From Caldifarciminota bacterium (GTDB lineage Bacteria > Hydrothermota > Tepidihabitantia > Tepidihabitantales > DTDR01), in assembly GCA_025060715.1 (NCBI GenBank), contig JANXBG010000006.1:1867-59420 (forward strand): a stretch of 57,554 nucleotides of DNA. Reading direction: 5' to 3'. The notes beneath the pieces were generated by a model. That model was not told the DNA's origin and made no database searches. It saw only the letters and a program-made list of their open reading frames with translations. Of the stretch, positions 1-57,554 are shown piece after piece (the stretch's first letter is position 1; each line of letters starts with the position of its first letter). The translations under genes and the position numbers were made by a program.

Positions 1-540
1 GGAATTTTTAATTTTGAAGGAGAATTTATTGGCTTTTTAGGTAAGCTAAGCAAATATATGGAAGATTTAAAAATAGGATATTCAGGTAATTTAGAAAGCT
101 TTGTTCGCTTTTATAAAGAGAATTATTATTTAACCGATAGGGTTTCGGGTAAAATTTATAAGTATGATAAAAATTTTAATTTATTAGATTCTATTGATGT
201 ATTTGAAATAAATCTTTCTATTCCACAAGTTGATTATACTAAGGAACCTTTAAAGTATATTTTAGAAGCAGTTAGAAATAATTTCTTTCGTTATATTATT
301 GATTTCTTTATTGATGATGATATATGCTATGTCCTTTTAAAAGAACATGGTTTTCCTTTTTTATATGAAATAAATAGAAAAAATAATGAAATTAGAAAAA
401 CTCTGCTTCCAACAAAGGTTGGTAAAGAAGGAAAAATAAATTATTATTTTTTAAATAAGATTAATAAAGAAGTTAGTATTATAGCCATTTTAGAAGATGC
501 TGACAAAACTTTTTATTGTGAAGTGAAGGTGATAAAATAA
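1..540 (+). CDS. C-terminal part of a beta-propeller-like protein (5' end outside window)
   Basis: The frame is open from the first base of the window, so this is the 3' end of a longer gene; the internal Met at 58 is probably not the start. The visible 179 residues contain alternating short strands and phrases such as YLTDRVSGKIYKYD and NFNLLDSI. These resemble blades of the 6-bladed beta-propeller/NHL-type proteins in which a value is read out and compared with a previous one. No catalytic motif, membrane segment or sorting tail is visible; it ends in CEVKVIK and TAA. Function is unknown and the propeller assignment is by look only. Downstream, a strong promoter for the RNA-binding protein gene starts 36 bases after the stop, so the two are probably separate units. 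Confidence 0.6.
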   Translation, partial: GIFNFEGEFIGFLGKLSKYMEDLKIGYSGNLESFVRFYKENYYLTDRVSGKIYKYDKNFNLLDSIDVFEINLSIPQVDYTKEPLKYILEAVRNNFFRYIIDFFIDDDICYVLLKEHGFPFLYEINRKNNEIRKTLLPTKVGKEGKINYYFLNKINKEVSIIAILEDADKTFYCEVKVIK

Positions 541-575
541 ATAATTTCTTCAATGATTTAAAAAGATTAAATAGT

Positions 576-604
576 TTGACATTATATTAAAAAATTGGTA
601 TAAT
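576..604 (+). promoter_or_regulatory. Consensus sigma-70 promoter of the RRM gene
   Basis: TTGACA at 576-581 and TATAAT at 599-604 with a 17-bp spacer match the consensus at every position. The predicted start near 611 gives a leader of about 70 nt, unusually long for this window. Confidence 0.9.
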
Positions 605-611
605 TAATAGT

Positions 612-650
612 CTCCGAGTTTTTAGCCCTTCGGCTTTTAAATTCTCGGGG
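612..650 (+). promoter_or_regulatory. Structured 5' leader hairpin before the RRM gene
   Basis: CTCCGAG (612-618) pairs with CTCGGGG (644-650), one pair being G-U. Inside it AGCC (624-627) pairs with GGCT (632-635) around a four-base CTTC loop, with short T/A pairing between the two stems. The hairpin starts at the predicted transcription start and ends 20 nt before the Shine-Dalgarno GGAGG (671-675). It is not followed by a T-tract, so it is not an ordinary terminator. It could be a stability, temperature or autoregulatory element. The role is inference; the pairing is seen. Confidence 0.6.
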
Positions 651-681
651 AAAATTAAAAAATGAAAAATGGAGGAAAAAA

Positions 682-990
682 ATGAGTAAGACGCTTTATG
701 TAGGCAATGTTGCCTATAATGTAACAGAAGAAATGTTAAACAATTTATTTTCTCAATACGGAAGAGTGATTTCAGTAAAGATTATTGTGGATAAATTCAC
801 CAATCGTCCACGAGGATTTGCTTTCGTGGAAATGAACAACGATGAAGAAGCAAATAATGCCATTAGTGGTTTAAATGGCAAAAATCTTGAAGGAAGAAAT
901 TTAGTAGTTGCCGAAGCCCGCTCACCAAAAGAGCGTAGAACCCAAAGAGGAAGAAGTCCAAAAGGAGGCAGAAGATTTCGCCGGTTCTAA
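682..990 (+). CDS. RRM-type RNA-binding protein
   Basis: A 102-residue single RNA-recognition-motif protein of the small glycine/arginine-tailed class found in cyanobacteria and many other bacteria. RNP2 is LYVGNV (residues 5-10) and RNP1 is RGFAFVEM (residues 44-51), both with the aromatic residues that stack on RNA bases. The last 20 or so residues are basic and Gly/Arg/Ser-rich (RRTQRGRSPKGGRRFRRF). Such proteins bind single-stranded RNA and in cyanobacteria are often cold-induced; the role here is not known. GGAGG at 671-675 sets the start. It appears monocistronic, with its own consensus promoter and a structured leader that the protein itself could bind. A seven-codon mini-ORF (662-685) overlaps the start codon but has no Shine-Dalgarno of its own. 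Confidence 0.93.
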   Translation: MSKTLYVGNVAYNVTEEMLNNLFSQYGRVISVKIIVDKFTNRPRGFAFVEMNNDEEANNAISGLNGKNLEGRNLVVAEARSPKERRTQRGRSPKGGRRFRRF

Positions 991-1121
991 ATTTATAACA
1001 CATAAAAAAATACAGGGAGATATTTATCAATAAGTAATTAAATATATTTTTTATTGATTTTTTAAAACTCTTTATTATAATTTTCAAATTATATTTTTAA
1101 AAAGATGAAATATTATTTTTT

Positions 1122-1139
1122 ATTGGATATTTATCCAAT
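1122..1139. repeat. Perfect 18-bp inverted repeat upstream of the first Omp28-like gene
   Basis: ATTGGATA (1122-1129), two bases, then TATCCAAT (1132-1139): an 8-bp perfect dyad 64 bases before the start codon at 1203. It could be an operator or a small hairpin; no T-tract follows. A function is inference. Confidence 0.5.
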
Positions 1140-1202
1140 GTCCTGTTTTGTTTCTCTTTGTAAAAACTACGGATTAATTTCTATTTTTAAAGGGAGAAAA
1201 AA

Positions 1203-2081
1203 ATGAGAAAGTTGTTTTCAATTTTTATTATTTTATTTTTATTAATTTCTTTTAAAGCCTTTTCTCAACAAAGAGTAGTAATTGCTGAAAAGTTTACTGG
1301 CACTTGGTGCCCTTATTGTCCCGGTGCCCAAATGGGATTAAGGAATTTAAAACAAGAGGTTGGTGATTTAGTAGCGATAATTGCTTATCATATAAATGAC
1401 CCTTTTCAAGTTTCAGAAGCGGTATCAAGACGAAATTATTATGGTGTTACAGGATATCCAACAGTGATTTTTGATGGTGTTTTAAGAAGAGTCGGTGGTT
1501 ATCCAAATCAACCAGTTCCTTATCGCGACCTTTTTGACCAAAGAATTATTGTTGCTCCTTTAGTAGATATCGGCTTAAGGATTCTTAGTTATAATCGGAA
1601 TACTGGAATGGGAAGAGTAGAAGTTATTATCACTAATCTAACCAGTTTTGTAGAAGGTTATCTAAGGTGTGCATTAGTTGGCAAGGAAACCCTTTATTAT
1701 TGGCAAAATCAAACCCATCTTTATGATATCTGTTTAGATATGTTTCCTAACGACGCCAGTGGTCAATATATTCGTTTAGAAATGGGACAATCTTTTTGTG
1801 ATACCTATGATTTTACTATTTCTTATGGTTGGCGAGAAAGAGAATGTTCAATCGTTGCCTTTTTCCAAGATGATAATACCAAAGAAATTTATAATGGAAA
1901 AGAGGTTTTAATTCCTTTAGTAGCAATTAAAGAAAGGAAAAATAACAATTTGAAAACTAATGTAAAGGTGAAGGAAATTTTTGATATTGAAGGTAGAAAA
2001 GTTAAAAGTTTTGATTCCCATGGTATTTACTTCTTAAAATATGATAACAACTCTTTAAAGAAAATTGTTATTACGAAGTGA
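1203..2081 (+). CDS. Secreted Omp28-like thioredoxin-fold protein with T9SS-like tail
   Basis: 292 residues. An N-terminal signal peptide (about 1-22, ending KAFSQ) is followed at once by a thioredoxin-type start: RVVIAEKFTGTWCPYC (about 24-39), with a CPYC redox motif, then VAIIAYHI and the cis-Pro strand GYPTVIFDG. This order matches the Omp28-related outer-membrane proteins of Bacteroidota-like genomes. A middle beta-rich region ends in a short T9SS-like sorting tail (EIFDIEGRKVKSF...GIYFLKY...KIVITK), so the protein is probably exported through the Sec system and then the outer membrane. The CPYC suggests a disulfide-active surface protein; the substrate is unknown. The SD GGGAG lies just before the ATG. 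The stop TGA overlaps the GTG start of the next gene, so the two are translationally coupled. Confidence 0.85.
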   Translation: MRKLFSIFIILFLLISFKAFSQQRVVIAEKFTGTWCPYCPGAQMGLRNLKQEVGDLVAIIAYHINDPFQVSEAVSRRNYYGVTGYPTVIFDGVLRRVGGYPNQPVPYRDLFDQRIIVAPLVDIGLRILSYNRNTGMGRVEVIITNLTSFVEGYLRCALVGKETLYYWQNQTHLYDICLDMFPNDASGQYIRLEMGQSFCDTYDFTISYGWRERECSIVAFFQDDNTKEIYNGKEVLIPLVAIKERKNNNLKTNVKVKEIFDIEGRKVKSFDSHGIYFLKYDNNSLKKIVITK

Positions 2082-2791
2082 GAAGCAAAATATTTTTAAT
2101 AACTCTTCTTCTTATTTTTTTAGCCTGTTCCGAAGCACCAAAAAGAGAGTTTCAAGGGAATCGATTAGTTCTTTGTGAATTTTTTACCTTTGCTCGTTGT
2201 GTTTATTGTCCCTATGCTGAAGCAGCCTTAGAAAGTTTGAGAAAGGAATTTAAAGATTCAATAATTATTATTGCCTATCACCGAAGATTATTGGGAGATA
2301 CTTTAAGTCCGGAAGATGTTGAGGCGCGGAGAAGTTTTTATTATGAAGAAGGTGGCGAGCCGGTTGTATTTTTTAATGGTAGTGGTCCAATTAGAACCGA
2401 AGACCCATCTTTAAATTATTCTACCTATAAAAACGAGATACAAAAGGAAAGAAGTAAGAAATTGAAAGTATTAGTAAATTTAGATAACAATAGTGACACA
2501 ATAAAAATTGTTCTCTTTGCTTGTGATACTTTACTTTCCCGAGATTTAAGGCTTCTTGGTCTTATTACTTTTGATTCAATCTTTTTTAAACAAGCAGGAG
2601 CAAGGGAATCGGTTTATCATAATGTCTATCGGGGGTTTCTTGTTAATCAAAAAATTGAATTAAATTATGGCGACTCTTTAATAATTCCAATCTATTTTTC
2701 TAATCAACAAAATAAAACAAAATTTATTGTTTTCTTACAGGATTTTAATAATAAAGAGATATTAAATAGTAATTTTTATCATTGGAGGTGA
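2078..2791 (+). CDS. Omp28-like thioredoxin-fold lipoprotein
   Basis: 237 residues starting at GTG, whose last bases form the upstream stop (GTGA overlap). The N-terminus is a lipoprotein signal with lipobox FLAC (Cys about 17), so it is probably membrane-anchored. RLVLCEFFTFARCVYC aligns without gaps to the redox start of the preceding gene, giving a CVYC motif, followed by IIIIAYHR and EPVVFFNG strands. There is no T9SS tail, unlike its neighbour. The pair looks like an ancient tandem duplication: one copy sorted by T9SS and one lipid-anchored, perhaps acting as donor and acceptor in thiol exchange. That partnership is inference. The stop TGA is three bases before the next ATG. Confidence 0.8.
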   Translation: MRSKIFLITLLLIFLACSEAPKREFQGNRLVLCEFFTFARCVYCPYAEAALESLRKEFKDSIIIIAYHRRLLGDTLSPEDVEARRSFYYEEGGEPVVFFNGSGPIRTEDPSLNYSTYKNEIQKERSKKLKVLVNLDNNSDTIKIVLFACDTLLSRDLRLLGLITFDSIFFKQAGARESVYHNVYRGFLVNQKIELNYGDSLIIPIYFSNQQNKTKFIVFLQDFNNKEILNSNFYHWR

Positions 2792-2794
2792 TGA

Positions 2795-3334
2795 ATGAAT
2801 ATTTTTATTTTATTATTATTTTCCCAATTTGAATTTTATTGTCTTACTGATACAATAGAAAATATTCGTTCTGATTCTTTTGCTCGCTTTAAATTCTTTC
2901 TAAAAAATACCAGTAGCCAAAGAGAAGTTTATGAGTTAAAGGCTATTATTTATCAATCACCACATAATTGGTATCATCTTTTGTGTGCAAAAGCAAGGTG
3001 TGTGGAACCACCGCTTCCATTATTTGATACTCTAAATCCCAATGAGGTTGATAGCACCATAACTTTTTCTTGTTATCCAGAAGGGATTTCAGGTAATGCC
3101 ATTATTTGTTTGAAAGTTAAGGCTTTATCCGATACCACTTTAAGAGATTCTCAATTTGTTTATGTTTCAACAGTTGGAATAAATGAGTTTAATAAGCAAA
3201 AGATAAAATATCAATTGATATCAAAAGAAAATTATTATTCTATTTTTGGCTCTTTATTAAAGAAAACCCCTAAAAAAGGAATTTATTTCATAAAAGAAGA
3301 AAATAAATTTTATAAAGTTATTATTTTAAAATAA
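2795..3334 (+). CDS. Small secreted protein with T9SS-like tail, function unknown
   Basis: 179 residues. The first 16-18 residues are hydrophobic and may be a short signal peptide. The middle is a predicted beta-sandwich typical of extracellular adhesive or CARDB-like domains (SDSFARFKFFLKNTSS, NPNEVDSTITFSCYPEG). It carries several cysteines but no CxxC, and ends in a minimal T9SS-like tail (KKGIYFIKEENKFYKVIILK). It has its own Shine-Dalgarno (GGAGGTGA), formed from the end of the preceding gene, and is the third gene of the two-Omp28 operon, so it may be a partner or substrate of those thiol proteins. The 3' end overlaps the convergent peptidase gene by 14 bases. I do not recognise a named family. 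Confidence 0.65.
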   Translation: MNIFILLLFSQFEFYCLTDTIENIRSDSFARFKFFLKNTSSQREVYELKAIIYQSPHNWYHLLCAKARCVEPPLPLFDTLNPNEVDSTITFSCYPEGISGNAIICLKVKALSDTTLRDSQFVYVSTVGINEFNKQKIKYQLISKENYYSIFGSLLKKTPKKGIYFIKEENKFYKVIILK

Positions 3335-6300
3335 CTATCCGATAATTTTCTTCCTCTTTTTCACCTTTTATTTTTAAGAAGTATATTCCATTATTAAGTT
3401 TCTTTATTGAAAGTTCAAAGTTATCTTTATTATCTTTTATAAATCTTTCAATCTCTCTACCGGTTAGATCATAAAGAGTGATTGTCGCTTTTTCTTTTAT
3501 ATTTGAATTGATAATGATTTTATCAGATTTTTTAGCAAAGAAAGTGGAATTTAATTTAATAAATTTTTGCGAAGGTTTTTCACTAATACCGGCAAGATAA
3601 TTGTCGTAATAAGATTGGGCAGAATCCGCATTAATGATAAAGGCATTTTCTGAATGACCACCAAGGACAGCAAAAGCAATTTTTTCTTGCTGATTGGGTG
3701 CTAAATTAAAAGGGCCGACTGATAAGCAGATTGACCAATCGTAAGCTCGGTTACTCTGCCATTGTCTTAATGTGCCATTTAAAATTCTAAATTTTGTTCC
3801 TTCAGATAAGGAGGTATCTGGATAGACATACCGAGCATGGTCAACACAGAAGAGATTTGCCAATGGTGAATTTGATAATAATTTAAAACCAACCGTTGGG
3901 TCTTGGTTTTGGGAATTTCTCATATAAATGAGTTTTCTTATAGTATCGCTTCGAGCAATATCAGATGTTGGCGCCGAAGGATTGACATCAAAATCGCAAA
4001 TAATACCAAAATATAAATTATTTACCTGCTGACTTCCTTCATTTTTGATGGTTAAAAGATAGATAACAAAATCATCATAACCAATATCTTCATTTTGAAG
4101 CGTTGTTTGATATATTCTTATTCCTTTTGGTGTTGAATGAGCACCATCATCAAAAGAGCAATAATAAACCTGGTCACCTAATGATGAAGAAATGATTTCA
4201 ATGCTATCTCTTAATCTAAAATCGGTATTTATTGATGTTGCTGGACGGCTATAAAATCTATCAACAACATAGTTATCACTATTACCCATTATCAAAGAGC
4301 CATAATAAAGTTGAGAAACGGAAGAAGTTTTTGGATACCTAAAGCCACTTCCTTGGTCAGAAGAAGGTGGACCATCGTAACCGACACCACCGTGGGCAGT
4401 AACTGTTAAAAGACAATATCCAGTATCGTGGTCTAAATAAACATATCTTGGTTGTGGTAATTGTCCAATCCGTAAATCAAAATTATATTGCCAGTTCCCT
4501 TCATTTGCTTGCAGAGCGAGTTCGAAATTTACCAAAGTTCCCGGTGGAGTTGTTGATAAGGCATAGATTTTATAAAAATCACCTATGGAAGAATCATTTG
4601 GTGAGAGATTTCCATAATTACTTACTGTATCTAAAGGAAGAATATAATTACTTTGGGACCTTAATTTTCCAATAAGATTTGTTGCATTTACCTGGCCAAT
4701 ATTTTTCACTCTGATATATACTTTTGCTGTTTCATTAGGGTCAAGACGACCATTGGGATTTTGTTGTCCGGCATCATCAATTATAATATTTTGCATAACA
4801 ATATGAGGTCGGGCAGTTCCAGTTTTTACAAAGATACTTTCTTCTTTTGGGAAATAATTTTTCTTATATGCCATTACATATAAATAACCGGGTGTTATTG
4901 GATTTATAAGAATATCCAAAATGCCTTGGCTATTTGTATAACCAGAGGTTAAAACTTCATTTTCTTTATATATACCAACTTTCGCATTAGCAACTGGTTG
5001 CCCTTGACTTTGGACAATTATTCTTAATGTTTGGGAACCGGTTTGAATTGTATCAGGTTTTTGAACAGTGAGACCGCCTGGAATATCAGTCCATAATGGC
5101 AAAGAAGGATTACCAAAAAGATTTAATTCATAAACACACCAGCGATAGACATTATTTGCTTGGGCAGTTGCTTGATAAAAATCTTTTGAACGACTGTGGG
5201 CTTTGCCAATTTCAATAGAATCTCTTAAGAAAAGAAAATCATAAAATCTTATACTTAATTTTTCTGAGGGTCCCATTGTCGGCGGTGTTCCCCAACCATA
5301 TCTTGAATTCATAATCACTGCGACACAACCACCATTACTATTATTCATTAATACCTCAGCAAGACAATCACTATATTCAAAATTTCCTGGATAACAGGCA
5401 ATAGAATTCATAATTGTTAAACGATTACCGTTGGTTTGGGAATTTGCCTGGGAGGATGTATAAATTGGTGTTCCGGTTTCATGATAAAGTCCAACATCGT
5501 TACCATGGGCTGCTGGATGGCAATAATGATAACCCCGATTTATTGAATCAAACATTTGATAAGAACCTGGATCAATTAATTGGGCATCAAAAAATCCTAA
5601 GGGAGTGATATTAGCAATTGATTCATTAACGATCCTTCCGTGATAGTTATTTTGACTCCAAAGCATTACCGAAGGTAATAAAACCTTTTTTAAATAATCG
5701 GTTGGTGGATTTTTTTCATAAGTCAATGTCTTATTAATAAAAGTATTTATTTCACTACTATTTTCACAAGATACCCTGCCAATATAGACATCATGAAATA
5801 AATCAACGGTATCACTTCCCATCTCACCAAAGATATTATTTCTATTGCCATCCCAAGACCATTGTAAATCAGCATAATATAAATCACAAGGAATATTGCC
5901 AGTAGTAGAACCAACAACTGCTCTGACTCTTCTTGCTGGCACTTGAGAATTATCACCAGCAAGCAACACATATTTTAGACCACGATTATTAAAATAATCA
6001 ATAATAAAATTTCTTATTTTTTCTTGTAAATCTCTTCCTGGATAATTGCTATTAATATAAGAAGTTGTTTTTAAATCAGTTCTAAATCCTTTCTTTCTTT
6101 GATAAGTGATAAAGGGTGTAAAATAGGTTGCTAAACCATCAATAGTAATAATAACATAATCAACTTCATTTTGTAATTCTTTTATTTCCGGTGAGAATTT
6201 TTTTATATCTTCTTTATTTAAGATGAGATATTTTATATCATTAACAAATGTTTGATATTGGGAAGAAGTTAAAGACAGTTTTTCTTTAAGATTAGTAGTA

Positions 6301-6806
6301 AAATTGATTTCAAATTTTATTTTTTTATAGAACTTTATTTTATTCTCTTTTGGTAGATATTGGATTGGGTAAAAGATAATTGGTGCAATTTTAAAATTGG
6401 ATTTTATACCAATAGGTAATAATTTAAAAATCTCCTCTGGATACACCAATAATTTATATATTTCTTCTTTAGGATTTACAAAAGAATGATTTTCTTTTGA
6501 TGATATTGGTCTTGGTTCTTGAGCAGGATAGATTTTTCTTAGTAAATCAATTATCTCATATTCATAGTTAAGAATCTTAAAATGATAATCAATTGCTTCC
6601 GTAGGTAATAGAATATAAATAGGCACATTAGGTAATAGGGGATAACCAGGTTCGTTTAATAATGGATAATCTTTTAATTGAGGTATAATGAACCCATCTT
6701 TTTCTTCTAAGATAAGAGAATTTTTGGGAAATTCAATTGATTTAATAAAACTACCAGCATTTAATGAAAAGAAAATAATAAAAAGAAAATAGATAAATTT
6801 CTTCAT
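3321..6806 (-). CDS. Gingipain-like C25 family cysteine peptidase with T9SS-like tail
   Basis: 1161 residues. Signal peptide about 1-18, a propeptide-like region to about 210, then a C25 catalytic domain from VDYVIITIDG (about 216). It includes LKYVLLAGD (278-285), the catalytic His in HPAAHGND (His434) and the catalytic Cys in NSIACYPG (Cys471), in the order known for gingipains. After about 575 come Ig/CARDB-like beta domains, and the last 80 residues are a T9SS-like sorting domain (LYDLTGREIERF...GIYFLKIKG...VILK). It is probably a secreted or surface endopeptidase for protein scavenging; specificity cannot be read. The SD AGGAGG is 6 nt from the ATG and the promoter lies at 6833-6861, so it is likely monocistronic. 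Confidence 0.9.
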   Translation of the reverse strand: MKKFIYFLFIIFFSLNAGSFIKSIEFPKNSLILEEKDGFIIPQLKDYPLLNEPGYPLLPNVPIYILLPTEAIDYHFKILNYEYEIIDLLRKIYPAQEPRPISSKENHSFVNPKEEIYKLLVYPEEIFKLLPIGIKSNFKIAPIIFYPIQYLPKENKIKFYKKIKFEINFTTNLKEKLSLTSSQYQTFVNDIKYLILNKEDIKKFSPEIKELQNEVDYVIITIDGLATYFTPFITYQRKKGFRTDLKTTSYINSNYPGRDLQEKIRNFIIDYFNNRGLKYVLLAGDNSQVPARRVRAVVGSTTGNIPCDLYYADLQWSWDGNRNNIFGEMGSDTVDLFHDVYIGRVSCENSSEINTFINKTLTYEKNPPTDYLKKVLLPSVMLWSQNNYHGRIVNESIANITPLGFFDAQLIDPGSYQMFDSINRGYHYCHPAAHGNDVGLYHETGTPIYTSSQANSQTNGNRLTIMNSIACYPGNFEYSDCLAEVLMNNSNGGCVAVIMNSRYGWGTPPTMGPSEKLSIRFYDFLFLRDSIEIGKAHSRSKDFYQATAQANNVYRWCVYELNLFGNPSLPLWTDIPGGLTVQKPDTIQTGSQTLRIIVQSQGQPVANAKVGIYKENEVLTSGYTNSQGILDILINPITPGYLYVMAYKKNYFPKEESIFVKTGTARPHIVMQNIIIDDAGQQNPNGRLDPNETAKVYIRVKNIGQVNATNLIGKLRSQSNYILPLDTVSNYGNLSPNDSSIGDFYKIYALSTTPPGTLVNFELALQANEGNWQYNFDLRIGQLPQPRYVYLDHDTGYCLLTVTAHGGVGYDGPPSSDQGSGFRYPKTSSVSQLYYGSLIMGNSDNYVVDRFYSRPATSINTDFRLRDSIEIISSSLGDQVYYCSFDDGAHSTPKGIRIYQTTLQNEDIGYDDFVIYLLTIKNEGSQQVNNLYFGIICDFDVNPSAPTSDIARSDTIRKLIYMRNSQNQDPTVGFKLLSNSPLANLFCVDHARYVYPDTSLSEGTKFRILNGTLRQWQSNRAYDWSICLSVGPFNLAPNQQEKIAFAVLGGHSENAFIINADSAQSYYDNYLAGISEKPSQKFIKLNSTFFAKKSDKIIINSNIKEKATITLYDLTGREIERFIKDNKDNFELSIKKLNNGIYFLKIKGEKEEENYRIVILK

Positions 6807-6832
6807 TTTTCCTCCTTTATATTTTTCATAAT

Positions 6833-6861
6833 ATTATAATATAATTAAAGATTTCATTCAA
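6833..6861 (-). promoter_or_regulatory. Promoter of the C25 peptidase gene
   Basis: On the minus strand TTGAAT (6861-6856), 17 bp, TATAAT (6838-6833). The predicted leader is about 20 nt and contains AGGAGG. The -35 box starts at the base next to the DUF72 stop codon. Confidence 0.75.
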
Positions 6862-7605
6862 TTAAACACCTACTAAATCTTTAAACTTTATTGCATCTAA
6901 AAACATATTAGAATTGTTAAACATTACATAATTTAATTCTTTATCACAAGAATTTTTAACTTCCTTTAATTCTTCTAATGTATAATTGTGATAGTAAATT
7001 ATCTTTTCCTCCTTATATTCTCCATGAAGACGAAAGTAATTAAATTTACCAAATACGGGTTTTCTATTTAATGGATCAACACAATGGATTAAATTCAGTT
7101 CTTCACAAATTTCTTTTATAATCTTATCTTCCCATTCTTTTCCTCTAACCTCTAAAATATAATTTAAATCTTTTGGATAATTCTTTTTTATTGTTTCAAA
7201 AAATTTCTTTAAATTATTAAGATTTTCTTTTGTCGGTTTAAAACTTATGGGTGTTTGGAAAAGAATTTTACTACAATTTAAAATCTTACATATTTGATAG
7301 GTCCTTTCAAAAGCTTCAAAAACCTCATCGGTAGGTTTAAAAAAACCACAGTTTTCTTTATTTTTTATTTTTTCTTTAAGTCTTTTATAAGTGAGGCTGG
7401 TTGGAGGGTGAGTAATAACTTGAAAAGCTTTAACAATAAATTCAAAATCTTTATCTACCTCTCTCCGCCATTTTTCAGCGGTTTCTAATTTTGGTAATTG
7501 ATAAAAGGTGTTATTTAATTCTATGCAGGTAAAATTTTCATAATATTTTTTCTTCGCCACCGGATAGCCACAACAGCCAATTTTGTAAATTTTTTTAATA
7601 GGCAT
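6862..7605 (-). CDS. DUF72 (YecE-like) protein
   Basis: 247 residues, the usual length for the DUF72 TIM-barrel-like family. Characteristic start IGCCGYPVAKKKYYENF, then CIELNNTFYQLPK, KAFQVITHPP and the late YYFRLHGE-like strand (KFNYFRLHGEY). The biochemical function of the family is not established; its fold resembles xylose-isomerase-type barrels. The ATG directly abuts the TAG stop of sua5 (zero spacing), so the two are co-transcribed and probably translationally coupled. No membrane segment or signal peptide: cytoplasmic. Confidence 0.88.
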   Translation of the reverse strand: MPIKKIYKIGCCGYPVAKKKYYENFTCIELNNTFYQLPKLETAEKWRREVDKDFEFIVKAFQVITHPPTSLTYKRLKEKIKNKENCGFFKPTDEVFEAFERTYQICKILNCSKILFQTPISFKPTKENLNNLKKFFETIKKNYPKDLNYILEVRGKEWEDKIIKEICEELNLIHCVDPLNRKPVFGKFNYFRLHGEYKEEKIIYYHNYTLEELKEVKNSCDKELNYVMFNNSNMFLDAIKFKDLVGV

Positions 7606-8592
7606 CTATTTTAGAAATTTACCAACTTTTCTAAAAAAAGAGTTGATTGAGATACCTATTCCTTCCTCTTTTACACCTTCAATGATTATATAATCAAAAT
7701 CGGTTGATTTTTTCAAAATAGGAAATATATTTATGGCAAAAGTTTCTGGATTTTTATGGGTGCCATAGACAATCTCCTCAACATTTTTAAAACTTTCTTG
7801 ATTTTCTTCACTTTTTAAGATTAAAACTTTTTTATCTTTTTTTAGATACTCTTTAATTAATTTACCAAAATTCTTTATATTTTCATAAGGAACAATATAA
7901 ATTTCTGAGGAAAACTTTAAGCCTATTTCTTTTTTAGGATTAACTTTTACTTTGCCAACCACCTTCTTAATCTCTTCTTCACCAACCACGCCTAATCTTA
8001 ATATTTCAGGAATTTTTGTTGTCACATCAATAATTGTTGATTCCTTTTTATATTGAGTGGCACCACCATCAATAATTAATTCAATTTTTTCATAAAAAGT
8101 TTGAATCACATCCATTGCCTTTATTGGCGATTTCCCACCAGAAATATTGGCACTAGTACCAGTAATTGGGATTTTTGCTACTTCCAAGATTAATAAACCA
8201 ATTGGAGTATTAGGTATTCTAATAGCAATCTTCTCTTCTCCAGCAGTAAGAATTTCAGGAAAAATTTCTTCTTTTTTATAAAAAACAATAGTTAAAGGAC
8301 CGGGCCAGTATTTTTCAATTAGATTTTCCGCAACCTTTGGTATTTCTCTTACATAATTTTTTAATTCCTCCTTACGCCAAATAAAAATTGGTAAAGGTTC
8401 GCTCAAACATCTTCTTTTTAGGCTATAAATTTTACAGACGGCTTCTGGTAATAAGGCATTAGTGGATAAAGCATAAATTGTATCAGTAGGAAAGGAGACA
8501 ACCCCACCTTCTTTAATAATTTTTGCCGCAAAAGCAGGCTTTTCCTTTTTTATCCTTTTCTCAGTGATTTTTAATATAGAGGTTTCAATCAT
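7606..8592 (-). CDS. L-threonylcarbamoyladenylate synthase (Sua5 type)
   Basis: Makes threonylcarbamoyl-AMP from Thr, bicarbonate and ATP, the first step of t6A at position 37 of ANN-reading tRNAs. 328 residues, so the long Sua5 form: a YrdC domain (about 20-205) with GGVVSFPTDTIYALS, KIYSLKRR, AIRIPN and TGTSANISG, then a linker and the C-terminal Sua5 domain (about 225-328, SEIYIVPYENI to GIGISINSFFRKVGKF). First gene of a two-gene unit with the DUF72 gene. A perfect TTGACA-16-TATAAT promoter ends 5 nt before the ATG and there is no Shine-Dalgarno, so the mRNA is predicted to be leaderless. Confidence 0.93.
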   Translation of the reverse strand: MIETSILKITEKRIKKEKPAFAAKIIKEGGVVSFPTDTIYALSTNALLPEAVCKIYSLKRRCLSEPLPIFIWRKEELKNYVREIPKVAENLIEKYWPGPLTIVFYKKEEIFPEILTAGEEKIAIRIPNTPIGLLILEVAKIPITGTSANISGGKSPIKAMDVIQTFYEKIELIIDGGATQYKKESTIIDVTTKIPEILRLGVVGEEEIKKVVGKVKVNPKKEIGLKFSSEIYIVPYENIKNFGKLIKEYLKKDKKVLILKSEENQESFKNVEEIVYGTHKNPETFAINIFPILKKSTDFDYIIIEGVKEEGIGISINSFFRKVGKFLK

Positions 8593-8597
8593 AGTTA

Positions 8598-8625
8598 ATT
8601 ATAATAAAAATTTTTATATTGTCAA
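8598..8625 (-). promoter_or_regulatory. Promoter of sua5, predicted leaderless
   Basis: Minus strand: TTGACA (8625-8620), 16 bp, TATAAT (8603-8598), then 5 nt to the ATG at 8592. All twelve box positions match consensus. Confidence 0.88.
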
Positions 8626-8760
8626 GATTTTAAAAAGAAAAAAATATTAAATAAAAGAAAAAGATATAAAATTCTTAATAAATTAGTCAATATTAAATTT
8701 AAATTATAAGATATTTCAAAAGTGTCCTTTGAGGACAAAAATTTTTAAATAAGAAATCTT

Positions 8761-8789
8761 GATAAGTCTTTGTTTTTTAAAGACTTATC
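8761..8789. repeat. Perfect 11-bp hairpin; member of the dispersed 25-bp TAAGT...ACTTA palindrome family
   Basis: GATAAGTCTTT (8761-8771), loop GTTTTTT, AAAGACTTATC (8779-8789). The 25-bp core TAAGT...ACTTA at 8763-8787 has the same length and ends as elements at 16275, 16354 and 41702. Confidence 0.75.
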
Positions 8790-8845
8790 TGAAATTTATA
8801 ATAAAGATAGGGAACGGTACCCAGTATGGTCTTATCATCGTCTTA

Positions 8846-8950
8846 GAAAGTGTTTTGATTATCATTTTTGAGAATGTTTTATTATTAATTTTGGAAGGTG
8901 CTTTATTTTATATCTTAAAAGGTGTTTTATCGTTTATCTTTAAAGATGTA
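8846..8950. repeat. Degenerate tandem array, 4 x 24 bp plus partial unit
   Basis: Units at 8846-8869, 8870-8893, 8894-8917 and 8918-8941 plus 9 bp. Shared pattern: RARRRTGYTTT followed by A/T-rich bases and ending near ATYTTT. The period is exactly 24 bp, so in one frame it reads as an 8-residue hydrophobic repeat. Confidence 0.7.
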
Positions 8951-9057
8951 TAGACAACAATCTTGGGAAACGTGTCGGTAGAAGTCTCTTCAAATCTATA
9001 AGTATTAATCTTTTTAAATATAAGAATAAAAAGTAAATGTGTTAAACAGTTTATAAC

Positions 9058-9711
9058 TTAAATCAAAAGAACGGCAATTATTCCGACAAGGAAAATGCCG
9101 TCAAAGACACCGGCGCCGCCAATTGATAAAATTGAATAGTGGGTTTTTCTTATTTTTGATAGGTTTAATAAATCAGCACCGATTAAAACACCAAGGACAC
9201 CAGAAATATAGGCAACTGGTGATGGGTTTGGTCTTCCAAAGATTAAAGCAAAAAGAGCAGAAAATATCGGTGGAATAATTGCTGGCATAACAATGCCAAT
9301 TCCGGGAACTGGTCTACTTAAATATTTGCTTATTAAGGTCATTAAAAAGGTGCAGATAATTACGGAAAGAAAAGATACCTTTGATAAAAGATATAAAGAA
9401 AGTAATAAGGGCATAATACAGCCACCAAAATTGATGGCAATGATTTTTTTCTCATATCTTGGTAGGCGATAAAATAAAGAAAAAGGATAGGGAAGACAAA
9501 AATCTTCTTCTTTATATATCTTCTCTTCAAAAATTGGAATATTTATTCCACTGCCAATTAAGGATAAGAAAAAAAAGAAAAATCCAAACTCAGGTGACAA
9601 ACCTAATTTTTGAAAGGAGATATTGATAATTCCTAAGGGAACTAAAAGAAAAAATAAGGGAAAGAATAATAAGAAAAGAAAAAATAATAAAGAGAAAGGT
9701 AAGAAGAACAT
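9058..9711 (-). CDS. DUF1614 family integral membrane protein
   Basis: 217 residues, almost all hydrophobic, with about six predicted membrane segments. The pattern GSGINIPIF (52-60), INFGGCIMPLLLSLYLL, SRPVPGIGIVMPAIIPP and YISGVLGVLIGADLLNL...SIGGAGVFDGIFL is that of DUF1614, a family of unknown function common in thermophilic bacteria and archaea. It is the last gene of the overlapping korDABC-DUF4438-dCMP deaminase operon; its ATG follows the deaminase stop directly. Transport or redox-linked membrane work is possible but nothing in the sequence says which. Confidence 0.82.
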   Translation of the reverse strand: MFFLPFSLLFFLFLLFFPLFFLLVPLGIINISFQKLGLSPEFGFFFFFLSLIGSGINIPIFEEKIYKEEDFCLPYPFSLFYRLPRYEKKIIAINFGGCIMPLLLSLYLLSKVSFLSVIICTFLMTLISKYLSRPVPGIGIVMPAIIPPIFSALFALIFGRPNPSPVAYISGVLGVLIGADLLNLSKIRKTHYSILSIGGAGVFDGIFLVGIIAVLLI

Positions 9712-10179
9712 TTATTTTAGTCTAATTACTTTTATTTTTGCTTCCTTTAACATATCTTTTGCTAATTTATCAGGATAATCCTCTTTTACATAGATTTTTT
9801 TTATTTTAGCATTGATAAGCATTTTGGTGCAAGTAATACAAGGATGATGAGTTGTATAAATTGTTCCTCCAGAAACATTTATTCCAAAGGCGGCTGCTTG
9901 GATTAAAGCATTCTGTTCGGCATGAATTCCTCGACAGATTTCAATCTTTTCACCTGGTTTTAATTTTAATTTTTCTCTTAAACAACCGGTCTCTTCACAA
10001 TGGGCTAAATTGCTTGGCGCGCCATTATAGCCAGTGGCTAATATCCTTTTATCTTTTACAATCACACAGCCAACTTTTCTTCTTAAACAGGTAGAACGTT
10101 CAGCAACCATCTCGGCAATTTTCATAAAATATTTATCCCAAGATATTCTCTTATCTTTCACTCCAAAATTCCTAAACAA
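9712..10179 (-). CDS. dCMP deaminase family protein
   Basis: 155 residues, usual for the zinc-dependent deoxycytidylate deaminase family that converts dCMP to dUMP for thymidylate synthesis. Zinc and catalytic motifs are HAEQNA (His86, Glu88) and PCITCTKM (Cys114, Cys117). [22 protein letters not shown] (about 35-56) is the typical substrate loop, and SWDKYFM is the usual N-terminus. The start overlaps the DUF4438 gene by 22 bases. A ComEB-like role in DNA uptake is not supported by context. It sits between two genes of unknown function in the kor operon, so the link is probably co-expression only. Confidence 0.9.
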
Positions 10180-11030
10180 TAACCAATATTTGCCTTTTTA
10201 TTTTTGATGGGCTTTATTTTGCCATTTACAGAAGTAGCAATTGTTGTCACTCCTGGACCATGGCCAGCAATTACACAATTGGAGTGGACAACCACACCAA
10301 TAGAGATTGCTCCTTTTTTGAGGCAACGACCATAACGGTTATCGGTATCAATCAAGGCAACAATATCACCAAACCTTAAATCTTCTAAACCATATTTTTT
10401 AATACTTTCCTTATCTTGGGTGGTAATATCATAATCACCAGAAGAAGTAGCAATGCTTCCTAAACCGCTACCCATAATTGCCGGTGGAATAATATGAGTG
10501 ACAGGAAAATGTAAAATTCCATTTTTTACTTTTAAGCCAATCTCTACCATTCTTTCCAAAAGTTCCGGATCTAAATTATAGAAAATAACATCATCCAAGC
10601 CTTCAATCTTTAATCCTTGACCTCTTGCCTTTATTTGGATTTTATCGCCGATTACCAATTTTTCTAAAACATTATCAGGAAAATATACTAAAATATGTTC
10701 AATTCCACCATGCTTTCCAGTAACATATCCTTTATTTCCTTTGGCATCACCACTCACTACTATTGCTTCATTGCCAATACAGGCATAGGTGTTTAAGGCT
10801 CGGTTTTCGTTTTCATCTTTTAATTTTATTGAGACACCAGGTTCAATATGGTCACCTACCCAACCAAAGGCTTTATCACCAACTTTTACGTTATAAGTTA
10901 TACCTCCTGTTCCAGGGAAAGAATATAATTCTCCTTCATGGCTTATTGTGTAAGGAAATCTTCTTATTGGCATAGCTATTTCACCAATTACGGAAATTAT
11001 TGGTAATCTTTCTTTGTTCGTTTTAATCAT
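10158..11030 (-). CDS. DUF4438 family protein
   Basis: 290 residues matching DUF4438, a family with an N-terminal SH3-like barrel known from Thermotoga-type genomes and without an assigned reaction. Landmarks: [28 protein letters not shown] (given in part: [15 protein letters not shown], about 52-66), [33 protein letters not shown] (about 179-192), and [18 protein letters not shown] near the end. Conserved His, Asp and Gly clusters suggest a metal or small-molecule site. No signal or membrane segment. The ATG overlaps the korC stop by 4 bp. Position directly behind korDABC suggests a role linked to 2-oxoacid metabolism; that is inference. Confidence 0.8.
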
Positions 11031-11581
11031 AAAACCTCCTTTTCTTTAAAATATAAATAACCGGCTTTCAAAGTTTTTAAATTAATCTCACTAAATAATT
11101 TTTTGTCTTCTTCTAAAATCTTTTCTAAATGAGAAATCTCTAAATAATCTTTCAAAAATCCTGCCAATACACCGACAAAAAAAAGGTTTACTGGTAGAGT
11201 AGTGTTAAAATTTTCTAAACAATATTTTGCCGCAGGAATAGGTATATTTTTGCCAATATTTTTTATTTCTTTTACTAGAATATCGTCATAAAAGACTATC
11301 GTTTCATCTTTTATCAAATTTAAATTGTTATCATAACCAATTTGAGATAAAGCACAAAGGATATTTAATTCGCTTACAAAGGGAGCAGGAATAAAATCTT
11401 TGCTAATAATTATTTGAACTTCTACGCAACCACCTTTTACTTGCGAACCGTAAGAAGGGATAACACTGGCATTATAATTTTTTAATACTATTCCTCTACA
11501 AAGAATTTCACCAGCAACAACAACACCTTGCCCCCCAGTGCCACTAATTTTTATTTCCCAGTCTCTAAACATATTCACCAA
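11027..11581 (-). CDS. korC: 2-oxoacid:ferredoxin oxidoreductase, gamma subunit
   Basis: 184 residues, the gamma-subunit family (POR/KOR gamma). Landmarks: ISGTGGQGVVVAGEIL (12-27), the phosphate-loop-like start of this domain, SVIPSYGSQVKGG (about 40-52) and VQIIISKDFI. With the alpha, beta and delta subunits it forms the CoA-acylating oxidative decarboxylase of 2-oxoacids, passing electrons to ferredoxin. The start overlaps korB by 17 bases and the end overlaps the DUF4438 gene by 4. The 2-oxoglutarate assignment rests on alpha/beta resemblance and is less certain than the family. Confidence 0.9.
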   Translation of the reverse strand: MVNMFRDWEIKISGTGGQGVVVAGEILCRGIVLKNYNASVIPSYGSQVKGGCVEVQIIISKDFIPAPFVSELNILCALSQIGYDNNLNLIKDETIVFYDDILVKEIKNIGKNIPIPAAKYCLENFNTTLPVNLFFVGVLAGFLKDYLEISHLEKILEEDKKLFSEINLKTLKAGYLYFKEKEVL

Positions 11582-12320
11582 TAATAATTTTATTTTTCAA
11601 TTCTTCTTTACTTAAATTTTTTGCTTTTTCATAGGAGATAATGTTTTTAAAAATAAATTGATAAAAATCATAAAGGGTAGGCATTTTATTTCTTCTTCCA
11701 TAATGGGTTGGACAAGGTGAGATAACATCAATAAAACTGAAACCATTTATCTGAAAGGCTTTTTTTATTGCTTTCTTTAATGGTTTGGTATGAAAGACAG
11801 TATAACGGCAGACAAATTCCGCGCCACAACTTTTTACCAAGGCACATAAATCAAAGGGTTCCTCCCAGTTTCCAAAGGGAGATGTTTCAGTAATACACTC
11901 TTTAGGTGTTGTTGGTGATAATTGACCACCTGTCATTCCGTAGATACTATTATTAGCACAGATTGTGATTATCTTTAAATTTCTTCTGGCAGTATGAATT
12001 AAGTGATTACCACCAATTGCTCCTAAATCACCGTCACCACTAATCACCATAATTTCTAAATCAGAACGGGTTAATCTAATTCCGGTGGCAAAGGCTAATG
12101 GTCTACCATGTAAGGTATGTAAGGTATCCGCTTTAAAATGGGGGCTTGGTATCCAGGCAGCACAACCAATTCCTGAAACAAAGACAATCTTTTTAATATC
12201 AATATTTAATTCGTCAATGGCTTTTAATATTGTCTTTAGCAAAATTCCGTGTCCGCAACCTGGACAAAAAGGTGTAGGAAAAACTTCTTCTCTTATATAT
12301 TTATATAATTTTTGACTCAT
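11565..12320 (-). CDS. korB: 2-oxoacid:ferredoxin oxidoreductase, beta subunit (TPP-binding)
   Basis: 251 residues. Thiamine diphosphate site: CPGCGHGILLKTI (19-31), GDGDLGAIGGNHLIH (about 95-109) with the Mg-binding GDGD, and NNSIYGMTGGQ (about 119-129). C-terminal ISPCPTHYGRRN is typical of KorB, the 2-oxoglutarate class, rather than the longer pyruvate type. It performs decarboxylation and formation of the hydroxyethyl/acyl-TPP intermediate. Overlaps korA by 4 bases (ATGA) and korC by 17. Confidence 0.92.
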   Translation of the reverse strand: MSQKLYKYIREEVFPTPFCPGCGHGILLKTILKAIDELNIDIKKIVFVSGIGCAAWIPSPHFKADTLHTLHGRPLAFATGIRLTRSDLEIMVISGDGDLGAIGGNHLIHTARRNLKIITICANNSIYGMTGGQLSPTTPKECITETSPFGNWEEPFDLCALVKSCGAEFVCRYTVFHTKPLKKAIKKAFQINGFSFIDVISPCPTHYGRRNKMPTLYDFYQFIFKNIISYEKAKNLSKEELKNKIIIGEYV

Positions 12321-13441
12321 AAATTTTTTACAAAATTATAAATTTCATAAGGATAAATTGCTTCACCTCTTGTTTTAAAAAGGCTAAATATCTCTTCTTT
12401 ATATTTTTTAACTTCTTCAATCAATTGTCCTTGATTCATTTCACAAAGAATTACATTTTTTTCTCTTATTAAATCCTTAATTTTTCTAATCGAACTGGGC
12501 CAGATAGTAATTGGGCGGAAAAGACCAACTTTAATGTTTTCTTTTCTCAACATTTGAACTGCTTTTAAAGCACTACGAGCAACACTACCAAAAGCAATAA
12601 TCAAATATTCACAATCATTAATAAAATATTCTTCATATTTTAAAATTTCTTCTTCATAATTTTTAATTTTTTTTATTAGATGAGAAGAAAGTTTCTCTTG
12701 AGAAATAGGGTCAAAGGCTTTTCTTACTCCCCATTCATTATGGGTAGAACCGGTAATTAAAAGATTGGCACCTTCTCCAAAAGAAGGCATTGGCGGAATT
12801 TTACCATCTCCTAAAAAAGGAGGTCTATTAATATCCTTTTCTCTTTCATAAATAATAATTTCTTCTTTTATTGTTAATGTCTCTTTTAAATGGGCGATTA
12901 TTTCGTCACTAAGAATTATTACCGGCACCCGAAACCTTTCTGAGAGATTAAAGGCTTCAATAGTTAGATAATACATTTCCTCTACTGACCAAGGAGCAAG
13001 GGCAATAATCTGATAATCACCGGAAGCCCCCCATCTTGCTTGCATTATATCACCTTGAGAAGGTCTTGTTGCCTGACCGGTGGCTGGTCCTTGTCTTTGA
13101 ATATCAACAATTACGCAAGGTGTTTCAGTCATAATCGCATAACCGATTCCTTCTAACATCAAAGTAAATCCTGGCCCACTGGTGGCAGTCATTGCCTTTA
13201 TTCCGCTCCAAGAAGCACCGATTACTGAACAGATAGAAGCAATCTCATCTTCCATTTGGATAAAATAACCATTAACTTCTTTTAATCTTCTTGCCATATG
13301 TTCCATTATTTCGGAGGAAGGGGTTATTGGGTAACCGGCATAAAAACGGCAACCAGCAGCTAAAGCACCTTCAGCACAAGCAATATTTCCTTGAAGAAAG
13401 TACTTTCCTGGAGATAATAGAGATTTAACTTTCCTTATCAT
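12317..13441 (-). CDS. korA: 2-oxoacid:ferredoxin oxidoreductase, alpha subunit
   Basis: 374 residues, usual KorA length. GNIACAEGALAAGCRFYAGYP (start of domain I, about 19-39), ITPSSEIME, MEDEIASICSVIGASWSG and TSGPGFTLMLEG (about 87-98) are class-specific; QRQGPATGQATRPSQGD is the conserved pyrimidine-domain loop. The C-terminal third is the transketolase-C-like domain. In the reductive TCA cycle the enzyme runs towards CO2 fixation; in heterotrophs it oxidises 2-oxoglutarate or branched 2-oxoacids. Direction cannot be told from this window. Starts within korD (17-bp overlap). Confidence 0.92.
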   Translation of the reverse strand: MIRKVKSLLSPGKYFLQGNIACAEGALAAGCRFYAGYPITPSSEIMEHMARRLKEVNGYFIQMEDEIASICSVIGASWSGIKAMTATSGPGFTLMLEGIGYAIMTETPCVIVDIQRQGPATGQATRPSQGDIMQARWGASGDYQIIALAPWSVEEMYYLTIEAFNLSERFRVPVIILSDEIIAHLKETLTIKEEIIIYEREKDINRPPFLGDGKIPPMPSFGEGANLLITGSTHNEWGVRKAFDPISQEKLSSHLIKKIKNYEEEILKYEEYFINDCEYLIIAFGSVARSALKAVQMLRKENIKVGLFRPITIWPSSIRKIKDLIREKNVILCEMNQGQLIEEVKKYKEEIFSLFKTRGEAIYPYEIYNFVKNL

Positions 13442-13643
13442 TTTTTAAAACAGTAATTACCAAATCAGGACAAAGTTCTTCACAAAGGAGACAGCCGATA
13501 CATTCTTTCTCTTTTTCTATTTTTACCTTTTTAAACCCCTTTGGATGATATTCTTCTGAATAATTGTATACTTTTCTTGGGCAAATATTTATACAAAAAT
13601 AACATCCTTTACACCATTCTTCACGCATTTTAATTTTAAACAT
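13425..13643 (-). CDS. korD: Ferredoxin-like delta subunit of 2-oxoacid:ferredoxin oxidoreductase
   Basis: 72 residues with two [4Fe-4S] motifs: CKGCYFCINICP (11-22) and CIGCLLCEELCP (48-59). First gene of the seven-gene operon korDABC, DUF4438, dCMP deaminase, DUF1614, in which every junction overlaps or abuts. It carries electrons from the TPP site to ferredoxin. A TTGAAT-17-TAAAAT promoter ends 5 nt before the ATG, so the operon mRNA is predicted leaderless. The promoter is back-to-back with that of gyrA. Confidence 0.92.
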   Translation of the reverse strand: MFKIKMREEWCKGCYFCINICPRKVYNYSEEYHPKGFKKVKIEKEKECIGCLLCEELCPDLVITVLKNDKES

Positions 13644-13648
13644 TTATT

Positions 13649-13677
13649 ATTTTAATAATATCTATTTGAAAATTCAA
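13649..13677 (-). promoter_or_regulatory. Promoter of the kor operon, predicted leaderless
   Basis: Minus strand TTGAAT (13677-13672), 17 bp, TAAAAT (13654-13649), 5 nt to the korD ATG. The -35 box directly abuts the gyrA -35 box (13666-13671). Confidence 0.65.
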
Positions 13678-13693
13678 TTAGATTAATTATAAT
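13666..13693 (+). promoter_or_regulatory. Promoter of gyrA, predicted near-leaderless
   Basis: TTGAAA (13666-13671), 16 bp, TATAAT (13688-13693), 8 nt to the ATG at 13702; no Shine-Dalgarno fits in between. Confidence 0.78.
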
Positions 13694-13701
13694 ATAAAAC
13701 A

Positions 13702-16119
13702 ATGAAAGAAGAGATAATCACTGTATATATAGAAGATGAAATAAAGAAATCTTATATAGATTATGCAATGTCCGTGATTATTGGTCGGGCATTGCCTGAT
13801 TTTCGGGATGGGTTAAAGCCTGTTCAAAGGAGAATTCTCTTCTCAATGTATGAGCTTGGTCTTTTCTCCAATCGTCCTTTTAAAAAATCAGCAACTGTGG
13901 TAGGTGATGTTTTGGGTAAATACCATCCTCATGGGGATATGGCAGTCTACGAAGCTTTGGTAAGAATGGCGCAGGATTTTTCTATGCGTTATCCTTTAAT
14001 TCAAGGTCAAGGAAATTTTGGTTCTATTGATGGTGATGCACCTGCTGCCTATCGTTATACTGAAGCACGATTGACACCATTAGCAGAAGAAATGCTTAAA
14101 AATATTGAAAAAGACACTGTTGATTTTGTCCCCAATTTTGATGCCCGTTTAAAAGAACCGGTTTTATTACCCACCACTTTTCCTAATCTTTTATTAAATG
14201 GTGCCTCAGGGATTGCTGTTGGAATGGCAACAAATATTCCGCCTCATAATTTTAAAGAAGTTATTGATGGATTGGTTGCTTTGATTGACAATCCTAACAT
14301 TCCGGATGAAAAGCTTTTAGATTATATTAAAGGACCTGATTTTCCTACCGGAGGAATAATTGTTGGCACAGAAGGAATAAAGGAGGCTTATCTTACTGGG
14401 AAGGGCAAAATTATTGTTCGAGGAAGGGTTAAATTTGAAGAAATAAAAGGACAAAGGGAAAGAATTGTAATTACCGAAATTCCTTATCAGGTAAATAAAG
14501 CGGCTTTAATTGAAAAGATTGCTCAATTAGTAAGAGAGAAGAAAATTGAAGGAATAAGTGATTTAAGGGACGAATCTGATAGAGATGGAATAAGAATCGT
14601 TATCGATTTAAAAAGGGATGTTAGTAAAGAAGTTATTTTATCTCAACTATATGCCCACACACCTTTACAAGAAACCTTTGGTATTATTTTCTTAGGAATA
14701 ATTGATAATGTTCCTAAATTAATGAATTTAAAAGAAATCTGTCAGACCTTTTTGGAATTTCGCTACCAAACCTTCTATCGCCAAACAAAATTTGAACTAA
14801 ATAAAGCTGAAGAAAAGGCACATATCTTAGAAGGGTTTAAGATTGCCTTAGATAATATTGATAAAGTGATAAATTTAATTAAATCATCTAAAGATACAGA
14901 AAAGGCAAGAGAAGGGTTGATGAAGAGATTTAAATTAACCGAAAAACAGGCAAATGCTATTTTAGATATGCGACTAGCAAGATTGACCAGTTTAGAAAGA
15001 AAAAAGATTGAAGATGAATATTTAGCAACAATAAAAGAGATTTCCCGTTTAAAATCCTTACTTGCCTCTCGGCAAGCAATAATGCAAGAGATAAAAAAGG
15101 AGTTATTAGAATTAAAAGAAAAATATGGTGATACAAGAAGAACTGATATAATTGAAGGAAAGATAGAAGAAGTAAAATTAGAAGATTTAATTGCTGAGGA
15201 AGATGTAACGATTTTGATTACCCATAAAGGATATATTAAAAGAATGTCGGTTTCTTCTTATAGAAAACAGAGTAGGGGAGGAGTGGGAAGGGCAGGAACA
15301 GAAATAGGCGAAGAGGATTTTGTTGAGCATCTAATTACTGCTCAAACAAAAGATTATCTACTATTTTTTACAAATAAAGGGAAATGTTATTGGTTGAAAG
15401 TTTATGAAATTCCTGAGGGTTCTTTTCAATCTAAGGGTAGACCAATTATTAATCTTTTGGAATTAGAAAAGGATGAAAAGATTGCTGCTACTTTGTCAGT
15501 AAAGGAATTTGATAAGAAAAACTATGTTTTTATGATTACTGCCTTAGGTAAAGTGAAAAAAGTTTCTTTAGAAGAGTTTTCTAATCCAAGAAAGACAGGG
15601 ATAATTGCCATAAAACTATTAAAAAATGATTATCTTGTTGACACCTTTATTACTAACGGCAAGGATGAAATTATGGTGTTTACCAAAAAAGGACAATCAT
15701 TAAGATTTTCCGAGAAGGATGTGAGAGAAATGGGAAGAAATGCGGTTGGTGTTACTGGAATAAAATTAGAAAAAGGTGATGAAGTTTGTTCAGGAACAAT
15801 CATTAAAGAAGATGAGAAACTTTTATTTGTTTGTGAAAATGGGTTTGGTAAATTAGTAAGTTATAAACTTTTCCCAAAAAGAAAAAGAGGTGGGAAGGGA
15901 GTAGTTGGTATAAAAATAACCGAAAGGACCGGTGATTTAATAAAAGTAATTAGTGTGAAAGAAGAAGATGAAATAATAATTGGTACTTTAAAAGGAACAG
16001 TAATAAGATTAAAAGTATCAGAAATTAAAGAACTTTCTCGTCAGGCAAGTGGGGTAAAACTTCTTACTTTAAAAGAAGAAGATAAAGTAATTGATGTTGC
16101 TAAAGTTATCAGTTCATAG
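13702..16119 (+). CDS. gyrA: DNA gyrase subunit A
   Basis: 805 residues, normal GyrA length. Breakage-reunion domain from about 8 to 490: [20 protein letters not shown] (21-40), [15 protein letters not shown] and [10 protein letters not shown] with the catalytic Tyr119. The C-terminal beta-pinwheel (about 495-800) has a clear GyrA-box, KRGGKG, which marks gyrase rather than topoisomerase IV and is needed to wrap DNA for negative supercoiling. No gyrB in the window. It stands alone and divergent from the kor operon. Confidence 0.96.
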
Positions 16120-16274
16120 TTTTATGTTTTATTTCTTGTTATAGAAATGGCTATTTATTACTTACCTAATTCTGAGATTTATTTAACGAAAAGAAGCAGA
16201 AAGTTTATAGGCTTTTCTAAAAGGAGTAAACATTAAAATAATATATAGCCTCTGTCTAAAAGGGAATATTCAGT

Positions 16275-16299
16275 TAAGTCATTAAATTTCGAGAACTTA
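16275..16299. repeat. Dispersed 25-bp palindrome, copy A
   Basis: TAAGTC at the left end, ACTTA at the right end, 25 bp. Left flank AGT is shared with copy B. Confidence 0.55.
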
Positions 16300-16353
16300 C
16301 ATAAAATTTTTGCCAAATAAAAAGTTTACATATAGGAAACTGGTAAATTAAGT

Positions 16354-16378
16354 TAAGTTATTGAAAATCAAGGACTTA
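16354..16378. repeat. Dispersed 25-bp palindrome, copy B
   Basis: TAAGT...GGACTTA, 25 bp, with internal AATCAA shared with the copy at 41702. Confidence 0.55.
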
Positions 16379-16406
16379 TAAATTATTAAAAATTAATGGA
16401 ATTTTG

Positions 16407-19316
16407 TTATTTCTTAATTATTATCAATTTTTTCTCATCTCTTATGAAATATATCCCTTTCTTTAACTTTTGGGTATTTTGTAATTTTCTACCGGTAATA
16501 TCATAGATAGCAATTTTTTTCTTTATTAAGTTTGTAAGATTTTCCGATTGGATATTTCTTAATTCGGGTTTTTTTATTGGAAAAATTGTATCCAAATTGG
16601 GAAGCCCGACCCAAACCCAGAATTCGTTTTCATTTTTACCTTTTAATAAAAAGACACCAAAACTATTGGCAACGATTGTTCCGCTTTTGCTACTTTTTAA
16701 ATAAGGACCTTTGGGAATTGTTTCTAAGGGAAGCCATTTATTATTATAAGGATTAAAGCACCAAAATTCTCTTGTTGAGCCACCTTTGATTGCGTAAATA
16801 ATGTTATCTTTTATTGCTAAACAACCACCATCTTTCACTTTTTTCTTCTTCTTTTCTATGGGATGTTGTAAAGGTAATGGTGGTAAAGATTCCCAGGTAT
16901 CCCTTTCAATTAGATAACGGAAAAAGTAGTTAGTGGGCGCTTGTAATAGATAAATGGCAGGAATACTTTCGCAGATAATTAAAGAGCTTCCTTCTTTAAA
17001 TCCTTTTTTAGTTGGTGGCTGTTTTATTGGTGACCAAGCTTTACTTATCGTATCAAAAACTAAAATTTCTTTTGTGTTATTACCTTTTAATAAATAAATT
17101 TTTCCATCATAAAATGTCAAATCTGAACCTTTTTTTACATTTTTCTCACCAGTAATTTCTGGCAGAGCTTCAAAACTTCTAGTGAAAATATCATAACGCC
17201 AAAATTCTCTTGTATTATTTCCTTTTATAAGATAGATGTATTTTTCACCATCAAAAACAAGCGAACCACCATCTTTTACATTCCTCTTTTTTCCTAGTAA
17301 ATAGGGAATAGGGTCTAAAATTTGCCAAAAACCCGTGTTAATATTATAGCAATAAAAATCATTTGTATTATTTCCTTTTAGGGCAAAGATTAAGGTATCA
17401 AAGGCTAATGCCATTGAGCTTCCCTTACCAACTTTCTTTTGGCTGGGTAATAAAGGCATATCTCTTAATAGATACCAATATTGTGAGCCTTTATTAAGAA
17501 TGAAAAATTGATTTTTGATACTATTGTTTATCGGATTTACATCACCATCTAAATTGACAAAAGCTAATATTTTAAAATTGCCCGAATCATTAAATGAAGA
17601 GGGTTGAAATTGAATTATTCTTTCTTCGTAAGGCAAAATATTGGAAACATAACTAGAATCATAATATAAAATTTGTCTATTCTTCATAATTTGAAAGTGG
17701 AGATAAAAAGAGATACTTATCTCACTATTGTTGCTAATTTTTAATTGAGGAATTATCTTCTTGCTTGTATCAAAAAGAATAACCCCTTTTGGTGATACTA
17801 TTTCTTTTAAGTGAATATCAACTCTACCGATAGAAAAAATTTTGGAAAGGGTATCATTATCTTTTAGAATATCATCAATAAGTTTTAAAGAGAAAGTTAT
17901 AAAATAATCACCTTCATTTTGGAAGTTATATTCTTTAAAATCCACAATTACTGAATCTAAGCCACAAATACTTTTAAATTGAGAATCCGCATAGATTTCT
18001 TGATTATTATTATTAAAAATTTTACAAAAAGCTTTAAAAGTATGATAGGTGTTAAAATAATTTTTAACTTCAATTTTGGGAGATAAGATTCCTTTTATAT
18101 TATATCTTTTTGGTAAAATAATTTTATTTATCCCAATATCGTAGGGTTGAGTGGTGGTGTAGAAAATTTCTGAATTACCTATTCGGTAATCATAAAAAAT
18201 AAGATGAAGGTAGTCTGAATTAATTCCGCAAATTTTTGGATAATAAACCGAACCGTTTGGATAGTTGTCGGGAATTTGAATTATCTCTTGCCAAATATTA
18301 TTTTCTTTTACTCTTAACCAAATTTTATAATAAGAAGTATTTTCTTGACCAAACCAAACAAGATATATTTTATTATTGTTATCAAAAGTTAAAAAGGGAT
18401 AAAAACGATAGCGATTTAAATTCTCATTAGCTCCAGCAATGGTATCAATATTTCCCCAATTGCCATTATTACTTTTATAACGATAGTAAATTCGGTAATA
18501 GACATTATTTTGTGGGTGATAGCCACACCAAGTGATATGAATATTATTTTCTTTATCAACAATAATTGTTGGATTATATTGAGAACGAGAAAACCCTTCG
18601 GAAATTAAAACCCTTTCTTCCCACACATTATTATTGTTTCTTCTCCTATAAAATATTTGATTAGAAGAAACTCCTGCTTCTCTTCCTTCCCAAACAATAT
18701 GAACATTATTATTTTGGTCAACAGCAATTGCAGAATAATATTTGTGGAAATTGCTGGTTGTGAGTATCATCGCTGGTTGCCAGCCCTGTTCATTTTTTTC
18801 TTTATAAAATACTTGATAAAAAGAATTATGACGTTTACAATAAGTTACGCCAATTCTTCCGTCACGAAAAATAGCGATAGAAGGCGGATATATGAAGTTA
18901 ACTGAACTATCAATAATTTCGCTATCGGTCCAGCGTCCAGAAGGTTCTTTTAATTTGTATCTTACATAATAATAATTATTTTTTGATACATATATTAAAT
19001 GGAGATTGTTTGAAGAGTCTAAAGCAATTGTTGGATAAAAGGCTATTTCATTATTTTTATCACTTAGACAATAATTTTCGCTAAATCCTGTTTTTGGCGA
19101 ATAAAATTTGTAATATATCTGAGGGGCAAGATAATTTAAATAAGGTGTATGATCATACCAAATAAAATGAATATTACCATTTTTATCAACTATTAAATTG
19201 TTACTATTATTAATTGATAATAAAGAAGAATAAAAATTATTAGAAATATTTACTGGAATTGTCCACCGAGAAAAAAATTGTGTAAATAAAGTTAAAAGAG
19301 CCAATCCCCACCACAT
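16407..19316 (-). CDS. Secreted two-propeller protein with kelch-like repeats and T9SS-like tail
   Basis: 969 residues. Signal-like N-terminus (about 1-16). About 25-390 is a sialidase/BNR-like propeller with repeats of the type NNIHITWCG, NNKIYLVWFG and NNVHIVWEG. About 395-610 holds two CARDB/Ig-like domains. About 620-900 has kelch-like repeats, each with KGNNT.EF..YD and a GGSLVFDG-type strand (four or more copies). The last 40 residues are a T9SS-like tail (IAIYDITGRKL...KGIYFIRDEKKLIIIKK). Likely a surface protein with binding rather than enzymatic function; ligand unknown. SD GGAGGGG before the ATG and its own promoter at 19343-19371. Confidence 0.82.
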   Translation of the reverse strand: MWWGLALLTLFTQFFSRWTIPVNISNNFYSSLLSINNSNNLIVDKNGNIHFIWYDHTPYLNYLAPQIYYKFYSPKTGFSENYCLSDKNNEIAFYPTIALDSSNNLHLIYVSKNNYYYVRYKLKEPSGRWTDSEIIDSSVNFIYPPSIAIFRDGRIGVTYCKRHNSFYQVFYKEKNEQGWQPAMILTTSNFHKYYSAIAVDQNNNVHIVWEGREAGVSSNQIFYRRRNNNNVWEERVLISEGFSRSQYNPTIIVDKENNIHITWCGYHPQNNVYYRIYYRYKSNNGNWGNIDTIAGANENLNRYRFYPFLTFDNNNKIYLVWFGQENTSYYKIWLRVKENNIWQEIIQIPDNYPNGSVYYPKICGINSDYLHLIFYDYRIGNSEIFYTTTQPYDIGINKIILPKRYNIKGILSPKIEVKNYFNTYHTFKAFCKIFNNNNQEIYADSQFKSICGLDSVIVDFKEYNFQNEGDYFITFSLKLIDDILKDNDTLSKIFSIGRVDIHLKEIVSPKGVILFDTSKKIIPQLKISNNSEISISFYLHFQIMKNRQILYYDSSYVSNILPYEERIIQFQPSSFNDSGNFKILAFVNLDGDVNPINNSIKNQFFILNKGSQYWYLLRDMPLLPSQKKVGKGSSMALAFDTLIFALKGNNTNDFYCYNINTGFWQILDPIPYLLGKKRNVKDGGSLVFDGEKYIYLIKGNNTREFWRYDIFTRSFEALPEITGEKNVKKGSDLTFYDGKIYLLKGNNTKEILVFDTISKAWSPIKQPPTKKGFKEGSSLIICESIPAIYLLQAPTNYFFRYLIERDTWESLPPLPLQHPIEKKKKKVKDGGCLAIKDNIIYAIKGGSTREFWCFNPYNNKWLPLETIPKGPYLKSSKSGTIVANSFGVFLLKGKNENEFWVWVGLPNLDTIFPIKKPELRNIQSENLTNLIKKKIAIYDITGRKLQNTQKLKKGIYFIRDEKKLIIIKK

Positions 19317-19342
19317 CCTTCCCCTCCTTTTTATTTATATTA

Positions 19343-19371
19343 ATTATAACTTAAAATCTTTAATTAGTCAA
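19343..19371 (-). promoter_or_regulatory. Promoter of the kelch-type cargo gene
   Basis: Minus strand TTGACT (19371-19366), 17 bp, TATAAT (19348-19343). It overlaps the 3' end of lpxB, so the cargo gene can be expressed apart from the upstream operon. Confidence 0.75.
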
Positions 19372-20442
19372 TATCTTAACGATAATATTTTTTGCTATTT
19401 CTTTTTTATTATTTAAAATTTTTTTGAGTCTTGAAAGACAAGGTTGATAATTAAGTCTATTATCTAAAATCTCTTTTGCCTTTTGATAGACAATTTCTAA
19501 TTTTGGATTGATAAATTCTAAGAATATTTTTTCTTTTAATAAAATATTTGGTAATGAAAAATATTTAGTTTTTATCAGAAATTTACCAATTAATAAGGTA
19601 AAAAAAGAAGGAAAATAAATACTAATAAACGGTTTATCCAAAAGAGCAATTTCTAAAGTTGCTGTTCCTAAGCAGGTTAATACTAAATCAGAAACAGAAA
19701 TTAATTCATAATGGTTTTCATAAATTAATGGTAGATCTAAAAAATTATCTTTATAATTTAAACCTTTTAATGCTAAAATAAATGCTTTGATTTTAAAATC
19801 TTTATTTAATTTATCATAAACTTTTAAAAAGAAAAGCAGATTTTTCTTTATTATCTCATTTCTTGAGCCAGGCATTAAAATTAAAACCTTTTCATCTTTT
19901 ATATTGTATTTTTCTTTAATCTCTTCTTTTGTTAAATTAGTTTTTATAATTTCTAATAAAGGATTTCCTACATAAATTGCTTTTAATTTTAATTTCTTAT
20001 AAAATTCCTTTTCAAAAGGAAAGAGGCAGATCATTTTATCTACATATTTTTTCAAAATTTTGTATCTAAATTTTCCCCATGCCCAAATTTGTGGTGGTGC
20101 GAAATAGACAATTTTTAACTTCTCATTTTTAATTCTTTTTATTAAAGGAAGATTAAAACCGGGAAAAGAAATTGGAATAAAAATATCTGGTTTTATTTCT
20201 TTTATTTTTCTTTCAATCTCTTTTAGATGGTAAAAAAGAGAAAAAGATTTCTTTATTCCTTCATAAAATCCAACTACTGGAAAATTTTTGCTATCAAATA
20301 ATAATTGAAAATTACCCTTTATGTTTTCTTTATTGCCAATTACATATAATTGAATATCTGGGTATAATTTATTAAAATTCTCTATAAGGTAATTTAAATA
20401 TAAATCGCCAGAAGGTTCGCCAGATAGAAGAAGTATTTTCAA
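19360..20442 (-). CDS. lpxB: Lipid-A-disaccharide synthase
   Basis: 360 residues, usual length for this GT19 enzyme, which joins UDP-2,3-diacylglucosamine to lipid X with release of UDP. LLLSGEPSGDLY (4-15) is the family's N-terminal signature; FAPPQIWAWGKFR (about 114-126), ILMPGSRNEI and TCLGTATLEIAL (about 254-265) are the conserved nucleotide- and acceptor-site motifs. It shows that the organism makes lipid A and therefore has an LPS-type outer membrane. The ATG overlaps the stop of the MFS gene by 4 bases; no other lpx genes are near, which is unusual. Confidence 0.92.
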   Translation of the reverse strand: MKILLLSGEPSGDLYLNYLIENFNKLYPDIQLYVIGNKENIKGNFQLLFDSKNFPVVGFYEGIKKSFSLFYHLKEIERKIKEIKPDIFIPISFPGFNLPLIKRIKNEKLKIVYFAPPQIWAWGKFRYKILKKYVDKMICLFPFEKEFYKKLKLKAIYVGNPLLEIIKTNLTKEEIKEKYNIKDEKVLILMPGSRNEIIKKNLLFFLKVYDKLNKDFKIKAFILALKGLNYKDNFLDLPLIYENHYELISVSDLVLTCLGTATLEIALLDKPFISIYFPSFFTLLIGKFLIKTKYFSLPNILLKEKIFLEFINPKLEIVYQKAKEILDNRLNYQPCLSRLKKILNNKKEIAKNIIVKILTN

Positions 20443-21641
20443 ATAATATTAATTTTTTTTGGATGTTTAATTAAAAAAGTAGTTATCGCTCCTAAAAGGC
20501 AAAGAATCCCAGCGGTAATAAATGCTAAATCATAACTTTTAGTTTTTTCCAGAATTTGAGGCATAAAGATGTTACCAATAAGTCCACCAATTCCACAACC
20601 ATTGAATACTAATCCGTAGTTCATTCCAACATTTTTTATTCCGTAAAAATCAGCAATAACTGCGGGAAAAACTCCTAAATATCCACCGAAACATAAACCT
20701 ACTAAGGGAATACCTATCCAGTAATAAGAAGGAAAAGAAGGAATTATTATATATAATATAACAGCTATTCCACAAATTAAAAATATAAAAAATAGAGTTT
20801 TCATTCTACCAATTAAATCGGAAACTTTTCCCCAAAAAACTCTACCGAGGGCATTAAAAATTGCTAAAATGCCCACTGCGAAAGCTGCTTTCTCTTTTGT
20901 TAGTCCGGCTAACTCTTGGCCAATTGGCGATGCTTGACCAATTATCATTAAACCTGTGGCACAACCAAGAAAATAAATAAACCAAATTAGATAAAATTGA
21001 TAAGTTTTAAATATCTCGGAAGGTGAATAATCATAAGAGTTTATTGGGGATTTAGACAGCGATGTCGGAATTTCTACAACATATCCTTCAGGCGGATTTT
21101 TTAAAATTAAAGAACCAATTGTTATTAAAATTAAAAAAGAGATTCCTAAAACAATGAAGGTGTTAAAAATGTTGATATTATCAATTAATACACGTGATAT
21201 TTGGGCAATAATAAAAGTGCCACTAGCTAAGCCAGCCACTGAAATTCCTGTAATCAATCCCCGCATATCGGGAAACCATTTAGCACCAACAGAAATGGCA
21301 CTCACATAACTTAATCCTAATCCAATGGCAGATAATATTCCGTAAGATAATAAGATTCCTAAAAAAGATTTAATAACTCCCGAAAGAATAAGTCCTAAAC
21401 CAAAAAGAATACCACCGGTTAGGGAAACAATTTTTGGTCCTTTTTTATCTTGCCATCGACCACCAATTATCGTCGTTAAAGCAGAAATTGATACTGCAAA
21501 AGCATAAGGTAAGGTTGCTTGCGTGGGTGTTAAGTTTTTTTCTTGCAAAGGTTTTCTAAAAACACTCCAAGCATGGAGAGCACCTAAACATATTTGGATT
21601 AACAGAATGCCAATTATTATAAACCAGCGATTTCTAACCAT
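20439..21641 (-). CDS. OFA-family MFS transporter, copy 1
   Basis: 400 residues, 12 predicted membrane segments, major facilitator superfamily of the oxalate/formate antiporter (OFA) group. CLGALHAWSVFRKPL (19-33) is the OFA N-terminal motif, GGRWQDKKGPK (about 60-70) is MFS motif A, and GRVFWGKVSDLIGRMK is the motif-A copy in the second half. It differs from copy 2 (23139-24341) at a minority of positions throughout. Members move monocarboxylates such as oxalate, formate, pyruvate or lactate. Next to malic enzyme and acs, import or exchange of small organic acids is likely. Substrate not determined. A 63-bp gap separates it from the malic enzyme gene. Confidence 0.88.
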   Translation of the reverse strand: MVRNRWFIIIGILLIQICLGALHAWSVFRKPLQEKNLTPTQATLPYAFAVSISALTTIIGGRWQDKKGPKIVSLTGGILFGLGLILSGVIKSFLGILLSYGILSAIGLGLSYVSAISVGAKWFPDMRGLITGISVAGLASGTFIIAQISRVLIDNINIFNTFIVLGISFLILITIGSLILKNPPEGYVVEIPTSLSKSPINSYDYSPSEIFKTYQFYLIWFIYFLGCATGLMIIGQASPIGQELAGLTKEKAAFAVGILAIFNALGRVFWGKVSDLIGRMKTLFFIFLICGIAVILYIIIPSFPSYYWIGIPLVGLCFGGYLGVFPAVIADFYGIKNVGMNYGLVFNGCGIGGLIGNIFMPQILEKTKSYDLAFITAGILCLLGAITTFLIKHPKKINII

Positions 21642-21704
21642 AGATTATTTAGACTTTAACAAACCTACTCTACGAACTAAAAAGATAATGATTTTATTAA
21701 ATAG

Positions 21705-23138
21705 TTATTTCAATAATTCTTTTGGTGGTTTTTTGATAAATCCTTTTTTCATTAAAAATTGGATTTCTTTTCTTGCTTCTTTAATAGTTTCCCAGGCTTT
21801 TTTGAATAAACTATCTCTATCCATTATAATTCTGGCAACACCTTGTTCAATTGCTTTCATACCAACTGCTACTGCTTCTCTGGGGAAAACTTCCCAATCA
21901 TCCATTGTCGGAATTATATAATCTTCTCTTAGACCTTTATCTTCGGCAATTTTTGCCAATTCTTCGGCAGCGGCAATACACATTTCATCAGTAATTGTTT
22001 TTGCATTCACATCCAAAGTTCCTCTGAAAATTCCAGGAAAACCTAAAGAATTGTTAATCTGGTTAGGAAAATCACTTCTACCGGTGGCAACAATTCTTGC
22101 TCCGGCTTCTTTTGCTTCCCAGGGCCAAATTTCCGGTATAGGATTAGCACAAGCAAATACAATCGCATCTTTTGCCATTCTTGCTATCCATTCTTTTTTA
22201 ATTACATCTGGTCCAGGAGTTGACATTCCAATACAAACATCAACACCTTCTAGGGCTTCGGCAATACCACCCGTTCTTCCTTCTCCATTAGTATTAAGAC
22301 AAATTTCCCATTTCTCTTTCCAATACTCTTTATTTTCTTCGATATCGGTTCTTCCTTTATGAAGTATTCCTTTGGAATCTACCATTATAATATTTTTAGG
22401 ATTTACACCACCTTTTATTAAAATCCTTGCACCACAAATATTAGAAGCTCCAGCACCGATCATCGCGATTTTCACTTTATCAATTGATTTACCAACAATC
22501 TTTAAAGCATTAATAAGACCAGCATAAACAACAGTAGCAGTTCCTTGTTGATCGTCATGCCAAACAGGAATATCTAATTCTTTTCTTAAAACATCTAAAA
22601 TGTAAAAGCATTTTGGTTGGGCAATATCTTCTAAGTTATAACCACCAAAGGAGGGTTCTAAAAGTTTAGCAACTTCGATAAATTTATCTGGGTCTTTTGT
22701 TCTTACGGCAATCGCTACTGCATCGACACCACCAAGATATTTAAAGAGTAATGCTTTTCCTTCCATTACTGGCAAAGAAGCTTCTGGTCCAATATCACCA
22801 AGCCCTAAAACTCTTGTGCCATCAGTTAAGACCGCTATTAAATTTGCCCGATTAGTATGTTCCCAAACTTTTTCGGGATTTTTAAATATATCTTTACAAG
22901 GTTCAGCAACTCCTGGGGTATACCAAATAGCAAAATCATCGAAACTGGTTATTGCACATTTAGCAGTGATTTTTACTTTACCTTTATAAAAAGGATGAAG
23001 CTTTAAGGCCTGTTCAGCAGGTTTTTTGGCCTTTGCTAAAAGTTCTTCTTTTGTTAAAATTTTTTCTTTTACTTTTTTTATGACTCTTTTTTTAACTTTC
23101 TTTTTAATTTGTTTTTTTATCTTTTTTGCTTTTTTCAT
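21705..23138 (-). CDS. NAD(P)-dependent malic enzyme
   Basis: 477 residues. Decarboxylates malate to pyruvate and CO2. Catalytic core from about 38: YTPGVAEPC, LTDGTRVLGLGDIGP (about 105-119), MEGKALLFK with the catalytic Lys, WHDDQQGTA (about 193-201) binding the divalent metal, and IGAGASNICGARIL for the dinucleotide. A striking extra feature is the N-terminal 30 residues, which are mostly Lys (MKKAKKIKKQIKKKVKKR...). The start is supported by AGGAG ending 7 nt before the ATG, inside the end of the upstream gene. Lies between the two OFA transporters, which suggests a malate/pyruvate exchange module. Confidence 0.93.
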   Translation of the reverse strand: MKKAKKIKKQIKKKVKKRVIKKVKEKILTKEELLAKAKKPAEQALKLHPFYKGKVKITAKCAITSFDDFAIWYTPGVAEPCKDIFKNPEKVWEHTNRANLIAVLTDGTRVLGLGDIGPEASLPVMEGKALLFKYLGGVDAVAIAVRTKDPDKFIEVAKLLEPSFGGYNLEDIAQPKCFYILDVLRKELDIPVWHDDQQGTATVVYAGLINALKIVGKSIDKVKIAMIGAGASNICGARILIKGGVNPKNIIMVDSKGILHKGRTDIEENKEYWKEKWEICLNTNGEGRTGGIAEALEGVDVCIGMSTPGPDVIKKEWIARMAKDAIVFACANPIPEIWPWEAKEAGARIVATGRSDFPNQINNSLGFPGIFRGTLDVNAKTITDEMCIAAAEELAKIAEDKGLREDYIIPTMDDWEVFPREAVAVGMKAIEQGVARIIMDRDSLFKKAWETIKEARKEIQFLMKKGFIKKPPKELLK

Positions 23139-24341
23139 TTATTCACTCCTTTTTGGTTGTTTAATTAAAAAAGTAATTATTGCTCCTAAAATACATAAAA
23201 TGCCAGCAACAACAAAGGCTAAATTATAACTTTTTGTCCTTTCTAAAACTTGAGGAGCAAAAATATTACCTAAAAGTCCACCAACACCATAGGCAGTAAA
23301 TACCAGTCCGTAATTCATCCCAACATTTTTTGTTCCGTAAAAATCAGCAGTCACTGCGGGAAATACTGCTAAATAACCACCAAAACATAAACCTATTAAA
23401 GATACCCCTATCCAGTAATAAAAAGGAAGTAAAGGAATTATAGTATAAAGAAACACAGCAATACCACAAATAAGAAACATTAAGAAAAGGGTTTTCATTC
23501 TACCAATCCAATCGGAAACTCTTCCCCAGAATATTCTACCAAAAGCATTGAAAATTGCCAAAAGACTTACAGCAAAAGCTGCGGTCTCTTTCGTTAATCC
23601 CGCCAATTCTTGACCAATTGGAGAAGTTTGACCAATTATCATTAAACCAGTAGCACAGCCAAAAAAATAAATAAGCCAAATTAAATAGAATTGATGAGTT
23701 TTGAGCATTTCTGAAGGTAAATAGCTATAAATAGTTGCTTTAGATGTTGGCGGCGGTGTCCAACCTTCTGGTTTATATCCTTCAGGAGGATTTTTTAAAA
23801 TTAAGGCACCAATTATTACTAAAATTAAAAAAGAGATTCCTAAAACAATAAAGGTATTAAAAACATTGATAGTATCAATTAAGCTACGAGCAATCGGTGC
23901 AACAATTAAAGCACCTGCACCAAAACCAGCAACAGCTATTCCAGTAATTAATCCGCGCATATCGGGAAACCATTTGACACCAACCGAAATTGGACAAACA
24001 TAAGCAAGACCAATTCCAATGCCTGATAATATTCCATAAGATAATAAAATTCCTAAAAAGGATTTTGTAAGTCCAGAAAGAATAAGCCCTGAGCCAAGAA
24101 GAATACCGCCGGTTATTGCTACAATTCTTGGCCCTTTTTTATCCTGCCATCTGCCTCCAAGAATTGTTGATAAAGCAAAAGATATTAAAACAAAGGCAAA
24201 AGGTAAAGTTGCTTGAGTTGGAGTTAAATTTAATGGTTCACCTTGAAGAGGTTTTCTGAACACGCTCCAAGCATAAATAGCACCTAAACATAATTGAATT
24301 AAAACAGCACCTATCATTACAAACCAACGACCTTTAGACAT
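23139..24341 (-). CDS. OFA-family MFS transporter, copy 2
   Basis: 400 residues, 12 predicted membrane segments. CLGAIYAWSVFRKPLQGE (residues 19-36) is the OFA signature; motif A GGRWQDKKGPR; second-half copy GRIFWGRVSDWIGRMK. Collinear with copy 1 with almost no gaps; the main difference is the central loop (PEGWTPPPTSKATIYS). It ends one base before the malic enzyme ATG, so transporter and enzyme are tightly coupled. Lies 33 bases downstream of acs. Pyruvate, lactate, formate or acetate are all possible substrates. Confidence 0.88.
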   Translation of the reverse strand: MSKGRWFVMIGAVLIQLCLGAIYAWSVFRKPLQGEPLNLTPTQATLPFAFVLISFALSTILGGRWQDKKGPRIVAITGGILLGSGLILSGLTKSFLGILLSYGILSGIGIGLAYVCPISVGVKWFPDMRGLITGIAVAGFGAGALIVAPIARSLIDTINVFNTFIVLGISFLILVIIGALILKNPPEGYKPEGWTPPPTSKATIYSYLPSEMLKTHQFYLIWLIYFFGCATGLMIIGQTSPIGQELAGLTKETAAFAVSLLAIFNAFGRIFWGRVSDWIGRMKTLFLMFLICGIAVFLYTIIPLLPFYYWIGVSLIGLCFGGYLAVFPAVTADFYGTKNVGMNYGLVFTAYGVGGLLGNIFAPQVLERTKSYNLAFVVAGILCILGAIITFLIKQPKRSE

Positions 24342-24374
24342 TAGAGAACCCTCCGATAGTTATTTATTTTATTC

Positions 24375-26276
24375 CTATTCTTCTAAAGTAGAGGTATCAC
24401 CAAGTGGTAAACCAAGTTCTTGTGCTTTTAATAGTCTTCTCATTATCTTACCACTTCTTGTTTTCGGTAACTTGTCGCGGAATTCAATTTCTTCGGGTCG
24501 GGCAATTGGTCCAATCTCTTTTGCCACCCATTCTTTTAACTCATTTTTAAGCTCTTCTGATGGTTGATATCCTATCTTTAATACAACAAAGGCTTTAGGC
24601 ACATCTCCTTTTATTTCGTGAGGAATACCGATTACTGCTGCTTCCGCGACTGCTGGATGAGAAACTAACGCACTTTCTATCTCAGCAGTTCCTAATCTGT
24701 GACCAGCAACATTAAGTACCTCGTCTGCTCTTCCTCTAAACCAAAAATAACCATCTTCATCGATGGTGCAAGAGTCTCCTGTTAAATAAACATTTGGAAA
24801 TCTTGACCAATAGACTTGTTTATATCTTTCTGGGTCTTTATATAAAGTTCTTAACATTGATGGCCAGGGAGAAGTAAGAACAGCAAAGCCATTTTCATTT
24901 GGTTTTATTCTATTACCTTCCGAAGTATAAACATCTGCATTATATCCTGGCAATGGTTTTGTTCCTGAACCAGGTTTTAATGGTGTGATCGGTAATGGTG
25001 AGATAACAAAAGCACCAGTTTCAGTTTGCCACCAAGTATCCATTATCGGGCATCTTTCTTTACCGATATGTTTATAATACCATCGCCAAGCTTCCGGATT
25101 GATTGGTTCACCAACCGATCCAAGGAGTCTTAAAGTGGATAAGTTATATTTATTTGCCCATTGTTCACCAAATCTCATATGCATTCTGATAGCAGTTGGT
25201 GAGGTATATAAAATAGTTACTCCTTCTCTTTCAATTATCTTCCACCATCTGCCCGGATCAGGATAGTCAGGTGCGCCTTCATATAGAACTGAAGTTGCTC
25301 CCAGCATTAATGGTGCGTAAACAATATAACTATGACCGGTAACCCAACCAATGTCTGCGGCACACCACCAGATATCATCATCTTTTATATCAAATACATA
25401 TTTCATCGTAGTATAAGTACCAACTGCATAACCACCATGAACATGGACAACTCCTTTTGGTTTGCCGGTTGTTCCAGAAGTGTAAAGAATGTATAGCATA
25501 TCTTCAGAATCCATAATTTCTGTTTCACAATAATCACTTTCTTTTTCAGTAAGCTCATGCCACCATAAATCTCTTCCTTCTTTCATCGGAACATCTTCGC
25601 CGGTTCTTTTGTAGACAATAACTTTTTCAATTGTTGGGCATTCTTTTAAGGCTTCGTCAGAATTTGCTTTTAAAGGCACAATTTTTCCTCGCCGATAACC
25701 ACCATCAGCAGTAATCAATATCTTTGCTTCAGCATCGTTAATCCTATCTTTTAAAGCTTGTGCAGAAAAACCAGAAAAGACAACCGAATGAATAGCGCCA
25801 ATTTTAGCACAGGCAAGCATCGCTATTGGTAATTGAGGAATCATTGGTAAATAAATAGTAACCCGGTCCCCCTTCTTCACACCAAGTTTCTTTAAAGCAT
25901 TGGCTAATTTATTTACCTCTTTGTAAAGTCTATAATAAGACCAATAATCAACCTCTCCAGGCTCACTTTCATAAATATAGGCAACCTTATTTTTTCGGTA
26001 AGTTTTAATATGGCGGTCAAGAGCATTATGAACGATATTAATCTTTCCGTTAATAAACCATTTGGCAAAAGGCAATTCCCATTCTAATACCTTTGTCCAG
26101 GGAGCAAACCATTCTAATTCTTTTGCGTGTTCTTCCCACCACCATTCAATATTTTTCCGTGACCTCTCTAAAAGTTCGTCAAGAGTTTCGATTCCGTGTT
26201 TATCCATAAATTTCTTAATGTTACTATTTTCTACTAGTTCTTTGGGTGGATAGTATATTTCTTTCTCCTGCGCCAT
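24375..26276 (-). CDS. acs: Acetate--CoA ligase (AMP-forming)
   Basis: 633 residues, normal for acetyl-CoA synthetase. Acetate + CoA + ATP gives acetyl-CoA, AMP and PPi. ANL-superfamily motifs: [19 protein letters not shown] (about 265-283), [10 protein letters not shown] with the adenine-binding region, YLTGDSC, and the C-terminal [12 protein letters not shown] with the lysine that is acetylated in enterics. N-terminal acs domain [27 protein letters not shown] 6 nt before the ATG. Upstream lies a 20-bp inverted repeat in the leader. With the OFA transporters and malic enzyme it suggests uptake and activation of small acids. Confidence 0.95.
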
Positions 26277-26288
26277 ATTTTCCTCCTT

Positions 26289-26349
26289 TTTTTAAAAGAA
26301 TTTTTGTATTTTTAATTTTTTTTATATTTTACAAAAATTCTTTTAAAAA
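26289..26349 (-). terminator. 20-bp perfect inverted repeat in the FTR-acs junction
   Basis: Arms at 26289-26308 and 26330-26349 are perfect reverse complements (core AAAAGAATTTTTGTA / TACAAAAATTCTTTT) around a 21-nt A/T loop. It lies after the stop of the FTR gene (26361) and ends 3 nt from the acs Shine-Dalgarno. The arms are nearly all A/T, which is atypical for an intrinsic terminator; RNA processing or a bidirectional terminator for separating the two operons are options. Call uncertain. Confidence 0.45.
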
Positions 26350-26360
26350 TCAATTTATTA

Positions 26361-26843
26361 TTAAATAAACCTTTCAAATCTTTCTTTTTTTGCTTTACAA
26401 ATTGGACAGATTTCTGGAGGTTCTTCTCGGGCACAAAGATAGCCACAAATTTTGCACCGCCACACTGGTAAAGAAAGTTTTAAAGTGCTGATAGTAATCT
26501 CACGCTTCTTTTTCTTTAAATTTCTTCTTTCTGGAATAGATTTGATTTGTTTTTTACCGGTATAGACATCATAAGAGACATATAAACCACAATAGCAATT
26601 CCCGTAGTCATTAATATCTTGATCGCGGTAATCACAAGGGCAGATAATATCTAAATCTTCTTCTTTATTACCACTTGCCAAACGACAAGGACAAGCAAAA
26701 TAACCAAATCTTTCCTGGTTGATAAGTAAGCCTTCAATTAGACTTTTAGTAAATTCTTCATCGGGATTTAAAAAATAACCACTTTCTTCAGCTTCTTTTT
26801 TTAATTTTTCGTACCAATAATCAATTAGACTTTTGTCAATCAT
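26361..26843 (-). CDS. Ferredoxin:thioredoxin reductase catalytic subunit fused to a rubredoxin-like domain
   Basis: 160 residues. FTR beta fold in 1-90 with all six cysteines of the catalytic [4Fe-4S]/disulfide centre: CPCR (51, 53), CPCD (68, 70) and NCYCGLY (83, 85). A basic linker leads to a rubredoxin-like knuckle WRCKICGY...CPICK (Cys130, 133, 146, 149). The fusion corresponds to the ferredoxin:disulfide reductases (FDR) described in Methanosarcina and some bacteria, which have no separate variable subunit. It reduces a thioredoxin or glutaredoxin-like partner using ferredoxin electrons; the partner is probably the Grx one base upstream. Confidence 0.9.
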
Positions 26844-26844
26844 C

Positions 26845-27105
26845 TTAAGTTAACTCCTTTTTAATTTTTTCTTCATCATATCCAATAATTACTATTTGGT
26901 CGTCAATTACTAATGTGGGAAAAGATAAATTGGCATTATATTTTTTCAATTCTTGAAGAATTTTCTCTCTTTCCTCGCCTTTTAGCAAATCCACATCAAA
27001 ACATTGGTAATTAATACTCAATTGAGATAATAGATTTTTGGTTTTTCGACACCAACCACAAGTGCTTAAAGCATATAAAACCACTTTTTTATTTTTATCA
27101 GCCAT
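26845..27105 (-). CDS. Glutaredoxin-like protein (NrdH-type)
   Basis: 86 residues, single thioredoxin-fold domain with CGWC at residues 16-19, the SFPTLVID cis-Pro strand (about 61-68) and a C-terminal [11 protein letters not shown] helix. The ATG is preceded by TTGATT-16-TATAAT and only 5 nt, so the transcript is predicted leaderless. Only one base separates it from the FTR-rubredoxin gene, so the pair is a ferredoxin to disulfide relay. Target proteins may include ribonucleotide reductase or peroxiredoxin; none is in the window. Confidence 0.9.
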
Positions 27106-27110
27106 AATTT

Positions 27111-27138
27111 ATTATAGAAAAAAAGAACTTAAAATCAA
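27111..27138 (-). promoter_or_regulatory. Promoter of the Grx-FTR operon, predicted leaderless
   Basis: Minus strand TTGATT (27138-27133), 16 bp, TATAAT (27116-27111), 5 nt to the ATG at 27105. Confidence 0.72.
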
Positions 27139-27264
27139 AAAATTATTAAATAATTTATTTAAATCAGGAGAGTATACTATATCCTATACAGCCCCCTTCT
27201 TTATAGAAAACAAAATCCCCTTGGCTTATTAATATGGTATTTATAAGATATTTAAAAAAATCAC

Positions 27265-27438
27265 TTACTTATTTGCTAACAAAGGAATATATATAACTTT
27301 ATTAATTACCTCCTTTTTCTTAATCAAATTCTTTAAATCTAATCTCATAATTTCCTTAGCAATTTGTAAACTGAGGATATTAGACTTGAATACCCCTAGC
27401 CAAAAGCAAAAGAATATTTTTTTTGTCTTATTAGCCAT
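27265..27438 (-). CDS. Candidate small basic protein, unknown function
   Basis: 57 residues, not recognised. ATG at 27438 with AAGGAGA 5 nt upstream (27450-27444), one of the clearest Shine-Dalgarnos in this part. The start MANKTKKIFFCFWLGVFK has a short hydrophobic stretch; then a Lys-rich half (LKNLIKKKEVINK) and the end YIPLLANK. Stop TAA at 27267-27265. The Lys/Ile-rich composition is what random A/T-rich sequence also gives, so the Shine-Dalgarno and the otherwise unusually long empty gap are the main support. It could be a toxin-like or regulatory peptide, or a decayed fragment. Confidence 0.4.
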   Translation of the reverse strand: MANKTKKIFFCFWLGVFKSNILSLQIAKEIMRLDLKNLIKKKEVINKVIYIPLLANK

Positions 27439-27622
27439 AAACTTCTCCTTCTATATATATAACGAAAAAAGAGCCCTAAAGGTTAGTAATTTTTTGTCAG
27501 TTATTCTTCAGAATATTAAGGTACAGGGAAAGGAGGTATAAAAATAGAGAAGGGTTTTCTTAGATAGAGAAGCAAAAATGAAAAAAATTATTATTTAAAG
27601 GAAACGAGAAAAAAGTAATAGA

Positions 27623-27650
27623 TTGACATTTATAATTGTTAAATTATAAT
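27623..27650 (+). promoter_or_regulatory. Promoter of folP-cdaA, predicted leaderless
   Basis: TTGACA (27623-27628), 16 bp, TATAAT (27645-27650), then 6 nt to ATG 27657. Both boxes are perfect. Because the boxes overlap the longer frame, the TTG at 27636 cannot be the start. Confidence 0.9.
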
Positions 27651-27656
27651 AGATTT

Positions 27657-28850
27657 ATGCGAATTTTGTCTCTAAATGATAACGATTTGAGAAAAGAGTT
27701 ATTAAAGATTGGTGTTGATGAAGAAGCAGTTCCAATATTTTTAAAAAAGAGCAAAGTAATTGTTTTGAAATTGGAATCTTTAAGTCAAGCAGCTTGTAAT
27801 ATTTTAAAACAGGTTGCTTTAACTTGTGATAGCGATTGTGCTATTCATAAAAAGGTTATCTCTGGAAGAAAAAAGAAAGCAGATGCAATTTTGATTACTA
27901 ACCTTAGGGGGCTGGAGAAAATTTGTGATAAACTTAATTATCAGCCTGAATTTTTAAAAAGTTTAAAAGAGAAATTAGAGGATTTTTTGAAAAGTTATTT
28001 TAAAAAGGATAATTTTATCCTTAAGTTTAAAGAAAAAACTTATAATTTAAAAGAAAGACCTTTGATAATGGGAATTTTAAATTTAACACCCGATTCTTTT
28101 TATGATGGTGGTAAATTTAAAGATATAAAAGAGGCAGTAGATTACGGAATAAAAATGGTAGAAGATGGAGCAGATATTATTGATGTGGGTGGTGAATCAA
28201 CAAGACCAGGCAGTGAACCAGTTCCTTTAAAAGAAGAATTAAAAAGAGTATTACCGGTAATAAAAGAGTTAAAGAAAAAGATAAATATTCCCATTTCTAT
28301 TGATACCTATAAAAGTGAAGTAGCAAAAATTTGTTTAAGTGAGGGTTGTGAGATTGTTAATGATATTTCGGGTTTGAGATTTGATAAAAAAATGGCAGAG
28401 GTGGTTGCTAATTATGATGCCTATTGTGTAATTATGCATATCAAAGGGAAACCAAAAACAATGCAAAAAAGGGTTTATTATAAAGATGTGATAAAAGAAA
28501 TTTTTGACTATCTAAAAGAAAGGGTAGAGTATGCGATAAATAATGGAATAAAAAGAGAGAAGATTATTATTGACCCAGGGATTGGTTTTGGTAAACTTTT
28601 GGAACATAATTTGGAAATTATTAGAAGATTAGATGAGTTTAAATCCTTAAATCTGCCAATATTGGTTGGCCATTCAAGAAAGAGTTTTATTGGTAAGATA
28701 CTTAATTGTGAACCAAAAGATAGATTATTTGGTTCTATTAGTTGTGCTATTTTTCTTGCTTTAAAAGGAGCAAATATTTTAAGGGTTCATGATGTAAAAG
28801 AGACAAAAGAAGCGATTATGGTTTATAAAGCAATAATAAATAATGTTTAA
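27657..28850 (+). CDS. folP: Dihydropteroate synthase, long form
   Basis: Makes dihydropteroate from p-aminobenzoate and hydroxymethyldihydropterin pyrophosphate in folate synthesis. 397 residues from the ATG at 27657; this start is chosen because a consensus promoter occupies 27623-27650, so the alternative TTG at 27636 is not transcribed. The catalytic TIM barrel is about 120-397: MGILNLTPDSFYDGGKF, GADIIDVGGESTRPG, EIVNDISG, IDPGIGFGK and VGHSRKSFIGK. The N-terminal 115 residues (RILSLNDNDLRKELLKIG, ILKQVALTCDSDCAI) form the extra domain of the long DHPS variants of clostridia and thermophiles, whose role is unclear. The stop overlaps cdaA by 8 bases. Confidence 0.94.
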   Translation: MRILSLNDNDLRKELLKIGVDEEAVPIFLKKSKVIVLKLESLSQAACNILKQVALTCDSDCAIHKKVISGRKKKADAILITNLRGLEKICDKLNYQPEFLKSLKEKLEDFLKSYFKKDNFILKFKEKTYNLKERPLIMGILNLTPDSFYDGGKFKDIKEAVDYGIKMVEDGADIIDVGGESTRPGSEPVPLKEELKRVLPVIKELKKKINIPISIDTYKSEVAKICLSEGCEIVNDISGLRFDKKMAEVVANYDAYCVIMHIKGKPKTMQKRVYYKDVIKEIFDYLKERVEYAINNGIKREKIIIDPGIGFGKLLEHNLEIIRRLDEFKSLNLPILVGHSRKSFIGKILNCEPKDRLFGSISCAIFLALKGANILRVHDVKETKEAIMVYKAIINNV

Positions 28851-29604
28851 AATCTTTAAACCAACAATTATTGATATTTTAGATATTACTTTGGTGGCAA
28901 TCTTAGTTTATTACTTTTTAAAATTTTTACAAGGAACAAGGGCATTAAAAATGGTATATGCTCTTATCTTACTTTTTATCATCTCTTATATCGCTCAAAT
29001 ATTGCAATTAAAAGCCTTTGGTTTGATTATTGATTCCTTAAAGGCGGTTTGGATTATTTTATTTGTTATTCTTTTCCAACCGGAGATTAGAAATGTTTTG
29101 ACAAGATTTGGTCGCTATAAACTTTTCAGTTTTTTATTAAAACCTGAAGAGAGTAAAGGAATAATTGAGGAGATAACAAAAGCATTAAAAGATATGAAAG
29201 AAAAAAAATGGGGAGCTTTAATTGTTTTGGAAAGAGAGATTGGTTTAAAAGAATATATTGAAAGTGGTATTCCAATAGGTGCTAAACTTTCTTCATCCCT
29301 TTTAGTTTCTATTTTTTCACCAAATTCACCCTTACATGATGGTGCCTGTATTATTTCTGGTGACCAGATTGCTGCCGGAGGCGTAGCTTTGCCTTTAAGC
29401 GATAACAAATTTTCGCCCTTTTTTGGTATGCGCCATCGAGCAGGAATTGGTATTACCGAAATCACTGACGCCTGTGCAATTATTCTTTCCGAGACTACCG
29501 GTAAAATATCATTTGCCTATAAAGGAAATATTAAATACGACATTTCGCTACTTGAATTAAAACATGAATTGAGTAAAATTTTAATTAAAGAAGAAAAGAA
29601 ATAA
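28843..29604 (+). CDS. cdaA: Diadenylate cyclase CdaA
   Basis: Condenses two ATP into cyclic di-AMP. 253 residues: two or three membrane segments in 10-85, then the DAC (DisA_N) domain with DGA (166-168) and RHR (197-199, GMRHRAGIGITE), the two motifs that carry the active site. No CdaR or glmM adjacent, unlike Firmicutes; the folP-cdaA pair occurs in several diderm groups. Starts within the end of folP, so likely translated by coupling. It shows c-di-AMP signalling in this organism; receptors are not in the window. Confidence 0.93.
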   Translation: MFKIFKPTIIDILDITLVAILVYYFLKFLQGTRALKMVYALILLFIISYIAQILQLKAFGLIIDSLKAVWIILFVILFQPEIRNVLTRFGRYKLFSFLLKPEESKGIIEEITKALKDMKEKKWGALIVLEREIGLKEYIESGIPIGAKLSSSLLVSIFSPNSPLHDGACIISGDQIAAGGVALPLSDNKFSPFFGMRHRAGIGITEITDACAIILSETTGKISFAYKGNIKYDISLLELKHELSKILIKEEKK

Positions 29605-29685
29605 AAACTTCTTATTAGAATTGAAAAGCGATAAAAATATTGGCTATGTTAGATAAATAAGAAAATATCTAAGGAGGAAAAAGAA

Positions 29686-32391
29686 ATGGTAACAGAAAAG
29701 TTTTATCAAAGAAAAATAAAAATATTATTTTTCTTTTTAGTAACTTTAATTGTTTTTTCTGTTTATTTATATTCCTTGGCACCTACTGCTTCTTTTTGGG
29801 ATTGTAGTGAATTAATAGCAGTTTCTTATATCTTAGGAATACCTCACCCCCCGGGCACTCCTTTATATGTAAATTTGGGAAGGATTTTTTCAATGATCCC
29901 GGTAAGTAAAGAAGTGGCTTTTCGGACAAATTTCTTTACCGCCCTCTTAGGTGCTATTTCTTGCGGATTGGTTTATCTCCTCGTTGTTAAATTGCTCTCT
30001 TTACAAAAGGGATTTCAAAGTTTTAATGAAAGGTATCCTTTTTTAATACATTTTGCGGGAATTGTTGGTGGTCTTGCCTTAGGATTTGCTAATTCTTTTT
30101 GGGATAACTCTGTAGAAACCGAAGTTTATACTCCTTGTGTTGTTGTTGCTCTATTTGTTATCTATTTAGCCATATTATGGCGGGAGAAATTAGAAAGAGG
30201 AGAGGAGGATAATAGATATGTTTTAGCAAGTATCTATCTTCTTTTTTTATCAACAGGAATTCATTTTACACCAGTAATGATTTTCATTCCTTTACTTATC
30301 TATGGTTTAATTGTGAATAGAAAGGCACTTTTGGAATTGAGATTTATTGAATTTATTATTTTATATTTGTTAATTGTTTTAATTTCCGGATTGGTTTTGG
30401 TTGATTATTTTGTTTTGTTTTTGGCTTCGCCTTTAGTAGCAGTCATTGATTTATATAAAGAAAGGGGAGTTTGGTTTTTTATCTTAATTATTTTATATGG
30501 TATTTATCTTTACTATCTTTATGAAAAGAAAAAATTGAAAGTTCAATATGTTTTATTAGGACTTTTTTTGATTGCTTTGGCATCTTCCATTCAATTCTTT
30601 TTAATGGTAAGAGCAAGGTTAGAGCCAGCAATTAATGAAGTAGCTCCAGCAAAATGGCGAGATTTTGTTAGTGTTTTAAAAAGGGAACAATATGACCCAA
30701 TGAGACTTTTGCCTAGAAAAACTCAATTTTTAACCGAAGAAGATTGGCGGGCCTATCCCAATTCAGTTCCTTATTTAGGAGTTATCCCTGCTTATTTTGA
30801 GCAAATCAAATTTTATGTTCGTTATTTCTTCTGGCAATGGGCCGGAAGGGAGAATTTTGATATATTTTTAGGTATAAAATTACCAGCAATCATTGGCCTT
30901 ATTTTTCCTATTTTAGGAATTTGGGGAATGATAGAGCATTATAAGAACGAAAAGAAATCTTTTTTACTTATCTTTTTATCCTTCCTTATTGCTTCGCTTG
31001 GTTTAATAACTTATCTCAATTTAAAATATTCACCTTCTGACCCAAGAGAACATTTAAAATTTAGAGAAGTAAGGGAAAGAGATTATTTCTTTGCTTTTTC
31101 TTATGTCTTTTTCACTATCTTTGTTGGTATGGGAACTTATTATTTTCTTAATTATATATTAACAAAATTAAAATTAAAGAAAATTCCTTTCTATTCAATC
31201 ATCGGAGGAATTATTGTGGTTTCCTTTTTACCAATTGTTTTAAACTATCCTGAGGTAACAAGAAGAGGGAATATGATTCCGGCAGAATATGGATATAATA
31301 TGCTCATCTCTTGTGAAGGAGAGAAGGCAGTAGTTTTTACTAATGGTGATAATGATACCTTTCCTTTATGGTTTGTTCAAGAAACACCATCAGCAGTAAA
31401 CGATTATAAAGTACCTTTTAAAAGAAATGTTGCTGTTGCTAATCTTTCCTTACTAAATACTAACTGGTATTGTAAGCAACTTAAAAAATGGGGAGCACCA
31501 ATTTCTTTTACCCTGGAAGAAATAGATAAATTACCACAAGGAATGTACGGCAAAGATGGTAGAATTTATCTTTTGAAAGATATTATTATTAGAGATATGC
31601 TAGCAACTAACGCAGGAATCAAATTAAAGTATCCAGATGATTACTTAGTATCTCCCCACGAATTTCGGCAGAAGGTATTAAAGAATTATAAAAATTTAAC
31701 AGGTTGCGAAATCTATTTTGCTACAACTGTTTCTAAAGATAATCTTTATGATGTAGAACCTTTTTTAGTATTGAAAGGACTTGTCCAGTTAGTCACTGCT
31801 GACTCCGGTGATAATCAAATAGATATTGCTAAAACTGAAGAATTTTTATTTAAAAGATACAAAATGAAAAGTATGCTTGACCCCAAAGTAAAAAAAGATG
31901 AGAATACTAGAGGACTTCTACTCAACTATGTTGCTCTTTATGTCCAATTGGCGCAAGAGTATTATAAAAAAGGAGATCTAACAAAGGCAATTGAAATTTT
32001 AGAAAAGGCAAAAGAGTTTGAACTTGATCCCGATAAAAAGGCTATTTTATTTTACAATTTAAGTTTATTTAATATCCATACTCAAAATTATGAAAAAGCT
32101 TTAAGTTACTTAGATTCTATCGAAAAAACTGGTATCAAAGATGTCCAACTTCTACTGCAAAGAGGACTTATCTATCAATCATTAAACCAATTAAAGAAAG
32201 CAGAAGAATCTTATTTAAAAGCAAAGGAATTAGCACCATTAAGACCCGAACCTGTGCAGACTTTATACCAATTTTATCTCTCTACTTTAAATGATACTCC
32301 TAAGGCAATAAATATTTTAAAAGAATGGCTATTTAGAAATCCTAATGATACTGTTGCTCAAAGATTATTAAGAGATTTAGAGAAAAAATAA
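29686..32391 (+). CDS. DUF2723 integral membrane protein with C-terminal TPRs
   Basis: 901 residues. About 12 membrane segments up to residue 530, with the DUF2723 signature SFWDCSELIAVSYILGIPHP (40-59), PPGTPLYVNLGRIFSM and NSFWDNSVETEVY (about 140-152). These are acidic luminal loops of the kind seen in protein O-mannosyltransferase-like GT-C enzymes. The last 150 residues contain three or four TPRs (YYKKGDLTKAIEILEKAKEF and similar). Likely a lipid-linked sugar transferase acting at the periplasmic face, perhaps glycosylating secreted proteins or surface glycans; donor and acceptor unknown. SD AAGGAGG 9 nt before the ATG. Confidence 0.85.
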   Translation: MVTEKFYQRKIKILFFFLVTLIVFSVYLYSLAPTASFWDCSELIAVSYILGIPHPPGTPLYVNLGRIFSMIPVSKEVAFRTNFFTALLGAISCGLVYLLVVKLLSLQKGFQSFNERYPFLIHFAGIVGGLALGFANSFWDNSVETEVYTPCVVVALFVIYLAILWREKLERGEEDNRYVLASIYLLFLSTGIHFTPVMIFIPLLIYGLIVNRKALLELRFIEFIILYLLIVLISGLVLVDYFVLFLASPLVAVIDLYKERGVWFFILIILYGIYLYYLYEKKKLKVQYVLLGLFLIALASSIQFFLMVRARLEPAINEVAPAKWRDFVSVLKREQYDPMRLLPRKTQFLTEEDWRAYPNSVPYLGVIPAYFEQIKFYVRYFFWQWAGRENFDIFLGIKLPAIIGLIFPILGIWGMIEHYKNEKKSFLLIFLSFLIASLGLITYLNLKYSPSDPREHLKFREVRERDYFFAFSYVFFTIFVGMGTYYFLNYILTKLKLKKIPFYSIIGGIIVVSFLPIVLNYPEVTRRGNMIPAEYGYNMLISCEGEKAVVFTNGDNDTFPLWFVQETPSAVNDYKVPFKRNVAVANLSLLNTNWYCKQLKKWGAPISFTLEEIDKLPQGMYGKDGRIYLLKDIIIRDMLATNAGIKLKYPDDYLVSPHEFRQKVLKNYKNLTGCEIYFATTVSKDNLYDVEPFLVLKGLVQLVTADSGDNQIDIAKTEEFLFKRYKMKSMLDPKVKKDENTRGLLLNYVALYVQLAQEYYKKGDLTKAIEILEKAKEFELDPDKKAILFYNLSLFNIHTQNYEKALSYLDSIEKTGIKDVQLLLQRGLIYQSLNQLKKAEESYLKAKELAPLRPEPVQTLYQFYLSTLNDTPKAINILKEWLFRNPNDTVAQRLLRDLEKK

Positions 32392-32882
32392 TATCTTCTA
32401 TTTGATTACCCTTTTAACAGGCAAGTTAAGATATTATTCTCATAAAGTAGCAATAATCAAAAGCATAATTAGTAAAGTTTTTATCCAAATAAGTTGACCT
32501 AAGGATTTTATTTTTAAGGAGTGAGAGTATTCATACTATATTTTGAGTAATTATAATATTAATTGCTATTTATACTTTCTTTAAAGATTCTTTTTCTTTT
32601 AAAGTAAGTTTTCTAATTCCTTTGGAGTTTTTCCTTATAATTCTTTATGTCCTTCTTCTTTTTAACTTTTTAATTTCTTTTATTCTTTTATGGACGCTTA
32701 CTATTTATATTTTCTTAACCATTATATTATCAATCCGGTAACCATGTCTTAACACTTCTACTTTTTTCTTATTGACTTTTTTTTTCATAGTTATAATTTT
32801 TAAAATTTAATTAAAGGTGAAAAAAAATATGTTTTTTAGTATACAAATATTAAAAATAATCAAAAATAAAAAGGGGGTAAAT
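32392..32882. other. 490-bp gap with hydrophobic fragment and shared repeat
   Basis: Contains a 20-bp sequence at 32452-32471 repeated with one mismatch at 43964-43983, and an open frame (32547-32744) without start codon whose translation is strongly hydrophobic (for example FLIPLEFFLIILYVLLLFNF). That could be a decayed membrane-protein remnant, although T-rich DNA gives such translations by chance. The SD (GGGGG, 32873-32877) and start of the FG-GAP gene lie at its right edge. Confidence 0.4.
32452..32471. repeat. 20-bp intergenic repeat, copy 1
   Basis: Matches 43964-43983 at 19 of 20 bases (core AAAAGCATAATTA). Both copies lie shortly after the stop of a plus-strand gene, and TTAGTAAASTTTTT follows in both, with 25-30 extra bases in the second. 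Confidence 0.55.
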
Positions 32883-32923
32883 ATGCTGAAAAGAAAATTT
32901 TTTATTATTTATCTTTATTTTTA
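32883..32923 (+). pseudogene. Signal-peptide start of the FG-GAP gene, out of frame by one base
   Basis: ATG at 32883 follows GGGGG (32873-32877) at good distance and begins MLKRKFF, but this frame ends at TAA 32922. The next frame reads FYYLSLFLMFNIFSQ straight into the FG-GAP protein. One additional base in the A4/T6 run (32891-32901) would join them into a normal signal peptide. Confidence 0.6.
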
Positions 32924-34363
32924 ATGTTTAACATTTTTTCTCAATCTCTTGAAAAAATTGCAGGCCCTCTCCCGTCTGCGGTGAAAATTGGAGACGCAGA
33001 TAATGATGGACAAAATGAATTATTGATTGCCTATGGTTGGGGAAATTATGGTCCGCATTTAATTATTTTAAAGCCCCGAGGTGATGGTTTCTATCCGGTT
33101 TGGGAAGCAAATTTTCCATTTGGAGAAGCTGCTGAGATGAGTGTTGATGTGGGAGATGCGAATGGTGACGGACAAAATGAAGTAGTTGCAATGAATGCAA
33201 CACCATCGGATATTAATTCCAATGGTAAAATTAGAATATATAAACATATTGGAGGAAACAATTATCAACTATTATGGAGCGACAATCTTAATCAAGGTTT
33301 TCGAAGAATTGCTGTTGGAAATATAGACGGAGACCATGCCGAAGAAATTGTAATCGGGAATAGTTTTTATGACCGCACCCTTTATTATTATGATTATCAA
33401 GGTGGAAATAATTGGAGCAAGATTGAAATTGAATATGTTGGAGAAGATTGCCACGGACTTCAAATTGCCGATGCCGATAATGATGGTCAAAAAGAGATTA
33501 TTGTTGGCTTAGGGATTTGGCCTAACTATACTGTGCGGATTTATAAATATTTGGCAGGAAGAATTCAACGTATTTGGAACTACTCCTTCTGTTCAGTTTC
33601 TCTTTACGAACCAGGTTATGGGGTTTACGTAGGAGATGTAGATAACGACGGTCGGAACGAAATTCTCGTAACAGAAGAAAGTCCACATCAAGAAAGAAAT
33701 TATAATGATGTTTTTATATTTGAACATACTGGTGGAACTAATTGGCAGCTCTACTGGCAAATGGGTTTTCCTTGGCCACATATCGGAGCTCGTTGTCCAT
33801 ATATAGGAAGGATTCAAAATACTGCTGGCAATGAATTTTGTTTTTTAGGAAAAGGCACTCTTTATGTTTATCGTTGGACAGGTTCTACTTATGCCAGAAT
33901 TGCTGCTCAGCATTTACCTAATGTAAAGGTAGAACAAAATAATTCGCCCAGTGTTAATTCAATAACCGGAGGAGATTGTGATAATGATGGTGAACACGAA
34001 ACCGTAGTGTTATTAGGTGCAACTGTTTTCATTTTTGACCGATTTGGTGTAGGAATTTCTGAAAAGGATAATTTAAAATCAATTCCTATTGGTAGACTTT
34101 CTACTCCAAGGCTAAATCTTCTTAAAAAAGAAATCCGAATCTCATATATTCTTTCTTCCGAAGGATTAGCAGAAATTAGGATATTAGACCAAAAAGGTAA
34201 TATTGTTAGGAAAATCAAAGTTAAAGGAATAGCGGGTCAAAATGAAATTATATGGGATGGTAAAGACGATATGGGTAGAACACTTCCATCCGGTAATTAC
34301 TTTTATCATCTATATCAAAATGGTAAACAAATTGGTGGTGCTAAAATAGTGAAAGTAGAATAA
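32924..34363 (+). CDS. Secreted FG-GAP/VCBS repeat protein with FlgD-like Ig tail
   Basis: 479 residues from the in-frame ATG at 32924, but the true start is probably 32883 with a one-base frameshift in the signal peptide. Six or seven FG-GAP/VCBS blades, each with a calcium-loop type motif: GDADNDGQNE, GDANGDGQNE, GNIDGDHAEE, ADADNDGQKE, GDVDNDGRNE, GDCDNDGEHE. They form an integrin-like propeller. The last 85 residues are a FlgD-type Ig domain (ISYILSSEGLAEIRILD... IIWDGKDDMGRTLPSGNYFY) that serves as the T9SS-type C-terminal domain in other FCB lineages. Probably a surface protein for adhesion. If the frameshift is real, the product made from 32924 lacks a full export signal. Confidence 0.82.
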   Translation: MFNIFSQSLEKIAGPLPSAVKIGDADNDGQNELLIAYGWGNYGPHLIILKPRGDGFYPVWEANFPFGEAAEMSVDVGDANGDGQNEVVAMNATPSDINSNGKIRIYKHIGGNNYQLLWSDNLNQGFRRIAVGNIDGDHAEEIVIGNSFYDRTLYYYDYQGGNNWSKIEIEYVGEDCHGLQIADADNDGQKEIIVGLGIWPNYTVRIYKYLAGRIQRIWNYSFCSVSLYEPGYGVYVGDVDNDGRNEILVTEESPHQERNYNDVFIFEHTGGTNWQLYWQMGFPWPHIGARCPYIGRIQNTAGNEFCFLGKGTLYVYRWTGSTYARIAAQHLPNVKVEQNNSPSVNSITGGDCDNDGEHETVVLLGATVFIFDRFGVGISEKDNLKSIPIGRLSTPRLNLLKKEIRISYILSSEGLAEIRILDQKGNIVRKIKVKGIAGQNEIIWDGKDDMGRTLPSGNYFYHLYQNGKQIGGAKIVKVE

Positions 34364-34577
34364 AATAAAAAAGATTTTTTAAGGAACTTTTTATAACTTT
34401 TCCTTTTAATTTTTTGATTGCTAATTCAATTTTTAAATAAAGGATTTCTCTTTCCAATTTTTTTATCTCCTTTCTTCTTTTAGTATATTGAATTAAACCA
34501 TTTGGTCCTGGTAAAAGAAGGGAAAATAGAAAGAAGAATAAAAAGAGGATAAAATATTTAAAATATTTCTTCTTCAA
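34341..34577 (-). CDS. FtsB/DivIC-like septum protein (short)
   Basis: 78 residues: a basic start, one membrane segment (about 8-24, FILFLFFFLFSLLLPG), the short motif GPNGLIQY and a coiled coil (KRRKEIKKLEREILYLKIELAIKK). This is the layout of FtsB/DivIC, the bitopic divisome protein that links FtsL and FtsQ. The usual C-terminal segment after the coil (NDPEYIEKIAREK-like) is missing; it has instead GKVIKSSLKNLFYFILLSLF, so it may be degenerate. Position next to eno, with which it overlaps by 20 bases, is a known arrangement for this family and supports the call. Confidence 0.65.
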   Translation of the reverse strand: MKKKYFKYFILFLFFFLFSLLLPGPNGLIQYTKRRKEIKKLEREILYLKIELAIKKLKGKVIKSSLKNLFYFILLSLF

Positions 34578-35799
34578 TTCTTAAAAGTTGGTTATATTTA
34601 ATAATCCTTTCACCTCTTTGGGGTGCGCCAGCTTTTATCTGTCCAGCATTTGTTGCTACTGCTAAATCAGCTATAAAGCTATCTTCGGTTTCGCCACTCC
34701 GATGGGAAATCATTACTTTGTAATTATTTTCTTTGGCAAAATTGATACATTCAATTGTTTCGGTTATTGTGCCAATTTGATTGGGTTTTATCAATATTCC
34801 ATTAGCAACTTTTTTCTCTATTCCTTTTTTTAATCTTTCAATATTGGTAACAAAAATATCATCACCAATTAATTGGATTTTTTCTTTTAATCTTTGAGTT
34901 AGTTTTTGCCAACCATTCCAATCTTCTTCTGCTAAGCCATCTTCAATAGAAATTATCGGGTAATTGTTTATCCAATTCTCATAATAATTAATAAGTTCTT
35001 CATTTGTTAACTTTTTCTCTTCCAATTTTAAAAGATAAACTTCTTCTTCCGGATAATAGAAATTACTGGCAGCCGCATCAATAGCTAAAAAAATTTCTTT
35101 ACCGCTTTCATAACCAGCTTCTTCAATTGCTTTTACTAAATATTTTAATGGTTCTTCATTACTTTCAAAATCACAGGCAAAACCACCTTCATCACCAATG
35201 CCGATTGATTTTCCTTCTTTTTTTAATATATTTTTTAAAGTATGAAATATCTCAACGCCGGCTCTTAATCTTTCCTTAAAAGTCTCAATTCCCAAGGGAA
35301 CAATCATATACTCTTGAATATCTAAATTATTCCCAGCGTGTAAACCACCGTTAATTACATTAAAATAGGGGATGGGCATTATAAAAGTATTAATTCCACC
35401 AAGGTAACGATATAAAGGTAAACGACAAAAAGCACTTGCTGCTTTCGCACAGGCAAGAGATACTCCTAAAATCGCATTAGCTCCTAAATTAGATTTATTT
35501 TCAGTACCATCTAACTCAATTAATAAATTATCAATCTTTTTTTGATTTAGAACATCTAAGCCGATTAACTCTTTTTTAATTATTTCTTCAATATTTTTTA
35601 TTGCTCTTTTTACTCCTCTGCCGAAATATCTTTTTTCGTTATCTCGCAGTTCCAAGGCTTCGTATTTCCCTTTTGAAGCACCAGCAGGGACAGATGCTCG
35701 ACCGATCTCACCGGTAGTCAAGTAACATTCAACTTCAATTGTTGGAAAACCCCGAGAATCTAAAATTTCTCTTGCTTTTATGTCTTTAATCTTACTCAT
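34558..35799 (-). CDS. eno: Enolase
   Basis: 2-Phosphoglycerate to phosphoenolpyruvate. 413 residues, slightly short but complete. Metal and active-site motifs: [16 protein letters not shown] (start), [13 protein letters not shown] (about 150), [19 protein letters not shown], and [18 protein letters not shown] (about 359-376) with the catalytic histidine/lysine region; ends with [21 protein letters not shown]. Overlaps glyA by 4 bases and ftsB-like by 20. Confidence 0.95.
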
Positions 35800-37082
35800 T
35801 TTTCAATTTCTTTTAATAACTCCTCATAAATTTTTCTTCTTTCTAAATATAAAGGAAAGGCTTCGGTTAATTCTTTTACTTCCTGTCTTACTTCTTCATA
35901 AACTTTTTCATTTCCAATATTGGAAAGAACTTTATGAATTAGTTGAGCAATTTTTTTCATCTCTTCTTCTTTCATTCCCCTGGTGGTTAACGCTGGTGTT
36001 CCTAAACGAATTCCCGAAGCAATAAAAGGTTTTTGCGGGTCATAAGGAATGGTGTTTCTATTTACAGTAATATTAGCTTCTCCCAAAGCTTTCTCTGCAT
36101 CTCTACCAGTAATGTTTTTATTTCTTAGATCCACCAACATCAAATGGGTATCAGTACCGTCAGCCACTAAACGATAACCTAATCTTTTCAGCTCTTCTGC
36201 TAAAGCTTTAGCGTTTTTTACGATCTGTTTTTGATATTCTTTGAATTCTTCACTCATTGCTTCTTTGAAAGCAACCGCCTTTGCCGCAATTACATGTTCT
36301 AAAGGTCCACCTTGCATACCCGGAAAAGTAACTTTATCAATTACTTCTGCATATTTTGCTTTACACATTATTACCGCTCCTCTTGGTCCTCTTAAAGTTT
36401 TATGGGTTGTGGAAGTAACAACATCGGCATAAGGAATCGGTGAAGGATGTAATCCAGCAACTATTAAACCAGCAATATGAGCAATATCAGCTACATGATA
36501 AGCACCCACATCCTCACAGATTTCTTGAAATTTATCAAAATAAAGGGTTCTGGGATAGGCACTAGCACCAGAAACAATAATTTTTGGTTTATATTCTTTT
36601 GCCATTTTCCATAGATTATCATAATCAATAACTTCAGTTTTTGGGTCAACACCGTAATGAATAATTTGGAAATATTTACCAGAAAAATTAACTGGATGTC
36701 CATGGGAAAGATGACCACCATGGGTTAGATTTAATCCAAAAATTACTGAACCGGGTTCAGCTAAAGCAAAGTAAGCAATCATATTTGCTTGGGTTCCAGA
36801 ATGGGGTTGGACATTAGCATGTTCAGCATTAAATAACTTCTTTAATCTTTCAATTGCCAAACTTTCAATAATATCAACAAATTCACAACCACCATAATAT
36901 CTTTTTCTGGGCAACCCTTCAGCATATTTATTAGTAAGCACAGAACCTAAAGCAGCTAATACTGCTTCGGAACAAAAATTTTCTGAAGCAATAAGTTCTA
37001 AAGTAGAATGTTCTCTTTCTGTTTCTCCTTTAATTGCTTTAAAAACTTCTAAATCAGTTTTTAATAATTTTTCAGGAAACAT
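35796..37082 (-). CDS. glyA: Serine hydroxymethyltransferase
   Basis: PLP enzyme converting serine and THF into glycine and methylene-THF. 428 residues; [20 protein letters not shown] (34-53), [26 protein letters not shown] and [14 protein letters not shown] with the PLP lysine 228. Second gene of a probable zinc ribbon/TM2-glyA-eno-ftsB unit; 13 bases after the TM2 gene, with AAGGA as a modest Shine-Dalgarno. Supplies one-carbon units to the folate pathway of which folP is another part. Confidence 0.95.
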
Positions 37083-37095
37083 TTATTTTTCCTTT

Positions 37096-37491
37096 TTAAA
37101 CACTTTTATATAACTCCTTTCCTTCAGCATCTTTCATCCGATTTGTTGCAATTAAAATTAAATCAATTAGCCACCAGATGCCAAAACCGCCCATTGTTAA
37201 TAATTTCAAAATTCCTAAACCAATATAACCAAGATAAAATCGGTCAACCCCTAATCCACCAAGAAAGATAGAAAGTAATAAAGCCACAAGCCAATCTTTT
37301 TGTCCCTCTTCCTTCTCTTTTTTTCTTTCAGTTAAAAGCCTGACACCACATTTAATACAAATCTCTGCTTCTGGGTTTACTTCGCTTCCACAATTTTGAC
37401 AATATTTTCTTCCTTTTAATGGTCTTGCTCCACAATAGATACAAAATTCCGCTACATCACTTATTTCTTTCCCACAACTTCGGCAATACAT
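37096..37491 (-). CDS. Zinc-ribbon and TM2 domain membrane protein
   Basis: 131 residues. Two zinc ribbons: CRSCGKE...CIYCG (3-21) and CQNCGSE...CIKCG (about 31-49), four cysteines each. After a charged linker comes a TM2 domain (about 70-131): LLSIFLGGLGVDRFYLG, then GGFGIWWLIDLILIAT. TM2 proteins are small two-helix membrane proteins of unclear role. SD GGGAGG 6 nt before the ATG and a promoter at 37524-37552 precede it, so it heads the glyA-eno operon. Confidence 0.87.
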   Translation of the reverse strand: MYCRSCGKEISDVAEFCIYCGARPLKGRKYCQNCGSEVNPEAEICIKCGVRLLTERKKEKEEGQKDWLVALLLSIFLGGLGVDRFYLGYIGLGILKLLTMGGFGIWWLIDLILIATNRMKDAEGKELYKSV

Positions 37492-37523
37492 AAATTCCTC
37501 CCTTTTATTTTTAGTATTTTTTT

Positions 37524-37552
37524 AGTATATTGAAATTTTATATTTTTGTCAA
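37524..37552 (-). promoter_or_regulatory. Promoter of the TM2-glyA-eno-ftsB operon
   Basis: Minus strand TTGACA (37552-37547), 17 bp, TATACT (37529-37524). Predicted leader about 25 nt with GGGAGG. Confidence 0.78.
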
Positions 37553-37562
37553 CATAAATCAA

Positions 37563-37590
37563 TTGAATTTTCAAATAGATTTGTTAAAAT
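37563..37590 (+). promoter_or_regulatory. Promoter of mazG, predicted near-leaderless
   Basis: TTGAAT (37563-37568), 16 bp, TAAAAT (37585-37590), 8 nt to the ATG at 37599. Divergent from the TM2 promoter. Confidence 0.65.
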
Positions 37591-37598
37591 TTTAAACT

Positions 37599-38342
37599 AT
37601 GAAAGAATTATTAAAAATTGTGGCGCTTTTAAGAAAAAAATGTCCTTGGGATAGAAAACAGACTTTGAATAAAATAAAACCATTATTTATTAATGAAGTA
37701 TATGAGTTGGTTGATAAAATTAATAAAAAGAATTTTGAAGGAATAGAAGAAGAACTGGGTGACCTTTTACTTTTAATCGTTTTTGCTTCGCAACTTTTAA
37801 AAGAAAAGAAAAAAAGTGATTTTTCTAAAATTTTAATTCGTTTAAAGAAAAAAATTATTTATCGCCATCCCCATGTATTTAAAAAAGAAAAAGTGAAAAA
37901 AGTAAAGGAGGTTATAAAAAATTGTGAGAATTTAAAAAAGAAAGAAAAAAAAGTTGCAATAGTTGATGGAATTCCTAAAATTTTACCTGCTTTGCATTAT
38001 GCTGAAGTAATTCAAGATAGAGTAAAAAGGGTTGGTTTTGATTGGGAAAATAAAGAGGATGTTTTAAATAAAGTAGAAGAAGAAATTGGTGAACTAAAAG
38101 AGGCAATTAAAAAAAAGAATAAAAAGGAAATTGAAAATGAAGTTGGCGACATTCTTTTTGCTTTAGTTAATCTTTCAAGACATTTAAATCTTTCGGCTGA
38201 AGAGAGTTTAAAGAAAGCCTGTCAGCGATTTATTAAAAGATTTAAAAAATTAGAAAAAGAGTTTGAGAAGCAGGGTAAAGATTTAAGAGAAGCAACTTTG
38301 AAAGAAATGGATGAGGTTTGGGAGAAAATTAAAAAATCTTAA
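37599..38342 (+). CDS. mazG: Nucleoside triphosphate pyrophosphohydrolase MazG
   Basis: 247 residues with two MazG domains, as in the E. coli enzyme. N-terminal: CPWDRKQTLNKIKPLFINE (16-34) and EEELGDLLLLIVFASQLLK. C-terminal: RVKRVGFDWENKEDVLNK, then EEEIGELKEAI and NEVGDILFALVNLSRHL, whose acidic residues bind Mg. It hydrolyses NTPs and dNTPs to monophosphates and removes abnormal nucleotides. No Shine-Dalgarno; promoter ends 8 nt before the ATG. Confidence 0.93.
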   Translation: MKELLKIVALLRKKCPWDRKQTLNKIKPLFINEVYELVDKINKKNFEGIEEELGDLLLLIVFASQLLKEKKKSDFSKILIRLKKKIIYRHPHVFKKEKVKKVKEVIKNCENLKKKEKKVAIVDGIPKILPALHYAEVIQDRVKRVGFDWENKEDVLNKVEEEIGELKEAIKKKNKKEIENEVGDILFALVNLSRHLNLSAEESLKKACQRFIKRFKKLEKEFEKQGKDLREATLKEMDEVWEKIKKS

Positions 38343-38838
38343 AAGGTTAATTGAAATATTATTTTTCTATCGTGATATAACCGGTGTTTTTGCTTTCTTT
38401 ATTGTTTATCTTTTTTCCGAAATAAGTTTTAATAAACTCTATTTAGCCATACCCTTTATATTATTGGGTCTTTTTTTGCGAATTTGGGGTTATTTTTATT
38501 TAGGAGATATTGGTTATTCTTTAAAATTTAGAAATAAATTTTTGGTTGTTAATGGAATTTATCGTTATTTAAAACACCCTATATATTTAGGAAATTTCTT
38601 GATTTTAATTGGTTTTCTTTTATTCTTGAAAATGCCTATAATTTTTCTTTTGGGAATTATTATCTTTTTTTTAACAAAATATTCTCTTTTTATTTATTAT
38701 GAAGAAAAAATTGCTTTTAATAAAACTCAGAATTTTAAAATTATAAAAGTAAAGCCTTCTTTTAAAAATTGTTTAAAAGAGTTAAAAACTATTTCTCTTA
38801 TTTTACTTGCTCTCTTTCTTTTCTTTTTGAAAATTTAG
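38311..38838 (+). CDS. Isoprenylcysteine methyltransferase-like membrane protein
   Basis: 175 residues, four or five membrane segments. [20 protein letters not shown] (90-109) is the SAM-binding motif of the ICMT/PEMT group, with RxxxHPxYxG. These are SAM-dependent methyltransferases; bacterial members act on small isoprenoids, phospholipids or unknown substrates. It starts inside mazG by 32 bases at ATG 38311; without that ATG no good start is available, so its first 10 residues are uncertain. Convergent overlap with hutU at the 3' end (36 bases). Confidence 0.75.
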
Positions 38839-40494
38839 CATTGGAATTTTGATGTTATATTTTTGGGCAACTTCTATCGCTTTTTCATAACCAGCATCAG
38901 CGTGCCGCACAATTCCGATTCCGGGATCATTGGTTAATACTCTTTCTAATCTTTCATCCATTTCCTTAGTTCCATCAGCCACAACCACCTGTCCAGCATG
39001 GATTGAATAACCGATGCCAACTCCGCCGCCATGATGAACAGAAACCCAAGATGCGCCAGATACCGCATTTAATAAAGCATTAAGTATGGGCCAGTCAGCA
39101 ATTGCATCAGAACCATCTTTCATTCCTTCTGTTTCTCTGTTAGGAGAAGCAACGGAACCAGTATCTAAATGGTCTCTACCAATCACAATTGGTGCTTCTA
39201 TTTTTCCATCTCTTACTAATTTATTAATTTCTAATCCAAACTTTGCTCTCTCGCCATAACCAAGCCAACATATCCTTGCTGGCAAACCTTGAAAAGGAAT
39301 TTTTTCCTCTGCTAATTTAATCCAACGAGAGAGAATTTCGTTATCTTTAAACAATTTCAAAACAAGTTTATCAGTGAGGTAAATATCTTCTTTATTTCCT
39401 GATAAAGCAACCCATCTGAAAGGTCCTCTTCCTTCGCAGAAAAGAGGTCTTATATATTCCAAAACAAAGCCGGGAATATTAAAAGCATCCTTCACACCAG
39501 CTTTAAAGGCTTGGCCACGAATATTATTCCCGTAATCAAAAGCAATCGCTCCTCTTTTTTGCATTTCTAACATTGCTTCCATTTGTCTTGCTATTGATTC
39601 ATAACTTCTTTTAATATATTCTTCTGGATTTTTTCTTCTTAATTCTAAGGCTTCTTCTAAACTCATTCTTCCTGGAACATAGCCATTTAATTCATCATGG
39701 GCAGAAGTTTGGTCAGTTAAAACATCAGGGATAATTCCTCTTCTTAATAATTCTGGATGGATATCACTGGCATTTCCCACTAAGCCGATAGAACGAGGGA
39801 TTTTCTTTTTTACAGCCTCATCCACTAATTTTAGTGCTTCATCCAAATCAAAAACCATCATATCACAAAAGCCTTGTTTAACCCTTCTCTCTATTTTCCT
39901 TGGGTCAACTTCTACATCTAAGATTACACCTTCATTCATTGTGACTGCTAATGGTTGGGCACCCGACATTCCACCCATTCCCGCAGTTAATACCCATTTT
40001 CCTTTTAAAGAACCACCAAAATGTTTTTTGGCACAACTGGCAAAAGTCTCATAGGTTCCTTGAATAATCCCTTGGGTTCCGATATATATCCAACTACCAG
40101 CGGTCATTTGGCCATACATTATTAATCCCATTGCCTCTAATTTTCTAAAATAATCCCAATTTGCCCAAAAAGGAACTAATAAAGAATTGGCAATTAAAAC
40201 TCTTGGTGCATAAGGAAAGGTTTTGAATATTCCTACTGGTTTTCCTGATTGGATTAAAAGGGTTTCATCATTTTCTAAATTTCTTAATGCTTCAACAATT
40301 GCGTAAAAGCATTCCCAATTTCTTGCTGCCTTGCCAGAGCCACCATAAACAATCAATTCTTCTGGTTTTTCAGCAACATCTGGGTCTAAATTATTACAAA
40401 GCATCCTTAAAGCCGCCTCTTGATGCCAACCTTTACAAGATAAACCTTTTCCTTTTGGTGCTTTAATCTCTTTTAAAGTTTCAATTGCTCCCAT
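38803..40494 (-). CDS. hutU: Urocanate hydratase
   Basis: 563 residues, typical. Converts urocanate to imidazolonepropionate in histidine degradation using tightly bound NAD as an electrophile. [14 protein letters not shown] (about 49-62), [42 protein letters not shown] with the active-site cysteine region, and [19 protein letters not shown] are conserved. Neither hutH, hutI nor hutG is next to it, so the pathway is scattered or incomplete. The promoter (TTGACA-16-TATTAT) ends 6 nt before the ATG. Confidence 0.95.
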
Positions 40495-40500
40495 AATTTA

Positions 40501-40528
40501 ATAATAACCAAATATAAATATATGTCAA
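40501..40528 (-). promoter_or_regulatory. Promoter of hutU, predicted leaderless
   Basis: Minus strand TTGACA (40528-40523), 16 bp, TATTAT (40506-40501), 6 nt to ATG 40494. Confidence 0.72.
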
Positions 40529-40592
40529 TAATTGAAAATAAAATGGGACAGAAAATAAAACCTGCCCCGGATTTAAAATTATTAATTAACTA

Positions 40593-41606
40593 TTATAAAT
40601 TGATAATTTTCCCTTGGTATTCTTTTCCTGAGAAGTTAAGTTTATAGAAATAGATTCCTTTTGTTTTTAGATTGAGAGAAATCTCTTTTTCTTTGCCAAC
40701 AAAGAAATCTTTAATAGTTTGAATAATCTTTCCATCGGTGGCGAAAATTTGTAAGGTAAATTCGCCTTTCTTTTCACCTACTAATTTGATCTTTGTTTTT
40801 TCCATATTAGAGATAGTAGTAATTTTTGGTGAAGGGTTGGTAATTTCATTTACGGCAGTCATTTCCCTAATTTTAATCATTCCTCCTTGATAAATTTCTT
40901 TTGTTGAATCGGGTTGAAGATTATCACTTTGTAAAAAGGCGATTATTTTACATTTGTCAGAATTCCAGTCAGAAGCAATTGTAAAATTTCGGCTACGAGA
41001 AATTGAGCCCCTTGCTGGCACAGTAATAACTTCACCATTAGGGTCAGGCAAATAATCCCTTGCCACATGATTATGCCAGAGATCACCATTTGGTGCTGAA
41101 TAATATATACTATCTTCAACAATAACAAATTGGAGCCGACCGGTTATCGGATTACTTGATTCATTGATAATATTCAATTCAATATATCCGTTTCGGTTAT
41201 TTTGGTTATACCAGCCTGAAAATTCAAAATTTAAATCAGAAGTAATTCCCATTCGCTGTTCTAAAAGATATTGCCAGTTATAATAATTTGTTCCACCTTT
41301 TTTACCATCATACCACATATAAGGAGTTACATAATACCACTGGCCATTATAATAATAGGGAGGTGGATACATACTCATTTTATTTCTCGCTTCGGCACAA
41401 TAAAGAGGATAACCTGAACGAATATGCATTTCAATTATTGCAATTCTTGTTGGGTATAACGAACTTATTTGGTCCAGCACACTGCTGGCTGTGGCACAGG
41501 AACCTCAAGTTTCTTGGTAGGCTTCTTCGGCAACAACTACTCTTTCGGCTGAATAAAGGGAGGAAATAAAAATTAAAGTTAAAAATAAAGGAAGATATTT
41601 TTTCAT
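40593..41606 (-). CDS. Omp28-like secreted thioredoxin-fold protein, probable selenoprotein (UGSC), T9SS-like tail
   Basis: 337 residues if the TGA at codon 34 (41507-41505) is read through. GGAGG (41616-41612) and ATG 41606 start a signal peptide (MKKYLPLFLTLIFISSLYSA), then RVVVAEEAYQET-TGA-GSC. This aligns gap-free with RVVIAEKFTGTWCPYC of the gene at 1203 and RLVLCEFFTFARCVYC of the gene at 2078; the TGA falls on the first redox cysteine and C37 on the second. IAIIEMHI and VTPYMWYDG match later strands. A perfect hairpin sits 22 nt after the TGA. C-terminal T9SS-like tail (GIYFYKLNFSGKEYQGKIINL). If TGA is a stop, only the part from GTG 41480 could be translated, without signal or active site and without a Shine-Dalgarno. 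Alternatives are a nonsense mutation or a base error. Sec readout is my inference. Confidence 0.7.
41474..41488 (-). promoter_or_regulatory. Candidate bacterial SECIS hairpin
   Basis: On the transcript CCAGCA (41488-41483), loop GUG (41482-41480), UGCUGG (41479-41474), a perfect 6-bp stem. GGU directly after the UGA (41504-41502) can pair with ACC (41473-41471) as a lower stem. The loop begins 22 nt after the UGA and has G first and a GU, which fits what is known of bacterial SECIS elements (loop 16-37 nt from UGA). About 62 percent G+C over 41471-41507 in an A/T-rich gene. Confidence 0.6.
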
Positions 41607-41636
41607 AATAACCTCCAATTTAAATACATCATTAAT

Positions 41637-41664
41637 ATTATAATAATATTTCTTATAAAATCAA
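41637..41664 (-). promoter_or_regulatory. Promoter of the candidate selenoprotein gene
   Basis: Minus strand TTGATT (41664-41659), 16 bp, TATAAT (41642-41637). Predicted leader about 23 nt with GGAGG. An intact promoter and SD argue against a long-dead gene. Confidence 0.7.
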
Positions 41665-41701
41665 CTTGGAATAAATGGATAGGGGGAGGGGTATATACTT
41701 G

Positions 41702-41726
41702 TAAGTCCTTATAAATCAAAGACTTT
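41702..41726. repeat. Dispersed 25-bp palindrome, copy C
   Basis: TAAGTC...GACTTT; 19 of 25 bases equal copy B at 16354, with shared internal AAATCAA and GACTT. Confidence 0.55.
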
Positions 41727-41730
41727 TAGG

Positions 41731-41753
41731 GGTATAGGGATAACCCTATCACC
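41731..41753. repeat. Hairpin with GGTATAGGG/CCCTAT(C)ACC stem
   Basis: GGTATAGGG (41731-41739), loop ATAA, CCCTATCACC (41744-41753) with one bulged C: nine base pairs. No T-tract, so not a standard terminator. Lies between the divergent selenoprotein-like gene and EF-G. Confidence 0.55.
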
Positions 41754-41828
41754 ATCTACTATACAGTTTTATATATCATCATTTAGATATATCAATACAA
41801 CAATTTTAGAAACTTCTTTTAAGTTACA

Positions 41829-41856
41829 TTGACTAATTACTTGATTTTATTAAAAT
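41829..41856 (+). promoter_or_regulatory. Promoter of the EF-G gene, predicted near-leaderless
   Basis: TTGACT (41829-41834), 16 bp, TAAAAT (41851-41856), 9 nt to the ATG at 41866. Confidence 0.62.
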
Positions 41857-41865
41857 TGATAAAAT

Positions 41866-43932
41866 ATGGAATATATAAAGAGAATAAGAAATATTGGAAT
41901 TGCTGCTCATATTGATGCTGGCAAGACAACAACGACCGAAAGGATTTTGTATTATACTGGAAAAATCTATCGGATGGGAGAAGTTGATGAAGGAACAGCA
42001 ACAATGGACTGGATGATTCAGGAAAAGGAAAGGGGGATAACAATTACTGCTGCGGCAACTACTTGCTTTTGGCGAGACCATCAAATTAATATAATTGATA
42101 CCCCAGGACATGTAGATTTTACTATCGAAGTAGAGAGATGTCTAAAAGTGTTAGATGGTGCGGTGATTGTCTTTTGTGGGGTTGGTGGTGTAGAATCACA
42201 AACGGAAACAGTTTGGCATCAAGCAGATAAATATAGGGTTCCAAGAATTGCCTTTGTTAATAAACTTGATAGAATCGGTTCTGATTTTGAAAGGGTGATA
42301 AAAATGATGGAAGAGAGATTATCATTAAAACCTTTGCCCATCCAAATTCCTTATGGAGAGGAAGAAAATTTTCAGGGAGTGATTGATTTGGTTGAAGAGG
42401 TTTTATATATTTGGTATGAAGAAACCTTGGGAGCAAAATATGATAAACTATCAATACCTGAAGAATATAGAGAAAAAGTAAAGTTAGCAAAAGAGAAAAT
42501 GATAGAAATTTTATCAGAAGAAGATGAAGAAATATTGGAAAAATATCTTAAAGGAGAAGAGATAAGTATTGACTTGATAAAAAGGGCAATAAGAAAAGGA
42601 ACATTAAAATTAAAATTCTATCCAGTTTTATGTGGCAGTGCTTTAAAAAATAAAGGAATTCAGCCATTATTAGATGCGATAATTGATTATTTGCCTTCGC
42701 CTATTGATTTACCACCAGCAGTGGGTTTTCATCCGAAAAATAATAATATAGAAGAAAGAAAAGCAGATATTTCTCAACCTTTTTCTGCTCTCATCTTTAA
42801 AATCCAAAATGATTTTAATCGTGGGTTATTATCCTATTTTCGGGTCTATTCAGGGAAAATTCGGATTGGTAAACAAATTTTAGTTGTACCAACGATGGAA
42901 AAGATAAGAGTAAATAAAATATTATTAATGCATGCTAATAAGCAAGAAGAAATAGAAGAATTAAAAGCGGGTGAGATAGGTGCAATAGTGGGTTTAAAAA
43001 ATGTGAAAACTGGTTATACCCTTTGTGACCTACACGCACCAATTGCTTTTGAACCCTTAACCTTTCCTGAGCCAGTAATTTTTGCAACAATTGAACCAAA
43101 GACAAAAAAAGATGAGAAAAAATTACAAGAAAGTTTAGAACTTCTTTCTATTGAAGATCCAACATTTAAAGTAAAATATGATGAAGAGACAGGGCAAAGG
43201 ATAATTATGGGAATGGGGGAATTACATTTAGAAATTATTACTGATAGATTACAAAGAGATTACGGTGTCCCTTGTTATGTTGGTAAACCTCAAGTTTCTT
43301 ATCGAGAGACAATAAGAAAAGAGAGCACCGGTATTGGTAAATTCTCTCGAATAATTGATAATAAGCTTCATCAAGCAGAGATAAAAATTAAAATCTCACC
43401 AAAAGAAAAGGGAATTAATATTATTTTTAATGTGGATGAAGAAAAAATTCCGGAAATTTTTTATTCCAAAATTGAAGAAACTTTAATGGGCGTTGCTAAT
43501 AGTGGATTATTGATTGGCTATCCAATTACTAATATTCTTATTGAAATTTTTGATGGTGCTTATAATAAAGAAAATCCGTCAGATTTTGCCTTTCAAATTG
43601 CCGCTAATAATGCCTTTAATGAAGCCTACAAAAATGCTTCACCAACTATTTTAGAACCAATAATGAGTATAGAGATTTTAACGCCGGAAGAATATGTTGG
43701 AACAATTATTAACGATTTGGTAGCAAGAAGGGGGAAAATTTTGAAAATTGAAGTAATAAAAGAGTATCGGGTATTGTCAGGAATAGTTCCTTTAAAAGAA
43801 ACTTTTGGTTACGCTACCGCAATCCGTTCTTTATCTTCCGGCAGAGCAACCTATTCAATGCATTTTTCTCATTACGACATCTTACCCGAAGAAGAGATAA
43901 AAAAAATTTTTCCTTATTTAGAAATTAAATAA
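41866..43932 (+). CDS. fusA: Elongation factor G
   Basis: Ribosomal translocase GTPase, 688 residues with the five EF-G domains. G1 [19 protein letters not shown] (12-30), switch [23 protein letters not shown]3 DTPGHVDF, G4 NKLDR (about 130), G5 GSALKNKG. Domain IV/V ends with [15 protein letters not shown]. It stands alone, not in an rpsL-rpsG-fusA-tuf operon, so it may be a second EF-G (FusA2-like) specialised for translocation or recycling; sequence alone cannot decide. A leaderless-type promoter precedes it. Confidence 0.92.
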
Positions 43933-43963
43933 ATTTAAAACATCTTAATACCTATAAGTTAGT

Positions 43964-43983
43964 AATAATTAAAAGCATAATTA
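43964..43983. repeat. 20-bp intergenic repeat, copy 2
   Basis: 19 of 20 bases match 32452-32471 (core AAAAGCATAATTA). Confidence 0.55.
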
Positions 43984-44258
43984 TCTAAAATAACAACTGA
44001 AAAAAAATTAGTAAACTTTTTCAATTTAAAGAAGTAAATTATGAATCTTTGTTTTTTAATAATACAATTACTATCTTTATGTTTTTTCTTTAAAAATAGT
44101 CTCATAGATTTTATTATTTTTTTCATTAATTAATTTTAGTTTAGGTGCAAAAAGGTTAGATTTTAATACAGTTCTGGTTTTAATGTTTTTTATCAAAAGA
44201 GATTTTTAGTGCTTCTATTAATCAGATTTCCATGCTTTATCAATTTTACTATAATATA

Positions 44259-44286
44259 TTGACATTTATTTTTTAAATCTTATAAT
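44259..44286 (+). promoter_or_regulatory. Promoter of rarA, predicted leaderless
   Basis: TTGACA (44259-44264), 16 bp, TATAAT (44281-44286), 6 nt to ATG 44293. Both boxes perfect. Confidence 0.9.
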
Positions 44287-44292
44287 TTTTTG

Positions 44293-45576
44293 ATGGAACT
44301 GTTTGAAAAAAGTAACTTTTTATCACCTTTAGCAGATAGGGTGAGACCAAAAAATCTTGATGAGGTTATTGGTCAAAAGCATTTACTTTCTAAGGATAGT
44401 CCTTTTAGAAAGTTAATTTTAAAAGGTAAATTACATTCCTTAGTTTTTTGGGGGCCGCCAGGAACAGGAAAGACTACTTTGGCAAGAATTATTGCTGATA
44501 TCAGTAATGCCAATTTTATTCCTTTTAGTGCCGTAGATACAACAATTAATGAAGTGAAAAAGGCAATAAAATTAGCCGAAAAAGATTTAAAATATTATAA
44601 AAGACAAACAATTATTTTTATTGATGAAATCCACCATTTTAATAAGGCACAACAGGATGCTTTATTACCCTATGTAGAAAAAGGTAAGATTATTTTAATT
44701 TGTGCCACTACTGAAAATCCTTCTTTTGAAATTATTCCCCCTTTGCTTTCTCGTTTAAAGGTTTATATTTTAAATCCATTAACTGTTGATGAAATAAAAG
44801 AAATTTTAAGAAGAGCAATTAATCATCCTGAGGGTTTAAAAGATTTTAATTTAGAAATTAGTGAAAAAGTATTAGATTATATTGCTAATATTTCTAACGG
44901 AGATGCCCGAATTGCTTTAAATATTTTAGAACTTGCTACTTTTAGTAGTGAAAAAGATAAAGATGGAAAAATAAGGATTAAAATTGAAGAGATTAATAAA
45001 CTTTTGGAAAAAAAAGTTTTCCATTTTGATAAAAAGGGAGAAGAATTTTATAATCTTATTTCAGCATTTATAAAATCAGTAAGAGGTTCTGACCCCGATG
45101 CTGGTTTATATTGGCTTGCTAGAATGTTGGAAGCCGGTTGTGACCCATTATATATTGCCAGAAGATTAGTTGTGTTAGCTTCGGAAGATATTGGTAATGC
45201 TGACCCAATGGCATTAGTAATAGCAATTTCGGCAAAAGAGGCATGCGAGTTTGTTGGTATGCCTGAATGTTCATTAGCATTAGCCCAAGCAACTATCTAT
45301 CTTGCTTTAGCACCAAAAAGTAATGCAGTATATTTGGCATACAATAAAGCAAAAGAGGATGTTTTAAGCACTTATAATGAACCAGTTCCTTTACATTTAA
45401 GAAATCCTGTTACCAGATTGATGGAAAAATTAGGGTATGGAAAAGATTATAAATATCCTCATAATTATCCCGAAGGAAAAGTTAACCAAGATTATTTACC
45501 ACCTTTATTAAAAGGAAGGAAATATTATTTTCCCACTAAAAGAGGTTTTGAAAGTAAATACTATAAAAAAGATTAA
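44293..45576 (+). CDS. rarA: Replication-associated recombination protein A (RarA/MgsA)
   Basis: 427 residues from ATG 44293 (a TTG one codon earlier is also open; the promoter position favours the ATG). AAA+ ATPase related to clamp loaders: start LADRVRPKNLDEVIGQKHLL, Walker A GPPGTGKT (54-61), Walker B FIDEIHHF, LSRLKVYIL as sensor-1 region, and the C-terminal MgsA domain GSDPDAGLYWLARML...SEDIGNADP. It acts at stalled replication forks with single-strand-binding protein. Convergent with the TtcA-like gene, overlapping its 3' end by 4 bases. Confidence 0.94.
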   Translation: MELFEKSNFLSPLADRVRPKNLDEVIGQKHLLSKDSPFRKLILKGKLHSLVFWGPPGTGKTTLARIIADISNANFIPFSAVDTTINEVKKAIKLAEKDLKYYKRQTIIFIDEIHHFNKAQQDALLPYVEKGKIILICATTENPSFEIIPPLLSRLKVYILNPLTVDEIKEILRRAINHPEGLKDFNLEISEKVLDYIANISNGDARIALNILELATFSSEKDKDGKIRIKIEEINKLLEKKVFHFDKKGEEFYNLISAFIKSVRGSDPDAGLYWLARMLEAGCDPLYIARRLVVLASEDIGNADPMALVIAISAKEACEFVGMPECSLALAQATIYLALAPKSNAVYLAYNKAKEDVLSTYNEPVPLHLRNPVTRLMEKLGYGKDYKYPHNYPEGKVNQDYLPPLLKGRKYYFPTKRGFESKYYKKD

Positions 45577-46292
45577 GGCAAATATTTTTCTTTAATATTT
45601 TTTATTCCTTTAAATATATTTTCTCTTATTCTTTCATCAATTTTGTAATACTTTTCTAAAAATTTTCTTATCTCTTCCCTTTTATTTTCTTTTATATAAG
45701 GACAGGGATTTCTTATTGGTTTTATTTTGAAAATTTTATTATAATTTTTGATTAGAGGAGTAGTAAAAAAATATAAGGGTCTAATAATATAAAATTTACC
45801 GTCAAAAAAATCCTGTTTCGGTAAAAATGTTGAAACTTCACTATTAAAAAATAGATTTAATAAAAAAGTTTCATTCACATCTTCTAAATGATGGGCAAAG
45901 GCAACTTTATTAATATTTAGTTTATCGGCAAAATTAAAAAGTATCCGTTTTCTCTCTCTGGAACAGAAAAAACAGGGACTTTTTTTACCGGTTCTTATTT
46001 TATCAGAGATATTCGTTTCTAATATTTCATATTTGATATTATGTTTCTCAAAAAATTTTATTAATCTTTTAATATCAAAATTGATAAAATCAGGTTTGAC
46101 ATATACGCAAATAAAATCCCAATTCTTATTTTCCCTTTTATTATATTCATTTAAAAGATGAGTTAAACATAAAGAATCTTTTCCGCCAGAAACGCCAATA
46201 ATGAATCTTTCATTTTCATTTAAAAGGCCATAATTTTCAATTGCTTTTTTAAGAAGACTAAAAGCTTTTTTGTATATTTCTTTTTCTTCCAT
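45573..46292 (-). CDS. TtcA-like tRNA thiolation ATP-pyrophosphatase
   Basis: 239 residues. PP-loop SGGKDS (35-40) and the cysteine pair PCFFC (107, 110) plus a third Cys in RNPCPY (197), a set matching the [4Fe-4S]-dependent TtcA class that makes 2-thiocytidine at C32 of some tRNAs. FAHHLEDVNETFLLN is the usual PP-loop partner motif. TtcA of enterics is about 300 residues; this shorter type is common in thermophiles and anaerobes, and TtuA-like relatives have similar cysteines, so the tRNA position modified is not certain. The start lies 28 bases from the phosphomannomutase gene's stop and no promoter is visible, so co-transcription with the upstream phosphomannomutase gene is likely. Confidence 0.82.
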   Translation of the reverse strand: MEEKEIYKKAFSLLKKAIENYGLLNENERFIIGVSGGKDSLCLTHLLNEYNKRENKNWDFICVYVKPDFINFDIKRLIKFFEKHNIKYEILETNISDKIRTGKKSPCFFCSRERKRILFNFADKLNINKVAFAHHLEDVNETFLLNLFFNSEVSTFLPKQDFFDGKFYIIRPLYFFTTPLIKNYNKIFKIKPIRNPCPYIKENKREEIRKFLEKYYKIDERIRENIFKGIKNIKEKYLP

Positions 46293-46320
46293 TAAAAAAT
46301 ATTAAATATTTAAAATAATC

Positions 46321-47685
46321 TTAAATTTTTATAAAGGGATATTTACTTAATATAGAAAAAAATAATTCCTTTATTTCATTCAAACTTTTTTCTGTCTTTC
46401 CTTCAAATCTTAAAACCAAAACGGGTTGGGTGTTTGAAGCTCTTAAAAGCCCCCAACCATCTTGAAAAAGGACTCTTACACCATCAATATTAATTATTTC
46501 ATATTTTTGTTTAAAATAATTCTTCACTTCCTCAACTACTCTAAATTTTTCTTCATCCGGACAATCAATTCTTATTTCGGGAGTAGAATAATACTCAGGA
46601 ATATCTTCTAATAGCTCAGAAAATTTTTTTTCGCTATCGGCAATAATTTTCATCAATCTTAATGAGGCATAAATAGCATCATCATAGCCAAAATAATCAT
46701 CAGCGAAAAACATATGGCCTGACATTTCACCAGCAAGTAATGCTTTCTCTTCTTTCATTTTATTTTTTACCAAAGAATGGCCTGTTTTCCACATGATGGG
46801 TATAGCCCCGATTTTATTTAGATATTCAACTACTCCTTGGGAACATTTTACATCAAATACTATTTTTGCTTTGGGGTTTTTCTTTACAATATCCCAGGCA
46901 TAAAGACATAGCAATTTATCGCCAAACACAATCTTTCCATTGTTATCTACCGCACCTATTCGATCACAATCACCATCATAACCAATTCCTAAATCAGCAT
47001 CTAGTTCGTTAACCAAACTTATCACATCTTGCATATATTCTATAACAGTTGGGTCGGGTAAATGGTTAGGAAAATTACCATCAGGTTCTAAGTTAATGAA
47101 AGCCGGCTCAATTGGATAATCTCTAAAAAGTTCTTCTAATAAATAACCCCCTGTTCCGTTTCCTGGGTCAAAAACTACTTTTAAACTATTTTGGAATTTT
47201 ACTTTTGATTTTAAATAATTAAGATAATGAGGAATAGGATCTAAATAAAATAAATTTCCTTTTCCTTTAACAAATTTTCCTTCCTCAATAATTTCTCTTA
47301 GTTTTTGGATTTCTTTTCCATAAATAGTGGTTTTGTTTAACCCAATTTTAAAACCATTAAACTCTTTTGGATTATGACTCCCGGTAATCATCATTCCAGC
47401 ATTCTTATCATAATAAAAAGCAGAAAAATAAAATACTGGTGTTGGAATAATTCCTAAATCTATCACATTACAACCACTATCTAAAAAACCAGAAATTAAA
47501 GCGTTTCTTATTCTTTCTGAAGAGAGACGAACATCTCGGCCAACTAAAACTTCTTTATAACCAAATTGATTAATATAGGTAGCAAAACCACAAGCAATAA
47601 GATAAACATTCTCATCAGTTAAATCAATATCCGCAATACCACGAATATCATATTCTCGAAAAATTTGCGGATTTATTTTACTCAT
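46321..47685 (-). CDS. Phosphomannomutase/phosphoglucomutase
   Basis: 454 residues, alpha-D-phosphohexomutase family. FREYDIRGIAD at the start, catalytic serine in MMITGSHNP (Ser103), metal loop GYDGDCDRIG (about 237-246), sugar-binding GEMSGHMF (about 317-324) and phosphate site near RASNTQPVLVLRFEG. It interconverts hexose 6- and 1-phosphates, feeding glycan or LPS sugar nucleotides; the mannose/glucose preference cannot be read. TTGAAA-17-TATATT ends 5 nt before its ATG. Confidence 0.92.
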   Translation of the reverse strand: MSKINPQIFREYDIRGIADIDLTDENVYLIACGFATYINQFGYKEVLVGRDVRLSSERIRNALISGFLDSGCNVIDLGIIPTPVFYFSAFYYDKNAGMMITGSHNPKEFNGFKIGLNKTTIYGKEIQKLREIIEEGKFVKGKGNLFYLDPIPHYLNYLKSKVKFQNSLKVVFDPGNGTGGYLLEELFRDYPIEPAFINLEPDGNFPNHLPDPTVIEYMQDVISLVNELDADLGIGYDGDCDRIGAVDNNGKIVFGDKLLCLYAWDIVKKNPKAKIVFDVKCSQGVVEYLNKIGAIPIMWKTGHSLVKNKMKEEKALLAGEMSGHMFFADDYFGYDDAIYASLRLMKIIADSEKKFSELLEDIPEYYSTPEIRIDCPDEEKFRVVEEVKNYFKQKYEIINIDGVRVLFQDGWGLLRASNTQPVLVLRFEGKTEKSLNEIKELFFSILSKYPFIKI

Positions 47686-47690
47686 AAATT

Positions 47691-47719
47691 AATATAAAGA
47701 AAATTTCTATTTCTTTCAA
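47691..47719 (-). promoter_or_regulatory. Promoter of the phosphohexomutase gene, predicted leaderless
   Basis: Minus strand TTGAAA (47719-47714), 17 bp, TATATT (47696-47691), 5 nt to ATG 47685. Confidence 0.65.
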
Positions 47720-47769
47720 ATAGATTAAAATAAAATAGGGAAGCCTATCTCAGTTAGGTCTAAAGACTT

Positions 47770-47891
47770 AAAAATATAAAGTCTCTTACACAGAGAAAAA
47801 TAAAATCTTTTATACAGATAAAAATTTAGTCTTTTATTATAATAAAAACTTAATCTTTTAAAGAGATAAAAACAAAATCTTTTAGATAGAT
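47770..47891. repeat. Degenerate tandem array, 4 x 24 bp plus one 26-bp unit
   Basis: Exact 24-bp units at 47796-47819, 47820-47843, 47844-47867 and 47868-47891, each AAAAA-N5-R-TCTTTTA-N5-AT-like; an upstream 26-bp unit at 47770-47795. Five-A and four-T tracts alternate about every 11-13 bp, close to the helical repeat, so the DNA may be curved. Same period and unit number as the array at 8846. Confidence 0.75.
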
Positions 47892-48100
47892 ATAAAATGA
47901 TACTCCTAAGCCTTACCCCCTATATATCCCCCCACCCATTTTCTTCTTTTAAATCTTTTAAAAAAACCAAAATTGAAATTATAAAAAAGTTTTATAAATT
48001 TCTTTTTTAATATCAAAAATTAGACTCCCGAAAACTTATTTTGGTTGCTATTTTTTATAAAATATTGCGACAAACTACAAATACCTATTAAAATAAGTGG

Positions 48101-48811
48101 TTAGATAATCTCTTCAAATAAATAAAATCCTGGTTTTTTATTTACAAGAAATCTTATTCCATAAATAACACCATTAGCAAAGGCAAAACGAGAAAGGGCA
48201 TTATGAGTGATTTCAATAATTTCACCATTAGTAGCAAGAATTAAAGTATGTTTACCAACGACATCACCAAATCTTAAAGAAATAGTATTTATCTCTTTAT
48301 CTTTTTTTTCTTTTATAATTTCAATCATTCTTTTGGCAGTGCCGGAGGGAGCATCTTTTTTTTCTTTATGATGAGTTTCAATCAAGGTAATATCATAATC
48401 ATCAGGAAGAACTTTTGTTATTTCTTTTAATAGTTTAAAAATAAGATTGACACCAAAGGAATAATTAGAAGAATAAAGAAAAGGAATTTCTTTACCAGCA
48501 GATTTTAAAATTTCCATTTCCTCTTTGGTAAATCCGGTAGTTCCTGTTAAAAAGGGCTTTTTTACCTTTTTGGCAATTTCTAAATTCTTTAAAGTTGCTT
48601 TTGGATTGGTAAAATCAACACAAATATCACATTCGTCAATCACTTTTTCTAAATCTTTTAGAAGATATCCTTCATAAAAAGGTTTATTTAAATCTGGATG
48701 ATCTTCTCTTTCAATTCCGTAAATTATTTTCATATCCTCTTGTTTAGAAATTGCTTCGCCTAAAATTTTTCCCATTTTTCCTAAAGCACCAATAAGAATT
48801 ACTTTTATCAT
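48101..48811 (-). CDS. dapB: 4-hydroxy-tetrahydrodipicolinate reductase
   Basis: Second enzyme of the diaminopimelate/lysine branch. 236 residues. Rossmann start VILIGALGKMGKIL (4-17), DFTNPKATLKNLEIA, TGTTGF (about 90-95) and the catalytic ETHHKEKKDAPSGTAKRM (about 145-162) with its His and Lys. Short for the family (usual 240-270). The ATG overlaps the dapA stop by 4 bases, so it is co-expressed. Confidence 0.94.
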   Translation of the reverse strand: MIKVILIGALGKMGKILGEAISKQEDMKIIYGIEREDHPDLNKPFYEGYLLKDLEKVIDECDICVDFTNPKATLKNLEIAKKVKKPFLTGTTGFTKEEMEILKSAGKEIPFLYSSNYSFGVNLIFKLLKEITKVLPDDYDITLIETHHKEKKDAPSGTAKRMIEIIKEKKDKEINTISLRFGDVVGKHTLILATNGEIIEITHNALSRFAFANGVIYGIRFLVNKKPGFYLFEEII

Positions 48812-49683
48812 ATTAGATTTAACTCCTTTAATACTGATTTTAAATATTCTAAATTCTCTTTTGTCATTGGGGTTAATGGTAATCTCAATTCACCCGCGGG
48901 TAAGCCCATTAAATTCATTGCTGTTTTTATTGGAATAGGATTGGTTTCCACAAATAGGGCTTTCATTAATTTAAAATATTTTAAATGGATTTTTTGTGCT
49001 TCAAAAATATTACCCTCTAAGAAATGTTTAACTAATAGATGAGTTTCTTTTGGTAAGATATTTGCTAAGACGGAAATAACACCTTTACCACCCAGGGAAA
49101 GAATAGGTAAGGTTAAAGAATCATCACCAGAAAGAACAACAAAATTATTTCCTAATCTGGAGATTATTTCTGAAACCTGGTCTAAATTTCCTGATGCTTC
49201 TTTTATACCAATAATATTTTTACATTCGGTAACAAGTCTTTCTATTGTTTTTGGTAAAATATTCACCCCGGTTCTTGAAGGTATATTATAAAGAATTATT
49301 GGAATTTTTACACTTTGACTTACTTCTTTAAAATGATAATATAAGCCTTCCTGAGTTGGTTTATTATAATAAGGTGAAACAACTAAACAGGCATCGGCAC
49401 CAAGTTTTTCGGCTAATTCGGTATATTTTACAGTTTTTTTAGTATTATTTGTCCCTGTACCGACAATTACTGGTTTTCTTCTATTAACAAATTCAATTGT
49501 TGTTTTTACAACTTCTATCCATTCATCTTCTTCTAAAGAAGGTGTTTCACCAGTTGTGCCACAAGGTAAAAATCCATCGGTGTTATTTTCTAATTGAAAT
49601 TGAAGATTTTTTTTTAAACCTTCAATATCCAATTTGTTATTTTTAAAAGGTGTTATTAAAGCAACTATTGAACCACTAAACAT
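48808..49683 (-). CDS. dapA: 4-hydroxy-tetrahydrodipicolinate synthase
   Basis: Condenses pyruvate and aspartate semialdehyde. 291 residues. GSIVALITPFKNNKLD at the start, PCGTTGETPSL (40-50), VVSPYYNKPTQEG, ILYNIPSRTGV (about 131-141, catalytic Tyr) and IIGIKEASGN with the Schiff-base lysine near 161. SD AGGAGG 6 nt before the ATG. First gene of the dapA-dapB pair, supplying lysine and peptidoglycan DAP. Confidence 0.95.
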   Translation of the reverse strand: MFSGSIVALITPFKNNKLDIEGLKKNLQFQLENNTDGFLPCGTTGETPSLEEDEWIEVVKTTIEFVNRRKPVIVGTGTNNTKKTVKYTELAEKLGADACLVVSPYYNKPTQEGLYYHFKEVSQSVKIPIILYNIPSRTGVNILPKTIERLVTECKNIIGIKEASGNLDQVSEIISRLGNNFVVLSGDDSLTLPILSLGGKGVISVLANILPKETHLLVKHFLEGNIFEAQKIHLKYFKLMKALFVETNPIPIKTAMNLMGLPAGELRLPLTPMTKENLEYLKSVLKELNLI

Positions 49684-49776
49684 AAATCCTCCTTTTCTAC
49701 ATTAACTTTAAATAAAAAATTTTTAATTTTGCTATTCGTAAAAATTGGTATTGAGAAATAAGGAAAAATCTAAAAA

Positions 49777-51606
49777 TCACTCAGAACTTTTTATGATTTC
49801 ATCTATCTCTTCACCAGTAAGAATTTCTTTCTCCAACAATTTACTGGCAATTTTATGAAGTAGCTCTTCGTTATTTTTAATAATTTCTAAAGCCTTTTTA
49901 TGGGCATTTTCCACAAAATTTTTAATTTCTTCATCAATAATTTGGGCAGTTTTTTCAGAAATATTTCTATGAAGACCAAACTCTCTTCCTAAAAATATTT
50001 CTTCCTCTCTTTTTCCTAATGTTAAGGGTCCTAATTTTTCACTCATTCCCCATTCACAAACCATCATTCTTGCCAATTGGGTTGCTTTGTCAATATCATC
50101 ACGTGAACCTGTGGAAATATCACCAAAAACTATTTCTTCGGCCGATCTTCCGCCAAGCATCACGGTTAATTGATTGACACAATAAGTTTTTGAATAAATC
50201 CTTCGGTCATCAATCGGCAATTGTTGAGTTACTCCTAATGCTCTTCCTCTCGGAATAATTGTCACTTTGTGAATTGGGTCGGTTCCGGGAATTAATTTAG
50301 AAACTAAAGCATGACCAGCTTCGTGATAGGCAATCCATTTTTTTTCTTGTTCAGAAATTAATAAACTTCTTCTCTCTACTCCCATTAAAACTTTATCTTT
50401 GGCATCTTCAAAGTCCTGCATACTTACTTTATCTTTTCCTCTTCTTGCAGCAAGAAGTGCTGCTTCATTTACCATATTTGCTAAATCCGCACCAGAGAAC
50501 CCGGGGGTGCTTCTTGCTAAAACTTTTAAATCCACGTCTTTATCTAAAGGAACTCTTTTAGTATGAACTTTTAAAATTTCTTCCCTCCCCTTTACATCTG
50601 GTCTATCCACCACAATTTGTCTATCAAATCTACCCGGTCTTAAAAGGGCTGGGTCTAAAATATCGGGTCGGTTAGTTGCTGCCATTATGATTATACCTTC
50701 AGTAGTATCAAAACCATCCATCTCGGCAAGTAATTGGTTTAAAGTCTGTTCCCTTTCGTCATGACCGCCACCGATTCCTGCACCTCTTTGTCTACCTACA
50801 GCGTCAATTTCGTCAATAAAAACAATACAGGGAGCATTTCTTTTTGCTTGTTCAAATAAATCCCTCACTCTTGCTGCGCCAACGCCAACAAACATTTCTA
50901 CAAACTCTGAACCAGAAATAGAAAGAAAGGGAACTCCGGCTTCACCAGCAACTGCCTTTGCTAATAAAGTTTTCCCAGTTCCTGGAGGTCCAACCAATAA
51001 TACTCCTTTAGGGATTCTTCCACCTAACCTTTGAAATTTGGCTGGTGCTTTGAGAAATTCAATAATTTCTTTTAATTCTTCTTTTGCTTCATCAACACCA
51101 GCAACATCTTCAAAAGTAACCCTTGGTTTACTTTCATTCAAAATTTTTGCTCGACTTTTTCCAAAAGTAAATGCTCGGTCCTGTCCGGAAGTAACTCGGC
51201 GGAAGAAAAGAGTCATTAAAAAAATAAAGAAAAGCCAAGGTAAAATTCCTAAGATAATGTTAGAAACATTGGAAGGAGGCTTAGCAATTACTTCTGTTTT
51301 ATTTTTTATTAGTTTTTCTATAATTTGCGGATCAGGAAAGGGTAAATAAGTTTTAAACTCTTTATATTTTCTTTTTTCTCCTTCTAAAGAAATTGGTTCC
51401 CGAAAAGTTCCATTAATTTCTTTATCTACTAGAGTAACACTTTCAATGTTTCCTTTTTCTACTTCTTTTAAAAAACGGGAATAATCAATGTTTATTTTTG
51501 CTGATCTAATATTAAAAAGAGAAAAGGCCAACCACACAACTATTATAATAAACAACCAAATAAAAATTTGCCCAGCAATTAATTTTGGTAAATTGGATTT
51601 TGCCAT
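49777..51606 (-). CDS. ftsH: ATP-dependent zinc metalloprotease FtsH
   Basis: 609 residues. Membrane segments about 11-30 and 116-135 flank a periplasmic domain; AAA module with Walker A GPPGTGKT (206-213), Walker B FIDEID (263-268), second-region-of-homology [20 protein letters not shown]; protease site HEAGH (428-432) with the third ligand Asp further on in [12 protein letters not shown]. It degrades misfolded or regulatory membrane proteins. Starts inside tilS by 28 bases, a conserved neighbourhood in many bacteria. Confidence 0.96.
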
Positions 51607-52955
51607 CTTAAAATTTTTATTTTTATCACTTTTTTTGTCTTTTCATTAATAAAGCCCCGATAAGCACGATAAACACCTAAAATCCAAAGAATTCCTTTTT
51701 GGTCACATAATATTGGAATCTTTTCTCTAAGTGCTTGGGAAATTTTCATATCACTAAAAAGCTTTTTGACCTTTTTCTTTCCATTTTTTATTTGAATAAC
51801 ATCACCCTCTTTTTTAAATCTAATAAATAACGGCAAACAAATATCATCGTTATCGAAATATTCACAATTATTATAATCAAACTCCTTGATTTTTTCAATA
51901 TTTATAATTTCACAAGTCAATCTTAAATTGATTTCTGGGAAGTTATTTATTTTATTTAATTTTATTTTAAATACTCTTTTGTCTTTTTTTTCGTTTTTTT
52001 TACTAATTCTTAAATATTCGTATTCATTATAAATAATCTCTTTTTCTAAATTTATTTTTTTACCAATCTGTTTTTTGGTCAAACTGATTATTTCTTCTAT
52101 CTGAGGAAAATTAGCATTGGGAAAAAGTTTTTTTAAAATTCTTCTTTTTAGTGCTAAAGGTAGATTAATAAAATTTTTTTTAGAAATTAAAATATCGTTA
52201 TCTTCTTTTTTTATTAAGGAATTAAAAATTTTGTCAATTTCTTTTTCTAAATATTCATTTTCCGAAATTAAAATTTCACTAACCTGTCTTAATGTTTTTT
52301 CTAAATTAGAATTTAATTTTTTTAAATTTGGAATTACTATGTGTCTTAAATAATTTCTAGGAATTTTTAAATCTTTATTAGTAGAGTCTTCTACATAGGA
52401 TAAATTGTTTTCCTTTAAAAATTCCAAAATCTCTGTAGTTGTTAAATCAATCAGAGGTCTAATAATCTTTTCTCTTTTTGGCAAAATTCCCGCAATCCTT
52501 CCCAAAGATTGACCATAAATTAAAGAGAGTAAAATTGTTTCTATATTATCAGAAGCAGTATGGGCTAAAGCAATCTTTTGGCATTTTTCTTTTTGAGCAA
52601 TCTTTTCATAATAATAATATCTTAATTTATGCCCGGCTTCTTCTATACTTAAATTATTTTTTTTACTATATTTTTTCACATTCCTTCTTTTAATAACTAT
52701 TGGGATATTTAATTTTTTACAAAATTCTTTACAAAACTTTTCATCCCTTTCTGCTTCTTTGCCTCTTAATAGATGATTAAGGTGAAAAGCGATTAAGTTT
52801 AAATTAAATTTTTCTCTCAATAAATACAAAATATAAAGAAGACAAACCGAATCTTTACCGCCAGAAAAGGCAACTAAAACTTTATCATTTTTTTCTAATA
52901 GTTGATATTTTTCAATTGTTTTTTCTATTTTCTTTAAAATTTTATTTGTCTGCAT
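51579..52955 (-). CDS. tilS: tRNA(Ile)-lysidine synthetase
   Basis: Attaches lysine to C34 of tRNA-Ile(CAU) so that it reads AUA. 458 residues: PP-loop SGGKDS (31-36), [18 protein letters not shown] and [28 protein letters not shown], then the TilS C-terminal domains ending around residue 440. Important here because AUA is a common Ile codon in this A/T-rich genome. TTGAAA-17-TAAAAT ends 8 nt before the ATG. Confidence 0.93.
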
Positions 52956-52963
52956 AATAAAAT

Positions 52964-52992
52964 ATTTTATAAAGAAAGATAATATTTTTCAA
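52964..52992 (-). promoter_or_regulatory. Promoter of tilS-ftsH, predicted near-leaderless
   Basis: Minus strand TTGAAA (52992-52987), 17 bp, TAAAAT (52969-52964), 8 nt to ATG 52955. Confidence 0.65.
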
Positions 52993-53040
52993 ATTTATTT
53001 ATTATTAAAAGAGATTTATTTAATTTAAGATTTTATTTAT

Positions 53041-55755
53041 TTATTTAAGAATAGTAATTTTAGTAATAAAGTTTTTCTTATTGGTTATCACTTTTAAAAA
53101 GTATATTCCTGACGAAATATTTTGGGTTGGGAATTTTATCCGGTGGCTTCCTGGTTGATATTTATTGATGATAGATTTAACTATCTTTCCGGTAATATCA
53201 ATAAGTTCAAGTTTAATATTATCTTCTTTTTCTAAAAAGAATTCTAATAAAAGAGAGTTTTTTACGAAAAGGGGATAAATTTTGAAACCAAACTTTTTAG
53301 TAATATTCTCTTTAATCTCTGGACTTGGTCCGGGATAAAAGGCGCCAAATGTTTTTGTCACTCCGAATAAAGGAACATAACCCGAAAAAGTAAGTAAAAG
53401 TTGATTTAGAGGACCTTTTGTTAAATGAGGAGAATAACGACTTTCTTCTTGATTAATAAGTTCAATGCCATTTGGGTCAAGGACAATACCTTGGGGAGTT
53501 ACTCTTGCACCATAAATATCAGAACCCCAACCTAAGCGTTGGTCAGTCCAAATTACAAAATAATTTGTGCCATCAAAAGTTAAGGAAGGCTCATATTGGT
53601 CAAAATCAGCAGTAGAGATTGGTATTCCTTGTGGTTCAAGGACATTGCCATTTGGAGTTAATCTTGCACCATAAATATCAAAATACCAATCGCCATCCCG
53701 GTCATCCCACCAGACAACCAGGTAGTTGTTTCCATCAAAGGCAACTTCTGGATACCATTGTTCATATTCAGCTGTTGAAATAGGAATTCCCTGTGGGTCA
53801 AGAACAATTCCAGTACGGGTTACTCTGGCACCATAAATATTAAAGTCTTCACCATCTCTTCCGTCATCCCAAACAACTAAATAATTTGTGCCATCAAACG
53901 ACACATTTGGTCCATATTGGTCATAAATAGCAGTGCAGATTGGAATACCTTCTGGGTCAAGGACGGTGCCTTGTCGGCTAACTCGGGCACCGTAAATATC
54001 AGATTCGTAATTGCGAAAATCTCGCCACACAACTAAATAATTAATTCCATCAAAAGCCAAAGAAGGAGCAACCTGGTTAATTTCGGCAGTAGAGATTGAA
54101 ATACCATTTGGGTCAAGAACAATACCTTCAGGAGTTACTCTTGCTCCATAAATATCTCCCTCCCCATTACGCCAATCTGCCCAAACCACTAAATAATTTG
54201 TTCCATCAAAAGCAACTGCCGGGGATGTTTGGTAATCTTCCGCATTGCTGATTATAATACCTTCCGGGTCAAGAATTCTGCCATCAGGACTAACTCTTGT
54301 TCCATAAATATCCGCTTCACCATTACGATAATCTTGCCAAACAACAAAATAATTTACACCATCAAAGGCAACTTTGGGAAAAAGTTGTTCAGGACTATAA
54401 TAGCTGTAATTTAAAAGAATACCATCTGGGTCAAGAACTGTGCCGGAAGTAGTCACTCTTGCTCCATAGATATCACTATCTTCATTTCGGTAATCAGACC
54501 AGGTAATAAAATAATTATTGCCATCAAAAGAAATTGATGGTAACTCTTGGTCAAACTCATAGGTAGAAATGGGAATACCTTCTGGGTCTAAAACAATACC
54601 AGCAGGGGTTATTCGGCTGCCATAAATATCAAATTCCCAACCTGAGCGATACTCACTCCAGACCACTAAATAATTTGTGCCATCAAATTTTATAGATGGT
54701 AAAAGACTAAAATATTGAGAGATTTGAATCCCCTGTGGGTCAAGAACAATTCCCGTAGTCGTCACTCTGGCACCATAAATCCGAAAATCTTCTTCCATTT
54801 CACGGTCATCATACCAAACTATGAAATAATTTGTGCCGTCAAAACTAATTTGGGGTAAATATTGATTATTTTCCGCAGTTGAAATTTGGATTCCATTAGT
54901 ATCAATAAGGATACCATTAGTTGTTAATCTTGCACCATAAATATCAAAATACCAATCGCCATCCCGGTCATCCATCCAGGTTAAAAAATAATTTCTGCCA
55001 TCAAAGGCAATGCCACGAAAAATCATTTGATAAAAAGGAGCAGTGGAGATGGCAATACCATCTGGGTCAAGGACAGTTCCGTTGGTTGTAACTCGGGCAG
55101 CATAAATATCTGGTTCTTCAATATTATTACGATAATCATTCCAGGTAACTAAATAATTTGTTCCATCAAAAGATATTGAGGGAAGTTGTTGGTCATAAAA
55201 GGCAGTTGAGATTGGAAAACCCTCCGGATCTAAAACTATACCTTGCGGAGTTACTCTTGCACCATAAATATCGCCTTCCCAATTACGCCAATCTTCCCAA
55301 ACAACTAAATAATTATTACCATCAAAAGCAACCGTTGGATATATTTGCCAATCATAGGTAGTACAAATAGGAATTCCAAAAGTATCTAAAAGAATTCCTT
55401 GCGGTGTAATTCTTGCTCCATAAATATCACCATCATTTCGCCAATCATGCCAAACTACAAAGTAATTTGTTCCATCAAAGGCAATAGAAGAAAATTCCTG
55501 GTCATGAGGAGACGGTCCCAAAATCCGAGTGGTATCTAATAAAAACTCTTCTAATAAACAATTTGCCTTAAATTGGTAATGTTTTTTAAAATTTTTTCTT
55601 TCTAATAACGAGAGGGGAGAAGAAAATTTTTTGTTTAAAGAACCGTGTGATCTTTCTTTTTTAAGAAAATTTTTTCTTAAATTTCTAAAAGAACCTTCGG
55701 ATTTAAAAGGAACAATAATAATAAAAATTATTAACCACAGAATAAACCTTCTCAT
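53041..55755 (-). CDS. Large secreted repeat protein (13 x about 53 residues) with T9SS-like tail
   Basis: 904 residues. Signal peptide about 1-22, a basic spacer, then 13 tandem repeats of about 53 residues from about 87 to 790. Each has FDG.NY.VVW.D.R, then DIYGARVT..G.VLDP.GI.I. The unit resembles a propeller blade, so two propellers may be formed. The repeats differ mainly at the D.R loop, which would be the exposed surface. The last 75 residues are a classic T9SS-like sorting domain (LELIDITGKIVKSI...ISSGIYFLKVITNKKNF..KITILK). SD AGGAGG before the ATG. Function unknown; likely surface or secreted. High internal identity makes repeat-number change between strains likely. Confidence 0.87.
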   Translation of the reverse strand: MRRFILWLIIFIIIVPFKSEGSFRNLRKNFLKKERSHGSLNKKFSSPLSLLERKNFKKHYQFKANCLLEEFLLDTTRILGPSPHDQEFSSIAFDGTNYFVVWHDWRNDGDIYGARITPQGILLDTFGIPICTTYDWQIYPTVAFDGNNYLVVWEDWRNWEGDIYGARVTPQGIVLDPEGFPISTAFYDQQLPSISFDGTNYLVTWNDYRNNIEEPDIYAARVTTNGTVLDPDGIAISTAPFYQMIFRGIAFDGRNYFLTWMDDRDGDWYFDIYGARLTTNGILIDTNGIQISTAENNQYLPQISFDGTNYFIVWYDDREMEEDFRIYGARVTTTGIVLDPQGIQISQYFSLLPSIKFDGTNYLVVWSEYRSGWEFDIYGSRITPAGIVLDPEGIPISTYEFDQELPSISFDGNNYFITWSDYRNEDSDIYGARVTTSGTVLDPDGILLNYSYYSPEQLFPKVAFDGVNYFVVWQDYRNGEADIYGTRVSPDGRILDPEGIIISNAEDYQTSPAVAFDGTNYLVVWADWRNGEGDIYGARVTPEGIVLDPNGISISTAEINQVAPSLAFDGINYLVVWRDFRNYESDIYGARVSRQGTVLDPEGIPICTAIYDQYGPNVSFDGTNYLVVWDDGRDGEDFNIYGARVTRTGIVLDPQGIPISTAEYEQWYPEVAFDGNNYLVVWWDDRDGDWYFDIYGARLTPNGNVLEPQGIPISTADFDQYEPSLTFDGTNYFVIWTDQRLGWGSDIYGARVTPQGIVLDPNGIELINQEESRYSPHLTKGPLNQLLLTFSGYVPLFGVTKTFGAFYPGPSPEIKENITKKFGFKIYPLFVKNSLLLEFFLEKEDNIKLELIDITGKIVKSIINKYQPGSHRIKFPTQNISSGIYFLKVITNKKNFITKITILK

Positions 55756-55817
55756 TTTTCCTCCTTTTTATATTTAAAAAATAATTAAAAAAGTCAAAAA
55801 GTCAATAATTAATTAAA

Positions 55818-57143
55818 TTATTTTAAGAATACTTCTTTTAAGGCTTCCTCTAAAATTTCTAAACCAACACTTGCTTCTTCGTTGGTAATAATTAATGGTG
55901 GAGCAATACGAATTGTGGAAATTCCGCAGGAAAGAATTAAAAGCCCTTTTTCAAAAGCCTTATATAAAACTGCCTGAACTTTTTCCGGAACAGGTTTTTT
56001 TGATATTTTATCTTCTACAATTTCAATACCAATCATCAATCCCTTGCCGCGGACATCACCAATAAAATCATATTCTTCTTGCCATTTTTCTAAATTTTTT
56101 ATAATAAACTTGCCAATTTTTTCAGCATTTTCAATAAGGCCATTTTCTAATAGTTCAATAGTTGCCATTGCTGCTGCGCAGGATATTGGATTGCCGCCAA
56201 AAGTAGAAGCGTGGCTTCCCGGTTTCCAATTCATTATTGAAGAACGGGCAATAAAGGCACCAAGAGGAAGTCCTGAGGCAATCCCTTTTGCTAAGCAATA
56301 GATATCGGCAAAAACTCCCCAATGTTCTAAGGCAAACATCTTTCCGGTTCTTCCCATTCCTGATTGAACCTCATCAGCAACAAAGAGGATTTCGTATTTT
56401 TCACATAATTTTTTCAATTCCTGAAAATAGCCATCCGGGGGCACAATATAGCCGCCTTCGCCCTGAATTGGCTCGACAAAGATTGCTGCTACCTCTTCTG
56501 GTGGTAATACCTTTCTAAAAATTTCCTCTTCAATATATTTTATACAATAAAAATTGCAACTGGGATATTCTAAATTAAAAAGGCAGCGATAACAATAGGG
56601 ATAGGGAATATGAAAAACACCTGGTAAAAGTGGAGCAAACCCTTTCTTTTGGATAAATTTACTTCCGGTTAGTGATAAAGCGCCAAAAGTTCTGCCGTGA
56701 AAAGAGCCTAAAAAAGAGATTAAATAAGGTCTTTTTGTATAATATCTAACAAGTTTGATACTTCCTTCTATTGCTTCGGCACCGGAATTACAGAAAAATA
56801 CCTTTTTATTCATTCCACCAGGTGTAATTTCAACAAGTTTTTCTGCCAATATTGTTTGATAGGGATAATAAAAATCGGTTCCGGAATAGTGAAAGAGTTT
56901 TTCTGCTTGTTTTTTTACTGCTTCTACTACTTTTGGATGGCAATGGCCAGTAGCACAAACGGCAATTCCAGCATTAAAATCAAGAAATTTATTTCCATCC
57001 ACATCCCATACCCAAACGCCTTCGCCTTTTTCAATCACTGCTGGATAATACCGAGTATAAGAAGGTGAAATAAATTTTTTATCTTTTCTTAAATATCTTA
57101 ATGCTTTTGGGCCAGGTAATTTGGTATTAATTTTTGGACGCAT
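55818..57143 (-). CDS. Class III pyridoxal-phosphate aminotransferase (acetylornithine/4-aminobutyrate type)
   Basis: 441 residues. VWDVDGNKFLDFNAGIAVCA (45-64), FFCNSGAEAIEGSIKL (116-131), GSFHGRTFGALS, VADEVQSGMGRTGK and LAKGIASGLPLGAF with the PLP lysine Lys286. Between 184 and 200 is a C-x2-C-x8-C-x3-C insert, a feature of the archaeal-like acetylornithine/GABA aminotransferase family that may bind metal. Substrate could be acetylornithine, GABA, ornithine or branched amino acids; there are no arg or gab genes next to it. SD AAAGGAG before the ATG; the gap to the T9SS cargo gene is about 60 bases. Confidence 0.85.
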   Translation of the reverse strand: MRPKINTKLPGPKALRYLRKDKKFISPSYTRYYPAVIEKGEGVWVWDVDGNKFLDFNAGIAVCATGHCHPKVVEAVKKQAEKLFHYSGTDFYYPYQTILAEKLVEITPGGMNKKVFFCNSGAEAIEGSIKLVRYYTKRPYLISFLGSFHGRTFGALSLTGSKFIQKKGFAPLLPGVFHIPYPYCYRCLFNLEYPSCNFYCIKYIEEEIFRKVLPPEEVAAIFVEPIQGEGGYIVPPDGYFQELKKLCEKYEILFVADEVQSGMGRTGKMFALEHWGVFADIYCLAKGIASGLPLGAFIARSSIMNWKPGSHASTFGGNPISCAAAMATIELLENGLIENAEKIGKFIIKNLEKWQEEYDFIGDVRGKGLMIGIEIVEDKISKKPVPEKVQAVLYKAFEKGLLILSCGISTIRIAPPLIITNEEASVGLEILEEALKEVFLK

Positions 57144-57183
57144 AATTCTCCTTTTTTAAAATTTCCTAATTTAAATGTTTATC

Positions 57184-57554
57184 TTATTTTGTTATAATTA
57201 CTTTATAAATTTCTTTTTTATTTTCCAGATTTTTGATAGTATATATTCCTGTCGGTAGATTTTCAATTATTACTTTATCTTTCTTTCTTTCAATCTCTTT
57301 TATTCTCTTTCCAACAATATCATAAATTCCAATCTTATTTGCTTTTATCGGTAGAATAATAGAAGCTCCTTTTAGAATTGTTGGTAATCTTTTAATTTCT
57401 CCATATTTATTAATTTCTCCTTCTTTCTTAGTAATCTCAAATATACCAACTCTTGGTAATGGTCGACCGGTAATAATTTTTATTGCCCTTCTTGGTTGAA
57501 TTTGTGCGGATGCCCGATGATAGCTGCCATTATATAACGCACAAATTCCAATAG
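57184..57554 (-). CDS. C-terminal end of a T9SS-like cargo protein (partial)
   Basis: Open from the window edge to TAA at 57186-57184, 123 complete codons. The final part reads GIYDIVGKRIKEIERKKDK, then LPTGIYTIKNLENKKEIYKVI and ITK: a T9SS-like sorting domain. The upstream part (GSYHRASAQIQPRRAIKII...) is not recognised. The N-terminus lies beyond the window. No Shine-Dalgarno or start is visible here. Confidence 0.75.
   Translation of the reverse strand, partial: IGICALYNGSYHRASAQIQPRRAIKIITGRPLPRVGIFEITKKEGEINKYGEIKRLPTILKGASIILPIKANKIGIYDIVGKRIKEIERKKDKVIIENLPTGIYTIKNLENKKEIYKVIITK

Follow-up and report, generated by a model that had tools for sequence, protein, structure and literature searches.

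We consider here a stretch of DNA of 57,554 nucleotides (the window), in which a gene of 337 codons on the (−) strand, at 41606-40593, contains a single in-frame TGA. The gene starts with an ATG behind the Shine-Dalgarno sequence GGAGG (41612..41616, (−)), and its codon 34, the TGA at 41507-41505 (−), stands in the context AEEAYQET-U-GSCATASS, so that the UGA, if read as Sec, takes position 1 of a UGSC redox motif. A scan of the window found no other TGA that links an upstream frame having a start codon and spanning 25 codons or more with a downstream frame of 200 codons or more. The first-pass annotation of the window had described one in-frame TGA in an otherwise open gene and had taken TGA as a normal stop elsewhere, and both descriptions hold: the 337-codon translation has no other TGA, and TGA terminates 9 of the 44 ORFs in the window, which argues that UGA is not simply reassigned here. 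The default ORF call gives a fragment of 295 aa starting from the GTG at 41480, which lies within the hairpin that follows the UGA. Of the intact promoter boxes and Shine-Dalgarno sequence claimed earlier, the latter stands as GGAGG, while the boxes TTGATT-16-TATAAT (41637..41664, (−)) are only consensus-like, with a match at 10 of 12 positions, and promoter-like sites show no enrichment over shuffles. Downstream of the gene, a terminator-like hairpin at 40568-40545 (−) suggests a single-gene transcript, and the gene appears to stand alone in the window; by eye, a urocanase-type gene adjoins it and an EF-G-type gene is divergent.

The hairpin following the UGA, CCAGCA-GUG-UGCUGG (41474..41488, (−)), has a 6-bp stem and a GUG loop, with the stem starting 16 nt and the loop 22 nt after the UGA. 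In the published model of the bacterial SECIS, the stem has 4-16 bp, the loop has 3-9 nt and carries a G within its first two nucleotides, which G or U often follows, the spacing between UGA and loop is 16-37 nt and the minimum free energy is at most −7.5 kcal/mol (PMC13188914). The window hairpin agrees with this model in stem, loop, G and spacing; its energy is −7.1 kcal/mol for the bare 15 nt, just short of the limit, −8.4 kcal/mol for 25 nt and −11.2 kcal/mol for 44 nt. It is noted that the folding energy of the single sequence is unremarkable (z-score of +0.4 for 71 nt) and is not taken here as evidence for a SECIS, and that an Rfam search gave no match. As judged from the sequences, the support beyond chance for the hairpin is comparative, arising from the codon identity with the sister species and from covariation, not from energy.

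Between the window gene and that of the sister species, all nine hairpin codons are identical, and synonymous changes are present in 0 of 8 codons in the range 39-46 versus 84 of the 266 retained degenerate codons gene-wide, although a change-free run of the length of the hairpin codons is not unique within the gene. Because codon conservation could mimic pairing, a control by synonymous recoding of the window gene was added, in which all six pairs survived in only 1.7% of the recodings. Because the RNAalifold consensus of the homologue alignment is weak, with four pairs only, the six-pair structure was counted directly in 76 homologous genes, which align gap-free from the UGA and have the stem start always 16 nt after it. 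In these genes standard pairs fill 93.0% of the pair cells versus 85.6% after shuffling (0/500), both sides are changed in 60 pair cells, and the slid-structure controls pair in at most 39%. Moreover, 69 of the 76 genes retain all five outer pairs versus a mean of 3.6 and a maximum of 10 under synonymous recoding, with loop position 1 being G in 73 and the next position being U or G in 75. The SECIS-like hairpin proposed from the window sequence is thus borne out as a covarying element with fixed spacing that fits the published model in its loop and its distance from the UGA. Note also that the 16-nt CCAG hairpin is not matched by the longer homologous forms of about 590-650 aa (L098, L099, L101-L105, L109, L110), which each have one UPYC/UTYC-type TGA and likely use a different SECIS register.

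The genome from which the window comes, a fragmented draft of 1.6 Mb in 86 contigs that is 92% complete, has the tRNA-Sec with anticodon TCA, SelA (576 bits), full-length SelB (371 bits) and SelD (317 bits), so that all four components on which the first-pass annotation had made its reading depend most are present. The selD gene (L016:1483-2515, contig C41) has itself an in-frame TGA (CPG-U-ASK) followed by a strong hairpin (z −2.2), and SelD is a probable selenoprotein.

The homologues were searched in 147 genomes of the phylum, nearly all of them MAGs, with record titles naming candidate division WOR-3 or Stahlbacteria. In a genome of the same genus (G001) the ortholog has 83% protein identity and the TGA in place. 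The genus has a third genome, G002, in which selA is absent and the closest homologue carries Cys in the UGA column, as do both paralogues in the window. These are an Omp28-like gene at 1203..2081 (+) with the motif CPYC and an Omp28-lipoprotein-like gene at 2078..2791 (+) with CVYC, both assigned by profile matches, and they place the TGA on the first Cys of the redox pair, just as the first-pass annotation had aligned it. An in-frame TGA is present in 79 of the best 80 matches in the phylum, the one exception being a match from residue 53 onward with the N-terminus missing; the column holds Cys or TGA. Of the TGA-bearing homologous frames, 97 were read in detail, and in every one the TGA occupies the first position of UxxC; the loci were picked for having a TGA and not for its place, so that the count is no measure of TGA frequency. 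The TGA-bearing homologues co-occur with selA in the 147 genomes: 50 genomes have the homologue with full selA and 5 without it, versus 9 with and 83 without selA among the others (p = 4.5e-24, kinship not being corrected). One of the nine genomes assigned selA only, G016, also has a TGA homologue in a search with the NF045500 profile. The five TGA-bearing genomes without full selA comprise G073, G075 and G101, which are 53-82% complete, and G078 and G131, which have selA fragments only. In G078, a single contig with several TGA genes, a C-terminal selA fragment lies some 1 kb away from one of these genes (L062, G078:C1:1641800-1653700), and selA is possibly frameshifted or broken there.

The conservation of the TGA, the covarying hairpin, the machinery and the co-occurrence with selA lead us to conclude that the gene at 41606-40593 almost certainly encodes a selenoprotein, and the same comparisons support the Sec insertion put forward in the first-pass annotation. 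By contrast, it might be supposed that the TGA is a nonsense change in a pseudogene or a miscalled TGC, TGT or TGG, as could be suggested by the 295-aa fragment of the default gene finder and by the fragmented state of the draft. This is evidently inconsistent with the presence of the same TGA in the sister species and throughout the best phylum matches, which are independent genomes, with the constraint on the downstream frame seen in its synonymous changes and protein identity, and with the Sec machinery in the genome; we give this explanation a negligible probability. Equally improbable is that UGA codes for some other amino acid, as in a Trp or Gly code variant, or is passed by generic readthrough. 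An otherwise open frame around the UGA would be expected in that case too, but the use of TGA as a stop in the window, the Cys in the homologue column, the covarying hairpin after the UGA and the co-occurrence with selA all argue against it.

The predicted protein starts with a signal peptide (MKKYLPLFLTLIFISSLYSA, 41547..41606, (−)), which was assigned by inspection and forms an N-terminal helix in the AlphaFold2 model. This model, which was made with the sequences of relatives and has a pLDDT of 91.9, gives the order of an N-terminal helix, a thioredoxin-like domain (41247..41546, (−)), an Omp28 beta domain and a C-terminal beta domain, with residue 34, the Sec, opening the first helix of the thioredoxin-like domain. 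The best match among solved structures is 2axo, with a TM-score of 0.64 by the target and 14% identity; 2axo is a member of DUF1223 (PF06764). The thioredoxin fold with UxxC and the likeness to Omp28 that had been read from the sequence are supported by the model with its 2axo match and by the PF11551 match (40920..41330, (−); 57.1 bits versus a cut-off of 34.9), respectively. The T9SS-like tail noted earlier is recovered as a T9SS type A C-terminal sorting domain (TIGR04183; 40602..40799, (−)) with 26.4 bits versus a cut-off of 23, PF18962 giving 25.3 bits, slightly below the Pfam cut-off of 27. Among 40 relatives, 37 match the TIGR04183 tail (E of 0.001 or better) and 10 match PF06764.

Based on these domains, the window protein is likely exported via the type IX secretion system. 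This is consistent with the SprA in its own genome, which has 214 bits and passes its cut-off, and with a weak match of the window gene at 6806-3321 to the T9SS sortase model. It could be argued instead that the protein stays in the periplasm or as a lipoprotein-like envelope protein, with the C-terminal beta domain being purely structural, as PF18962 is under its cut-off, the full-length PorU-like protein in the genome has 293 bits, below the curated cut-off of 420, and the C-terminal beta sandwiches in some relatives resemble FlgD-Ig domains. Against this stand the TIGR04183 match over its cut-off, shared by most relatives, together with SprA and the sortase-like gene, and we regard such a retention in the envelope as unlikely. 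A search of the available literature for type IX-secreted selenoprotein cargo yielded no description, which is not proof of absence.

For the activity, the UxxC at the start of the helix together with the conserved Pro95 is the arrangement of disulfide exchange, and the protein is likely a surface or periplasmic thiol/selenol-disulfide oxidoreductase. Sec raises the peroxidatic reactivity in many thioredoxin-fold selenoproteins, and neighbours in the relatives match AhpC-TSA/Redoxin, so it is conceivable that the main targets of the redox site are peroxides or other small oxidants and not protein disulfides. We consider this improbable, though less so than a pseudogene or a recoded UGA, with the disulfide-exchange layout and the lack of any peroxiredoxin or GPx signature in the window protein among the Pfam and NCBIfam profiles and in the fold model speaking against it. 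With disulfide exchange retained as the preferred activity, the pathway can be described as follows. SelB with Sec-tRNA-Sec would bind the hairpin whose stem begins 16 nt past the UGA, as its conserved parts imply, and Sec34 would be inserted with no termination. The signal peptide would then export the protein, which is predicted to fold into the thioredoxin domain with the UGSC redox pair and the Omp28 beta domain. The type IX secretion system would then probably sort the protein to the cell surface, and there or in the periplasm it would most likely act as a thiol/selenol-disulfide oxidoreductase or reductant. We hold this explanation as a whole, from the SECIS-driven Sec34 to the oxidoreductase with probable T9SS sorting, to be very probable.

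It is noted that an Omp28-like selenoprotein, which the first-pass annotation had regarded as new, is already known in kind. GOS_C was described in 2008, with 74 Sec sequences, as a selenoprotein that has a thioredoxin fold, a UxxC motif and no known function (PMC2398784). According to a review of 2026 it corresponds to NF045500 (PMC13188914), whose NCBIfam name is 'Omp28-related selenoprotein'. The window protein shares with GOS_C/NF045500 the Sec at UxxC, the thioredoxin-like fold, the relation to Omp28 and the downstream SECIS, and matches NF045500 with 53.7 bits (E of 2e-14). A wholly new family was therefore rejected, the two belonging to the same superfamily. By contrast, the curated cut-off of NF045500 is 200, which none of the 147 WOR-3 genomes reaches (best 97.8 bits), and the alignment covers profile positions 37-272 of 377, the C-terminal part being unshared. 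Judged by sequence comparison, the window protein is thus one that works like GOS_C yet falls outside NF045500 by the curated criterion, and the new part is a divergent, unannotated branch in WOR-3 that is lineage-expanded, often multi-copy and mostly T9SS-tailed. With the Omp28 family (PF11551; NF033782; P. gingivalis Omp28, 2r2c) it shares the PF11551 domain and a weak 2r2c profile match, but it differs from the outer membrane lipoproteins of NF033782, with 60.3 bits versus a cut-off of 150 and a Sec in the redox motif. DUF1223 offers the best structural match, but the identity is low and the window protein is without a PF06764 match. With the envelope thioredoxins of the TlpA/ResA type it shares the exported thioredoxin fold and the helix-capping CxxC-type motif, whereas it adds the Omp28 beta domain and the T9SS-type tail and has Sec for Cys.

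In this uncultured phylum standard annotation misses or truncates many such genes, since it takes their Sec codon for a stop and the NCBIfam model is drawn too narrowly. The WOR-3 gene set provides a SECIS that covaries cleanly at a fixed spacing, and it points to redox chemistry that depends on selenium and takes place outside the cytoplasm, possibly with selenoproteins secreted by the type IX system.

In some relatives the Omp28-type Sec genes are in tandem, and in some a second, shorter Omp28-like lipoprotein gene with UGFC or UPFC has downstream of it the genes for a TlpA-like redoxin (WCKxC) and for an outer-membrane-type protein. G001 carries such a UPFC lipoprotein cluster, with the hairpin GGCUGC-GGA-GCAGUC of −7.4 kcal/mol, and the window gene at 2078-2791 is homologous to this shorter selenolipoprotein, but with Cys (CVYC) replacing Sec. 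The TlpA-like redoxin is a possible electron partner of the UxFC lipoproteins, and the lipoprotein-redoxin clusters support extracytoplasmic redox work, with no substrate singled out. It may even be, although we put this forward tentatively and with more doubt than belief, that there is a phylum-wide family of T9SS-secreted surface Sec redox proteins, multi-copy within the genomes of some WOR-3 lineages, and that they constitute with the UxFC selenolipoprotein and the TlpA-like redoxin an undescribed extracytoplasmic selenol-based electron pathway.

Finally, we note some further loci. When 84,980 species were scanned by pattern, 45 stretches matched, mostly of the Omp28-type Sec family in WOR-3; the scan also gave family-free stretches, e.g., in Hafnia, Lentilactobacillus, Terribacillus and Chitinophaga, in line with the about 7 expected by chance from our own estimate. 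The homologues L123, L136 and L149, having UxxC and the SECIS pattern, come from records titled Delongbacteria, TA06 and Desulfuromonas sp. SDB, not WOR-3. Loci of the shorter UPFC/UGFC selenolipoprotein are found at L164:2213-2971 (−), L120:1713-2486, L132:657-1430 and L135:2639-3391 and in L144.
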